Below are positions 1 through 44,700 of a stretch of DNA of 44,700 nucleotides, piece by piece. The translations under genes were made by a program, and so were the position numbers. The stretch lies in NCBI GenBank assembly GCA_913056395.1, contig CAJXMG010000022.1, forward strand, positions 1 through 44,700, given 5' to 3'. The notes under the pieces are model-generated. The model saw nothing but the letters and a program-made list of their open reading frames with translations, did no database searches and was not told where the DNA came from. This DNA comes from an uncultured bacterium. GTDB taxonomy: Bacteria > Planctomycetota > UBA8108 > UBA1146. Within the stretch, counting starts at the first letter, position 1; each line of letters begins with the position of its first letter.

Positions 1-161
1 GTCGGGTTGTCGAGCATGCAGCGAATTTGAATCGAGGACCCGCTCGGAGCGGTCTCAGAGGTGTCAAAATACATGGAGTAGTCTTGGGACCAAGCGATAG
101 AGGCTGGTGCCATAAAGGCGATCAGAGCCAGCGAAATGATCCAGCGTGAAACATTTACCAT
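1..161 (-). CDS. Exported protein, N-terminal fragment (runs off the window)
   Basis: Reading on the minus strand from an ATG at 161, the frame stays open to the window edge and gives about 53 residues. The first 25 or so form a clear signal peptide: a short N-region with one Arg, then a hydrophobic stretch (WIISLALIAFMAP) ending near IAWSQ. The mature part begins DYSMYFDTSETAPSGSS and continues with IQIRCMLDNP. A good Shine-Dalgarno (GCAGGAGATTTC) stands just before the ATG. I have a general memory of planctomycete secreted proteins with this type of N-terminus, but the fragment is too short to name a family. The function is unknown and the C-terminus lies outside the window. Confidence 0.7.
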   Translation of the reverse strand, partial: MVNVSRWIISLALIAFMAPASIAWSQDYSMYFDTSETAPSGSSIQIRCMLDNP

Positions 162-533
162 GAAATCTCCTGCTATCTTCTCGGGCGGGTTGGAAGGCCG
201 GTAAAGAATTGCCGACCCTGAATGGGTCGAGCGTTTTGGTCTTCAACTCGCAATCTGTCGAATTTGGGACGGAAGACCTCCAAAAACCCGAATAAAGGAT
301 CTTGGGGTCCATCCCCCCTATTGTAGCACCTGAAGCCCCCCAGAGGGACCCCCCAAAGCAGTTTCGTATGCATGGATCAAACCTCGTCCAGATTCTCGAC
401 AAACTTTCCGGGGGTGTTCAGGAGTGGAACTGTTCAGCACAGAGAAAGACGGGATATCAGGATTCTGAGCGGGCACGGCGATTGCCAATCCTTCCATGGG
501 GAACCATTCCGGTGCCCTCCCTGAAAGGCAGCC
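162..533. other. Intergenic region between divergent genes
   Basis: This 372-base stretch separates the leftward exported-protein gene from the rightward actin operon. No ORF inside it has a convincing start site or composition. On the minus strand a good -10-like hexamer TACAAT lies at 320-325, but its -35 is poor. If used, it would leave a leader of roughly 150 bases before the exported protein. I found no convincing -35/-10 pair for the rightward operon. Confidence 0.4.
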
Positions 534-1205
534 ATGAGTTCGGAAATGCCCCAGAACAGCCATAAGAAGCAGAAATCGCGAGTCCATGACGTCGAAGATC
601 TGCGTAACAGGGGAATTCGCAAGGTCCGTGTGGTGGGTGAAAGTCAACTTCAGGAAATGGCTCGAGAGGCGGCTGCCAAAGCGGTTCTTGAGCTGGCGGC
701 AAGCCTGAATCTTTCGGATGAGGCTCGAAAATCTCTCGTGGCTAAGGCTCGAGCGTCAATCCTAAATGGAAGTCCGGGACCCTCTCCCCAAGTGATCGAA
801 AACCCGGTCGTCAAACCGGACGTACGAGTTGTCGATCCCCCCACGGAACGCCCCCCCGCGGTATCCCAGATACGAATTCAGGACCAGGAAGTACTCCAGG
901 AGTTGTCAAAGTTGATCGCCCGCGATTGGAGAACTGAATTGGCGACAGTTCAGGACTCTCATAGGGCGCAAGTCGAGAGGCTAGAAATGCGAATAGAGGA
1001 ACTGACAAAAGCCCTTCGGGTGACCGATCAGGTCTTGACCCGGGACCGAACACAGGAAGGCCCAGGCGGATCTGCTCAAAGTCCGTTTGACCACAAGAAA
1101 GAAGAACTACTCGATCAGTTGTTCCAGGCCAACGTCGCCTTGAGGGAGATTTCCTCAGGAGAGATGGGTGGACAGCAGTCAGAAGGTGAAGGAAGGCAGT
1201 CATGA
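534..1205 (+). CDS. Coiled-coil protein, candidate partner of the MamK-like actin
   Basis: This 223-residue soluble protein has no signal peptide or membrane segment. It has a basic N-terminus (1-34) followed by an Ala/Glu-rich helical part (about 35-78, with the motif RKVRVVGESQLQEMARE at its start). A Pro-rich linker (81-110) leads to a probable coiled coil (117-168, repeating Leu/Ile with Glu/Arg, for example VERLEMRIEELTKALRV). A short C-terminal amphipathic helix (186-206) and a Gln/Gly/Glu tail complete it. The start has AAAGG spaced before ATG. Its TGA overlaps the ATG of the actin gene (ATGA), so the two are almost certainly co-translated. I recognise no family. By position it could nucleate, anchor or link the filament, as MamJ does for MamK, but there is no visible MamJ similarity. 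That role is inference. Confidence 0.8.
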   Translation: MSSEMPQNSHKKQKSRVHDVEDLRNRGIRKVRVVGESQLQEMAREAAAKAVLELAASLNLSDEARKSLVAKARASILNGSPGPSPQVIENPVVKPDVRVVDPPTERPPAVSQIRIQDQEVLQELSKLIARDWRTELATVQDSHRAQVERLEMRIEELTKALRVTDQVLTRDRTQEGPGGSAQSPFDHKKEELLDQLFQANVALREISSGEMGGQQSEGEGRQS

Positions 1206-2305
1206 ATATGGATCTCAACAAAAACACCCAATCAGAAAGTGATATTCAGGCTGCGAACCTGAATGCCAGCACTGTAGCGGTCAAAGTCGGGATCGACCTC
1301 GGGACCAGCCGCAGTGCAGTTTGTTCTTCAAAGGGAGAACGTTTGGTCATGGCGAGTGTGGTCGGTTGGCCGAAAGACGCTATTTCTGCCAAAGTTTTTG
1401 GTCGCAAAGTGCTCGTCGGCGATGCCGTTCTCGAGAATCGACTGGCCCTGAAAACCTGTTTTCCATTGAAAGATGGAAATCTCGCCTTCACCCAGACCAA
1501 TGGTGACGATCAGGAGACTTTCCGCAAAGCGGGCCTGCACTTGTTCACCGCCCTGCGTCAGGCAGCGAATCCCGGTCCTAATCAGCCGGTTCATGCGGTC
1601 ATCGGTGCTCCTGCTGAAGCGACTCGAGAAAACAAGCAGGCTATTATCGACCTTGCAAATGAAGCCGGTATTGACGGCGTCATGGTTGTATCAGAGCCCT
1701 TTGCCGTTGCTTATGCACTCGATGCATTAGAGGACGCCATGGTGGTCGACATCGGTGCTGGAACCATCGATCTGTGTCGTATGGCCGGAAGTTTACCTGG
1801 CGTTGAAGATCAGGTGACGGTTTTCCATGCCGGGAATCATGTGGACGCCCGTATCTGCGAACTGCTACGTGAGCAGAGACCGGAAGTACAGTTCACCCCT
1901 AACATGATCAAACAGGCCAAGGAGAGATTCAGCAGCGTGGTCGACACTCACAAGCGTGCACTGGTTCAATTCCCGATCGATGGCCGCCCCACTGAAGTGG
2001 ACATCACCGATCAGATTTCTGCTGCAGTTGGTGAGCTGGTGCCCCATATCACGGAAGGCATCCAGAAGTTGGTCTCGACATTCGACCCCGAATTCCAGCA
2101 CAGGATTCGCAACCGGGTCATCGTCAGCGGCGGCGGATCTCAGGTGTACGGCCTCCAAGAGGCGCTTGAAAAAGGTCTTGAGGAGTTGGGTGGCGGTCAC
2201 GTTGTGATCGTCGACGACGCCGTCTATGCCGGAGCTCAGGGTGCGCTGAAACTGGCACAAGAAATGCCCGAAGAGTACTGGCAACAGTTGAGTAAAAACT
2301 CCTGA
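1202..2305 (+). CDS. MamK-like actin family filament protein
   Basis: This 367-residue protein has the actin/Hsp70 ATPase fold. Phosphate-1 loop is GIDLGTSRSAV (30-40), SEPFAVAYALD (164-174) carries the Glu expected for hydrolysis, phosphate-2 is VDIGAGTIDLC (182-192) and the adenosine loop is IVSGGGSQVYGL (307-318). Several segments closely match MamK as I remember it: VVGWPKD, PGVEDQVTVFHAGN, VYAGAQGALKLAQE and the C-terminal EEYWQQL. These favour MamK over MreB, ParM or FtsA. MamK assembles cytoplasmic filaments that organise magnetosomes; MamK-like proteins also occur outside magnetosome clusters. The start is an ATG overlapping the upstream stop, with GGAAGG before it. The first 27 residues are a polar extension. 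No other mam or mad gene lies in the window, so the cargo is unknown. A strong terminator follows directly. Confidence 0.85.
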   Translation: MNMDLNKNTQSESDIQAANLNASTVAVKVGIDLGTSRSAVCSSKGERLVMASVVGWPKDAISAKVFGRKVLVGDAVLENRLALKTCFPLKDGNLAFTQTNGDDQETFRKAGLHLFTALRQAANPGPNQPVHAVIGAPAEATRENKQAIIDLANEAGIDGVMVVSEPFAVAYALDALEDAMVVDIGAGTIDLCRMAGSLPGVEDQVTVFHAGNHVDARICELLREQRPEVQFTPNMIKQAKERFSSVVDTHKRALVQFPIDGRPTEVDITDQISAAVGELVPHITEGIQKLVSTFDPEFQHRIRNRVIVSGGGSQVYGLQEALEKGLEELGGGHVVIVDDAVYAGAQGALKLAQEMPEEYWQQLSKNS

Positions 2306-2327
2306 ACGAGAAATGAAATCCCCACTC

Positions 2328-2373
2328 GGCGCCGAGAGTTCCATGCAGGTGGAGCACTCGGCGTCTATCTTTT
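2328..2373 (+). terminator. Intrinsic terminator of the coiled-coil/actin operon
   Basis: A hairpin spans 2330-2363. CGCCGAG (2330-2336) pairs perfectly with CTCGGCG (2357-2363). After one A-A mismatch, GTTCCA (2338-2343) pairs with TGGAGC (2350-2355) with one G-U, leaving a six-base loop. Two further outer bases can pair. The T-rich stretch TCTATCTTTT follows on the plus strand. It lies between the convergent actin and cysteine desulfurase genes and probably serves the actin operon. Confidence 0.7.
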
Positions 2374-2379
2374 CAGGGA

Positions 2380-3519
2380 TCAGCTGACGGGTGGAGCCCC
2401 GGTGGAATGCCGTCGCAAATCTTCCGAGAGTCTTCCGAGGGTTCTGGCGGCCTTTTCGATCTGTTCCGCTGTGGTGTGGGGTCCCATGCTGATTCGAATA
2501 GAACCCCTTATCTGGTTTTCAGGAATCACCATCGCTTTCAGGACATGGCTGGGCTCCCGGGCACCGGATGAGCAAGCTGAACCACTCGAAGCCGAAATCC
2601 CTTCCATATCAAGGCGGACGAGTAGGGTTTCCGCGTGGACACCTTCAAAGGAAAGGTTGATGCAGCCGGGCCAATCGTGCTGATCCTGAGCAACTGCGTT
2701 GTGTGAACTGACTGACGTTAGCGTTTCAAGGAAAAGGCTGCGGAGTTCCTCAAGCTGGCTTCGATTCCAGGCGGGTTTCTCGAAGCAAGTCTCTGCGAGT
2801 ATTCCCATCCCGTGAATGGCCAGCAGGTTCTCTGTTCCCGGGCGAATCTTCTTCTCTTGCGGCCCACCATGGATGAACGGTTGTTGCAGAAACCCTTTTC
2901 GAATCCAGAGAGCCCCCACCCCTGAAGGACCACCGGCTTTATGGGCTGTGATGGTCGCAGCGTCCAGAGGGGAATCCTTGAGATTGAAGACAGTTCTGAA
3001 AAAGCCCTGTGCACCATCGGTATGGAAGCGGCCTCCTTTTCGATGCACTCTCTCTGCAATAGAGTCGAGATCCTGGGCGATACCTGTTTCATTATTGAAC
3101 CAGTGAACGCTGACCAATCCTTCCTCGGGCACCTGATCAAGGTCCACGCGCCCTGAAGCGGACACGGGAATGATGTTTCCGGGTCTTCCAGATCCATGGA
3201 GCTGTTTGACCGGTTCCAGAATCGAAGGGTGCTCGGTGGCACTGGCAGATACGGATGGGTGATCTGTCACCAATCCGCAAATCGCCAGATTGTTGCTCTC
3301 TGTCCCTCCACTCGTGAAATAGATTTCTGCTGGCTCCACTGAGAGTGCCGCGGCGACCCGATCACGTGCGTCTTCCAGTATTCTGCGGGCACCTCGCCCA
3401 TCCTGATGCAAACTGGAAGGGTTGCCGGCTGTCCCGCCCTCCAGGAGTTCTGTCATACCGCGAGCGACTTCGGGAAGAAGAGGTGATGTGGCGTTGTGAT
3501 CCAGGTAAATGCGGTTCAA
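2380..3519 (-). CDS. Cysteine desulfurase (NifS/IscS family)
   Basis: This PLP enzyme takes sulfur from cysteine and passes it on as a persulfide for Fe-S clusters and tRNA thiolation. The protein of 379 residues begins NRIYLDHNATSPLLPEV, the usual N-terminus of the family. It has the PLP-lysine motif TAHKAGGPSGVGAL and the mobile-loop cysteine in SASSGSACSSGA. I chose a TTG start at 3519 because GGGAG lies eight bases upstream and the protein then begins where the family begins. The longer open frame would add about 45 unrelated residues. The TTG overlaps the stop of the upstream lipoprotein (TTGA), which suggests translational coupling. No iscU or other Fe-S scaffold gene is adjacent, so the specific partner (IscS, NifS or tRNA pathway) is unresolved. 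Confidence 0.9.
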   Translation of the reverse strand: MNRIYLDHNATSPLLPEVARGMTELLEGGTAGNPSSLHQDGRGARRILEDARDRVAAALSVEPAEIYFTSGGTESNNLAICGLVTDHPSVSASATEHPSILEPVKQLHGSGRPGNIIPVSASGRVDLDQVPEEGLVSVHWFNNETGIAQDLDSIAERVHRKGGRFHTDGAQGFFRTVFNLKDSPLDAATITAHKAGGPSGVGALWIRKGFLQQPFIHGGPQEKKIRPGTENLLAIHGMGILAETCFEKPAWNRSQLEELRSLFLETLTSVSSHNAVAQDQHDWPGCINLSFEGVHAETLLVRLDMEGISASSGSACSSGAREPSHVLKAMVIPENQIRGSIRISMGPHTTAEQIEKAARTLGRLSEDLRRHSTGAPPVS

Positions 3520-3992
3520 GAATCGCTCCCACCCAGATCGATTCCGCGGGGGCTGAGGAGGTCCACTTGCCATTGCGAGGCAGTCCCTGGAACCAGTTTC
3601 AGGGAGTATTCGATGTATTGGTCTTCCGTATCGAGAATCAAGGTCACCCACCAATTCTGTGTTGAGCCGGAGACCGTTTCAGGCCGTGTATCGACATCTG
3701 ATTGGACTATCAGATCACGCAGACCAAGGTTATTCAGTTCGGGGACGTCGACAAATCGGATGAGGGCTTTGAACTGCAGTGGTGTGACGGAATTTCTGGA
3801 TTCGGTCGTGAGGGTTTCGTATGCGAGGTCCAGCTCCCCTGCATCGACGCAATAGCGAAAGTAGCGCACGGTTTCTACGGGGGTAGACCGATTGAAGTGG
3901 TCCTCCACACGGGGGATCTGTTGACAGCCGCTCGATAAAAACAGGATTGTCGTAATCAAAGCCGCTGTAAAAAAGGCCCTGCAATCTGCCAT
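3516..3992 (-). CDS. Small lipoprotein of unknown function
   Basis: This is a 158-residue protein with a typical lipoprotein signal: MADCRAFF, a hydrophobic run (TAALITTILFL) and the lipobox SSGC, followed by QQIPRVEDHF. The mature domain (about 25-155) reads like a small NTF2- or DUF4878-type fold (TPVETVRYFRYCVDAGELDLAYETL, then LTTESRNSVTPLQFKALIRF, and a C-terminal strand pattern), but I cannot assign it firmly. The start is fixed by a perfect GGAGG seven bases before ATG at 3992; the longer open frame upstream lies inside the BFN gene. It starts one base after the BFN stop and overlaps the cysteine desulfurase start. It is predicted to be membrane anchored; whether in the inner or outer membrane is unknown. 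Confidence 0.85.
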   Translation of the reverse strand: MADCRAFFTAALITTILFLSSGCQQIPRVEDHFNRSTPVETVRYFRYCVDAGELDLAYETLTTESRNSVTPLQFKALIRFVDVPELNNLGLRDLIVQSDVDTRPETVSGSTQNWWVTLILDTEDQYIEYSLKLVPGTASQWQVDLLSPRGIDLGGSDS

Positions 3993-3993
3993 A

Positions 3994-4491
3994 TCAATCC
4001 TCCGTTCCTGAATCCAGTCCCGGGAAATCGGGCATGGGGTCATCATCTCCGGAATCGACAATATCGGCAACGTCGATTTCAGGAACGTTATCCACGACTT
4101 CTTGAGTCGCAAAGAGCGGAAAGCCGAGCCTTGCAGAAAGAACCATGGCGTCGCTGGGACGGCAGTCGATATGAGCCTCTTGTAAAATCCCGTCTGATCC
4201 TTTTCGCTCAAGGACAAGCATTCCGAAAAAGTTCCCCTGCATGACTTGTGTGACGACGGCTTTCCGAACGTGGATATCGAATCCAAGCATGATGGAGCTC
4301 ATCAGTTGATGTGTCATCGGTCGGGGAGACTCTTGATTCTGCATCGCTTCTTCGAGTGCGATGGCTTCCGGATGGCCAATACAGATGACGAACTTTTTGC
4401 TTTCACTGAGGATCTGGACGATGGCTCCCATTTCCGGAGACTGGGGAAAGCAGCGTGGGCCAATCTGGATCGGAATCAATTCATCAGTCAT
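3994..4491 (-). CDS. BFN-domain (bifunctional nuclease, DUF151) protein
   Basis: This 165-residue cytoplasmic protein covers one BFN domain. Typical family features are visible: KFVICIGHPEAIALEEAM, then RPMTHQLMSSIM, then the characteristic HIDCRPSDAMVLSARLGFPLF. An acidic tail follows (DIVDSGDDDPMPDFPGLDSGTED). Proteins of this family have been described as having DNase/RNase activity, and in plants as plastid response regulators; the bacterial role is unclear. The ATG overlaps the stop of the phosphatase gene (ATGA), and the small lipoprotein follows, so it belongs to the pgk-to-desulfurase operon. The family assignment is firm; activity is not shown by the sequence. Confidence 0.88.
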   Translation of the reverse strand: MTDELIPIQIGPRCFPQSPEMGAIVQILSESKKFVICIGHPEAIALEEAMQNQESPRPMTHQLMSSIMLGFDIHVRKAVVTQVMQGNFFGMLVLERKGSDGILQEAHIDCRPSDAMVLSARLGFPLFATQEVVDNVPEIDVADIVDSGDDDPMPDFPGLDSGTED

Positions 4492-5249
4492 GTATACAGC
4501 TTTCCCGGTTCGTGAGTCGCCAGGCCGGAACCGTGATCCTCAAGGCAATCCCTGAGAAGCGGAAGAAGGTGTTTGTGACTCGGAGAGGTCGCCACATATT
4601 CGCCCTTGCCACCATTCAGGACCGGGCAGATTTGCCCCCCTGCTTCGCTGATCAACAGCAAGCCAGCAGCGATATCCCATTCATGGGTTTTGTACCAGGC
4701 CCCAGCGTCCATTCTGCCCATGGCAATCCAGGCCATTTCGAGTGCGATGGAACCCAGGGTTCGCTGCTTGATATTCGCGGGAAGAAAATGGCGCCACCGG
4801 GGACGTTTTTTTCTCCAGCGTGGTGTGAGGTGGATCATCGGTGATCGATCGGCGGATTTTCTGAAGGGAATCAGCCCACCACTGGTGATACCGTTTCCAG
4901 CAACCGCCTCGATCCACTCCCCTCGCACCGGGTCTGAAATCCAGCCCAATACGGTTTGGCCACCTGTTCGATACGCCAGTGAAACGGCAAAAACAGGGAT
5001 TCCGCGACTGTGGTTGGTTGAGCCGTCGAGAGGGTCGATGATCCAACCTTCTTCACGGGTTCGCGGATCAGCCCCCAATTCTTCTCCGGTAATAGGGTCA
5101 CCGGGAAACCTTTCTGCGGTCAATTCGCGGAAGAGGGTCTCTGCATCAATGTCGGCTTCTTCCCCCTGAAGAAACCGCTCTTTGACGAAGCGGCTTAATT
5201 GGCCGAGGACCTGCCGACCGTAACTGCGCCTTTGAGCGATGGGATTCAT
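4488..5249 (-). CDS. Inositol monophosphatase family protein
   Basis: This is a 253-residue, metal-dependent phosphatase of the IMPase/SuhB/CysQ superfamily. Metal ligands are visible: GEE (in PITGEELGADP), the motif WIIDPLDGSTNHSRGIPVF with both catalytic Asp residues, and the C-terminal HEWDIAAGLLLISEAGG. Family members hydrolyse inositol phosphates, 3'-phosphoadenosine phosphate or fructose-1,6-bisphosphate; the sequence alone does not say which. It starts with ATG in a TGATG overlap with the pgk stop. Its place after phosphoglycerate kinase makes a sugar bisphosphatase role conceivable, but this is inference. Confidence 0.88.
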   Translation of the reverse strand: MNPIAQRRSYGRQVLGQLSRFVKERFLQGEEADIDAETLFRELTAERFPGDPITGEELGADPRTREEGWIIDPLDGSTNHSRGIPVFAVSLAYRTGGQTVLGWISDPVRGEWIEAVAGNGITSGGLIPFRKSADRSPMIHLTPRWRKKRPRWRHFLPANIKQRTLGSIALEMAWIAMGRMDAGAWYKTHEWDIAAGLLLISEAGGQICPVLNGGKGEYVATSPSHKHLLPLLRDCLEDHGSGLATHEPGKLYT

Positions 5250-6451
5250 CAGTGCTGCTCCGTGTCGAAACCGGGACTTCGGCTTAGCGCTTCGATTCCC
5301 GGCAACAATTTACCCTCAAGGAACTCCAGGGCCGCACCGCCACCGGTTGAGACGTGATGGAATCGGTCAGCGAGCCCCATCTGTCTGACAGCAGCAGCAC
5401 TGTCTCCTCCGCCGACGACGACCTTGCAGTTTTGCGTCGCAAGAAAGCGTGCGATCTCCCGGGTACCGGAGGAAAATTCCGGCGTTTCAAAAACGCCCGC
5501 GGGGCCATTCCAGAAAATGGTTTTGGCTGAGGACAGTTTTTGACAGATGGCCTCGACGGATCTGGGGCCGATGTCAAAGAGACTGAGGTGTTCCGGGACG
5601 GGATTATCAGAGTCGCATGTCAGGGTTTCGGTGGGGTAAAATGGCTCGTCCCCTGCGATGAAGTCATTCGGGAGGACAACTTCTACATTCCCGCTTAATA
5701 GCTCTGTGACACTGCTCAAGCATTCCGGCTCCACTCTTGAGTCCCCGACATTGAAGCCGTTTCCATGAAGCAGGGTGTTGGCAAGTCCGCCTGTACAAAC
5801 CACCCCATCCAGAAGCGGCACCAAATTTTCGAGGACTCCCAACTTATCACTGACCTTTGCCCCGCCAGAGATGATCCAAAATGGGCGTTCTGCCCGATCC
5901 CGAACCTCTTCGAGTGCAGCGACCTCCTTTTCGATGAGGTATCCGCAGAAAGAAGGTTTGAAGCGGGTGATGGCAGAGACGGAAGCATGAGCCCGGTGGC
6001 AACAACCAAAAGCGTCATTGACGTAGTACTGGCTTCCAGCGATCAACAATTGGGCGAATTCAGCATCGTCACTTTTTTCACGTGGATCGTAACGAAGGTT
6101 TTCGAGGAGAAGGATGCTGCCCGGATTCTGATTTGACAAGGATTGCTGGTAGTCACTTCCGGGAGGGAATTCGCTGACATGGGTGACCGGAACGGAAAGT
6201 TGATCCTCAAGGTAAGCGACGAGGTGGCGGGTGCTGAGATCCGGGTCAATGCCTTTTGGGCGGCCCAAATGGGTAGCCAGGGTGATGACTGCACCCGCCT
6301 GTATGAGGTCATTGAGAGTAGGAAGTATCGCTTCCAGACGATTGGTGTCCTGAATGATTACATTTTTCAGCGGGACATTCAGGTCACCTCTGAGGAAGAC
6401 CCGGTCTCCAGGCTCTAATCTTTTCAAGAGGTCGGTCAAGGTTGGCAGCAC
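5249..6451 (-). CDS. pgk: Phosphoglycerate kinase
   Basis: This glycolytic enzyme transfers phosphate between 1,3-bisphosphoglycerate and ADP in the cytoplasm. The 400-residue protein has the normal family length. Visible signatures are VFLRGDLNVPLK near the N-terminus, THLGRPKG, LLENLRYDPREK, the hinge region ISGGAKVSDKLGVLENL, WNGPAGVFE and the C-terminal nucleotide loop VVGGGDSAAAVRQMG. The start is a GTG at 6451 with GGGGGAG about nine bases upstream. It is the first gene of a tight five-gene operon (pgk, IMPase, BFN, lipoprotein, cysteine desulfurase). No convincing promoter was seen in the 123 bases upstream. No gap or tpi gene is adjacent. Confidence 0.97.
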   Translation of the reverse strand: MLPTLTDLLKRLEPGDRVFLRGDLNVPLKNVIIQDTNRLEAILPTLNDLIQAGAVITLATHLGRPKGIDPDLSTRHLVAYLEDQLSVPVTHVSEFPPGSDYQQSLSNQNPGSILLLENLRYDPREKSDDAEFAQLLIAGSQYYVNDAFGCCHRAHASVSAITRFKPSFCGYLIEKEVAALEEVRDRAERPFWIISGGAKVSDKLGVLENLVPLLDGVVCTGGLANTLLHGNGFNVGDSRVEPECLSSVTELLSGNVEVVLPNDFIAGDEPFYPTETLTCDSDNPVPEHLSLFDIGPRSVEAICQKLSSAKTIFWNGPAGVFETPEFSSGTREIARFLATQNCKVVVGGGDSAAAVRQMGLADRFHHVSTGGGAALEFLEGKLLPGIEALSRSPGFDTEQH

Positions 6452-6574
6452 GGGATCACTCCCCCTTCGTTGTCATGAGTTCACACTCTAACAAAGGGCG
6501 GGGAGGGACGAAATGTCGCTTGCAAGACTGGGGCTCAGTGTCGATCTCTCTTCCTAAAGAAGGGGGACGGAACA

Positions 6575-6784
6575 TCAGGAGTTATTGGGGAAATTGTGTT
6601 TTTGTGGCGTCTGCACCAGTTGACGAATGCGACGGCGGAATCCGTACCGGGTGAAGAGAAAGAGCGGGAACCGGACAGTTTGCCACAAACTGTACCCCAG
6701 GCTTCTGAGGATCTGTTTGTACACGGTGGATCGAGCTCTGGCACTGGCTTTGGGTAACGGAGTGAGGGTGGGTTCAGGGCTCAT
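6575..6784 (-). CDS. Small basic protein, possible second gene of a two-gene operon
   Basis: A 69-residue frame begins with ATG at 6784, one base after the stop of the upstream secreted-protein gene. GAGGAATAGG stands directly before the ATG and overlaps that stop, which is the spacing used by real coupled genes in this window. The protein is rich in Arg and aromatic residues (YKQILRSLGYSLWQTVRFPL, then FLFTRYGFRRRIRQLVQT) and could be an amphipathic membrane-binding peptide. I recognise no family. A competing frame (6535-6744) has no Shine-Dalgarno. The gene is plausible but unproven. Confidence 0.5.
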   Translation of the reverse strand: MSPEPTLTPLPKASARARSTVYKQILRSLGYSLWQTVRFPLFLFTRYGFRRRIRQLVQTPQKHNFPNNS

Positions 6785-6785
6785 C

Positions 6786-7817
6786 CTATTCCTCGGGTGC
6801 CTTCAGGGGTTTCGCTCCATTTCGTTTGAGCCATGACCAACGTGAGACCCGGGAGGCTACCGCTTCCAGAGTCTTGTAGTAGGTGTAACGCAGAGCGACT
6901 TCCTTTGAGCGCTTGGTGCTTGCTGAGAATGGCATTTTCACCTTGGCGCTATGAAGCTTCTTCATTTTGCCGTCGGGCTGCTTTTCGAGCAGGTCGATCT
7001 GGGCTTCACCTTGAAAAATATTGGCGATCGGCGCCCCGTAGAAATCCTGCTGGCGAACAAAATAGACCCGCATTTTGACTTTGAGAATGTGCTCTGCCTT
7101 AGTCAGATCCCCCTCGGTGAACCGCACGTTTCCACCCATACGGTTAAGTTGGAATTTGAGCCCTGAAGATTCAACCTTTTTGCGTCCGGTTTTTTCATCC
7201 GCCTGAAGGACGATGACCTTGGCATTTCCGCTGACAGGAGGGAGATCCGGGGTGACGCCAGTGCCTGGTCTGTCCCATTCAGGCAAAGGTAACTCGTCGG
7301 GGATTCGCGGGAGTTCTTCCGCAGGAGTGCTGTCGAGTTCCTTTTGTCGAGCCAGTGCTTCAGGGCTTCCAGCCAAATACCAGTCTCCGCCGATCCAGAC
7401 ATATCCCAACGCCTTGCGGCCATCAAAGTTGTCGGGTGACAGGCGAATGACGATTTTCCAGTGAAGGGAGGCCTGTGTCTTGAGACCCTTGTTTGTGCAC
7501 CACTTTGCAAGATCGATTTGGCCCTGAAGATCATCGTCTTTAACGGAATCGGCTCTTTTGCGGTATTCGTCGAGAGGGGTAGCAGATTTTTTGACGGATG
7601 CGATTTCAGAGCGATCGATGGTTACAATCGAACCATCCAGCTTGCGAATGCTGACAAGATCTCCTATTTCACGGACGATGTTCCCCTCGACCTTCTTGCC
7701 ATCGCGAAGTTCGAAGACGTCTCCATGAACAGGAAGAGCGGTCAGCCCCAACGCTGCCAGTAAAAGTGTCAACAGGAGGGGTTTTTCAGTGAAGCGGTCA
7801 AATGCGAGGGCACTCAA
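6786..7817 (-). CDS. Secreted protein with DVFELRDGKKVEG N-terminal domain
   Basis: This 343-residue exported protein has a signal peptide (about 1-32; LLLTLLLAALGLTALPVHG) followed by a small beta domain, DVFELRDGKKVEGNIV to SIVTIDRSEIASVKK, a type I associate with planctomycete exported proteins. A helical middle part follows (about 75-150, GQIDLAKWCTNKGLKTQASL and KALGYVWIGGDWYL, TPR-like in feel). A Pro-rich linker then leads to a C-terminal beta-rich domain. I chose a TTG start at 7817, which places the signal peptide at the N-terminus and has AGAGAGG upstream; the longer frame reads into the divergent gene's region. The function is unknown. It is transcribed divergently from the CRTAC1 lipoprotein. 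Confidence 0.8.
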   Translation of the reverse strand: MSALAFDRFTEKPLLLTLLLAALGLTALPVHGDVFELRDGKKVEGNIVREIGDLVSIRKLDGSIVTIDRSEIASVKKSATPLDEYRKRADSVKDDDLQGQIDLAKWCTNKGLKTQASLHWKIVIRLSPDNFDGRKALGYVWIGGDWYLAGSPEALARQKELDSTPAEELPRIPDELPLPEWDRPGTGVTPDLPPVSGNAKVIVLQADEKTGRKKVESSGLKFQLNRMGGNVRFTEGDLTKAEHILKVKMRVYFVRQQDFYGAPIANIFQGEAQIDLLEKQPDGKMKKLHSAKVKMPFSASTKRSKEVALRYTYYKTLEAVASRVSRWSWLKRNGAKPLKAPEE

Positions 7818-7908
7818 GATCCTGTATCCTCTCTCGGGAGGGTTCTCCTCTCCGTCTGCACAAAGGTAACCCCAATCACACGTCAGGGTTATCGAGGAAA
7901 CGTGGAAT

Positions 7909-9672
7909 TTGAGCCTTTTTGTTCCGAATTTCAGGACAGGAGCAGCATTGCCGACAGTTTTTCGCATTCTCTGCCTTCTGATGGTTTTGCCCCTGTGGGG
8001 TTGTGATACAGCGGGACCGTCGGTTTCTCGGGCTTCTGAACCCTGGTTCGTCGATCGAACCGAGTCGTCGGAGCTGGACTTTTTGCACGACAATGGCATG
8101 AGCGGAGAACGCTACTTTTGCGAGATCGTGGGGCCTGGTGTGGCGGTTTTCGATATCGACAACGACGGCGACATGGATCTGGCCGTCAATCAGGGGCATC
8201 TGTTGGTAAAGGATTCCACGCTCCCCCCCGCTCGCAGTCTTCCTTACCCTGAAAACCGCCCCTCTGGATTACGTATTTTTCGCAATGAAGGTGTTCAAAA
8301 CGGACATCCCGTCTTTTCTGACATGACGGAGGAGACCGGCATCGATTCCTCTGTCTATGGGATGGGGTTGGCCGTTTCCGATTTCAATCGCGATGGCAAG
8401 CCAGACCTTCTGGTGACCGGATTTGGAGTCGACGAATTCTGGGTTTCCGGTCCGGAGGGTCAGTATCAGAATCTCGCTGAAGATCTCGGCCTTGACGATA
8501 GTCGTTGGACGACCAGTGCGGCATTCGTCGATATTGACCGTGATGGTGACGAAGACCTGTACGTCTGCTCTTACGTCGATTTCCGTTTGGAGAATCACAA
8601 ACCCTGTTTTGGGCCAACCAGCCTCATCGATTACTGCGGCCCCAGTTCCTATCCATCATTGACGGATCGGTTCTACCTGAATGATGGGGCAGGAAGTTTC
8701 AGTGATTGGACAGAGGAAAGCGGGATCGGTGCTCACCAGGGCGCGGGTCTCGGTGTTGCCAGTAGCGATCTGGATGGAAATGGGCTTCTCGATTTTTATG
8801 TAGCCAATGACGGCGAGGTCAATCGCCTATGGTTGCAAATGGAGCCTCTCGTCTTCAGGGATTCCGCACTTCTCAACGGTTGTGCTCTCAACCGTGAAGG
8901 CCAGGCGGAAGCTTCGATGGGTGCAGAAATCGCTGATTACGACGGAGATGGTGACGATGACGTTTTCCTGACTCATCTGGACGGCGAAACCAACACACTC
9001 TATCGAAATCTGGGACAGGGTGTTTTCGACGACGTGAGCGCCGAATCAGGTTTGGGGATTCCCAGCCGAAGGTGGACCGGCTTCGGTACTGTCTGGGGCG
9101 ATTTTGACAATGACGGTTGGCCCGATCTGTACGTGACCAATGGAGCCGTCAAAATGCCGGTGGAAAAAATTGCGGCAGGAGAGATACACCCCCTGGGTCA
9201 ACCGGATCAGCTTTATCGAAATCTTGCGGGACAAAAATTTGAACTGTTTTCACCGCTCGAAGAACCCGCTTTTACAAGGGAGACCGTTGGCAGAGGAGCG
9301 GCATGGGCGGATTTGGATAATGATGGAGATCGTGACCTCGTCGTCACCTCCAACGGAGAACCGGCACGCTTGTTGATGAACACCCGGGGCCAAGCCAATT
9401 CGTGGATCGGAATCAAACCTCTGGACTCCGCTGGTCGACCCCTTTCGGGAGTAAAGGTGGAGGCTCATTCAAATGGGAAATCCGAAACCCGATCAGGTTG
9501 GAGCAGAAGGAGTGGTTCTTACCTCAGTTGCCATGATCCAAGAGTGCTCATAGGATTGGGCGATTCAACAGGGCCGGTAAACATTACGGTGACCTGGCCC
9601 GATCTGTCTCAAACAAAACTCCCGGGAATGGAAGTACGTCAATACCATGAAGTTCGCAAACAAGGTGGGTAA
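7909..9672 (+). CDS. CRTAC1/UnbV-type lipoprotein with FG-GAP calcium repeats
   Basis: This 587-residue exported protein has a lipoprotein-like signal (ILCLLMVLPLWGC, Cys32, with an unusual Trp at position -2). Seven calcium-type loops of FG-GAP/VCBS repeats follow: DIDNDGDMD, DFNRDGKPD, DIDRDGDED, DLDGNGLLD, DYDGDGDDD, DFDNDGWPD and DLDNDGDRD. These should build a beta-propeller. The C-terminal 90 residues fit the ASPIC/UnbV domain (SWIGIKPLDSAGRPLSGVKV to LIGLGDSTGPVNITVTWPD). The TTG start is the best available, but its ribosome site is weakly spaced and an ATG lies inside the signal sequence. The downstream TPR lipoprotein gene overlaps by 26 bases. Such pairs are common in planctomycetes and are thought to bind surface or extracellular ligands; the ligand is unknown. 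Confidence 0.85.
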   Translation: MSLFVPNFRTGAALPTVFRILCLLMVLPLWGCDTAGPSVSRASEPWFVDRTESSELDFLHDNGMSGERYFCEIVGPGVAVFDIDNDGDMDLAVNQGHLLVKDSTLPPARSLPYPENRPSGLRIFRNEGVQNGHPVFSDMTEETGIDSSVYGMGLAVSDFNRDGKPDLLVTGFGVDEFWVSGPEGQYQNLAEDLGLDDSRWTTSAAFVDIDRDGDEDLYVCSYVDFRLENHKPCFGPTSLIDYCGPSSYPSLTDRFYLNDGAGSFSDWTEESGIGAHQGAGLGVASSDLDGNGLLDFYVANDGEVNRLWLQMEPLVFRDSALLNGCALNREGQAEASMGAEIADYDGDGDDDVFLTHLDGETNTLYRNLGQGVFDDVSAESGLGIPSRRWTGFGTVWGDFDNDGWPDLYVTNGAVKMPVEKIAAGEIHPLGQPDQLYRNLAGQKFELFSPLEEPAFTRETVGRGAAWADLDNDGDRDLVVTSNGEPARLLMNTRGQANSWIGIKPLDSAGRPLSGVKVEAHSNGKSETRSGWSRRSGSYLSCHDPRVLIGLGDSTGPVNITVTWPDLSQTKLPGMEVRQYHEVRKQGG

Positions 9673-11230
9673 TTTCCACCCTACCTCGGCTCTCTGGTTG
9701 TGGTGTTTGTATGCTCTGTTGACGGGGTGTGTCAGTGAAAAAGCCGGGCAGCCTGTGTGGACAGAACTTCCCCTCTCCTCCTTTGAAAAAAGTGTGAGTG
9801 AGCACCTCAGTGAAGCGATCCTTCTTCGATCTGAATCTTCCCAAGCCTCGTCATCGCCAGAGGGGGTCGCCGGAATTCTGGATGCAGCCAGAATTTTCCA
9901 TGCTTATGGTCTGCATCTGCATGCTGCAGAGACCTATCGGCATGCCTTCTCATTGGCAGATCCTGAACATCAATCGGCGTATCTGCTGGCGGTATGCCTG
10001 AGGGATCTGGGGCGGCCTGAAGAAGCGAAGGCAACCCTGGAGCCGTGGTTGCTGGCCGACCCCGATCACGTCAATACTCGTTTGATGCTGGCCCAGATCG
10101 ACTATGAAGCTGCCCGTTTGTCTTCCTGTGTGGATCATTTGTTGCATGTTCTCTCCCTTAATCCTGATTCGGTCCCGGCTCTGGGAATTTTGGGTCAGGT
10201 GCGTCTTCAGGAAGGGAACCACGTCGAGGCGATCGAAGTACTCAAGAAGGCTTTGAGCCTCTCTCCGGGAGCCTCCGCATTGCGTTATCCATTGGGATTG
10301 GCATATCGAGCAGCTGGTGAAATGGAGCTGGCTCAGGAGCAAATGGCGCTCAGGGGCATTGCGATCCCTCGAGCGAGGGACCCTTGGCTGGCACAGGTTT
10401 TGGCGCTGCGCCGTGGAGGAAGAGTTCATCTGAATGAAGGGACTCTTTACTTCTCAGAAGGGCTCTATTCCAGAGCGGAGGAATCGTTCCTGAAAGCTCT
10501 CGATCAAGACCCTGAATCTCCCACTGTCCATTTGAACCTGGGGTCGACCAGGGTCAAATTGGGGAGACTCCACCAAGCAAGAATCGACCTTCTTGAAGCG
10601 ATCCGACTGGACCCGGATCTTGCGCTGGCCTGGTTTGATCTGGGCGTGATTGAAGCCCAGGAGGGAGCGGATGCTGAAGCAGTGCTCTGTTACGACCGGG
10701 CCCTGGAACTGGATTCCCAGCATGTCGAGACTCTCTTCAACCGCGGTAACGCTCTTCGCAGATTGGGCCTCTACGAAAAAGCGGTATCCGATTTTGATCG
10801 CCTGATTGAGCTTGTGCCGGGAAATGCCGTGGCTTGGCTTGCAGGAGCTGTTTGTCTGATACGCCTCGATCAGCTTCAAGAGGCTCAATCCTGGATTGAC
10901 CGATCTCTCAAGGTGCATCCCCAGGAAACCCGTCTTCAGGGAATTCGGTGGAGGTTGATGGCCTGTCTTCGAAAGGTCCCAAAGGAAACGCTTTTGAAAG
11001 AACTGGATTCGTTGACCCAATTGACCCGTCAAAAGCCCGATCTCGAGTTGTTGGAGGCGAGGGCTATGCTACTCGCAGCATCCGAGCAGTTTGAAATAGC
11101 ACTCGCACTGCAAAAAGGATTGATCAAGGCTGCAGCAGAAGCGCAAAGGCCTGATTTGGCGAAAAGGCTGATTCCCCATGAACAAGCCTATGCCAAAAAT
11201 CAATTCCCGTTTGACCCCTGGCCTGAGTGA
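9647..11230 (+). CDS. TPR-repeat lipoprotein
   Basis: This 527-residue lipoprotein has a signal ending in LLTGC (Cys28) followed by tetratricopeptide repeats across most of its length. Clear repeats include LAYRAAGEMELAQEQM, LNLGSTRVKLGRLHQA, DLGVIEAQEGADAEAVLCYD and NRGNALRRLGLYEKAVSDFD. TPR arrays bind partner proteins, so this is likely a periplasmic or outer-membrane scaffold. The gene begins inside the end of the CRTAC1 gene (26-base overlap), which implies co-expression; its own Shine-Dalgarno is weak. A GTG start about 18 bases further in is an alternative. It ends flush against the stop of the convergent gene, with no spacer and no terminator hairpin. Confidence 0.85.
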   Translation: MKFANKVGNFHPTSALWLWCLYALLTGCVSEKAGQPVWTELPLSSFEKSVSEHLSEAILLRSESSQASSSPEGVAGILDAARIFHAYGLHLHAAETYRHAFSLADPEHQSAYLLAVCLRDLGRPEEAKATLEPWLLADPDHVNTRLMLAQIDYEAARLSSCVDHLLHVLSLNPDSVPALGILGQVRLQEGNHVEAIEVLKKALSLSPGASALRYPLGLAYRAAGEMELAQEQMALRGIAIPRARDPWLAQVLALRRGGRVHLNEGTLYFSEGLYSRAEESFLKALDQDPESPTVHLNLGSTRVKLGRLHQARIDLLEAIRLDPDLALAWFDLGVIEAQEGADAEAVLCYDRALELDSQHVETLFNRGNALRRLGLYEKAVSDFDRLIELVPGNAVAWLAGAVCLIRLDQLQEAQSWIDRSLKVHPQETRLQGIRWRLMACLRKVPKETLLKELDSLTQLTRQKPDLELLEARAMLLAASEQFEIALALQKGLIKAAAEAQRPDLAKRLIPHEQAYAKNQFPFDPWPE

Positions 11231-12622
11231 TTATTCAGTCGTTGGCTTGTCTGTGGACAGGGTCAGTTCTGCCAACGCCCTCAACTCAGGCGGCAAATCG
11301 CCAGTTTCGTCTTTTTTCTTTTCATGCATCGTCGCACGGGTCAGATGATGAATGCCGGATGTGTTGGTGAATTCAGCCTTGAATTCCAGGTCGTATCTTT
11401 TGGCCCCCACTTGGCCCTCAGGCATTTGAATCGAAATGGAAATCGGTTGAAGACCAGCGTTCTCTTTCTCGAAGGATGATTTTGCAGTCCAAACCACTTT
11501 TGCATTCGAGTCTTTCACATCCTCTGACAACCAGGCTCCGGTCTTGGCGTCAAATGCGAGAGACCCTGACCTTCCTGAGCTGACACGGCTCTGCCAATAG
11601 GAAATATTGAGGAGTCCTACTCCTGCAAGCAATCCGGGAGAACCGTCCAGGTCGATTTCGACAAGGAGTTTGCCGTCCGAGATCTGGGCAGACTTCGTAT
11701 AAAGGTGCGGTGCCTGCAACCACAGATCGAGGGCCAGTCGCAATTGAACAGCTCGGTCCAGGTCGTATCCAAGAAATCTGGTGCGGGCGATTTCTTCCGG
11801 TGTGGCTGAAATACTGATTTCCTTGGAGCTTCCTGCAACCAGATTCACCATGGAGAAATTGTAATTCAGGTTCTTTTGATGAAGTGGTTTTGCTGCCCAT
11901 GAGTTGTTGGATTCGAAGGATTTCTTCAATGCAGCGGCAACAGAAGGGTCTTTGACGGAATCAAGGTAGCGGGACTGTATTGAAAGAATGGTTTCCCGTG
12001 AGACAAGATCTTGCCAGACCGATTTCCACTGCTGGGAATAACGAGAAAAATCCAGATCAGACAATTGGCTTTGCAGTTTTTGTTCGGCGGGGTGTCGATT
12101 TGTCAGTGGGCTTTCAAGGCTGGTTTGCAAGGCCGTGAACAACTGGGCACCGTTAGGGCGGCAGATTAACTGCAAGCCGCGAAGGGCGGCATTGCGGACG
12201 GTGTCGTCAGGGTCGACGGTTCCTGTGAACAGGGGTTCCACCACCGTGGGTGCAGAGACCCGGGCGAAGCCGTACATGGCCGCTTCCCGCGCAAAGACGG
12301 ATTTACTGAGAGCTGCTTCAGAAAAGAAATCAAAGGCTTTGTCAGGGTAAACACCGAGGACCAGCATCGTCACAATCTGACGAGATCGCCCCTGAGGCGA
12401 CTCGAGTAGCGGACCCAATCGTGGGAGCCAATTTTGGTCTGCAGAGTTCCTGATCTGCAATGCGGCGTTTCTCGACTTTGTTTCGTTGTCGGAGATCAGA
12501 TCTGAAATCACCTGATCTGGAGTAGCAGGGAGGGTTTTGGCAGGATCTTGACCAACGACAGGGAAGGAGCAGGCCAGCGTTGAAATCAGCCACAACAGTA
12601 TGAAGCAATCAAGTTTCTTCAT
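11231..12622 (-). CDS. Secreted HEAT-like repeat protein
   Basis: This 463-residue exported protein begins MKKLDCFILLWLISTLACSF, a signal peptide. I chose the ATG at 12622 over one 15 bases upstream because the signal then starts at residue 1 and AGGA is well spaced. Residues about 35-170 form HEAT-like alpha repeats (ISDLISDNETKSRNAALQIR, VFAREAAMYGFARVSAPTVV, DPDDTVRNAALRGLQLI). The C-terminal half is beta-rich (LLVEIDLDGSPGLLAGVGLL, then IQMPEGQVGAKRYDLEFKAE) and not recognised. It is the last gene of the glyQS/beta-oxidation run and overlaps the preceding gene by 14 bases. The function is unknown. Confidence 0.8.
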   Translation of the reverse strand: MKKLDCFILLWLISTLACSFPVVGQDPAKTLPATPDQVISDLISDNETKSRNAALQIRNSADQNWLPRLGPLLESPQGRSRQIVTMLVLGVYPDKAFDFFSEAALSKSVFAREAAMYGFARVSAPTVVEPLFTGTVDPDDTVRNAALRGLQLICRPNGAQLFTALQTSLESPLTNRHPAEQKLQSQLSDLDFSRYSQQWKSVWQDLVSRETILSIQSRYLDSVKDPSVAAALKKSFESNNSWAAKPLHQKNLNYNFSMVNLVAGSSKEISISATPEEIARTRFLGYDLDRAVQLRLALDLWLQAPHLYTKSAQISDGKLLVEIDLDGSPGLLAGVGLLNISYWQSRVSSGRSGSLAFDAKTGAWLSEDVKDSNAKVVWTAKSSFEKENAGLQPISISIQMPEGQVGAKRYDLEFKAEFTNTSGIHHLTRATMHEKKKDETGDLPPELRALAELTLSTDKPTTE

Positions 12623-14786
12623 GGAAGTTCCTGCCATTTTCAGCCCTTTGGGTTAATTGGGGGCAAGGTGTTCTGGGGTCTCCTGCTCCGTGGGCTTTTT
12701 CCAGGCGATCGACTACAAGACTCAGCCCCTGCTGGTCTGCATCTTTCAGAAGGCCTCCGAGATGAGGTGGGAATCCTGTCCCCATGATCATGGCGAGGTC
12801 CAGCATTCCAGCATCTGAGACCACCCCCTCAGCGAGACAACGGGAGGCCTCATCGACCATGGGGTCTATCAGGGCGTTTACGATCTGATCTGAGTCCAAC
12901 CTGGAGGAGTTGCCCGTTTGAGAATTTGGGGGAATCTGCAGTTCATTGTTCCAAGACGATTGCGAACCCCGGTGCCTATAAAAACCTGCGCCACTCTTTT
13001 TTCCAAGCCAACCCTTTTGAACCATATCGCTTAACAGGTTGGAAGCCTGATAACGGCTTCCAAATGCTGCGTGCAAAGTTTGTTGGACTTCCACACCCAC
13101 ATCCAGTCCCACCTCATCCATCAATCGGAAAGGCCCCATCGGCAAGCCATGCTTGCGCGCCACGTTATCGATGTGTGCGCCTGGGACACCGCTCAAAAGC
13201 AGGCGACTTGCCGCCAACAGGTAAGGAGTTAAAACCCTGTTGACCAGAAATCCTGGCGAATCCTTGGCGATCACCGGGTATTTACCCAGTTTTCTCGCAA
13301 GAGCCAGGGCCTTGCCCACGGTTTCAGGCGAAGTGTGTTCCCCCGGTATGACTTCCACGAGAGGCATCAGCGGAACCGGATTGAAGAAGTGCAAGCCAAC
13401 CACACGATCTGCAACGGGACTCCCCTTCTGGATCAGGGTGACGCTCAGGGCAGAAGTGTTGGTGGCAAAGATGGCACTTTCAGGCAAACGACTGGCGAGG
13501 TCCGCCAAAACGGACTGCTTGACGTCCATTCGCTCGACGACCGCTTCAAGAACGCAACCCGCTGTTGCAAGACCATGAAGTTCTTTTCCATAGGTCAGGC
13601 GGGAGAGAGTTTCGTCCCTTTGCTCTCGGGTCATTCTCTTTTTGCGGAATCGCTGATGAATCTGTTTGCCGATGTAGGAAAGCCCCTTTTTGAGACTTTC
13701 CACGGATATGTCACGCAGACGAACTGCTACTCCTTTTTGTAGAGCAACGCTGGCAACCCCAGAGCCCATCGTTCCTGCGCCAAGCACAACCAGCGAATCG
13801 GAATCACTCCAGTCACCCTGGGGGTCAGACGTGTCACCGCGACGGGCTCGTTCAGAGTTTTTAAAGATGTGAACCAGGTTTTTGGAAATAGAACCGGTGA
13901 CCAGTTTGGAAATTTCCAGAGCTTCTTTTTCGAGGCAAGAAGCGAGCTTGCCAGAAGCCGCATTGACGGCAACTTCCAAAGCTTTTTCTGGAGCGGGAAG
14001 TTTCCCTGCGGTCTTTTTGCGAATTCCCTTCATCGCTTCCTTTGAGACATAATTTCTTCCGAAGGGAGTTCCGTCGACGATTTTGTTGAGAAGGCCTGAT
14101 TTCAACTGTTGTCGACGTTTGTTGAAAGACTGCATTTGTGACTGGGATTGTTGGTCAATCAGTTTGAGGGCGCTTTGGCGAAAACCTTCCGGCGCAATCA
14201 TGGCGTCCGCAACACCTTGTTTGAAAGCGGCCTTGGCTGGCATTCGTGCTCCAGTAAGAATCCATGAAAGGGCTTTGCGCAATCCCAGAAGGCGTGTCAG
14301 TCGGACCGTTCCGCCAAAGCCGGGCAAGATCCCGAGATTGACTTCCGGCAATCCCAACCTTGTTTTGGGTGAGTTCACCACGATTCTGGAGCTGCAACCG
14401 AGAGCTAACTCGAGACCACCCCCGAGGCAGACCCCGTTGATGACACAGAAGCTGGGGACCTGAAATCCGCCCAGCAAACCAAACATGTCCTGCACTTCAC
14501 GACATTGCCGGAAGACGTCATCGGGATTGTCTGCGGATTCGATGATTTCCAAATCTGCTCCGGAACAGAAGTAATCGTCCTTGGCGCTGGAAACGATCAC
14601 CGCTTGAATTCCGTCATGTTCGACTACCCTGGCAAGTGTGGTGCGCAAGTCTTCCAGGACTGAAAGGCTCAATACGTTACCTGCGGATTCGGCGTCAAAG
14701 ACCAGATGCAACCAGCGACCTTTGGGGTCTTCTTTGGGAAATGCACCGTCCCAGCCTGCTGAGCGAATCAACTTCCATTGGCTCAT
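12609..14786 (-). CDS. Fatty acid oxidation alpha subunit (enoyl-CoA hydratase / 3-hydroxyacyl-CoA dehydrogenase)
   Basis: This is a 725-residue fusion of the FadB/FadJ type, catalysing hydration of enoyl-CoA and NAD-dependent oxidation of 3-hydroxyacyl-CoA. The N-terminal crotonase domain (about 1-200) keeps the oxyanion region CSGADLEI and both acid residues (GGGLELALGC and GLPEVNLGILPGFGGT). The dehydrogenase domain starts near residue 330 with the NAD motif VLGAGTMGSGVA and contains the catalytic-His segment LHFFNPVPLMPLVEVIPGE and DSPGFLVNRVLTPYL. A C-terminal helical part follows (GLPMGPFRLMDEVGLDVG). Its ATG overlaps the thiolase stop (ATGA), as expected for an alpha/beta pair. FadJ rather than FadB is favoured by the FadI-like thiolase, but I cannot be certain. 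Confidence 0.95.
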   Translation of the reverse strand: MSQWKLIRSAGWDGAFPKEDPKGRWLHLVFDAESAGNVLSLSVLEDLRTTLARVVEHDGIQAVIVSSAKDDYFCSGADLEIIESADNPDDVFRQCREVQDMFGLLGGFQVPSFCVINGVCLGGGLELALGCSSRIVVNSPKTRLGLPEVNLGILPGFGGTVRLTRLLGLRKALSWILTGARMPAKAAFKQGVADAMIAPEGFRQSALKLIDQQSQSQMQSFNKRRQQLKSGLLNKIVDGTPFGRNYVSKEAMKGIRKKTAGKLPAPEKALEVAVNAASGKLASCLEKEALEISKLVTGSISKNLVHIFKNSERARRGDTSDPQGDWSDSDSLVVLGAGTMGSGVASVALQKGVAVRLRDISVESLKKGLSYIGKQIHQRFRKKRMTREQRDETLSRLTYGKELHGLATAGCVLEAVVERMDVKQSVLADLASRLPESAIFATNTSALSVTLIQKGSPVADRVVGLHFFNPVPLMPLVEVIPGEHTSPETVGKALALARKLGKYPVIAKDSPGFLVNRVLTPYLLAASRLLLSGVPGAHIDNVARKHGLPMGPFRLMDEVGLDVGVEVQQTLHAAFGSRYQASNLLSDMVQKGWLGKKSGAGFYRHRGSQSSWNNELQIPPNSQTGNSSRLDSDQIVNALIDPMVDEASRCLAEGVVSDAGMLDLAMIMGTGFPPHLGGLLKDADQQGLSLVVDRLEKAHGAGDPRTPCPQLTQRAENGRNFHEET

Positions 14787-16069
14787 GACGACACCCCCTC
14801 AAGCAAGACCGCGCCCCCCTGTCCACCACCAATGCACATGGTGGCTACGCCATATCCTCCGCCATTGGAATGAAGTTTCCGGGCGAGGGAGAGGACGATT
14901 CGTGCCCCGGAAGCCCCGACGGGATGGCCCAGGGCGATAGCTCCACCTTCAGGGTTCAGTTTTTCATCTGGAATGGCTCCAGGGGTACTGGAAAATCCGG
15001 CTTCTCTGCTATAGGAAGAACTGGAGAGAGCCTCCTGGCATGCCAGAACCTGTGCCGCAAAGGCTTCATTGAGTTCGACACATTCCAGGTCTGATACGGT
15101 CAGGTCCGTGTTCGACAGCACTTTAGACATGGCATGAACCGGACCGAGTCCCATCCTTAACGGGTCGCAACCGACAAACTCGCTCTTGACGATTCTGGCG
15201 AGCGGTTGAAGTCCAAGGGCTTTGGCCCGTTCCTCTCGCATGAGAAGGACCATGGCTGCTCCATCGGTGATTCCGCAAGAATTGGCAACGGTGACAGTCC
15301 CCATCTTTCGATCGAAGTAGGGCTTCATACGCCCGATTTTACCAGGATCCATTTTTTCACGGGGACCGATGTCCTCCGTCAAATACAGTTCCAAATGGGG
15401 TGGAATTGAGAATGGCGAAATCTCCTGTTGGAGTTGTTCTCTGGCGGCGATGGCTCTGCGGTGGCTTTCAATGCTGAATTGGTCCTGGGCTTCCCGCGAG
15501 ACATTCCACTCCCTTGCCAAACGTTCGGCGGTATCCCCCATCATTTCTCCGCTGAACGGATCCCGAAGTCCTTCCAGCAGGCCGATTCTTGGTTTCAGGT
15601 CTGACCACTTGAATTTCAGCCAACCACTGACCTTTTCGCCGAGAGTCTTTGCTTTGGAAAGGGAAGCCAATTTGAAACCGAAACTGGTTGGAAACAGCAG
15701 TGGAATTCGGCTCATCGATTCTGCACCACCTGCAAGGATGACAGCGTCCTTGTCTCGGGCCACACGGAGTTCTCCACTGACGATAGCCTGCATGCCACTG
15801 GCACAATTTCGGGCAACGGTGTGAGCTGGGCTGCTTATAGGCAAGCCGGATCGCAGGCTGACAACTCTTGCGGGATTGGCCCGGTCAGGGGGTTGAGCGC
15901 AGCAACCCAGTATCAACTCGGAGACTTCAGCTGGGTCTACCCCGGAGACATCCAGGAGATCCCGACTGCATGCAGTTGCGAGGACATCAACAGGGACTTC
16001 ACGAAGGTCTTCACCGGCACGGACAAACGGAGTTCGCCGACCGGCGACGATGACGACGGAATCACTCAA
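14783..16069 (-). CDS. Acetyl-CoA C-acyltransferase (thiolase, FadI-like)
   Basis: This is the last step of beta-oxidation: thiolytic cleavage of 3-ketoacyl-CoA. The 428-residue protein has the nucleophile in ARNCASGMQAIVSG, the catalytic His in ALGHPVGASGARIV and the proton-relay Cys in VATMCIGGGQGGAVLLE. Its length is close to E. coli FadI and longer than FadA. The start is a TTG at 16069 with GGGGAGG about ten bases upstream, giving MSDSVVIVAGRRTPF, the normal family start. It lies 13 bases after the VWA-HEAT gene and overlaps the hydratase/dehydrogenase gene that should be its partner subunit. Confidence 0.95.
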   Translation of the reverse strand: MSDSVVIVAGRRTPFVRAGEDLREVPVDVLATACSRDLLDVSGVDPAEVSELILGCCAQPPDRANPARVVSLRSGLPISSPAHTVARNCASGMQAIVSGELRVARDKDAVILAGGAESMSRIPLLFPTSFGFKLASLSKAKTLGEKVSGWLKFKWSDLKPRIGLLEGLRDPFSGEMMGDTAERLAREWNVSREAQDQFSIESHRRAIAAREQLQQEISPFSIPPHLELYLTEDIGPREKMDPGKIGRMKPYFDRKMGTVTVANSCGITDGAAMVLLMREERAKALGLQPLARIVKSEFVGCDPLRMGLGPVHAMSKVLSNTDLTVSDLECVELNEAFAAQVLACQEALSSSSYSREAGFSSTPGAIPDEKLNPEGGAIALGHPVGASGARIVLSLARKLHSNGGGYGVATMCIGGGQGGAVLLEGVSS

Positions 16070-16082
16070 AAAGCTGCCTCCC

Positions 16083-17438
16083 CTAGCGGATGCGAACGTA
16101 ACGGCCGTTATTTTCGTTGGCCAATTTTTTCAGGAACTCTTCTTCAGCGTCGACGAAGCCGAGTGTGAAGATTCGAATGCCCCTGAGATGGTTAACGGCA
16201 CGGGTCTCGGCAAGGATTCTCCTCATCAACTCGGGAGAGTCCGGGGGCATGTCTGCCCCGCTGCTACCGATGTGAGTAGGTGCCCCGTCCGTAACCAGGT
16301 AGATGGTGTCCAGAGTCGGATCGCTCAATGCGATGTTGAGGGCTTCATCGGTTACGGTAATGCCACTTGCCTTCAGTGAATCGATAAAGGAAACCGCCGA
16401 GCTTCTGTTTTTCTTGTCTGCATCCTTGAGGACAGGACTCCAAGGGGTGACGTCGGTGGAGTAGGCGATGACGGTAAACCGTTTGTTTTCGCCAAGCCCT
16501 TCGATCGCCCTTTTCAACTCGGTTCTCGCCCTGAGGATTCTCCTCCGAGATTCCATCAGCTCAGCGATCCTCTCATCGACACTTTTGCCTACTCCGGTGG
16601 ATCGACTGATGCGTTTCATCTGTTCTTCGCTGGGTGGATCGGTGGCCATCATCGAGCCGGAGATATCGATGATAAAGGCGATGTTTCTTCCCGTGATTTC
16701 AAGACCGAACAGCCCGGTACCTGTGGTCTTTTCCTCAACTTTATCGAGGTCCACATTTTTCGGATCTAGATCCTCCTGATGGGTCGAGACCCAGGATTTG
16801 TAAGCACCCGAATTGTGCAGTGAAACGCCGGTCAAGCGATGAAGCGCATCGCGGCAGGCCAACCAGGCCCTGTCTTTGGCTTTCTTTTCCAACTCTTCAC
16901 GCCCACCTTTGGCGGCACGCTCTCGGGTCTTTTGGTCCTCCCACCTTTTCATGCCACTGATCAGCGGCTCGATAGCGAGAATTTCCTGGCTTTTACCGAG
17001 AAGATTGGCCGCAGCGATGACAACTTGTGGTGTTTTGTCGTTCAAGGCTTTCAGGGCCAGAGCAAGAGTGTCTGAACTGGCTGAGAGCATCGAGGAATAC
17101 AAAGCCAGCGTGCGTGCAGGCCATTCAGGATGCTTTCCGATGATCTTGTTCAGTTCCTTGTCGAGGGCTGGTCCGGGGATTTTTGCAAGAGTACGAGAGC
17201 CAGCCAAGAATACCCGATATCGATCGACGCTGTACCATGAGCCTTCCTTGGCCGCTTCGACCTCTGCCACGGCATCGACAATCGGTCTGACAGCCCGCCC
17301 CTTTTGTTCCTTTGCGAGGATTTCCATGCGGCTTTGAATTGCGGCGACGTCTTTGGCTTTTACCGCCTGGTCCAAAGTGCGATCCGTGATAACAGTGGTC
17401 GTTGAAATCAACAGGCTAAGGAAGAGCTGGACTAACAA
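16083..17438 (-). CDS. Exported VWA-domain protein with HEAT-like N-terminal half
   Basis: This 451-residue protein begins with a probable signal peptide (MLVQLFLSLLISTTTVITD). Residues about 20-200 are helical with a HEAT-like character (DTLALALKALNDKTPQVVIA, then AANLLGKSQEILAIEPLISG). A von Willebrand factor A domain covers about 252-451, with the metal-site motif DISGSM at 258-263 and YLVTDGAPTHIG later. There is no C-terminal membrane anchor. The TTG start lies inside the end of glyQS (seven-base overlap), with GGGAGG seven bases before it. VWA domains mediate metal-dependent protein binding. The target is unknown, and nothing links it biochemically to either neighbour. Confidence 0.85.
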   Translation of the reverse strand: MLVQLFLSLLISTTTVITDRTLDQAVKAKDVAAIQSRMEILAKEQKGRAVRPIVDAVAEVEAAKEGSWYSVDRYRVFLAGSRTLAKIPGPALDKELNKIIGKHPEWPARTLALYSSMLSASSDTLALALKALNDKTPQVVIAAANLLGKSQEILAIEPLISGMKRWEDQKTRERAAKGGREELEKKAKDRAWLACRDALHRLTGVSLHNSGAYKSWVSTHQEDLDPKNVDLDKVEEKTTGTGLFGLEITGRNIAFIIDISGSMMATDPPSEEQMKRISRSTGVGKSVDERIAELMESRRRILRARTELKRAIEGLGENKRFTVIAYSTDVTPWSPVLKDADKKNRSSAVSFIDSLKASGITVTDEALNIALSDPTLDTIYLVTDGAPTHIGSSGADMPPDSPELMRRILAETRAVNHLRGIRIFTLGFVDAEEEFLKKLANENNGRYVRIR

Positions 17439-19060
17439 TCGATGGCCTCCCGAATTGCCTGAATCGCCTCGTCAACCTTGAGGCGTGTCTGTTTCATCGA
17501 ATCCCGTTCACGGAGTGTTACGGTATCGTCTGTCAGGGTGTCTCCATCCACCGTCAGGCAGAAGGGCGTTCCGGCCTCGTCCATCCGGCGATAACGACGG
17601 CCGACGGCACCTTTGACATCGTAGAAAACGGGGAAGTGCTTCTTGAGTTCCCCATAAATCTCCTGGCCTCTTTCTGGCAAACCGTCTTTTTTAACCAACG
17701 GCAGGACTGCCGCTTTCATCGGTGCCAGTCTGGGGTGGAATTTCAAAACTACCCGAGACTGCATCTCACCCTTGTCGTCGGGGGCTGAATCTTCGGTGTA
17801 TGCCTCGCAGAGGAAGGCGAGAGTTGCCCGATCTGCCCCCGCGGAAGGTTCGATGACATGGGGAACAAACTTTTCATTGGTCACCGGATCCCGATAACTC
17901 AGATCCCGACCACTACCCTTCCAGCGAGGCTTGCCGGAATCATTCATTTCGACTTCCAGTGGACTGGACTTGGGGTCCAGTTTTCCTTCCATATGGGATC
18001 GCAAATCGAAATCGCCCCTGTGAGCGATCCCTTCCAGTTCTCCGTACTCACCTGGGGGAAGGAATGGGAAGGCGTATTCAATGTCCGCAGTCCCTGTGGA
18101 GTAATGACTGAGTTCGTCGGCGTGATGCTCGCGCAGAATCAGGTTTTCAGCAGAGAGGCCATGACGCAGGTACCAATCCATTCGACGGTCTCTCCAGAAC
18201 TGATACCAATCCTGAGAGGTGTCCGGATGGCAGAAGAATTCGACTTCCATCTGTTCAAATTCACGAACCCTGAAGGTGAAGTTCCGGGGAGTGATCTCAT
18301 TGCGGAAACTTTTTCCCACCTGAGCGATTCCGAACGGGATTTTGACCCGTGAAGAATCGACGACATTCTTGAAATTGACGAAGATTCCCTGAGCGGTTTC
18401 TGGACGCAGGAATGCCATGCTGTCATCGCTGCTCAAGGCACCCATCTGAGTCTTGAACATGAGGTTGAATTCACGGGGTTCCGTCAGGGTGCCAACCTCT
18501 TTGGCGTCGGGCCCATAGACTTTTTCAAGCTCGTCAACCTGATCGAGACTGACCGCTTCACCATCCCATGAAATCTGGTCCCGATCCTTGGCTCTGAGGC
18601 CAAATACCTTTTGCGCCCTGGCGGTGAGAGCTTCGTCCTCTTCCTCGGGATCAGCAAGGCAGGTCACGAAGACTTTATTGTCTCGGTGTTCCGCCCAGCG
18701 TCCCCTGACCTGATCGTGACGGTAACGTTTCTTGGTTTCTCGGCAATCGACCATCATGTCATGGAAGAGATCGTGGTGACCGGAACATTTCCAGACCTGC
18801 GGGTGCATGATGATGGAGCAGTCGAGTCCAGTCATTTCAAAACTGCTTTGGGCACCGGGGAGAACGCCCAGATCGTTATGGTGCGTGACCATGTCCTGCC
18901 ACCAGGCCTCTTTGACGTTTCGCTTCAGTTCTACGCCGAGGGGGCCGTAATCCCAGCAGCCATTCATGCCGCCGTAGATCTCACTGGATTGGAAAATGAA
19001 TCCCCGTCGTTTGCACAGAGAGACAATTTTCTGCATGACGCTGGTTTCTTCGGTGCTCAT
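17432..19060 (-). CDS. glyQS: Glycyl-tRNA synthetase, single-chain (GlyQS/dimeric) type
   Basis: This class II enzyme charges tRNA-Gly in the cytoplasm. The 542-residue protein is the alpha2 type related to eukaryotic and archaeal enzymes, not the separate GlyQ/GlyS chains. Motifs seen are GCWDYGPLGVELKRNV, FLRPETAQGIFVNFKNV, the motif 2 segment GKSFRNEITPRNFTFRVREF and motif 3 EPSAGADRATLAFL. The anticodon-binding domain fills the last 110 residues (HPRLAPMKAAVLPLVKK). The ATG at 19060 is fixed by AGGGAGG five bases upstream; the open frame extends further but without conserved sequence. A promoter pair lies at 19134-19162. It is the first gene of a five-gene minus-strand run. Confidence 0.96.
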   Translation of the reverse strand: MSTEETSVMQKIVSLCKRRGFIFQSSEIYGGMNGCWDYGPLGVELKRNVKEAWWQDMVTHHNDLGVLPGAQSSFEMTGLDCSIIMHPQVWKCSGHHDLFHDMMVDCRETKKRYRHDQVRGRWAEHRDNKVFVTCLADPEEEDEALTARAQKVFGLRAKDRDQISWDGEAVSLDQVDELEKVYGPDAKEVGTLTEPREFNLMFKTQMGALSSDDSMAFLRPETAQGIFVNFKNVVDSSRVKIPFGIAQVGKSFRNEITPRNFTFRVREFEQMEVEFFCHPDTSQDWYQFWRDRRMDWYLRHGLSAENLILREHHADELSHYSTGTADIEYAFPFLPPGEYGELEGIAHRGDFDLRSHMEGKLDPKSSPLEVEMNDSGKPRWKGSGRDLSYRDPVTNEKFVPHVIEPSAGADRATLAFLCEAYTEDSAPDDKGEMQSRVVLKFHPRLAPMKAAVLPLVKKDGLPERGQEIYGELKKHFPVFYDVKGAVGRRYRRMDEAGTPFCLTVDGDTLTDDTVTLRERDSMKQTRLKVDEAIQAIREAIDC

Positions 19061-19133
19061 GGCGCCTCCCTGGGCAAGGATTGAGCGAAGTGGTGATTGG
19101 GGGCCAGCAGAGGTCTGCGGGTGCCTGTGAGGC

Positions 19134-19162
19134 ATCCTAGAAACTCTGGGTCCATATCGCAA
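19134..19162 (-). promoter_or_regulatory. Predicted promoter of the glyQS run
   Basis: On the minus strand, TTGCGA (19157-19162) and TAGGAT (19134-19139) are separated by 17 bases. Each matches the sigma-70 consensus at four of six positions. The predicted transcript would start about 65 bases before the glyQS ATG. This is an inference from sequence only. Confidence 0.4.
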
Positions 19163-19176
19163 GATGACCCGATCCG

Positions 19177-19205
19177 TTGACTCTGGAAGAGGGATTCTCT
19201 ATATC
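19177..19205 (+). promoter_or_regulatory. Predicted promoter of the 95-residue orphan gene
   Basis: TTGACT (19177-19182) and TATATC (19200-19205) are separated by exactly 17 bases. The -35 matches the sigma-70 consensus at five of six positions. It lies about 20 bases before the ATG of the small gene and is back to back with the glyQS promoter. Confidence 0.6.
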
Positions 19206-19226
19206 TCAGGAACTGAGGAGGCTTCC

Positions 19227-19514
19227 ATGAGCGTGCTGACCGAGGAGAGACTGATCCAACTAATGGGAGAAACGGTCCAGTTGCAGGCGATCTGCCTCGA
19301 CCAGTTGATCGTCGCAGGGACTCGACCGGTAGATCCGGAGTTATTCCAGCGTTATTCCGCGTTCATCCACTCCATCGAGGCTGAAAAGCCCCGTGAAGCC
19401 ACCCTCGGCGAAAGCGTTTGGGACTGGATCTGGAATCCCTCTGAGGGGATCAACTACATCCAGATGTATGGGCGCCTCGCGTGGATCAACATGCAGCTTC
19501 TGGACCTGCTCTAG
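19227..19514 (+). CDS. Small orphan protein (95 residues)
   Basis: The ATG at 19227 is preceded by GAGGAGG at good spacing and by a strong promoter, so the gene is probably real. The open frame extends 21 codons further upstream, through the promoter, and is not used. The product is acidic, has no signal peptide and is mostly helical in pattern (RLIQLMGETVQLQAICLDQL). It ends in a striking aromatic segment, SVWDWIWNPSEGINYIQMYG. I recognise no family. It sits alone between two aminoacyl-tRNA synthetase genes and ends four bases from the convergent argS stop. Confidence 0.75.
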   Translation: MSVLTEERLIQLMGETVQLQAICLDQLIVAGTRPVDPELFQRYSAFIHSIEAEKPREATLGESVWDWIWNPSEGINYIQMYGRLAWINMQLLDLL

Positions 19515-19518
19515 AGGC

Positions 19519-21252
19519 CTACATCCTTTCGAGCGGACGGATGCACAAGCGGCTCAAGCCCGAGCCCAGGGTTCTTTTCAACGCTTTAATCAGGGCTAAT
19601 CGATGACTACTCAATGAAGCATCGTCGGAAATTACCCTGTGACGGGCGTAATAACTGTTGAACTCGCTGGCCAAATCCAGCATGTACTGTGACAACTGGG
19701 ACGGTTCCGCAGACCGGGCTGCCTTGTCGATCGTTTCCGGATATCTGAGAATCCGCTTGAGGAGCGCTATTTCTTCGTCCTCGATCAGGCCACTGCCGTC
19801 TCCCGGAGTCATGCCCTGATCCTGTGCTTTTCTCAGAATGCTGGCAAAGCGGACATGGGTGTACTGTAGATAAGGCCCGGTCTCGCCGTCGAAACTGAGA
19901 ATCTTGTCCAGATCGAAATTGACGTCTTTGCGACGGGCAGCCTTCATGTCGCTGAAGATCACGGCGCCCATTCCCACCGCTTCAGCGATTTCATTCAGTT
20001 CCGATTCCTCCAAATGGGGATTCTTTTCACGAACGGTTTCGGCGGCAAGTTGGACTGCCTGATCCAGAACTTCATGAAGCAGGACCACCTGGCCACCTCT
20101 TGTCTTGCCCTTTTTCCACCCACCGTCCACGTTCAGGCGCATGACCCCGAATTCCGCATGTTCCAGCTGCTCGGCCCATGCATAACCCAATTTCTTCAGG
20201 ACTCCGAAAACCTGGCGAAAATGGAGGCTTTGCCCGGCATCAACCACGTAAAGACAGCGGTCAAAGTTGACCATCTCATGGCGGGTGATGGCGCTGGCAA
20301 GATCGCGGGTTCCATAAAGAGTGGCACCGTCCTTTTTTCGGATGAGCATCGGCGGAATGTCTTCTTCAACCTGGACAACTTCCGCTCCGTCACTCTCTTC
20401 AAGCAGCCCTGAGCTTTGAAGTTGATCGATCACGCCGCTCATCGCCTCTTCGTAGAAGGATTCACCGATAACTTTGTCGAAAGAGACTCCCAGTCTTGAG
20501 TAAACCTTCTCAAAGAGCACCATCGAGACTTGGCGGATCTCTTCCCAGCGCTCCCTCGCGAGTTTGTCGCCCGATTCCAGCTTCCTGAACCAATCGCGGG
20601 CGAGGTCGTCCAGTTGAGGGTTTTCCTTGGCGTCATTTGAGAACTGGACATAGAGCCGATTCAAATCGGTCACAGGGTCTTCCCTGTCCGCCAATTTCGG
20701 TGAATCAAGGTCGTCCACATGTCGGTAGTGATCCCAGGCAGCAAGCAATTTGCCGAATCCGGTTCCCCAATCTCCCAAATGATTCCAGCGAATGACGTCG
20801 TAACCGGCGGAAGAGAAGATATTGGCCATCGCCTGTCCAAGCATCGTTGAACGGAGGTGATGGACCGCAAGATGTTTGGCGATATTCGGAGACGAGTACT
20901 CAACGATGACGGTCTTCCCTGATCCGGATTGGGTGGTCCCCCATTCCTGGTCAGATTGATGGATCAGTTTCATGACTTGTTCCGCAAAGTTGCTCCGATT
21001 GACACGAAAATTCAGGTAAGGCCCCGTTGCGGTGACTTCGTCGATCCAGTCCAGATCCCAATCCTCATCGGCCAGCTTGCGGGATATCTCTACGGGAGAG
21101 GTTTTCAGCAATTTACTGATGGGGAAGCACGCCAATGCCAAATCTCCCAATTGGGGATTGGGCGGATCTGCCAGATCGAGGGAGCAGTCAGACAGACTCT
21201 CTCCGAGGAACTGTTCGATGGTTTTGATGATCTGCTGGCTGAAATGGCGCAT
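19519..21252 (-). CDS. argS: Arginyl-tRNA synthetase
   Basis: This is a class I synthetase of 577 residues, the normal family length. The N-terminal ArgRS domain (about 1-95, LADPPNPQLGDLALACFPIS) is followed by the catalytic domain. The signature region reads YSSPNIAKHLAVHHLRST, so the HIGH-type tetrapeptide is AVHH rather than the common HVGH. The KMSKS region reads KKGKTRGGQVVLL, a degenerate form. The helical anticodon-binding domain ends the protein (LQYTHVRFASILRKAQ to GLSRLCIRPLERM). The start is an ATG with GGAG eight bases upstream, and a good promoter lies at 21303-21330. It is monocistronic and convergent with the small orphan gene. Confidence 0.95.
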   Translation of the reverse strand: MRHFSQQIIKTIEQFLGESLSDCSLDLADPPNPQLGDLALACFPISKLLKTSPVEISRKLADEDWDLDWIDEVTATGPYLNFRVNRSNFAEQVMKLIHQSDQEWGTTQSGSGKTVIVEYSSPNIAKHLAVHHLRSTMLGQAMANIFSSAGYDVIRWNHLGDWGTGFGKLLAAWDHYRHVDDLDSPKLADREDPVTDLNRLYVQFSNDAKENPQLDDLARDWFRKLESGDKLARERWEEIRQVSMVLFEKVYSRLGVSFDKVIGESFYEEAMSGVIDQLQSSGLLEESDGAEVVQVEEDIPPMLIRKKDGATLYGTRDLASAITRHEMVNFDRCLYVVDAGQSLHFRQVFGVLKKLGYAWAEQLEHAEFGVMRLNVDGGWKKGKTRGGQVVLLHEVLDQAVQLAAETVREKNPHLEESELNEIAEAVGMGAVIFSDMKAARRKDVNFDLDKILSFDGETGPYLQYTHVRFASILRKAQDQGMTPGDGSGLIEDEEIALLKRILRYPETIDKAARSAEPSQLSQYMLDLASEFNSYYARHRVISDDASLSSHRLALIKALKRTLGSGLSRLCIRPLERM

Positions 21253-21302
21253 TTCTGCGACTCCATCCCGAAAAGTGGTCCTCGAATGGATCTGCAGGAC
21301 AT

Positions 21303-21330
21303 TTTATAGTGAAGTGGGACTGGAGACCAA
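21303..21330 (-). promoter_or_regulatory. Predicted argS promoter
   Basis: On the minus strand, TTGGTC (21325-21330) and TATAAA (21303-21308) are separated by 16 bases. The -10 matches the consensus at five of six positions. The predicted transcript starts about 45 bases before the argS ATG. An overlapping TATAGT at 21305-21310 on the plus strand could serve the divergent gene, but its -35 is poor. Confidence 0.55.
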
Positions 21331-21375
21331 GTGCTCCGTGCAATCTGTCACCTTCTTTTTCGATTTGGAGTGAAG

Positions 21376-21720
21376 ATGAATCAATCAACAAGCCGCAAGG
21401 GCGCCGACAATAACCCCGGAAAGGGCCTTCCCCTCAAGCCGTGGATTCTGTGGGTGCTGGTGTTGACCTTTGGATTTCTCTGGTTGACCGGAGCCCCATC
21501 CCCGCTTTCTTCAACGAATCAGGTGGAGGCCCAATCTGCGCCGAAATGGAAAGAACAGGCTGCTGGAGTGATCCCCACCGACTTTGGTGAGCTTCTCTCT
21601 GTGAATGGCACTTCTGGCAACTACTCACTCGTCTTCAGGGACAATGACAAGAATTTGCGGATCGTTGACCTTCGCGGAGGCAAAGTGCCCAACAGAACTC
21701 TTGTGATTCAAAGAAAGTAG
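21376..21720 (+). CDS. Small membrane-anchored or secreted protein
   Basis: This 114-residue protein has a polar N-terminus (MNQSTSRKGADNNPGKG), one hydrophobic segment (about 21-40, PWILWVLVLTFGFLWLTGAP) and a small C-terminal domain that looks like a beta structure (GNYSLVFRDNDKNLRIVDLR). The ATG at 21376 has TTTGGAG six bases upstream; a longer frame exists but lacks a ribosome site. The N-terminal charge pattern suggests a type II membrane anchor with the domain outside. I recognise no family. It lies 51 bases upstream of mazG. Confidence 0.7.
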   Translation: MNQSTSRKGADNNPGKGLPLKPWILWVLVLTFGFLWLTGAPSPLSSTNQVEAQSAPKWKEQAAGVIPTDFGELLSVNGTSGNYSLVFRDNDKNLRIVDLRGGKVPNRTLVIQRK

Positions 21721-21726
21721 TGGCTT

Positions 21727-21753
21727 CCCGATCTCGAGAGCAGGAGATTCGGG
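21727..21753 (+). repeat. Hairpin between the small membrane protein and mazG
   Basis: CCCGATCTC (21727-21735) pairs with GAGA (21744-21747) and TCGGG (21749-21753), with one bulged T and an eight-base loop. No T-run follows, so it is not a standard intrinsic terminator. It could protect a transcript end or modulate mazG translation; this is speculative. Confidence 0.35.
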
Positions 21754-21771
21754 TGCTGGTAATTCACAATC

Positions 21772-22569
21772 ATGGAACAAATTCAACGACTGAAATCCAT
21801 CGTCGATCGTCTCAGGTCACCGGGCGGCTGCCCCTGGGATCTGGAGCAAACCCGTGAATCCCTGAGGCCGTTTCTTCTCGAAGAGGCACATGAAGTCAGT
21901 GAAGCGATTCTTCAGGGAGAACCCCAAAAGGTATGTGAAGAATTGGGCGACCTGTTGATGAACATCTTTCTGCAGGCACGCGTTGCAGAAGAGCAGGGAG
22001 ATTTCACTCTGGAAAAGATCGCTGAAGAGATCTCTGACAAGTTGATACGGCGTCACCCCCATGTTTTTGGCGATGCCAGTGCGAACAGTCCCCGTGAAGT
22101 CCGCGAGCAATGGGAGCGAATCAAACAGGAAGAGAAAAAAGCAGTGGGAGATTCAGAAGAGAGTCGATCGACCATTCGACCCTTGCCCGCCTCACTCCCG
22201 GCCCTCTCCAGAGCGGATCGTGTCGGCAAGATGGTGGCGGAGGTTGGATTCGATTGGCCCGATTCTTCTGGAGCACTTTCGAAGGTCGAAGAAGAGCGAG
22301 ATGAACTGGTGAAGGCACTCTCGGAAGGAGATGCCGCTGCTGTTGAACATGAGATCGGCGATCTCCTATTTGCTGTATCCAGCGTTGCCAGAAAATGCGG
22401 GGTGGATCCAGAGGTCGCGCTGAACAGGGCCTTGGGGCGATTTGAGGATCGATTCAGATCCGTAGACCGTCAGTTGGGAAACAGAACCCACGCCTCACTG
22501 GATGAACTTGAAGAGTGGTATCAGCAGGGCAAGCAGGGTGAAGGCGAAGGACAGGAGTCGCAGGGGTGA
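21772..22569 (+). CDS. mazG: Nucleoside triphosphate pyrophosphohydrolase MazG
   Basis: This cytoplasmic house-cleaning enzyme hydrolyses NTPs and dNTPs to monophosphates and pyrophosphate. The 265-residue protein has the usual two MazG domains. The N-terminal one has the conserved start RLRSPGGCPWDLEQT and the metal motif EEAHEVSEAI followed by EELGDLL. The C-terminal one has a second set, EERDELVKAL and EHEIGDLLFAVSSVARK. The ribosome site is weak. Its TGA overlaps the GTG start of moxR, so the two are co-translated. Confidence 0.95.
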   Translation: MEQIQRLKSIVDRLRSPGGCPWDLEQTRESLRPFLLEEAHEVSEAILQGEPQKVCEELGDLLMNIFLQARVAEEQGDFTLEKIAEEISDKLIRRHPHVFGDASANSPREVREQWERIKQEEKKAVGDSEESRSTIRPLPASLPALSRADRVGKMVAEVGFDWPDSSGALSKVEEERDELVKALSEGDAAAVEHEIGDLLFAVSSVARKCGVDPEVALNRALGRFEDRFRSVDRQLGNRTHASLDELEEWYQQGKQGEGEGQESQG

Positions 22570-23639
22570 AGGATCAATTCGAAAATATCGCTTCGGTACG
22601 AGACCGCTTGAGGGAAGGCCTTGCCCAACGCATCGTCGGTCAGGAACAGGTCATCGATCAGGTTCTGATATCCATGCTTTCTGCCGGGCATGTTCTCGTC
22701 ATGGGTGTTCCTGGATTGGCCAAAACGCTGCTGGTCAGGTCGATCTCCGAATTGTTGCAACTGGATTTCAACCGAATCCAATTCACTCCTGATCTGATGC
22801 CACAGGATATCACAGGGTCCACCCTTCTTGACAAGACGGGCGCTTCAGGAAGCCGAGCCTTCTCCTTTGTTCAGGGGCCTCTCTTTGCAAACATGATTTT
22901 GGGAGACGAGATTAACCGCACTCCTCCCAAAACGCAGGCAGCGATGCTGGAAGCGATGGAAGAGGGCTACGTCACGGTGATGGGTGAGAGACACCGACTA
23001 CCTGAACCTTTCTTCGTTATGGCAACCCAGAATCCCCTTGAACAAGAAGGCACTTACCCGTTGCCCTTCACTCAACTGGACCGATTCACCTTTCAGGTCT
23101 TGATGGATTACCCGGATGCGGACGAAGAGCTGGATGTCGTCTCAGCCACCACTTCACGAACCGACTCCCCCCTGGAGTCCGTAGTTCCTGGAAACTGGCT
23201 TGGGAAGGCTTTGGAAGAGGTCTCTCGCGTCGAGATCCCCGAATTCCAGATTCAGAGGGCAACCCGTATGGTGAGGGCCACGAGACCGGGCGAAGAGGGG
23301 GTCCCTGAAGCGACCAATGAACTTTTGACCCATGGCTCGGGTCCTCGAGGTGTTCAATCGATCCTGTCGACAGCCCGTTCCCGTGCGGCTTTGCACGAAC
23401 GCAATACCGTGACAGACGAAGATCTGGATGCCGTGATTTTCCCTGCTTTGAGACACCGACTGGGACTCAGTGTCCATGCTGAAGCGGAAGGAATCGATCC
23501 AGACCAGGTTCTGGTGCGGATTCTTGAAGAATCAGGTGAAATGAAGGCAGGTCCAACCCAGAAAGAATACGGCAGGCCTGGGCTGTGGAACCGAATGTTC
23601 CAACATTTCGCTGATACGACTCCCCCCTTTAAATCCTGA
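22566..23639 (+). CDS. MoxR-family AAA+ ATPase
   Basis: This 357-residue ATPase has Walker A GVPGLAKT, Walker B MILGDEINRTPPKTQ, the sensor segment VMATQNPLEQEGTYPLPF and the Arg-finger region LPFTQLDRFTFQ. MoxR proteins act as chaperones in maturing enzyme complexes, usually with a DUF58 and VWA partner encoded next door. Here no such partner follows; the next gene is convergent prkA. The start is GTG in a GTGA overlap with the mazG stop, with AGGAG upstream. The C-terminal extension of about 35 residues (KEYGRPGLWNRMFQHFADT) is not recognised. Confidence 0.93.
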   Translation: MKDQFENIASVRDRLREGLAQRIVGQEQVIDQVLISMLSAGHVLVMGVPGLAKTLLVRSISELLQLDFNRIQFTPDLMPQDITGSTLLDKTGASGSRAFSFVQGPLFANMILGDEINRTPPKTQAAMLEAMEEGYVTVMGERHRLPEPFFVMATQNPLEQEGTYPLPFTQLDRFTFQVLMDYPDADEELDVVSATTSRTDSPLESVVPGNWLGKALEEVSRVEIPEFQIQRATRMVRATRPGEEGVPEATNELLTHGSGPRGVQSILSTARSRAALHERNTVTDEDLDAVIFPALRHRLGLSVHAEAEGIDPDQVLVRILEESGEMKAGPTQKEYGRPGLWNRMFQHFADTTPPFKS

Positions 23640-23662
23640 AGTACTGCTCCCAACGTTGGTCT

Positions 23663-25906
23663 TCAGCGATCCTGACTGACGATGAATCCGATGACGTCTC
23701 TGGCACTGTTCTCGTCGTATCCGTATCGACTCTGCATATTGTCCAGTGTTTCACGCACGGATTCTCTTTCTTCATTCGAAAGGTGCCCCTCATCCGCTGA
23801 GAAGAATTTCAGCACATTGAGCAGTGACTGTTGGATTTCCGATTTACGGGAGGCCCAGAAATTCTGTTTCAGATCATTGTAAACCTCGGGGAAGACACGG
23901 GAGTAATCCAGTTCTTCGTCGGGATTTTCCGTCGCATAGGCACCGATGCGGCTTAGCAGACTCGATCTGAATTCCTTTGCGTTGTCATTGATGTTGAGCT
24001 TGCCTTCAATGTCGGACATGAACTCCTCTGAAGGCTGAATGAATTCGTTGACAGCGTCTGAGTAGAGGCTCTCCCCTATCTCACTCGATTTGACGTGGTT
24101 GAAGTAATCTGAGAAGAGTCTGTTAAACTCCCCTTCTTCAACAAAGGAAAGGCAATCGAAGACTTCACTGCGAACCATGTTCAGGTAATGGCTGCGGACG
24201 TCGGAAATGAACTGCTTGCAGTCATGGTAGCCATTGTCCACAGCCAGTCTCAGGAAGTCGTGGACACTGGATTCACGGATAAAGCCATCCAGCTCATCCA
24301 GAATTGAAAGTGGAGAAAGGCTGTGCCACCTTTCATTTTCCGACGCAGAAGCGATCAGGGTCAACATTTCACGGGGAGACGCACCGCGGCGCCCTTCGTA
24401 CTCACTGCCGTAGATCCCCTCGAACTCACCTTCACTGCTTTCGTGTTCTTCGCGGAGGCTGCGGACATTTTGGCAAAGGAGTTTTCGCTCCTCCTCCTTC
24501 ATTCCAATGGGAGTTTCTCCGTGATCATAGAGCAGAGCCTTCTGTAGGGGCGTCAGGCGTGCCACCACGGGCGCGAGGTCAGGGGAGTGGTTCTTGGGCG
24601 AAGGACGTTTCAGGCGTGTCAGGACGACCCACAGGGCCGCCATTTCAGCGGTGTGCGGAGCTACGGACCCTCCCGCCGAATGGCGGTCGATCTGGCGGCG
24701 ATAGAGGGCCGCTTCCTTGGAGTATTGCAACAGGTACGGAACGCGCACGAGGGCGAGCCTGCCCTTAAAGGATGAGAAATCTGGCGTTCGTTTGAACATG
24801 TTGAGCTGTTTCTCATTAGCGCTTCCGGAAAGGACCAGGTCCAGGTGTGCACGGAAATTGGGCAACTGGATCGTGCCCTTCTCGGAGGTGGTCAAAAGGT
24901 ACTTGTTGGTCTCGGGAGGTCTTTTGAGGAAGTCGGAGTATTCACAAAGCCCCCTGTTGGCAGCGATGAGATCGCCATCGACCTCATAAAGAGGAAGGCC
25001 ATGCAAAATGGTGGGCAGGGCATCTCCGTTGAATCCGACGGGTCGAACCTGAGCATCGATATTGCCCTGGGGCTCGATTGAAATGCAGCCGAGTCGATAT
25101 TTCTTTGAGTGGAAGAATCGTTCGACCTGGACATGGCGCATCACTTCAAGCCAGTCCCCCTTGTGAACCCCCAACAAGGCTTCGTAGATCCACTTGCTCT
25201 TTTGACTGAGATCGAACTCGAAAACCCAGTCGTAGTTGAAGTTCTCCTTTTGCGCAATTTCAGGGTGCAAGCTGAGTGCATGTTCGACCAATTCCCGGCG
25301 CTCTGCTCGGGGAATCAACAGCAAGGGTGAGTCTTTCAGTTCGCAGCGAATAATCGAACCGATGTCCTTGGCGTCAAGAAATGCGTAAGTTCCTGAACTC
25401 TCAGGTTCCCCCTCTTCAAAGCCGATCCGCCCCGTCTCAACATTTTTTTCGGGAAATATCCAATTGAAACGGTACAACGCTCCCTCAGGAAGAATGCTGT
25501 ATTGGTGCATCCCTTCCATCATGCAATTAATCGTGGTCGATTTCGCTGAGCCATTGGGACCATGAAGCAGCAGCAGCCGGTCAGCTTTGCCACTGCGGGC
25601 AAACTGTCGAAGTTTCATGTAGATGGAATTTTGAACACGTTCCTGGCCGACAAGGTTTTCCGAAAGGTCGCTGTGTTCAAGGTCAAACAGCTTCCAGCGG
25701 CGATCCATAACGCCGACCCGGTGCACGTCTTCGGTTCCATAATGCTCAAACACATCCAGGAGGTATCGCGCTGAGTTGCGAAGATAGGGATAGGGATTGG
25801 CCAGAAAATCGTCGAGGAAGTTGGAAAAACTGCGAATCCTCTGACGGGATTCGAAGCGGTCGATCGACGAGGAGCGAAACTTCTTGATGAAATCCTGATG
25901 GTCCAT
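23663..25906 (-). CDS. prkA: PrkA-family serine protein kinase
   Basis: This 747-residue protein has the PrkA AAA domain with Walker A LHGPNGSAKSTT, and NLVGQERVQNSIYMKL before it. PrkA-specific segments include FNWIFPEKN, DWLEVMRHVQVERFFHSKKY and IEPQGNIDAQ, then YEVDGDLIAANRGLCEYSDF. The C-terminal kinase-like domain covers roughly the last 200 residues. It is about 100 residues longer than the E. coli YeaG or B. subtilis PrkA proteins I remember. The ATG at 25906 has GGGGGA seven bases upstream; an ATG 15 bases earlier is possible. The usual partners (YeaH and SpoVR/YcgB types) are not nearby. PrkA proteins act in stationary-phase or stress physiology in other bacteria. Confidence 0.92.
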   Translation of the reverse strand: MDHQDFIKKFRSSSIDRFESRQRIRSFSNFLDDFLANPYPYLRNSARYLLDVFEHYGTEDVHRVGVMDRRWKLFDLEHSDLSENLVGQERVQNSIYMKLRQFARSGKADRLLLLHGPNGSAKSTTINCMMEGMHQYSILPEGALYRFNWIFPEKNVETGRIGFEEGEPESSGTYAFLDAKDIGSIIRCELKDSPLLLIPRAERRELVEHALSLHPEIAQKENFNYDWVFEFDLSQKSKWIYEALLGVHKGDWLEVMRHVQVERFFHSKKYRLGCISIEPQGNIDAQVRPVGFNGDALPTILHGLPLYEVDGDLIAANRGLCEYSDFLKRPPETNKYLLTTSEKGTIQLPNFRAHLDLVLSGSANEKQLNMFKRTPDFSSFKGRLALVRVPYLLQYSKEAALYRRQIDRHSAGGSVAPHTAEMAALWVVLTRLKRPSPKNHSPDLAPVVARLTPLQKALLYDHGETPIGMKEEERKLLCQNVRSLREEHESSEGEFEGIYGSEYEGRRGASPREMLTLIASASENERWHSLSPLSILDELDGFIRESSVHDFLRLAVDNGYHDCKQFISDVRSHYLNMVRSEVFDCLSFVEEGEFNRLFSDYFNHVKSSEIGESLYSDAVNEFIQPSEEFMSDIEGKLNINDNAKEFRSSLLSRIGAYATENPDEELDYSRVFPEVYNDLKQNFWASRKSEIQQSLLNVLKFFSADEGHLSNEERESVRETLDNMQSRYGYDENSARDVIGFIVSQDR

Positions 25907-25983
25907 ACGAAAATCCCCCATGAAATCGGTGCCATAAGAAGCATACACGATTTCGGGAATTTCGTCACAGCCAGTTGGGGAAC

Positions 25984-27150
25984 CTACTTGTAGGCGGGGA
26001 TTCCCGTGATTTCGTGGCCAAGGATCAATGAGTGGATGTCGTGTGTCCCCTCATAAGTCTTAACCGATTCAAGGTTCAGCATGTGACGTCCCACCGGGTA
26101 TTCGTGGGTGACTCCATTTGCCCCAAGGAGATCTCTGGCACTGCGAGCGATCTCGAGAGCCCAATGAACATTGTTTCGCTTGGCCATGGAGACGTGTTGT
26201 GCCGTCATTTTGCCGGACTCCTTGAGTTGGGAGAGTCGCAGGTTCAACAACTGTGCCTTGGTGATCTCCGTGAACATCTCGGCCAGTTTCTGTTGGACCA
26301 GTTGGAAGCTGGCAATCGGCTTGTCGAACTGGATCCGGCTCAGGGAGTAACTCTTGGCTGCGTCGAAGCATGCCATGGCTGCACCGGTGGCTCCCCAGGC
26401 GATTCCGTAACGAGCCTGAGTCAGGCATGAGAGAGGCCCGCCCAGTCCGTCTGCGTCTGGAAGCATATTGGATTTGGGGATTCTGCAATCCTGGAAGTGC
26501 AGCTCGCTGGTAATGGACGCTCTGAGAGAAAACTTCTTTTCCTGTTTGGTCGTGCTGAATCCTTCGGTTCCCTTTTCGACAAGGAAGCCTTTGATGCGAC
26601 CGTCCAGTTTTGCCCAGACAACGGCGACGTCTGCGACACAGCCATTGGTGATCCACATCTTGTTTCCGTTGAGCACGTAACTGTCGCCATCTTCGACGGC
26701 ATGGGTGATCATACCACTTGGATTGGAACCGTAATCGGGCTCCGTCAAACCGAAGCAGCCGATCATTCTTCCGGCAGCAAGCTCTGGCAGGAACTTCTGT
26801 TTTTGTTCTTCAGATCCGTAGCGGTGAATCGGATACATGACCAAACCACCTTGAACACTGACAAAGGATCTGAGACCGCTGTCTCCCCGCTCGAGTTCTT
26901 GCATGATCAAGCCGTAAGCGGTGTTGTCGAGACCGGCACACTCATAGCCCTCGAGATTTGCGCCGAGTAGGCCCAGTTCGCCCAGCATGGGAATCACCTG
27001 GTTGGGGAATCGGTCTTCCATGAAACAGTCGTCGATGATGTCGACAATCTGATCGTCTACAAAGTCCCGGACCGTATCCCTGATGAGGCGCTGCTCTTCC
27101 GTCAATACGTCATCAAGGATGTAAAAGTCGGCGCCTTCGAACTTGTCCAT
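25984..27150 (-). CDS. Acyl-CoA dehydrogenase, glutaryl-CoA dehydrogenase-like
   Basis: This is a 388-residue FAD enzyme. Similarity is closest to glutaryl-CoA dehydrogenase: GLRSFVSVQGGLVMYPI keeps the Arg-Ser pair used for the glutaryl carboxylate, and CFGLTEPDYGSNPSGM, KMWITNG and ARYGIAWG are also present. The catalytic base is in KTYEGTHDIHSLILGHEITG. Such enzymes oxidise and decarboxylate glutaryl-CoA to crotonyl-CoA in lysine and aromatic degradation. The ATG at 27150 has GGGAGG five bases upstream and is preferred to the upstream ATG. The gene has its own 5' region with a dyad at 27243-27258. It is not in an operon with the other beta-oxidation genes. Confidence 0.9.
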   Translation of the reverse strand: MDKFEGADFYILDDVLTEEQRLIRDTVRDFVDDQIVDIIDDCFMEDRFPNQVIPMLGELGLLGANLEGYECAGLDNTAYGLIMQELERGDSGLRSFVSVQGGLVMYPIHRYGSEEQKQKFLPELAAGRMIGCFGLTEPDYGSNPSGMITHAVEDGDSYVLNGNKMWITNGCVADVAVVWAKLDGRIKGFLVEKGTEGFSTTKQEKKFSLRASITSELHFQDCRIPKSNMLPDADGLGGPLSCLTQARYGIAWGATGAAMACFDAAKSYSLSRIQFDKPIASFQLVQQKLAEMFTEITKAQLLNLRLSQLKESGKMTAQHVSMAKRNNVHWALEIARSARDLLGANGVTHEYPVGRHMLNLESVKTYEGTHDIHSLILGHEITGIPAYK

Positions 27151-27215
27151 GGGACCTCCCAACGTGAAATCAATTTTTCCCATTGCTCATATCGTATCGA
27201 AAATGGGGCGTCATT

Positions 27216-27258
27216 GAATTGAATCACGAGCCCCGTGGAAGTGAATTGTCGTCAATTC
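27216..27258. promoter_or_regulatory. Candidate operator upstream of the acyl-CoA dehydrogenase
   Basis: A perfect inverted repeat GAATTG-TCGT-CAATTC occupies 27243-27258. A third copy of the half-site GAATTG lies at 27216-27221. The dyad is about 95 bases upstream of the start codon. The arrangement suits a dimeric repressor or activator; the protein is unknown. Confidence 0.35.
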
Positions 27259-27335
27259 GGGACCGGAAAGGTCGTTAGGCGACATGAAGGCGACAATAGC
27301 CATTAGGTGAGCAGATCAGTGAGGCTGAAACAGAC

Positions 27336-27370
27336 AAAAAAACAGGCCGGTACCGGAAGGCACCGACCTG
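27336..27370 (-). terminator. Intrinsic terminator after the tRNA-Lys/tRNA-Glu genes
   Basis: On the minus strand, CAGGTCGGTGCC pairs with GGTACCGGCCTG (12 base pairs, two G-U) around a TTCC loop, followed at once by seven T residues. It lies ten bases after tRNA-Glu. It ends the rpsB-tsf-pyrH-frr-tRNA transcript and separates it from the acyl-CoA dehydrogenase. Confidence 0.92.
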
Positions 27371-27379
27371 GTATTTAAG

Positions 27380-27454
27380 TGACCCCAAGGGGATTCGAAC
27401 CCCTGTTCTCAGGATGAAAACCTGATGTCCTAGACCTGACTAGACGATGGGGCC
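27380..27454 (-). tRNA. tRNA-Glu (anticodon TTC)
   Basis: The cloverleaf is clear on the minus strand. The acceptor is GGCCCCA with TGGGGTC, the anticodon stem is CAGG/CCTG around TTTTCAT, and the T arm is CAGGGGTTCGAATCCCCTT. The discriminator is A. CCA is not encoded (the next bases are CTT). It is 12 bases downstream of tRNA-Lys and is followed by a strong terminator. Confidence 0.95.
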
Positions 27455-27466
27455 TAATTTCAAAAG

Positions 27467-27539
27467 TGAGAGCAGATGGGCTCGAACCATCGACCGACGC
27501 CTTAAAAGGGCGTTGCTCTACCAACTGAGCTATGCTCCC
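27467..27539 (-). tRNA. tRNA-Lys (anticodon TTT)
   Basis: The minus-strand cloverleaf has acceptor GGGAGCA with TGCTCTC, D arm GCTCAGTTGGTAGAGC, anticodon loop CTTTTAA on the stem ACGCC/GGCGT, and T arm GATGGTTCGAGCCCATC. The discriminator is A and CCA is not encoded. A promoter-like pair lies just upstream at 27550-27578. Confidence 0.95.
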
Positions 27540-27549
27540 GGAACACGGG

Positions 27550-27578
27550 AGACTACCGAGTCAAAAATTGCACGTCAA
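27550..27578 (-). promoter_or_regulatory. Predicted tRNA-Lys/tRNA-Glu promoter
   Basis: On the minus strand, TTGACG (27573-27578) and TAGTCT (27550-27555) are separated by 17 bases. The -35 is strong and the -10 weak. The expected transcript start is only a few bases before tRNA-Lys. The tRNAs may also be read through from frr, whose stop is 57 bases upstream. Confidence 0.45.
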
Positions 27579-27596
27579 CATCATCCCCGCCGAATT

Positions 27597-28154
27597 TCAA
27601 ATTTCCATCAACTCGGCGGTCTTCTTTTTGAGGTCCTCGTCGACCTGTTTTTCCAGAGATTTGAGAATCTCCTGAATACGGTCCTTGCTGGAGGACAGCT
27701 CGTCTTCAGAGATTTCACCGTCTTTTTTGGAGGTTTCAAAGGTTTTATTGGCGTCTCGACGGACATTTCTCATGGAAATACGCGATTCCTCGGCGATTTC
27801 CTTGGCCCGGGAGACCAGTTGCTTCCTGCGCTCCTCAGAGAGGGGTGGAACCTTCAGGCGGATCAATTTGCCGTCATTTTGAGGGGTGATCCCCAAATCC
27901 GAGGCCAAAAGCCCCTTTTCCATGTCCCCTATGGCGTTGGCGTCAAAGGGTTTGATGACAATCTGGTCCGCTTCCGGAACGGAAATACTCGCCATGTCCT
28001 TGATCGGAGTGGCAGTGCCGTAGTAATCGACCCGAATCGTTTCAACCAGACCGGGGTGAGCCCTGCCAGTTCGCATTCCGCGGAACTCGTCTCTCATGAA
28101 ATCCAGGGCTTTGGTCATGCGCTCTTCCGCGTCCAGAACAGTTTCGTCGATCAT
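27597..28154 (-). CDS. frr: Ribosome recycling factor
   Basis: RRF splits post-termination ribosomes together with EF-G. The 185-residue protein has the standard length and sequence: ALDFMRDEFRGMRTGRAHPG, VDYYGTATPIKDMASISVPE, IRLKVPPLSEERRKQLV and the C-terminal helix EKQVDEDLKKKTAELMEI. AAAGGAATCAA precedes the ATG. It follows pyrH by about 60 bases in the conserved rpsB-tsf-pyrH-frr order. Confidence 0.98.
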   Translation of the reverse strand: MIDETVLDAEERMTKALDFMRDEFRGMRTGRAHPGLVETIRVDYYGTATPIKDMASISVPEADQIVIKPFDANAIGDMEKGLLASDLGITPQNDGKLIRLKVPPLSEERRKQLVSRAKEIAEESRISMRNVRRDANKTFETSKKDGEISEDELSSSKDRIQEILKSLEKQVDEDLKKKTAELMEI

Positions 28155-28215
28155 TTGATTCCTTTCGTGGATTCATCCGGTGCAGGGGTCCGGTTGCTGC
28201 CGGAAGCCTGCCACC

Positions 28216-28923
28216 TCAAGGCCCAGAATAAACCAGAGTGCCCAGAGTTTCCCCCATGAGGGCCTTCTCGACAGCTCCGGGTGGCGTCATGTCAAAGACT
28301 CTCAGGTTGAGGCCTTGTTCATTACACATCGTGAAGGCAGTGGAGTCCATGACACGCAATTTCAGGCTCAGAGCCTCGTCGAAGGTCAGCGATTCGTATT
28401 TCACTGCGTCAGCGTGTTTTTCTGGATCCTTGTCGTAGACGCCGTCCACCCGGGTCGCCTTGAGAACCTCGGAACAGCCCAATTCTGCTGCCCGAAGCGT
28501 CGCACAGGTGTCCGTGGTGAAGAACGGATTCCCGGTGCCTCCTGAGAGCACGAGAACGGTCCCCTGCTCCAGTAGTTCGCGCCCGCTCATCGATTCAAAA
28601 GGAAGGACCTGCGGGACCGGTGTCCCCGCTCCCATAACGACGGACCGGGTGCCCTCGATCATTAGGCGGGCATGAATCGCCAGCGCATTCACATGAGTGG
28701 CTGCCATACCGATGGAATCGGCCACAGGTTGCGGCAAAGAGGTCTCTTGCCAATCTTGCCCCCTGCAAATGTTACCTGCACCGACAACGATGGCGATCTG
28801 TACATCAGAACTCGCCCGGCTGACCTGTTTGGCCAGCCGGGCGAGGGAATCTGCACACAATCCGGTTCCTGAATCGCCTCCCAGAGCCTCACCACTGACT
28901 TTCAACAGAACTCTGCGCGTCAA
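28216..28923 (-). CDS. pyrH: Uridylate kinase (UMP kinase)
   Basis: This enzyme phosphorylates UMP to UDP in pyrimidine nucleotide synthesis and is a hexamer in bacteria. Motifs seen are RRVLLKVSGEALGG, IVVGAGNICRG, GMAATHVNALA, VLVLSGGTGNPFFTTDT and ATRVDGVYDKDPEKH. I prefer the TTG start at 28923 (235 residues), with GGAAAGG seven bases upstream and an N-terminus like other PyrH proteins. A TTG at 28959 inside the tsf end would add 12 residues and is less supported. It sits between tsf and frr in the classical order. Confidence 0.96.
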   Translation of the reverse strand: MTRRVLLKVSGEALGGDSGTGLCADSLARLAKQVSRASSDVQIAIVVGAGNICRGQDWQETSLPQPVADSIGMAATHVNALAIHARLMIEGTRSVVMGAGTPVPQVLPFESMSGRELLEQGTVLVLSGGTGNPFFTTDTCATLRAAELGCSEVLKATRVDGVYDKDPEKHADAVKYESLTFDEALSLKLRVMDSTAFTMCNEQGLNLRVFDMTPPGAVEKALMGETLGTLVYSGP

Positions 28924-28942
28924 GGTCAGACCTTTCCGAAGA

Positions 28943-29533
28943 TCAGTTACCGATTTCAAGGCGATGGAAACGGGTCAACTGAATGTTCTCACCAATGGTG
29001 GCGATGGCATCCGTCACGACCTGCTCAATCGACTTCTTGTCATCTTTGATAAAGGCCTGCTTGAGAAGGCAAACCTCGGAGTAATACTTGTTCAGCTTGC
29101 CCTCAACGATGTTTTCACGAATGTTCTCGGGCTTGTCCTGAACCTGCTCCATGAAGACAGCGCGTTCACGCTCGACCGCAGCCTGGTCCAACTCCTCGGG
29201 CTTGAGTGCCTGAGGGTTCATGGCAGCGATATGCATGGCGATATCACGAATCAATTCCTGAAACTGATCGTTTTTGGCAACGAAATCGGTTTCGCAGAGG
29301 ACTTCAACGATCACGCCAATTTTTCCATTGGAATGAACATAAGAGCCCACCCAACCCTGATTGGTGGCTCGGTCTGCTTTTTTGGCAGCCATTTGTGCAC
29401 CACGGGCCCGCAGCAAATCCACGGCTGCTTCCAGATTACCGGAGGCTTCCTGAAGTGCTTTTTTGCACTCCATCATGCCTACACCAGTTTTCTGTCTCAG
29501 TTCAGCGACATCCTTGGCACTGAAATCACTCAT
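28943..29533 (-). CDS. tsf: Elongation factor Ts, short form
   Basis: EF-Ts exchanges GDP for GTP on EF-Tu. The protein of 196 residues starts MSDFSAKDVAELRQKTGVGM, with the signatures MMECKKALQEASGNLEAAV and VEVLCETDFVAKNDQF. It is far shorter than the 283-residue E. coli protein and matches the compact Thermus-type form, which lacks much of the second core subdomain. The ATG at 29533 has GGAG at good spacing; the longer frame has none. It lies between rpsB and pyrH. Confidence 0.97.
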   Translation of the reverse strand: MSDFSAKDVAELRQKTGVGMMECKKALQEASGNLEAAVDLLRARGAQMAAKKADRATNQGWVGSYVHSNGKIGVIVEVLCETDFVAKNDQFQELIRDIAMHIAAMNPQALKPEELDQAAVERERAVFMEQVQDKPENIRENIVEGKLNKYYSEVCLLKQAFIKDDKKSIEQVVTDAIATIGENIQLTRFHRLEIGN

Positions 29534-29569
29534 CGGTTCTCCGATCTGACCGGGGTTACCCGGTTCCAA

Positions 29570-30511
29570 TTATTCTGCTGGTTTCTCGCCTGCGTCGCTG
29601 GCGGGAGTTTCCTTGTTTGCATCGGCCTTCCCGGATCCTTTTTCGGGAGTGACCACCAACTTGGGTTTGGCCTTGGCGCTGGCCGGTGCATCTGCACCCG
29701 GCGCAGGTTGAGGAGGAGTAAACTCTTTGGCCCGATTCTCCTTGGTGAGATTACGGGTCTTCTCCTTGTCCTTGGCTTTTCTTTCCTCGGAAGCTTTGCG
29801 TGCAGCCTCTTCCGCCTGCTGGGCGACCAACTTGTCTCTTCCAGCGATGATGGAATCGGCAAGACGGCTGAGGATGACCTCGATGCTTCTGTAGGCGTCG
29901 TCATTACCCGGAATCGGAATGTCAACCATGCCTGGATCGCAATCGGTATCGACGATGGAGATCACCGGGATTCCTTTGCTTCGTGCTTCGCGAACTGCGA
30001 TTTCATCCCTGCGGATGTCGACGGTGATCATGGCACCGGGCATGCGGCTCATGTTGCGGATACCTTCGAGGTTGCGGAAGATCTTGCGACGCTCACGCTC
30101 CATCGTAGCCAATTCCTTTTTGCCACGGCTGCCGTCTTTGGCATCTGCAAGATCCCGCTCCAGTTCCTCGAGCCTGCGCAGGCGCGAGCGGATCGTCTGG
30201 AAGTTGGTCAGGGTTCCACCGAGCCAACGGTGCACGCAGAAGTGCATGCCACAACGACCGGATTGCTCGCGAACCACTTCACGTGCCTGTGACTTTGTGC
30301 CGACAAAGACAACCTCATGACCCGCAGCACAGATGCTCTCAAGGAAGTGCTGGGCACGAACGAGTCCACGCACAGTCTGGCGCAGATCAATCACGTGGAT
30401 CTTGTTGTGTTTCTGATGAATGTAGGGAGCCATGGCAGGATGCCAGCGACTCGAGCGGTGACCGAAGTGTACTCCGGCCTCAATTAATTCCTGGATCTGT
30501 AATCCGGACAT
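29570..30511 (-). CDS. rpsB: 30S ribosomal protein S2 with long charged C-terminal tail
   Basis: The S2 core fills about residues 1-230 (MSGLQIQELIEAGVHFGHRS, RWHPAMAPYIHQKHNKIHVI, GTKSQAREVV, CVHRWLGGTLTNFQTI, DTDCDPGMVDIPIPGNDDAYR). A tail of about 75 residues follows, rich in Lys, Glu, Ala and Pro (KASEERKAKDKEKTRNL to ETPASDAGEKPAE), making 313 residues in total. Typical S2 is about 225-260. AGGA precedes the ATG at good spacing. It is first in the rpsB-tsf-pyrH-frr run, behind a 230-base leader. Confidence 0.98.
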   Translation of the reverse strand: MSGLQIQELIEAGVHFGHRSSRWHPAMAPYIHQKHNKIHVIDLRQTVRGLVRAQHFLESICAAGHEVVFVGTKSQAREVVREQSGRCGMHFCVHRWLGGTLTNFQTIRSRLRRLEELERDLADAKDGSRGKKELATMERERRKIFRNLEGIRNMSRMPGAMITVDIRRDEIAVREARSKGIPVISIVDTDCDPGMVDIPIPGNDDAYRSIEVILSRLADSIIAGRDKLVAQQAEEAARKASEERKAKDKEKTRNLTKENRAKEFTPPQPAPGADAPASAKAKPKLVVTPEKGSGKADANKETPASDAGEKPAE

Positions 30512-30742
30512 CAGGATTCCTTTCCTTCCCGCTCAGGGGCCCTTCAGCAGGTTACCCACGGGTTGGTATTGAACAGGCTGCTCACAGGCAACCGTTGTAA
30601 AAAGCCCTGCAAACAACGCAGTGCAAGCGAGTAAATTAGCGATCTGGACAGGGACCATCAATCGAATCAGGCCTATTGCCCGGCGGTTATCGGGTCTGAT
30701 CTGGACCTACAGCCCTCAACGCCGACGAAGAACAGGAAGGGC
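30512..30742 (-). other. rpsB leader and spacer
   Basis: This 231-base stretch lies between the Gfo/Idh stop and rpsB, both leftward. On the minus strand it holds a weak promoter-like pair, TTGCAC and TTTTTA spaced 17. Nearer the gene, GGTTGCC can pair with GGTAACC about 30 bases later. S2 synthesis is autoregulated through its leader in other bacteria, so a regulatory structure is possible, but I recognise no known motif. Confidence 0.3.
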
Positions 30743-31756
30743 TCACTGACTGGAAAGATCTGTCAGGCGATCCTGACGCCCTCTCAGGCTATCGAGCACC
30801 ATTTCAGCGGCCCTCATGGCCCTCACCCCCTGCGGGCCTGTTACGGCGACAGGGCGGTTCCCACGGGCAGATTCCATAAATGCTTCCAGTTCTGCACGGA
30901 GAGGTTCGGCGCCGCTGATTTCAAGGGGGGCCTGGTCCAAATGGCGCTCCAGAAACTCCTCCGCCCCCCCGGGAGCATCGATCCGACCGGAGGAATCGAG
31001 GAAGTTTTCCGGGTCGTAGTCAGGATCCAAGCGCACCTGAAACCCGCTGCGGTCGACGAGGTCCAGGCTCACGTAGTGGCGAGGCGAGAAGATTCGCACT
31101 TTCCTTGATCGACTGAAGGCCACACGGCTCGTTTTGACGAAAGCCGTCGCACCAGAAGCAAAACCAAGCCGTGCATGGGCCAGGTCTTCCGTGGGCGAAA
31201 TCACTCGGGTTCCATGTGCTTCGACGTCTACCAGATCGCTCTTCATCAAGTGAAGGACGATGTCAATATCATGGATCATCAGGTCGTGAACGACGCTGGT
31301 CTCTGTGGAGCGCAGGGAATACGGATGGATCCGGTCACACTCGATGAAGGTCGGCTGTCCGATTTCACGCAGGGCGGAACGGACGACGGGATTGAACCGT
31401 TCGATATGACCCACCTGAAGGGTCGCTCCATATTGATCAGCGATATCGCAAAGCGCCTGGGCGTCTTCCAGGGTGTGTGCCAAAGGCTTTTCAACGAGAA
31501 CGGCTTTGCCCGCCTTGAGAAACGGTTCTGCCGTTTGACGGTGAAGAGGTGTGGGAGTCACGATGCTGACGGCGTCGATGAGATCGATCAAAGCGTCAGG
31601 GTCCTCAAATGGTTTGCAACCATTCTGCGAGGCGATCTCCCGACAGCGATCAGGATCGGAGTCATAAACCCCTACCAATTCTGCATCGGGAATATCATTC
31701 CAGTTTCTGGCGTGGGCACTGCCCAGATGGCCGACACCGATTACTGCAACCTTCAT
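30743..31756 (-). CDS. Gfo/Idh/MocA-family dehydrogenase, possibly GnnA-like (UDP-GlcNAc 3-dehydrogenase)
   Basis: This 337-residue NAD(P)-dependent oxidoreductase has the Rossmann motif VAVIGVGHLGSAHARNW, the family lysine in VLVEKPLAHTLEDA, VGHIERFNPVV and the active-site region VVHDLMIHDIDIVLHLM. It follows lpxA by eight bases. In Acidithiobacillus and Leptospira, GnnA oxidises the 3-OH of UDP-GlcNAc and GnnB then aminates it, giving substrate for amide-linked lipid A. Position next to lpxA fits this role. No gnnB-type aminotransferase lies here, so the function remains inference. It is the last gene of the long minus-strand run. Confidence 0.85.
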   Translation of the reverse strand: MKVAVIGVGHLGSAHARNWNDIPDAELVGVYDSDPDRCREIASQNGCKPFEDPDALIDLIDAVSIVTPTPLHRQTAEPFLKAGKAVLVEKPLAHTLEDAQALCDIADQYGATLQVGHIERFNPVVRSALREIGQPTFIECDRIHPYSLRSTETSVVHDLMIHDIDIVLHLMKSDLVDVEAHGTRVISPTEDLAHARLGFASGATAFVKTSRVAFSRSRKVRIFSPRHYVSLDLVDRSGFQVRLDPDYDPENFLDSSGRIDAPGGAEEFLERHLDQAPLEISGAEPLRAELEAFMESARGNRPVAVTGPQGVRAMRAAEMVLDSLRGRQDRLTDLSSQ

Positions 31757-31764
31757 CGGACCTC

Positions 31765-32550
31765 CTATGGCTGAAGAGCCCGCCCTTGACGGCCCTCCTC
31801 GGAGCGACGAAGGAAGGAGCGCAGGTGCACTCCTTCTTCAGGCACCTCTCCCCTTTGCTCGAGGAGCTGGAAAGCCTCGCGACGAATCATGTTGTTGTTG
31901 TAGAGCAATCGTTGAGCTTCCTTGACCCAGGCGCAAACTGATTCATCTAGACCTGCCCGTTTCATGCCAACGGTATTGACCGCCCGGACTCTGGCAGGGT
32001 TGCCCTCGGTGATCAGGAAGGGAGGAGCGTCAGTGCTGACCTTGGTCATGCCGCCGATAAAGGCCAGTCGACCAACGGTGGCGTAATGATGCACCGCAGC
32101 CAAACCGCCGAAACCGGCCTGATCCTCGACAACCACGTGACCTCCAAGAAGAACGCCGTTGGCCATGATAACTTCATTGCCAACGATGCAATCGTGAGCT
32201 ACGTGAGAACTGGCCAGGATGTAACAACCATTTCCAAGACGTGTCACGCCACCACCCTGAACCGTTCCACGGTTGATGGTGCAATGCTCTCGAAAAAGAT
32301 TGTCGGAACCGATCTCCAGCCAGGTTTCTTCACCTTGCCACTTTTTGTCCTGGGGATCACCACCGATCACTGATCCGGCATGAATGATGTTTCTCTCACC
32401 CATGCGGGTGTTTTGGACCACAGAGGCGTGGTGATGGATGACACAATTGTCTCCGATGAAGACCTGGGGCCCTATGTAAGCGCCCGCACCGACTTCCACA
32501 CCTTCGCCCAGTTCAGCACCGGGATCGATAATCGCAGTTGGGTGAATCAA
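31765..32550 (-). CDS. lpxA: Acyl-ACP--UDP-N-acetylglucosamine O-acyltransferase
   Basis: LpxA performs the first step of lipid A synthesis in the cytoplasm, transferring a 3-hydroxyacyl chain to UDP-GlcNAc. The left-handed beta-helix hexapeptides run from IHPTAIIDPGAELGEG through about residue 190, with the catalytic His in LASSHVAHDCIVGNEVIMAN. The C-terminal helical domain follows. I prefer the TTG start at 32550, with GGGAG six bases upstream, giving 261 residues, almost the E. coli length, and an N-terminus MIHPTAI typical of the family. An ATG at 32571 would add seven residues. It overlaps nothing downstream and is eight bases from the Gfo/Idh gene. Confidence 0.96.
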   Translation of the reverse strand: MIHPTAIIDPGAELGEGVEVGAGAYIGPQVFIGDNCVIHHHASVVQNTRMGERNIIHAGSVIGGDPQDKKWQGEETWLEIGSDNLFREHCTINRGTVQGGGVTRLGNGCYILASSHVAHDCIVGNEVIMANGVLLGGHVVVEDQAGFGGLAAVHHYATVGRLAFIGGMTKVSTDAPPFLITEGNPARVRAVNTVGMKRAGLDESVCAWVKEAQRLLYNNNMIRREAFQLLEQRGEVPEEGVHLRSFLRRSEEGRQGRALQP

Positions 32551-32560
32551 TCCAAACTCC

Positions 32561-33865
32561 CTATTGAGCATCCACCAGCATGAACCGGATCGAAGCTTCA
32601 GTGACCGGCTTGCCGTCTACAGTAGCACGAACCAGCACTTCTGCGGACCTTTCCCGGAGCCTTTTCAATTCGGCCTCAAGGATCAACTGGTCCCCGGGAA
32701 CGACGGTTTTTCTGAATTTGACGTCGTCAATTCCCAGAATATAGGCCAACCGTGAAGCGTCCTGGCTGCCTCTGAGCAAGAGAACACCGGAAAGTTGGGC
32801 GAGTGCTTCCAGTTGAAGAACCCCCGGCATGACCGGTTGACCAGGGAAATGCCCCTGAAAGAAGTCTTCATTGAAAGTGACATTCTTCAGGCCAACAGCC
32901 CGCACCCCCTCCTCCACCTCCAGAACCCGATCGACGAGCAGGAAGGGATATCGATGCGGCAACAACTTGTGAATATCGCGAATTTCCAGACCTTTCGGTG
33001 ATCGAACCAGAATATCTTCCAGCTCCATCTCCCGAACGTGAGCTTGTGCAATTTTGCCTGCGAGGGTGCCGTTGAGACTGTGTCCACTGCGGTGGGCGAT
33101 GATATGACCCTGAAGAGAGCAACGGAGAACAAACAGGTCCCCCAATAAATCGAGCACCTTGTGCCGTGCAGGTTCATCGGTAAAGCGACCACCCAGAGCT
33201 TCACCCTGATCAGTAACAATCACGGTGTTTTCTTCGGTCGCGCCTTTACCCAGTCCCTTGGCTTTCAGCTCCTTGACTTCTCGCTCCAAAACAAAAGTGC
33301 GAGCAGGAGCGATTTCCTTACGATAGGTTTCCTCGTCGATTTTGAAATCGACGGTCTGGTTGAATCCAGGATCACCGGAATACTGCAAAGTGTAGGTCAC
33401 CCGAAGGTCATTCCCCGGCAAGGCGACGACACTGGCAAGATTTTCCTCTGCACTGACCGGTGTGGAAATGGCCAGAGTGCGGGCCCTTGACCCCTGAGCC
33501 TCAAGACCACTCTCCCCAACTCCTTCAAGAAAGGGTAAAGAGCTTCCGTCCATGCCAGGAACTTCCGCACCATCCATTTCGATGACCGCATTTTCGACAC
33601 CCAGAACATGCAAAACAGAAAGCAGATGCTCGCAGGTGTGAACCTCCACGTCCCCGATTCCAAAACTGGTGCGTCGGGGGTTCTTGCGAAGGGTCTCCAG
33701 GCTCAGGGGGATCCGAACCTCCGGAGATTGATCTACGCGGACGAATTGAATGCCACTGTCCGGTTCTCCCGGCAGCATTCGAAGGGTGGTCTCCTCACCC
33801 GAGTGGAGACCAGGACCCTTGAAAACGGTTTCATTGCGGATCGTGTGTTGGTTCGGAGAATTCAA
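32561..33865 (-). CDS. lpxC-fabZ: Bifunctional LpxC-FabZ fusion (UDP-3-O-acyl-GlcNAc deacetylase / 3-hydroxyacyl-ACP dehydratase)
   Basis: This is a 434-residue fusion. LpxC occupies about 1-285: zinc ligands are in VHTCEHLLSVLH and PARHKVLDLLGDL, with a second His motif in GHIIAHRSGHSLNG. FabZ occupies about 290-434, with HKLLPHRYPFLLVDRVLEVE and the active-site segment FQGHFPGQPVMPGVLQLEAL. LpxC commits the pathway to lipid A; FabZ makes unsaturated acyl-ACP and competes for the same 3-hydroxyacyl-ACP. Such fusions are known in Bacteroidetes and some other phyla. The TTG start at 33865 gives a normal LpxC N-terminus but has only a weak ribosome site two bases after the ompH stop, which may imply coupled translation. 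Confidence 0.96.
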   Translation of the reverse strand: MNSPNQHTIRNETVFKGPGLHSGEETTLRMLPGEPDSGIQFVRVDQSPEVRIPLSLETLRKNPRRTSFGIGDVEVHTCEHLLSVLHVLGVENAVIEMDGAEVPGMDGSSLPFLEGVGESGLEAQGSRARTLAISTPVSAEENLASVVALPGNDLRVTYTLQYSGDPGFNQTVDFKIDEETYRKEIAPARTFVLEREVKELKAKGLGKGATEENTVIVTDQGEALGGRFTDEPARHKVLDLLGDLFVLRCSLQGHIIAHRSGHSLNGTLAGKIAQAHVREMELEDILVRSPKGLEIRDIHKLLPHRYPFLLVDRVLEVEEGVRAVGLKNVTFNEDFFQGHFPGQPVMPGVLQLEALAQLSGVLLLRGSQDASRLAYILGIDDVKFRKTVVPGDQLILEAELKRLRERSAEVLVRATVDGKPVTEASIRFMLVDAQ

Positions 33866-33867
33866 AG

Positions 33868-34428
33868 TTACTTTTTGGAAACCCTGTTGATCACTTCCAT
33901 GGTGATGTCCAGTTCAGGTTTGGCCCAAACACTGACGTACACCTTGAAGTTTTCAGATCTGGAAACATTGTTCACCACCACATCGAGTTGGCGTTCGAGG
34001 GCGACCTCTTCGATCGCTGTACGAACAAGGCCGACCAATACTTCCCTGCGTTCCTGAAACTTGATTGCGAATTCTTTTTCGAGATCCTCTTTCTTCCAGA
34101 TCAACTCGGCATTCTTCAGGGCAAAGTTCTTTTCCACATCTCTGCGAGAATCGGAACCCGGAGTCAGCTGCTGCGCCTCCTGCTCCAACTTGCGAAGATC
34201 CGCTTCCAAAGAGCGTAGTTGATTCTCCATCGACGCCCTGAGGGCATTAAACTCTTCGGTGATCGCTTTTCCCTGTGGAATCTGATCCAGAACGATCTGG
34301 ACGTCACAAACTCCAATTCGATGGGTTTCCATCTGATAGGGAACACCGAGAAGCCCCGCTCCCCATGAAAGAGTCAAAAGGGCAATCACGCCTAAACTGA
34401 CCAAAAGGCTCTGGGATGAGAGTTTCAT
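33868..34428 (-). CDS. OmpH/Skp-family periplasmic chaperone
   Basis: This 186-residue protein has an N-terminal signal or anchor (about 1-30; SLLVSLGVIALLTLSWGAGL). A short beta start follows (IGVCDVQIVLDQIPQGKAIT), then a long charged coiled coil (about 60-150) and a C-terminal strand region (LDVVVNNVSRSENFKVYVSV). This is the OmpH/Skp layout; Skp holds outer-membrane proteins in the periplasm. The ATG at 34428 has AGGAG four bases upstream. It precedes lpxC-fabZ, in line with the conserved skp-lpx-fabZ order of Gram-negative genomes, but the BamA gene normally before it is replaced here by dnaB. Confidence 0.85.
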   Translation of the reverse strand: MKLSSQSLLVSLGVIALLTLSWGAGLLGVPYQMETHRIGVCDVQIVLDQIPQGKAITEEFNALRASMENQLRSLEADLRKLEQEAQQLTPGSDSRRDVEKNFALKNAELIWKKEDLEKEFAIKFQERREVLVGLVRTAIEEVALERQLDVVVNNVSRSENFKVYVSVWAKPELDITMEVINRVSKK

Positions 34429-34447
34429 GATTCTCCTGTTCGCTTTT

Positions 34448-35794
34448 CTAAAATGCGTCACTCGGAAGAGAGGGATTGGCAAAGGTCAAAGTTTCTCCTC
34501 TAAATGCCAGAGGAATGTTATCTGTCTGGCCTTTTCGGTGCTTCGCAACGATGACTTCGGCCATGCCTTTGGCGTCCTCTTTCTCCGGTTGGTAGTACTC
34601 TTCACGGTAAAGCAACATGATAAGGTCTGCATCCTGTTCGATGGCCCCCGATTCCCGCAAATCAGACATTCGCGGCCTGTGATTGTCTCGGGATTCCACT
34701 GCTCGGGAGAGCTGCGACAGGGTCACCACGGGCACTTTCAGCTCCCGTGCCAATTGCTTCAGAGAACGGGAGATCTGCGAGATTTCTTGTTGACGGTTCT
34801 CTGTGCGGCCGCTGCCCATTTCCAACAACTGCAGGTAATCGATCACGATCAAACCCAGGTTGTGTTTATTGTGCATCATTCGGGCTCTCGATCGAATCGA
34901 CATGGCGTTCAAACCGGGTGAATCGTCGATAAAGATCGGAGCATTCGACAGTTGGGTGGAAGTGGCGATCAGTCGATCCCAGTCCTGATCTGTCAGTTTG
35001 TTTTTATAGAGGCGATCGGCGGCCACACCTGAGGCGTTGCACAGCATACTTGCTGCAATTTGGTCGTAACTCATCTCCAGGCTGAAGACCGCCACGGGGA
35101 TCTGGTTTCGAAAAGCTGCATTGAGAGCCACGTTCAGACTGAAAGTGGTTTTACCCATGGCCGGTCGACCAGCAATAATCACAAGATCTGTTTGTTGAAG
35201 GCCGCTCGTCAACTCATCCAGTCGCTTGAATCCCGTCAATACACCGGGTGCTTCACCTCGCTCCCGTTGATCCACCAGATTGAAAACCTCTTCCAAGGAT
35301 TTCTTCATGGTGTGAACGTGTTTCCGATCGGTTCCCTCGGCGAGACGCAAGACTTCTGCTCCCGCTTCGTCGATCAGGTTGGCGGAATTCTCCTTGCCGA
35401 CACGGGCACGCTTTTCGATCTCATGACAAACGTTGATGACATTTCTACGCCGGGAGGCTTCTTTGATAATATGGGCGTATTCGAGGGCGTTACCACTTGT
35501 GCGAACCCTTTTAGGGAGCTCCTGGATATACTCGCGCCCCCCCGCCTCCTCCAACTGCTCTTCTTTTTCGAGGAGGTCAATCAGGAGAACCGTCTCGATG
35601 ACCCCTTCGTCGGCAAAAAGTTGAATGACATGACGGAAGATGACCTGGTGTCTTCCCAGGTAGAAATCGTCAGGCTTGAGTTGCTCGATCGCCATTCGGC
35701 TGACGTTGCCGCCATAGAGCAAAGATCCCAACAGGGATTCCTCTGCTTCGCGGTTATGAGGCAGTGTGGCCTCAGGCATATTTTGTGTCACCAT
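34448..35794 (-). CDS. dnaB: Replicative DNA helicase DnaB
   Basis: This hexameric helicase unwinds DNA at the replication fork. The 448-residue protein has the N-terminal domain (PHNREAEESLLGSLL, HQVIFRHVIQLFADEG) and the RecA-like domain with VLTGFKRLDELTSGLQ, Walker A IIAGRPAMGKTTFSLN, VAVFSLEMS, Walker B LGLIVIDYLQLLEMGSG and the Q/R region MSDLRESGAIEQDADLIMLL. I chose the ATG at 35794, preceded by GGGGA; a TTG 15 bases upstream is possible. It follows rplI, as is common in bacteria (rpsF-ssb-rpsR-rplI-dnaB), and lies 19 bases before ompH. Confidence 0.97.
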   Translation of the reverse strand: MVTQNMPEATLPHNREAEESLLGSLLYGGNVSRMAIEQLKPDDFYLGRHQVIFRHVIQLFADEGVIETVLLIDLLEKEEQLEEAGGREYIQELPKRVRTSGNALEYAHIIKEASRRRNVINVCHEIEKRARVGKENSANLIDEAGAEVLRLAEGTDRKHVHTMKKSLEEVFNLVDQRERGEAPGVLTGFKRLDELTSGLQQTDLVIIAGRPAMGKTTFSLNVALNAAFRNQIPVAVFSLEMSYDQIAASMLCNASGVAADRLYKNKLTDQDWDRLIATSTQLSNAPIFIDDSPGLNAMSIRSRARMMHNKHNLGLIVIDYLQLLEMGSGRTENRQQEISQISRSLKQLARELKVPVVTLSQLSRAVESRDNHRPRMSDLRESGAIEQDADLIMLLYREEYYQPEKEDAKGMAEVIVAKHRKGQTDNIPLAFRGETLTFANPSLPSDAF

Positions 35795-35958
35795 CGTTCC
35801 CCGCTTCAAACCTTGATACCCATGCCCGTTCAGGCAATCGCCAGAGGTTCCTTAACTTTTCCGGAGCATTCTTCATTCCTCTGTGAAACCTCAATAAGGC
35901 CAGAGCCATAAAGGTGGCAGGTCGAATGAGGCTTCAAGCTCCCGTCCAATCGACAAGC

Positions 35959-35992
35959 AGGCCCGGCAACACCATTTGGCATTGCCGGGCCT
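35959..35992. repeat. Perfect 11-bp inverted repeat between rplI and dnaB
   Basis: AGGCCCGGCAA (35959-35969) and TTGCCGGGCCT (35982-35992) are exact inverted copies around a 12-base loop. On the minus strand the following bases are GCTTGTCG, with no T-run, so it is not a classical terminator. It may attenuate or process the transcript between the ribosomal-protein genes and dnaB. The rest of the 269-base rplI-dnaB spacer shows no gene. Confidence 0.6.
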
Positions 35993-36063
35993 ACTGTCGC
36001 TAACAGTTCGTGCAAATTACTGGAGCATGCCCCTTATGGGAAGCACAGAGTCCAAGAGAGGTT

Positions 36064-36558
36064 CTATCCCTCTTCTGAGGCTTCTGCTTCCTCTTCGGAG
36101 GCCTGACCATCCTCGTCCGCCTTGACAACCCATACCTTGATGGTGGTCTCGACGTCGGGGTGGACATTGACATTGAGATTGTAAATTCCCAACTCCTTGA
36201 TCGGCTTCTCGAGCTCGATGGTATCAGGGTCGATCTGAACACCTTCGCCCGCCATCTGCTCGCAGATATTAGCAGCAGTTACAGATCCAAAAAGGTGACC
36301 CTCTTCAGTGGCGCGGGCAATCAAAGTGCAGGAAGCACCATTGATGGACTCTGCCAAAGTCTGAAGGTTGGCCAAGCGTTCAGCCTCCTGGGCCTCTACG
36401 CGTTTCTTCTGGCCTTCGATCCACTGCAGGTTGGCACGGGCCAACTCTACTCCCATACCACGGGGGATCAGGAAGTTGCGGGCGTAACCGGGCTTGACAG
36501 TGACGACGTCACCGAGGGCTCCCAAGTTGGGGACGTCTTTGGTCAAAAACAGTTTCAT
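36064..36558 (-). CDS. rplI: 50S ribosomal protein L9 with acidic tail
   Basis: The protein has 164 residues. The N-terminal domain (MKLFLTKDVPNLGALGDVVT, VKPGYARNFLIPRG) is followed by the long connecting helix (NLQWIEGQKKRVEAQEAERL) and the C-terminal domain (HLFGSVTAANICEQM, then NVNVHPDVETTIKVWVV). An acidic tail, KADEDGQASEEEAEASEEG, exceeds the usual end by about 15 residues. GGAAAGGA precedes the ATG. It belongs to the rpsF-ssb-rpsR-rplI cluster. Confidence 0.97.
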   Translation of the reverse strand: MKLFLTKDVPNLGALGDVVTVKPGYARNFLIPRGMGVELARANLQWIEGQKKRVEAQEAERLANLQTLAESINGASCTLIARATEEGHLFGSVTAANICEQMAGEGVQIDPDTIELEKPIKELGIYNLNVNVHPDVETTIKVWVVKADEDGQASEEEAEASEEG

Positions 36559-36574
36559 GACGCTGATCCTTTCC

Positions 36575-36781
36575 CTATTGCCCGTAAGGGATCAAGCCCA
36601 TGAAGCGGGCTCTGTGCACCGCGCGCTTGATCATGTGCTGCATCTTTGAGTTGCAACCGATCTGCCTTCTGGAAACCATTTTGCCGTTACTGGCAACGAG
36701 TCTCTGAAGAAGATCGACATCCTTGTAGTCGATGTACTCGCGGTCGGCGACCAGCGACCTTTTTTCCTTGCGTCCAAACAT
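36575..36781 (-). CDS. rpsR: 30S ribosomal protein S18
   Basis: The small-subunit protein S18 has 68 residues, a normal length. DYKDVDLLQRLVASNGKMVS and RRQIGCNSKMQHMIKRAVHR carry the family pattern, ending ARFMGLIPYGQ. The N-terminal zinc-binding cysteines of some S18 paralogues are absent. The ribosome site is weak (GAG). It lies between ssb and rplI. Confidence 0.97.
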   Translation of the reverse strand: MFGRKEKRSLVADREYIDYKDVDLLQRLVASNGKMVSRRQIGCNSKMQHMIKRAVHRARFMGLIPYGQ

Positions 36782-36806
36782 TTCAAAATCTCATTTCAAT
36801 TTTTAA

Positions 36807-37250
36807 TTAGAAGGGCACTTCGTCGTTGAAAGTTTCGCCCTGAGGGAATCCGCCACCACTGGGGGCAGACTCTCCGCTGCTGGATCCTCCAAAGGAGTCT
36901 CCCTGCTGCGGTCCATTTCCGCCGGATCGGGGCATGAAATTGACGCGCTCAGCCACAACCTTGAGCTTGTTGCGATTGTTGCCGTCCTTGTCCTGCCACT
37001 GGTCCAGCTTCAGGCGTCCTTCGATCAGCACGCCGCTCCCCTTGGAAAGGTATTGGTTGCAGGTTTCAGCCTGCCGCCCCCAAACGTCGACATCGACGAA
37101 GGTGGTTTCCTTTTCCTTTTCCTGGCTTCCTGCACGGGAAAAAGTTCTGTTACTGGCGATACCAAGGGTCACGACAGATGTCGATCCAGCCATTCTCAAT
37201 TCAGGGTCTCTGGTCAAATTGCCAGCAAGAAAAACTTTATTGAACTCCAT
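36807..37250 (-). CDS. ssb: Single-stranded DNA-binding protein
   Basis: The protein has 147 residues. The OB fold covers about 1-105 (FNKVFLAGNLTRDPELRMAG, TTFVDVDVWGRQAETCNQYL, SKGSGVLIEGRLKLDQW, KLKVVAERVNFM). A Gly/Ser-rich linker follows, then the acidic tip NDEVPF that recruits partner proteins in the same way as DDDIPF in E. coli. GAGG precedes the ATG. It lies between rpsF and rpsR, where S6-S18 and SSB are co-expressed in many bacteria. Confidence 0.97.
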   Translation of the reverse strand: MEFNKVFLAGNLTRDPELRMAGSTSVVTLGIASNRTFSRAGSQEKEKETTFVDVDVWGRQAETCNQYLSKGSGVLIEGRLKLDQWQDKDGNNRNKLKVVAERVNFMPRSGGNGPQQGDSFGGSSSGESAPSGGGFPQGETFNDEVPF

Positions 37251-37262
37251 GGAAGCCTCTTT

Positions 37263-37778
37263 CTATTCCTTCTCTTCCTCTTCACCTGCTCCGGCGTCAT
37301 GCTCGACGGCGACAGGCTCCTCCGCGGCTTCTGATTCTCCAGAATCCGCTGCAGCTTCATCGGCGGCAGCTTCATCTGCAGCCGCTTCCTCAGCGGGTGC
37401 TTCAGCTGCGGTCTCTTCAGCAGCAGGCTCAGGCTCTGCTGCCCGACGCTCCGCCACTTCCTGACGACGCTTCATCTCTTCCTCCAGGAAAGTTTCCTGA
37501 ACAAAGAGACAACGCATGATCTTTTCACTGAGCTGGGCGTCGTTGCGCATGCCAACGATGCTTTGCGTATCAGCGCGGAAGTAGACGAGGAAATAGACAC
37601 CGCGCTTGGTGCCATTGATCTCGTAGGCGAGACGCTGCTCGGGCCACTTCTCGCTGTACTCGATGGAACCGCCATGATTGGTCACGATTCCGGTCATCAG
37701 GGCCTCCAACTCGGCCCAATTCTGGGATGCAACAGAGGCATCCACGAGGAACAGTCCCTCGTAAAGTCTTTCGGTCAA
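37263..37778 (-). CDS. rpsF: 30S ribosomal protein S6 with long acidic Ala/Glu tail
   Basis: The S6 core fills about 1-105: ERLYEGLFLVDASVASQNWA, GSIEYSEKWPEQRLAYEING, KRGVYFLVYFRADTQSIVGM and IMRCLFVQETFLEEEMKRR. The remaining 65 residues are an acidic Ala/Glu tail with AADEA-type repeats (around 135-150), ending AGAGEEEEKE. The whole protein has 171 residues against about 100 in most species. I chose the TTG start at 37778, with GGAG six bases upstream; the longer frame is not family-like. It is the first of the S6-SSB-S18-L9 group and follows pth. Confidence 0.95.
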   Translation of the reverse strand: MTERLYEGLFLVDASVASQNWAELEALMTGIVTNHGGSIEYSEKWPEQRLAYEINGTKRGVYFLVYFRADTQSIVGMRNDAQLSEKIMRCLFVQETFLEEEMKRRQEVAERRAAEPEPAAEETAAEAPAEEAAADEAAADEAAADSGESEAAEEPVAVEHDAGAGEEEEKE

Positions 37779-37885
37779 GGTGATCTCCTTTGCAGATCGG
37801 GATACGTGAAGTCGCCCCCCCGTGACCAACAGGGAATCTCTGCCACTTCACACCAGTATTTCAAACAGTTTCACCCTCACTCTTC

Positions 37886-38494
37886 TCATTCGGAGAGGTC
37901 GGGAAGCGGGCCATTGTAACGAAGGGCAGCATTTTTGGCACCCTGAACTGCCCAGCAAAGTGCACTTTCGGACGCACGGGCCAGAGAAGCCTCAAAGAGG
38001 GGCTTCTGATCCTCTGGAGGAGGTTTGAGGACGAAATCCTCGACCGCCTCCCCTTCCGCCGGACGCCCGACACCGACTCTGCAACGGCAGAAACGATCAG
38101 TGCCCAGATGTTCGATCAGATTTTGAAGCCCCCGGTGACCTCCGGAAGAGCCTCCTGGTCGAATCCGGAGAACCCCCGGGGCCAGATCGAGATCGTCGAC
38201 CACCACGAGCAGATCCCCGATTTCAACGTTCCACTTGCGCAGATACCCCTTCACCGGAGGCCCGCTCAAATTCATGAAGGTCTGGGGCTGGAGCAAATGG
38301 ACAGGTCTGCCCTTCCAGCGGGTTTGCCAGAAGAATAGATCGGGTTGCTCACCGGATTCACAGTCCAGCTTCCGAACGAGCCGATTGATGACTTCGAAAC
38401 CGGCATTGTGGACGGTACCGGAATAAGAATCTCCCGGATTGCCCAGGCCTGCGATGACGCAGGGACGAGAGCGATCCGGGAGAGAATGATTCAC
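37886..38494 (-). CDS. pth: Peptidyl-tRNA hydrolase
   Basis: Pth recycles peptidyl-tRNA that drops off the ribosome. The 202-residue protein has CVIAGLGNPGDSYSGTVHNA with the conserved Asn and catalytic His, LLQPQTFMNLSGPPV with the second Asn, and VVVDDLDLAPGVLRIRPGGS with the Asp, then GGHRGLQNLIEHLG. The length is normal. It lies 32 bases after the L25 gene, a conserved pairing in bacteria, and about 107 bases before rpsF. Confidence 0.96.
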   Translation of the reverse strand: MNHSLPDRSRPCVIAGLGNPGDSYSGTVHNAGFEVINRLVRKLDCESGEQPDLFFWQTRWKGRPVHLLQPQTFMNLSGPPVKGYLRKWNVEIGDLLVVVDDLDLAPGVLRIRPGGSSGGHRGLQNLIEHLGTDRFCRCRVGVGRPAEGEAVEDFVLKPPPEDQKPLFEASLARASESALCWAVQGAKNAALRYNGPLPDLSE

Positions 38495-38526
38495 TTTTTT
38501 GGTCTCTCAAACGTAAGGGCGTTGAA

Positions 38527-39078
38527 TTAACCGCCGCGACGTCCGTGACAGATGATGACCGGCGTACCGTCACTCAACAGGCACTCCACACCTTCGGGCA
38601 TCTGGAGATCACGGGCGCGAATCGACTGATTGGTACCCAAGCTCTCAATGTTGATGGTCATGGAAGCCTTGAGGTCACCGATCTTGCCACGCACGGGCAC
38701 ATGGCGGTAAGCCATGTCGAGGATTCCTCCACCGGCGACGCCTCGCGCCATACCTGCGGTCAAAAGACGCATCGTTGTGGTGATCGGCTTGTCGTCGCTG
38801 ACGCGGGCCAAGTCGACGTGAATCGCAGAGTCGCCGTAGAGATCATACTGAACCTCTTTGACAATTCCGGCTTCACTGGCTCCGTCACACTTGATTTCAA
38901 AATAGCGGTGGTGGTTTTCCAACGCCTTGTAGAACGCCTTGGCGTCGACTGCTACGGAACTGTTTGGCTTGCCGCCGCCGTAAACATTGACGGGGATCAT
39001 TCCCTCTGCACGAAGTCTGCGTGCAGCTCGGGAGTTGGTTGAATCGCGGGAGGTTCCCTCCATCACGAACTTGTCCAT
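38527..39078 (-). CDS. rplY: 50S ribosomal protein L25/Ctc
   Basis: This is a 183-residue two-domain L25 (TL5/Ctc type). The 5S rRNA-binding N-terminal domain includes SRDSTNSRAARRLRAEGMIP and VNVYGGGKPNSSVAVDAKAF; the C-terminal beta domain includes YRHVPVRGKIGDLKASMTIN and ESLGTNQSIRARDLQMPEGV. The C-terminus ends soon after VIICHGRRGG, without the acidic tail many relatives have. GAAAGG precedes the ATG. It follows prs by 66 bases in the typical prs-rplY-pth order. Confidence 0.95.
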   Translation of the reverse strand: MDKFVMEGTSRDSTNSRAARRLRAEGMIPVNVYGGGKPNSSVAVDAKAFYKALENHHRYFEIKCDGASEAGIVKEVQYDLYGDSAIHVDLARVSDDKPITTTMRLLTAGMARGVAGGGILDMAYRHVPVRGKIGDLKASMTINIESLGTNQSIRARDLQMPEGVECLLSDGTPVIICHGRRGG

Positions 39079-39144
39079 CTGTGGTCACCTTTCGGTCACA
39101 CCTGCATCGGTAAATTGGCAAACTGCAACAACAGCAGAAATGAC

Positions 39145-40089
39145 CTAAAGGCTGTTCCTGCCGATGGAAGCGGATTTGTGAATCTGTCGAATGGCATTGC
39201 CGAAAGCAGGAGCACACGACAGAACCGATACCCTATCACTGGAAATCTTTCCGTCTACCGGAATGGTGTCCACAAAGGCAAACTCCTGAGCCGGGGAGGC
39301 AAGGAGCCTCTCGACTGCTGGACCGCACAATACCGGGTGTGTACACGCCAGAATCACCGATTTGGCCCCTTTATCGAGGACCAGACGGGCCGCTTCGGTG
39401 ATCGAGCCACCAGTGGCAATGACGTCATCCGCCAAAATCGCGTTCATTCCGGCCACATCGCCGATGATAAAGCCGATTTCGGTCTTTTCACCGCTGACCC
39501 GTCTTTTGTCGACGGTGGCCAGGCGGGCACCCAATCCGCGGCTGTAGGCACGGGCCATCTTGATGGCACCCACGTCCGGGCTGACGACGACGAGATCGTC
39601 CATCTCTTTCTTGCGAAAATGGTCGACGATAATCGACCCTGCATAGACGTGATCTACCGGGATGTCGAAGAAGCCTTGAATCTGTTCGCAGTGCAGATCC
39701 ATCGTCACCACACGATCTGCTCCGGCGGCAACAATCAGGTTGGCCACCATTTTTGCAGTGATCGGTACACGGGCCCCCTGCTCACGGCGGTCTTGTCGGG
39801 CGTAACCAAAGTAGGGAATCACGGCAGTGATGCGAGCAGCGGAAGAACGCTTGACGCAGTCGATCATCACCAGCAGTTCCATCAGGTTTTCATTCACCGG
39901 TGGGCACGTCGACTGGACGATAAACACGTCCTTGCCACGTACGTCTTCACCGAGCGAGACAGAGATTTCACCATCCGGAAAACGGGTGACCTCTGCACGG
40001 CCGGGCTCCAGTCCCAAATCGTTGCAGATGTCTGCAGCAAGGGTGTGATTCGAATTTCCGTTCAAAACCACCATCGTGTCGGAAAGCAT
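39145..40089 (-). CDS. prs: Ribose-phosphate pyrophosphokinase
   Basis: This enzyme makes PRPP from ribose-5-phosphate and ATP, for nucleotide, His and Trp synthesis. The 314-residue protein has the standard length. It shows LNGNSNHTLAADICNDLG at the N-terminus, FGYARQDRREQGARVPITAK, VVTMDLHCEQIQGFFDIP, VVVSPDVGAIKMARAY and the PRPP loop ILADDVIATGGSI. The ATG overlaps the glmU stop (TGATG). It lies in the conserved glmU-prs-rplY-pth order. Confidence 0.98.
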   Translation of the reverse strand: MLSDTMVVLNGNSNHTLAADICNDLGLEPGRAEVTRFPDGEISVSLGEDVRGKDVFIVQSTCPPVNENLMELLVMIDCVKRSSAARITAVIPYFGYARQDRREQGARVPITAKMVANLIVAAGADRVVTMDLHCEQIQGFFDIPVDHVYAGSIIVDHFRKKEMDDLVVVSPDVGAIKMARAYSRGLGARLATVDKRRVSGEKTEIGFIIGDVAGMNAILADDVIATGGSITEAARLVLDKGAKSVILACTHPVLCGPAVERLLASPAQEFAFVDTIPVDGKISSDRVSVLSCAPAFGNAIRQIHKSASIGRNSL

Positions 40090-41420
40090 CAGTTCCCTTT
40101 CTCATCCTCGCAGATTTTTTCTCTGTCTTCTTCAGCACTCTTGTGAAGTCTTGCAGGTACGCCCTTGACCGTGGTTCCGGGTGCGACCGATTTGCCGGGA
40201 GGAACCAGAGCTCCCGCCGCAACCGTTGCTCCCGAGCCGATCTCTCCGGGAGCGACCACCACCGATCCACTGCCGATGAAGGCTCCTTCGCCGATCGTCG
40301 TCGGGTGCTTGTCTTTGCCGTCGTAATTGGCGATGACCGCGCCCGCACCAATGTTGGCTTTTTTGCCCACATGTGTGTCACCAAGATAAGCAAGATGTTT
40401 GGCTTTGGAACCCGTCTCCATGCGGGATCTGTTGACCTCGACAAAATCGCCGACGATCACCTCGTCTCCGAGGACCGTTCCCGATCGGAGATGGGCGAAG
40501 GGCCCGATCTCACAGCGTTCTCCCACACGCACCCCACTGCGGATCACCGTGTTCGGCTGGATCACCGTATCCTGGCCCAGTTCCACGTCGACCTCGATCC
40601 AGGTGGTCACCGGGTCGACGATGGTCACGCCCTGATCCATCCAGTGCTGCTGCCACTTTTCCTGCATCATGCGGGATACTTGGGCCAGCTGGCGGCGGTC
40701 ATTGACCTGGGCGAAGTTTGTGGAAACACCACAATCCCAACCGCATACGCCCATTCCGGCGTCGCAGAGCACCTCCACCAACCGGGTCAGATAGGCTTCT
40801 TTTGCGGAGTCTTCGTCAGAGAGATCCTCTTCGACCATCGGCCTCAGAAGGGGAAGGATTTTGGAAGGGTCGAAAGCGTATATGCCGAGATTGACCCGAT
40901 GAATTTCTGGTGAGCCCGGTTCGAGGTCCGCCTCTTCCACAATTTGGCTGACCGCACAGGTTTCTCCCGTATCGGAATCAGGTGCAGAAATCACCCGCCC
41001 CATGCCCCGCGGTTCGTCCACCGTTCCGGTCACGATCGTCATCGGTTGTCCCTGTTGACGGTGCGTCTCCACCAGCTTGCGAATCATTCCCGAATCGAGG
41101 TCGGGCAGGTCTCCATTGATCACAACCAGAGTGGAGTGACGCGGAGCAGCCTGGTCCAGCGCCTCCAAAAGTGCATGTCCTGTACCTCTTTGGGGATCCT
41201 GCAATGCCGTACGGACATCCGTACCTTTCAGATGCTTGCGAATCTGATTGGCCCCATGACCCACGACTACCGTGAGGTCGTCGGAACCGGCGGCGCAAAT
41301 CTGTCGGGAGACATGATCCAGCATCGGTATGCCGAGGATCGGGTGCAGGACTTTGGGAGTGGATGATCGCATGCGGGTTCCGCGACCCGCAGCAAGGATG
41401 ACGGCGGAGAATTGATCCAT
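40089..41420 (-). CDS. glmU: Bifunctional UDP-N-acetylglucosamine pyrophosphorylase / GlcN-1-P acetyltransferase
   Basis: GlmU makes UDP-GlcNAc, the precursor of lipid A and peptidoglycan. The 443-residue protein has the uridyltransferase motif VILAAGRGTRMRSSTPKVLH (about 8-27), the GTGHALLE loop and VVINGDLPDL. A left-handed beta-helix C-terminal domain carries RSGVRVGERCEIGPFAHLRS, AKHLAYLGDTHVGKKANIGA and VIANYDGKDKHPTTIGEGAF, as in other GlmU proteins. The ATG at 41420 is preceded by a modest ribosome site. It lies 33 bases after tRNA-Gln and shares a stop/start with prs. Confidence 0.97.
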   Translation of the reverse strand: MDQFSAVILAAGRGTRMRSSTPKVLHPILGIPMLDHVSRQICAAGSDDLTVVVGHGANQIRKHLKGTDVRTALQDPQRGTGHALLEALDQAAPRHSTLVVINGDLPDLDSGMIRKLVETHRQQGQPMTIVTGTVDEPRGMGRVISAPDSDTGETCAVSQIVEEADLEPGSPEIHRVNLGIYAFDPSKILPLLRPMVEEDLSDEDSAKEAYLTRLVEVLCDAGMGVCGWDCGVSTNFAQVNDRRQLAQVSRMMQEKWQQHWMDQGVTIVDPVTTWIEVDVELGQDTVIQPNTVIRSGVRVGERCEIGPFAHLRSGTVLGDEVIVGDFVEVNRSRMETGSKAKHLAYLGDTHVGKKANIGAGAVIANYDGKDKHPTTIGEGAFIGSGSVVVAPGEIGSGATVAAGALVPPGKSVAPGTTVKGVPARLHKSAEEDREKICEDEKGN

Positions 41421-41453
41421 GGCCTGGCCATCCCGTCGTTTGCTGCATAGAAA

Positions 41454-41528
41454 TGGCTACCCGGCGAGGACTCGAACCTCGAATGACTGGACCAAAACCA
41501 GTTGTGTTGCCAATTACACCACCGGGTA
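41454..41528 (-). tRNA. tRNA-Gln (anticodon TTG)
   Basis: On the minus strand the acceptor TACCCGG pairs with CCGGGTA. The D arm is GTGTAATTGGCAACAC, the anticodon loop is TTTTGGT on the stem ACTGG/CCAGT, and the T arm is CGAGGTTCGAGTCCTCG. The discriminator is G and CCA is encoded (41454-41456). It is read with glmU from a promoter at 41587-41616. Confidence 0.94.
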
Positions 41529-41586
41529 GCGGAAAATCGCGAGAAGGGCGACTGCGATCCCTGACGGACCGAACCACCGAGATCGG

Positions 41587-41616
41587 ATTCTAACGCAACC
41601 ATATCTTGAGCGTCAA
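41587..41616 (-). promoter_or_regulatory. Predicted promoter of the tRNA-Gln-glmU run
   Basis: On the minus strand, TTGACG (41611-41616) and TAGAAT (41587-41592) are separated by 18 bases. Both hexamers match the sigma-70 consensus at five of six positions. The transcript would start about 50 bases before the tRNA and continue into glmU, as no terminator was found between them. Confidence 0.7.
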
Positions 41617-41686
41617 TCGGAGCGGAAAGATTCCCACGAGAGAAATCCCGCTGACGGTCATCTCACCGCTGGACGGAGACCTGCAG

Positions 41687-42301
41687 TCAGGCGGAAACCT
41701 CACCAGCCAGAAGTGGTTCCAGCAGAATGGAGGACCAGCTTTCCCAATGCTCATCGGCAGGATCAAGATCGGCCAGAGGAATCCAGTCCCCGGTCATCCG
41801 ATCCGTTTCAGCGATTTCCGGACGATCTTTGACCTGAACCGCGACCGCCAAGCCCAGGTGCACCTGCCCCACGGCGGTTTCGTCGTCATTGATCCAGCCC
41901 AGAAATCGGCATTCGGCCGCATCCGGGATCAGGCCGATCTCTTCCGACAATTCCCTCTGCAAGCCCCGAAAGAGAAGCGGTGCGTCCCCCGGTGCCTCAG
42001 GATTGACATGCCCCCCTACGCCGACCGATCGCTTTCCGTGAAGACGTTTCTCTCCCTGCGTCTTCAGTCGCTGAAGCACCAGCATGGAATCTTCGTGGAG
42101 AATGCAGACATAGGGGATGATCTGTTTCCACTGGGTGTCTTCCTCCGCCTGTGGGCGGTCACGGAAATTTCCGAGAGGCTCCAGATTCCGGCACGATTTA
42201 AAGAGAGGCAGTTGTGCGGGCAGAAATCCCTGAAAAATGCCAATTTCAGCCTCCATGACACTTCTGGGAATCCCCCAGACCTGCTCTACGTCCTGATTCA
42301 T
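41687..42301 (-). CDS. NUDIX-family hydrolase with an expanded Nudix box
   Basis: This is a 204-residue protein. It has an N-terminal region of about 60 residues, then a NUDIX fold with VGVGGHVNPEAPGDAPLLF leading to RGLQRELSEEIGLI. The REL.EE.GL half of the Nudix box is intact. The spacing between the first Glu and RE is about six residues longer than the canonical pattern. NUDIX enzymes hydrolyse nucleoside diphosphates linked to another group; the substrate is unknown. GGGAGCC precedes the ATG. It stands alone, divergent from the DUF1573 gene. Confidence 0.8.
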   Translation of the reverse strand: MNQDVEQVWGIPRSVMEAEIGIFQGFLPAQLPLFKSCRNLEPLGNFRDRPQAEEDTQWKQIIPYVCILHEDSMLVLQRLKTQGEKRLHGKRSVGVGGHVNPEAPGDAPLLFRGLQRELSEEIGLIPDAAECRFLGWINDDETAVGQVHLGLAVAVQVKDRPEIAETDRMTGDWIPLADLDPADEHWESWSSILLEPLLAGEVSA

Positions 42302-42417
42302 ACCGGCTCCCTTTCCTGAGAATGCTTAATCTAATGTCCCCTTTGAACCGTCGCCAGAAGAGACCGATGGTAAGAATAAAATCCGTTATCATTCCCAGGC
42401 AGGAATGGAGTCCGTGA

Positions 42418-43485
42418 ATGTTCACCCCACCCAATCACCGCAACCAGAGCAGCATAATGTCAAGGTTCCTCTTCCTTGGTCTTTTCAGTGGACTGCTTCT
42501 GGCAGGAAACCTGTCCTTGGCCACAGGGGAAATCAAATCCGGTTTCAATCTTCAACCCGCACGCCTCGATCTCGGGGCGGTCGGCCATGGCGGAAAGTAC
42601 CCAAACCTCTCCTTCACGGTGACAAACAACACCAAGACCTCGCAAACCTTCACGATCCGCCCCTCCTGTGGTTGCATGAAGTTGAAGGGGCCATCCCGGT
42701 TGATCCTCGATGCCGGGGCAACTCAGGAGATCGGCTTCCAACTCACACTGGGACGCGGCTGGGGTGTTTTCGCTAAAAGAATCGATCTCGTCGACGGCAA
42801 TCGCAGAGTCCTTGCGTCCTTCCCCGTCAACGCACTCTTTCATCCAGGAGTCAAAATCGCAGCGATGGAAGCGGTACTGACCACCAGTCCTGTCAGCACC
42901 TTGCCCGAATCGAAAACACGGATCGATTTCATCGGAACCAAAAAGAAACCGGTACTGAGCGACCTGAAATCGGAAAACCCAAGAATCGAATTTGAAATCA
43001 TTCCTTCCGAAAAACCGGGAGTGGCCACCCTGGAGATACGCTCACTTTCCACCTGGCCCGCAGGACGTTTCAGCACCATGGTCACCGGGCTTTGCAACGG
43101 CTTGCCTTTCAAGCTTCCGGTGCGCGGACGCGCCTTTGGTTCCCTGATCCATGAGCCCCACTCCTGGAACCTGAAACAGATCCGTGATACGTCCCCCTCC
43201 CCTGAGACCCTGACCCTCCGGCGCGCCGATGGCAAACCACTGAAGATTCTGGAAATGCAGGTGGAGTGGTTGCGACCCGTGGATGGATTCGACGTGAAAC
43301 TCTCACAGGAAACCCTCAAGGATGGTTCCGTGAAAATCACCGCCACGCCCGTTGATCCGATTCCAAGGGTCAACAAGGGCTTTTATGGCAAGGTCGTGCT
43401 CACGACCAATGTGGAAGAGGAACCGACGGTCCGCGTCGACCTTCTGGGTGTTACGCAAATTCCGCGAAAGGCCACACCAAGATGA
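42418..43485 (+). CDS. Exported DUF1573 protein
   Basis: This is a 355-residue protein. A signal peptide lies near the start (FLFLGLFSGLLLAGNLSLA) after a 13-residue leader, so either the ATG at 42418 (GGAG upstream) or the one at 42457 may be used; I keep the first. The DUF1573 part covers about 40-140 with LDLGAVGHGGKYPNLSFTVT and the family motif IRPSCGCMK. A second region (about 150-340) is beta-rich and may hold a further Ig-like unit (GKVVLTTNVEEEPTVRVDLL). The function is unknown. The stop overlaps the lpxD start (ATGA). Confidence 0.82.
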   Translation: MFTPPNHRNQSSIMSRFLFLGLFSGLLLAGNLSLATGEIKSGFNLQPARLDLGAVGHGGKYPNLSFTVTNNTKTSQTFTIRPSCGCMKLKGPSRLILDAGATQEIGFQLTLGRGWGVFAKRIDLVDGNRRVLASFPVNALFHPGVKIAAMEAVLTTSPVSTLPESKTRIDFIGTKKKPVLSDLKSENPRIEFEIIPSEKPGVATLEIRSLSTWPAGRFSTMVTGLCNGLPFKLPVRGRAFGSLIHEPHSWNLKQIRDTSPSPETLTLRRADGKPLKILEMQVEWLRPVDGFDVKLSQETLKDGSVKITATPVDPIPRVNKGFYGKVVLTTNVEEEPTVRVDLLGVTQIPRKATPR

Positions 43486-44501
43486 AGATTTCTGATCTGG
43501 TCCAGAAACTGGGCGGCGAGTTTGAAGGGGATTCGGCTGTGGAAATTTCCGCAGTCGCAGAACCTGAACACGCAAGAGAAGGTGATCTGGCGTGGGTCGG
43601 AGACGCCCGCTACACCCAACTTCACCTTAAGGCCGCGGTGCTACTTTTGTCCAACGATCAGGACCTCCCGCAAAACCATGAAGCGAAAGGCATCTGGCGT
43701 CACCCAGAGCCGGGTAAAGCCTTCGCACTGGCGATCGGCCTGTTGCACCCCGAGCCAGCCCCTGCCTTTCATGGCGTCCACCCGAATGCCGTCGTCATGG
43801 ATGGTGCAATTCTCGCTGACGATTGCCATGTGGGTCCCGGATGTTTCATCGACAATGGTGTTGAAATCGAATCTGGTGTCATCGTGGATCCGGGGGCAGT
43901 GATCCATGGCCCCGCATGCGTTGGATCAGGGACCCGGGTTCACGCCCGAGTTACCATCATGCCCGATACCACCATCGGTTCCGATTGCATTCTTCATCCG
44001 GGAGCGGTGATCGGTGGAGATGGATTCGGATTCGTTCCCACTGAAACAGGAGCCCTGCGTATTCCCCATCGGGGAGGCGTCGTCTTGGGAGACCGGGTTG
44101 AAGTCGGTTGCCTCAGCACCATCGACAAAGGGGTTCTCGGCAACACCGTCATTGGTGAAGGAACCAAGATCGACAACCTGGTCCATGTCGCCCATAACGT
44201 TTCCATCGGTGCACACAGTTTTCTGGCAGCCCAGGTCGGCATCGCCGGATCAGCCACCATTGGAGATCAATGTGAATTCGGCGGTCAAAGTGGAATGGTC
44301 GGGCATGCAGAAATCGGATCGAAAGTCCGAGTCGCCGCGAAATCGGCAGTGCTCTCCGGCGGCTTCGAAAATGAAACGGTCATGGGAATCCCGGCGACGG
44401 AGGCAGGAAAGATGCGCAGGATCTTCGCCATCCTTCAACAACTGCCAGAGTTGCGCGACCGGATCCTCGACCTGGAGAAAAAGCTCGACCAGGATTCCTG
44501 A
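43482..44501 (+). CDS. lpxD: UDP-3-O-acylglucosamine N-acyltransferase
   Basis: LpxD adds the second 3-hydroxyacyl chain in lipid A synthesis. The 339-residue protein has the N-terminal domain (KISDLVQKLGGEFEGDSAVE, EREGDLAWVG-like segment) and a long left-handed beta-helix (about 100-310; HPNAVVMDGAILADDCHVGP, GGDGFGFVPTETGALRI). The catalytic His is in KIDNLVHVAHNVSIGAHSFL, and the C-terminal helix ends LRDRILDLEKKLDQDS. AAAGG precedes the ATG, which overlaps the DUF1573 stop. It lies about 11 kb from the other lpx genes instead of next to them. Confidence 0.96.
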   Translation: MKISDLVQKLGGEFEGDSAVEISAVAEPEHAREGDLAWVGDARYTQLHLKAAVLLLSNDQDLPQNHEAKGIWRHPEPGKAFALAIGLLHPEPAPAFHGVHPNAVVMDGAILADDCHVGPGCFIDNGVEIESGVIVDPGAVIHGPACVGSGTRVHARVTIMPDTTIGSDCILHPGAVIGGDGFGFVPTETGALRIPHRGGVVLGDRVEVGCLSTIDKGVLGNTVIGEGTKIDNLVHVAHNVSIGAHSFLAAQVGIAGSATIGDQCEFGGQSGMVGHAEIGSKVRVAAKSAVLSGGFENETVMGIPATEAGKMRRIFAILQQLPELRDRILDLEKKLDQDS

Positions 44502-44528
44502 AATTCAGATTGAATCCCGGGCGGTGAC

Positions 44529-44557
44529 TTGCCCACAGTTTCGCTTTTCTCTATAAG
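44529..44557 (+). promoter_or_regulatory. Predicted tRNA-Ala promoter
   Basis: TTGCCC (44529-44534) and TATAAG (44552-44557) are separated by 17 bases. The -10 matches at five of six positions. A small hairpin, AGTGCC-GTACTT-GGCACT, lies in the leader before the tRNA and has no T-run. Confidence 0.5.
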
Positions 44558-44616
44558 CAAAGCAGTATCAGGAAAGTGCCGTACTTGGCACTGCAAAGGA
44601 ACGGTAAGAATCATGA

Positions 44617-44692
44617 GGGCCTGTAGCTCAGTTGGGAGAGCGCTGCGTTCGCAATGCAGAGGTCGTGAGTTCGAATCTCATCAGGTCCACCA
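44617..44692 (+). tRNA. tRNA-Ala (anticodon CGC)
   Basis: The acceptor GGGCCTG pairs with CAGGTCC and includes the G3-U70 pair that marks alanine tRNAs. The D arm is GCTCAGTTGGGAGAGC, the anticodon loop TTCGCAA, and the T arm GTGAGTTCGAATCTCAT. The discriminator is A and CCA is encoded (44690-44692). Confidence 0.95.
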
Positions 44693-44700
44693 ACCGTTCA

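Follow-up and report, generated by a model that had tools for sequence, protein, structure and literature searches.

At one end of the window, by which we mean the whole 44,700-nucleotide stretch of DNA analysed (contig C22 of the 2.77-Mb, 95%-complete genome of a marine planctomycete), lie two overlapping genes. As a preliminary description of this DNA had it, the reading frames at 534-1205 (223 amino acids) and 1202-2305 (367 amino acids) share an ATGA stop/start overlap, at 1202-1205, that suggests translational coupling. The second gene encodes an actin-like ATPase and the first a coiled-coil protein, here called the partner; the features of the pair are as follows.

1..77, no strand: edge of the contig; the same 77 bases end contig C10, which has mreB-mreC-pbp2-rodA
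534..1205, + strand: partner gene, encoding a 223-residue coiled-coil protein, with homologues just 5' of the actin gene in those family members that were inspected
591..695, + strand: module in the N-terminal part of the partner (residues 20-54), VEDLRNRGIRKVRVVGESQLQEMAREAAAKAVLEL, which recurs in other planctomycete partners
924..1028, + strand: coiled coil predicted at about residues 131-165 of the partner, ...RAQVERLEMRIEELTKALRVTDQ..., from the partner alignment and a long helix in models of homologues
1107..1145, + strand: short C-terminal motif of the partner, LLDQLFQANVALR, residues 192-204, a proposed filament-docking motif (from conservation and locus enrichment)
1202..1205, + strand: ATGA overlap of the stop of the partner gene and the start of the actin gene, the putative point of translational coupling
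1202..1279, + strand: N-terminal extension of the actin, 26 residues ahead of the core, from alignment
1202..2305, + strand: gene for the MamK-class actin-like ATPase, 367 residues
2328..2365, + strand: stable hairpin 3' of the actin gene, a possible terminator with an imperfect T tract

The strong terminator first described after the actin gene survives in part: the stretch at 2328-2365 does form a stable hairpin (-35 kcal/mol, folding z -3.6) followed by TCTATCTTTTC, but a terminator scan has no entry there on the + strand.

The first 77 bases of the window match the last 77 of contig C10 exactly, and both contigs map contiguously on L143 and L144, which makes them neighbours in the genome. 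The local order is mreB, mreC, a small gene of MreD size with no Pfam match, pbp2, rodA, a gene of the 469-amino-acid type on the other strand, the partner, and the actin; the genome's own MreB is a separate protein, encoded on contig C10. The same order next to the elongasome genes is found in other members of the family, and not around MamK genes elsewhere.

Class and distribution of the actin

The actin is of the MamK class, an already known kind. It scores 384.2 bits (4.5e-115) against the NCBIfam MamK model (NF040964), short of the curated cut-off of 400, and it likewise remains below the cut-offs of the BeeR model (NF053558; 177.5 bits, cut-off 530) and of two MreB models (87.2 and 67.1 bits, cut-offs 293 and 366); Pfam MreB_Mbl gives 88 bits. 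The best PDB chains are those of MamK from AMB-1 (5ljw and 5jyg), with E about 1e-80 over residues 29-364. The resemblance extends beyond the ATPase motifs, as had been noticed from the sequence at the outset: VVGWPKD aligns with VVGYPKD, PGVEDQVT with PGPEDQVT, and YWQQL with YWRQL in the PDB MamK, while the ATPase motifs themselves do not vary across an alignment that includes MamK and the planctomycete relatives. The actin is thus like the Magnetospirillum AMB-1 protein (PDB 5ljw, 5ljv, 5jyg) in whole-length homology, in its ATPase motifs, and in about 42% identity, but differs in lying outside a magnetosome cluster, in scoring 384 bits against a threshold of 400, in its N-terminal extension, and in belonging to a separate deep clade. 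BeeR, a tubular actin of Verrucomicrobiota (PDB 8r2n, PMC11929497), is also MamK-related, occurs in non-magnetotactic hosts and carries an N-terminal extension, but the window actin has 177 bits against the BeeR cut-off of 530, and 384 bits to MamK.

Phylogenetic placement was examined in a quick tree of 92 rows, which included MreB and divergent actins, and in a careful tree of 43 rows. The actin does not fall inside MreB: the quick tree splits the MamK-like set that contains it from MreB with support 100, and from the divergent actins as well, and the careful tree gives the split from the divergent actins support 100/100. In the 43-row tree the actins of the window family form a deep clade of their own (support 100/99), beside, yet outside, two magnetosome-containing MamK clades along a backbone that this tree does not resolve, and outside the clade of second-copy actins described below. 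The first magnetosome-containing clade consists of Desulfamplus and Nitrospirota, and the second of Omnitrophota and the planctomycete MAG_11118_pl_115, which has been reported to be magnetotactic (PMC7449369). When a single clade of all magnetosome MamKs was put to an AU test, the result was p 1e-4, from which we draw no conclusion because L194 and L154 were entered as non-magnetic, a status that is assumed rather than known. A separate and more divergent actin clade is present in the same phylum (L136-L141), its members being some 25-34% identical to the actin of the window.

A two-gene operon of an actin and a small partner also recalls the ParM/ParR systems that segregate plasmids or other DNA, and there are weak Pfam scores to ParM and Alp7A. 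A role of this kind is very unlikely here, as the pair occupies a fixed chromosomal site across the family, the partner has no recognised DNA-binding domain, and the actin is of the MamK class and not the ParM class.

The window actin is present in all 16 of the sampled genomes of its family, and 15 of the 16 have a second MamK-like gene with 42-47% identity. The uncultured Planctomycetota MAGs MCMED-G47, SW42618_bin_2 and H12BWP_bin.25 are named relatives at 81-95% identity. In the phylum as sampled, a MamK-class match at E 1e-50 is found in 116 of 294 genomes (~40%), with 72 passing the curated cut-off, and none of 14 control genomes has such a match. The second actin of the genome studied here (G000:C2:121175-122179; L002, L035) is 43% identical to the first and scores 400.1 bits against the NCBIfam MamK model, over the curated cut-off of 400. 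It has an upstream partner of its own, a 422-residue reading frame with LLADLVSENRQLR; a PilZ-like N-terminus guessed by eye for this protein finds no support in Pfam. On the other strand, genes for a secretin and for a CHAT-domain protein are among the neighbours of this second locus, which, like the elongasome genes, lies outside the window.

The window had been described as free of magnetosome genes, and this is borne out for the markers searched genome-wide: in the 95%-complete genome, MamE and MamB searches return only protease and CDF matches below the cut-offs, just as control genomes do, and there is no match to the magnetochrome domain. One of two readings originally offered was that the two genes are all that is left of a magnetosome cluster, for which one may cite the MamK class of the actin and the presence of magnetosome clusters in some Planctomycetota (PMC7449369). 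We regard this as hardly credible, because the pair's actin is found throughout the family, the three markers have no match over cut-off, the family clade is deep and outside both magnetosome-containing MamK clades, and MamK-class genes recur across the phylum in the numbers given above. Homologues of MamK that occur apart from other Mam proteins have been described before (PMC7449369). The other reading, a filament and anchor module with a function other than in magnetosomes, is favoured by the conservation and the phylogeny, as well as by a motif shared among the partners.

A motif shared by genes upstream of MamK-class actins

The partner has no family match in Pfam or NCBIfam, in keeping with the earlier failure to place it, and within the family its gene immediately precedes that of the actin, often with a 4-base overlap; conservation of the partner gene extends beyond the family too. 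Within the family, identity to the window partner is 0.93 over the 13 residues LLDQLFQANVALR near the C-terminus, a motif that the preliminary description does not mention, and 0.43 for the rest of the protein. The core of this predicted short helix is LLxx[IL][FV]xxNxxL[RKQ], within a wider consensus [KR][KR]xxLLxx[IL][FV]xxNxxL[RKQ]. We define a motif-bearing MamK partner as the product of a gene directly upstream of a MamK-class actin that contains LLxx[IL][FV]xxNxxL, and the window partner is one, having the motif at residues 192-204. In a full-length alignment more than 90% of motif-bearing partners have the N, which the search pattern itself requires. A profile of the partner tail gives clear matches in its own genome only at the two MamK-adjacent genes (E 1e-25 and 4e-5; the next is 0.03). 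For the N-terminal module, a small HMM made from nine hand-picked segments matches 78 of 150 partner rows in a redundant set and none of the reversed sequences. The partners of L123-L132 and L207 have long C-terminal tails past the motif, with repeated DD[ML]PWE and PPPLER-type segments.

The motif is present in the upstream gene at 73 of 100 planctomycete loci, compared with 0.7 expected from shuffled reading frames, a figure that is optimistic taken alone because the pattern was drawn from those loci. Among named genomes it is found in the gene directly upstream at 70 of 76 readable MamK-family loci, against 18 of 578 other reading frames of the same stretches, a background in which some evident second copies are counted. 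With the pattern fixed on Planctomycetota, 12 of 13 out-of-sample loci from other phyla match in the scan of named genomes: those of Omnitrophota (L172, L190, L204), Desulfamplus (L187, L197, L202, L213), Nitrospirae (L206, L214), a member of the Zetaproteobacteria (L215), Desulfobulbaceae (L218) and Hydrogenedentes (L154), the sole miss being L169. The L197 locus, which has the motif upstream of mamK, belongs to a bona fide magnetosome cluster that includes genes for MamN and MamB/MamM-like CDF proteins; magnetosome status is shown for this locus, and the remaining contigs from other phyla were checked for mam genes in part. Motif-like matches in MamN-type proteins (L187, L197, L202, L213) coincide with an apparent transmembrane stretch, and we take them as chance. 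Some 6-7 kb downstream of the MamK-class actin gene, a further motif protein is encoded in L166 (15010-16305), L171 (14878-15912), L208 (15713-16450) and L216 (15704-16429); those of L166 and L208, the two scanned with Pfam, both have a GGDEF domain.

The proteins that carry the motif are otherwise unlike each other, and what they have in common is adjacency to a MamK-class actin. In the window partner and most others the motif is at the C-terminus of a coiled coil, and 13 of 69 motif partners have a degenerate GGDEF domain by Pfam, with no intact GGDEF signature in any of the partners. Some proteins have tandem copies joined by glycine-rich linkers, three in L027 (GGGLLAGLVRENQALR-type) and two each in L056 and L058/L177. 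At L218 (6797-7987, Desulfobulbaceae B4-01) the protein upstream of the MamK-class actin has AILKGVYDENLRID at its N-terminus, followed by an apparently transmembrane hydrophobic segment and by an N-acetylmuramoyl-L-alanine amidase domain. The tandem copies, and the membrane amidase with the motif at its N-terminus, argue for a portable docking motif, and the sequences suggest a general tag that may attach proteins to MamK-family filaments.

An alternative is that the motif is a helix for self-assembly, or for contact with some third party, inherited together with the coiled-coil domain and having no part in actin binding. Most carriers do share a coiled coil just ahead of the motif, and AlphaFold predicts the helix about equally well without the actin (pLDDT 83 in the tail-plus-actin read-through chain of L158, a planctomycete relative, and 79 for the tail alone), values that speak neither for nor against docking; the actin part of that model has the MamK filament subunit as its best Foldseek match (TM 0.95). 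However, the motif recurs without a preceding coil in the glycine-linked tandems, in a 128-residue protein of L021 and at the amidase N-terminus, and MamK-class adjacency is common to the carriers, such that this alternative seems quite improbable.

A putative filament adaptor

We consider it probable that the operon encodes a MamK-type filament with a motif-docked adaptor, organising something other than magnetosomes. The actin would polymerise in an ATP-dependent manner into a MamK-type filament, and the coupled coiled-coil protein would be its dedicated adaptor, docking on the filament through the C-terminal amphipathic helix LLxx[IL]FxxNxxLR. The coiled coil would render the adaptor oligomeric, leaving the N-terminal module to hold a cargo or a partner in the membrane or envelope, presumably in a system that does not serve magnetosomes.

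The position beside mreB-mreC-pbp2-rodA raises the tentative idea that in this lineage the operon serves to place, or to provide a scaffold for, some of the machinery of the envelope or of growth. The elongasome genes adjoin the pair in this family, while the genome has its own MreB and the window actin scores 87 bits to MreB; because the arrangement is limited to this family, we treat an envelope-growth role as a lead and not a result, and the adjacency may be simple synteny.

The partner could instead be an assembly factor, with the motif binding monomers or filament ends so as to nucleate, sever or control turnover. WH2 elements of eukaryotic actin-binding proteins are short amphipathic helices with the pattern LLxxI...L[KR], single or in tandem in unrelated carriers, and the hydrophobic spacing of the partner motif is close to theirs; the tandem motifs of L027, L056 and L058/L177 similarly recall tandem WH2 nucleators. 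The likeness is one of analogy only, since the spacing in the partner motif is one residue longer and a near-invariant N stands in place of G, and homology is not indicated. MamJ and LimJ regulate MamK dynamics in AMB-1, according to work cited in PMC12748827. Nevertheless, the diversity of carrier domains, including GGDEF and a membrane amidase, looks more like recruitment, and we think an assembly factor unlikely.

Other proteins that work with MamK-class actins offer partial parallels to the proposed docked adaptor. MamJ and LimJ of magnetospirilla either connect magnetosomes with the MamK filament or act as its regulators (PMC11628618, PMC12748827), and MamJ is apparently missing outside that group (PMC10653835). 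The Mad20/23/25/26 network, with MamK and Mad28 in RS-1 (PMC12748827), likewise consists of coiled-coil proteins, but the planctomycete partner shares only the coil and the motif. Clusters of the Desulfamplus type have a motif gene directly upstream of mamK. A literature search that excluded most subscription journals and preprints found no description of a short MamK-binding motif, or of a partner for planctomycete MamK-like actins, and the motif shared by the upstream genes appears to be new in the literature searched.

A broader proposal is that a single ancestral, short filament-binding motif, a bacterial counterpart of WH2, is common to the MamK-family actins of several phyla (Planctomycetota, Omnitrophota, Nitrospirota, Desulfobacterota and Hydrogenedentota at the least) and is borne on unrelated adaptors, with the positioning of magnetosomes as one use; we hold the case for and against this to be about evenly balanced. 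If it is true, magnetosome chains would be a specialised form of a more widespread actin scaffold in bacteria. A conserved docking motif would provide a testable adaptor principle for the MamK family, would predict partners of MamK in those magnetic bacteria where MamJ is missing, and would serve as a handle for finding proteins attached to MamK-type filaments.

A comparison of actins with and without an adjoining motif gene may also provide clues to the surface involved. In one planctomycete clade, f27 (L098, L102, L115-L117, L121, L122) together with L198, L220 and L221, the MamK-class actin is not adjoined by a motif gene, which counts against the docked-adaptor reading, and the columns that differ in these actins cluster at window residues 55-61 (VVGWPKD) and 80-89. 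These two segments may be a lead to the motif-binding site, although the changes may represent one evolutionary event.
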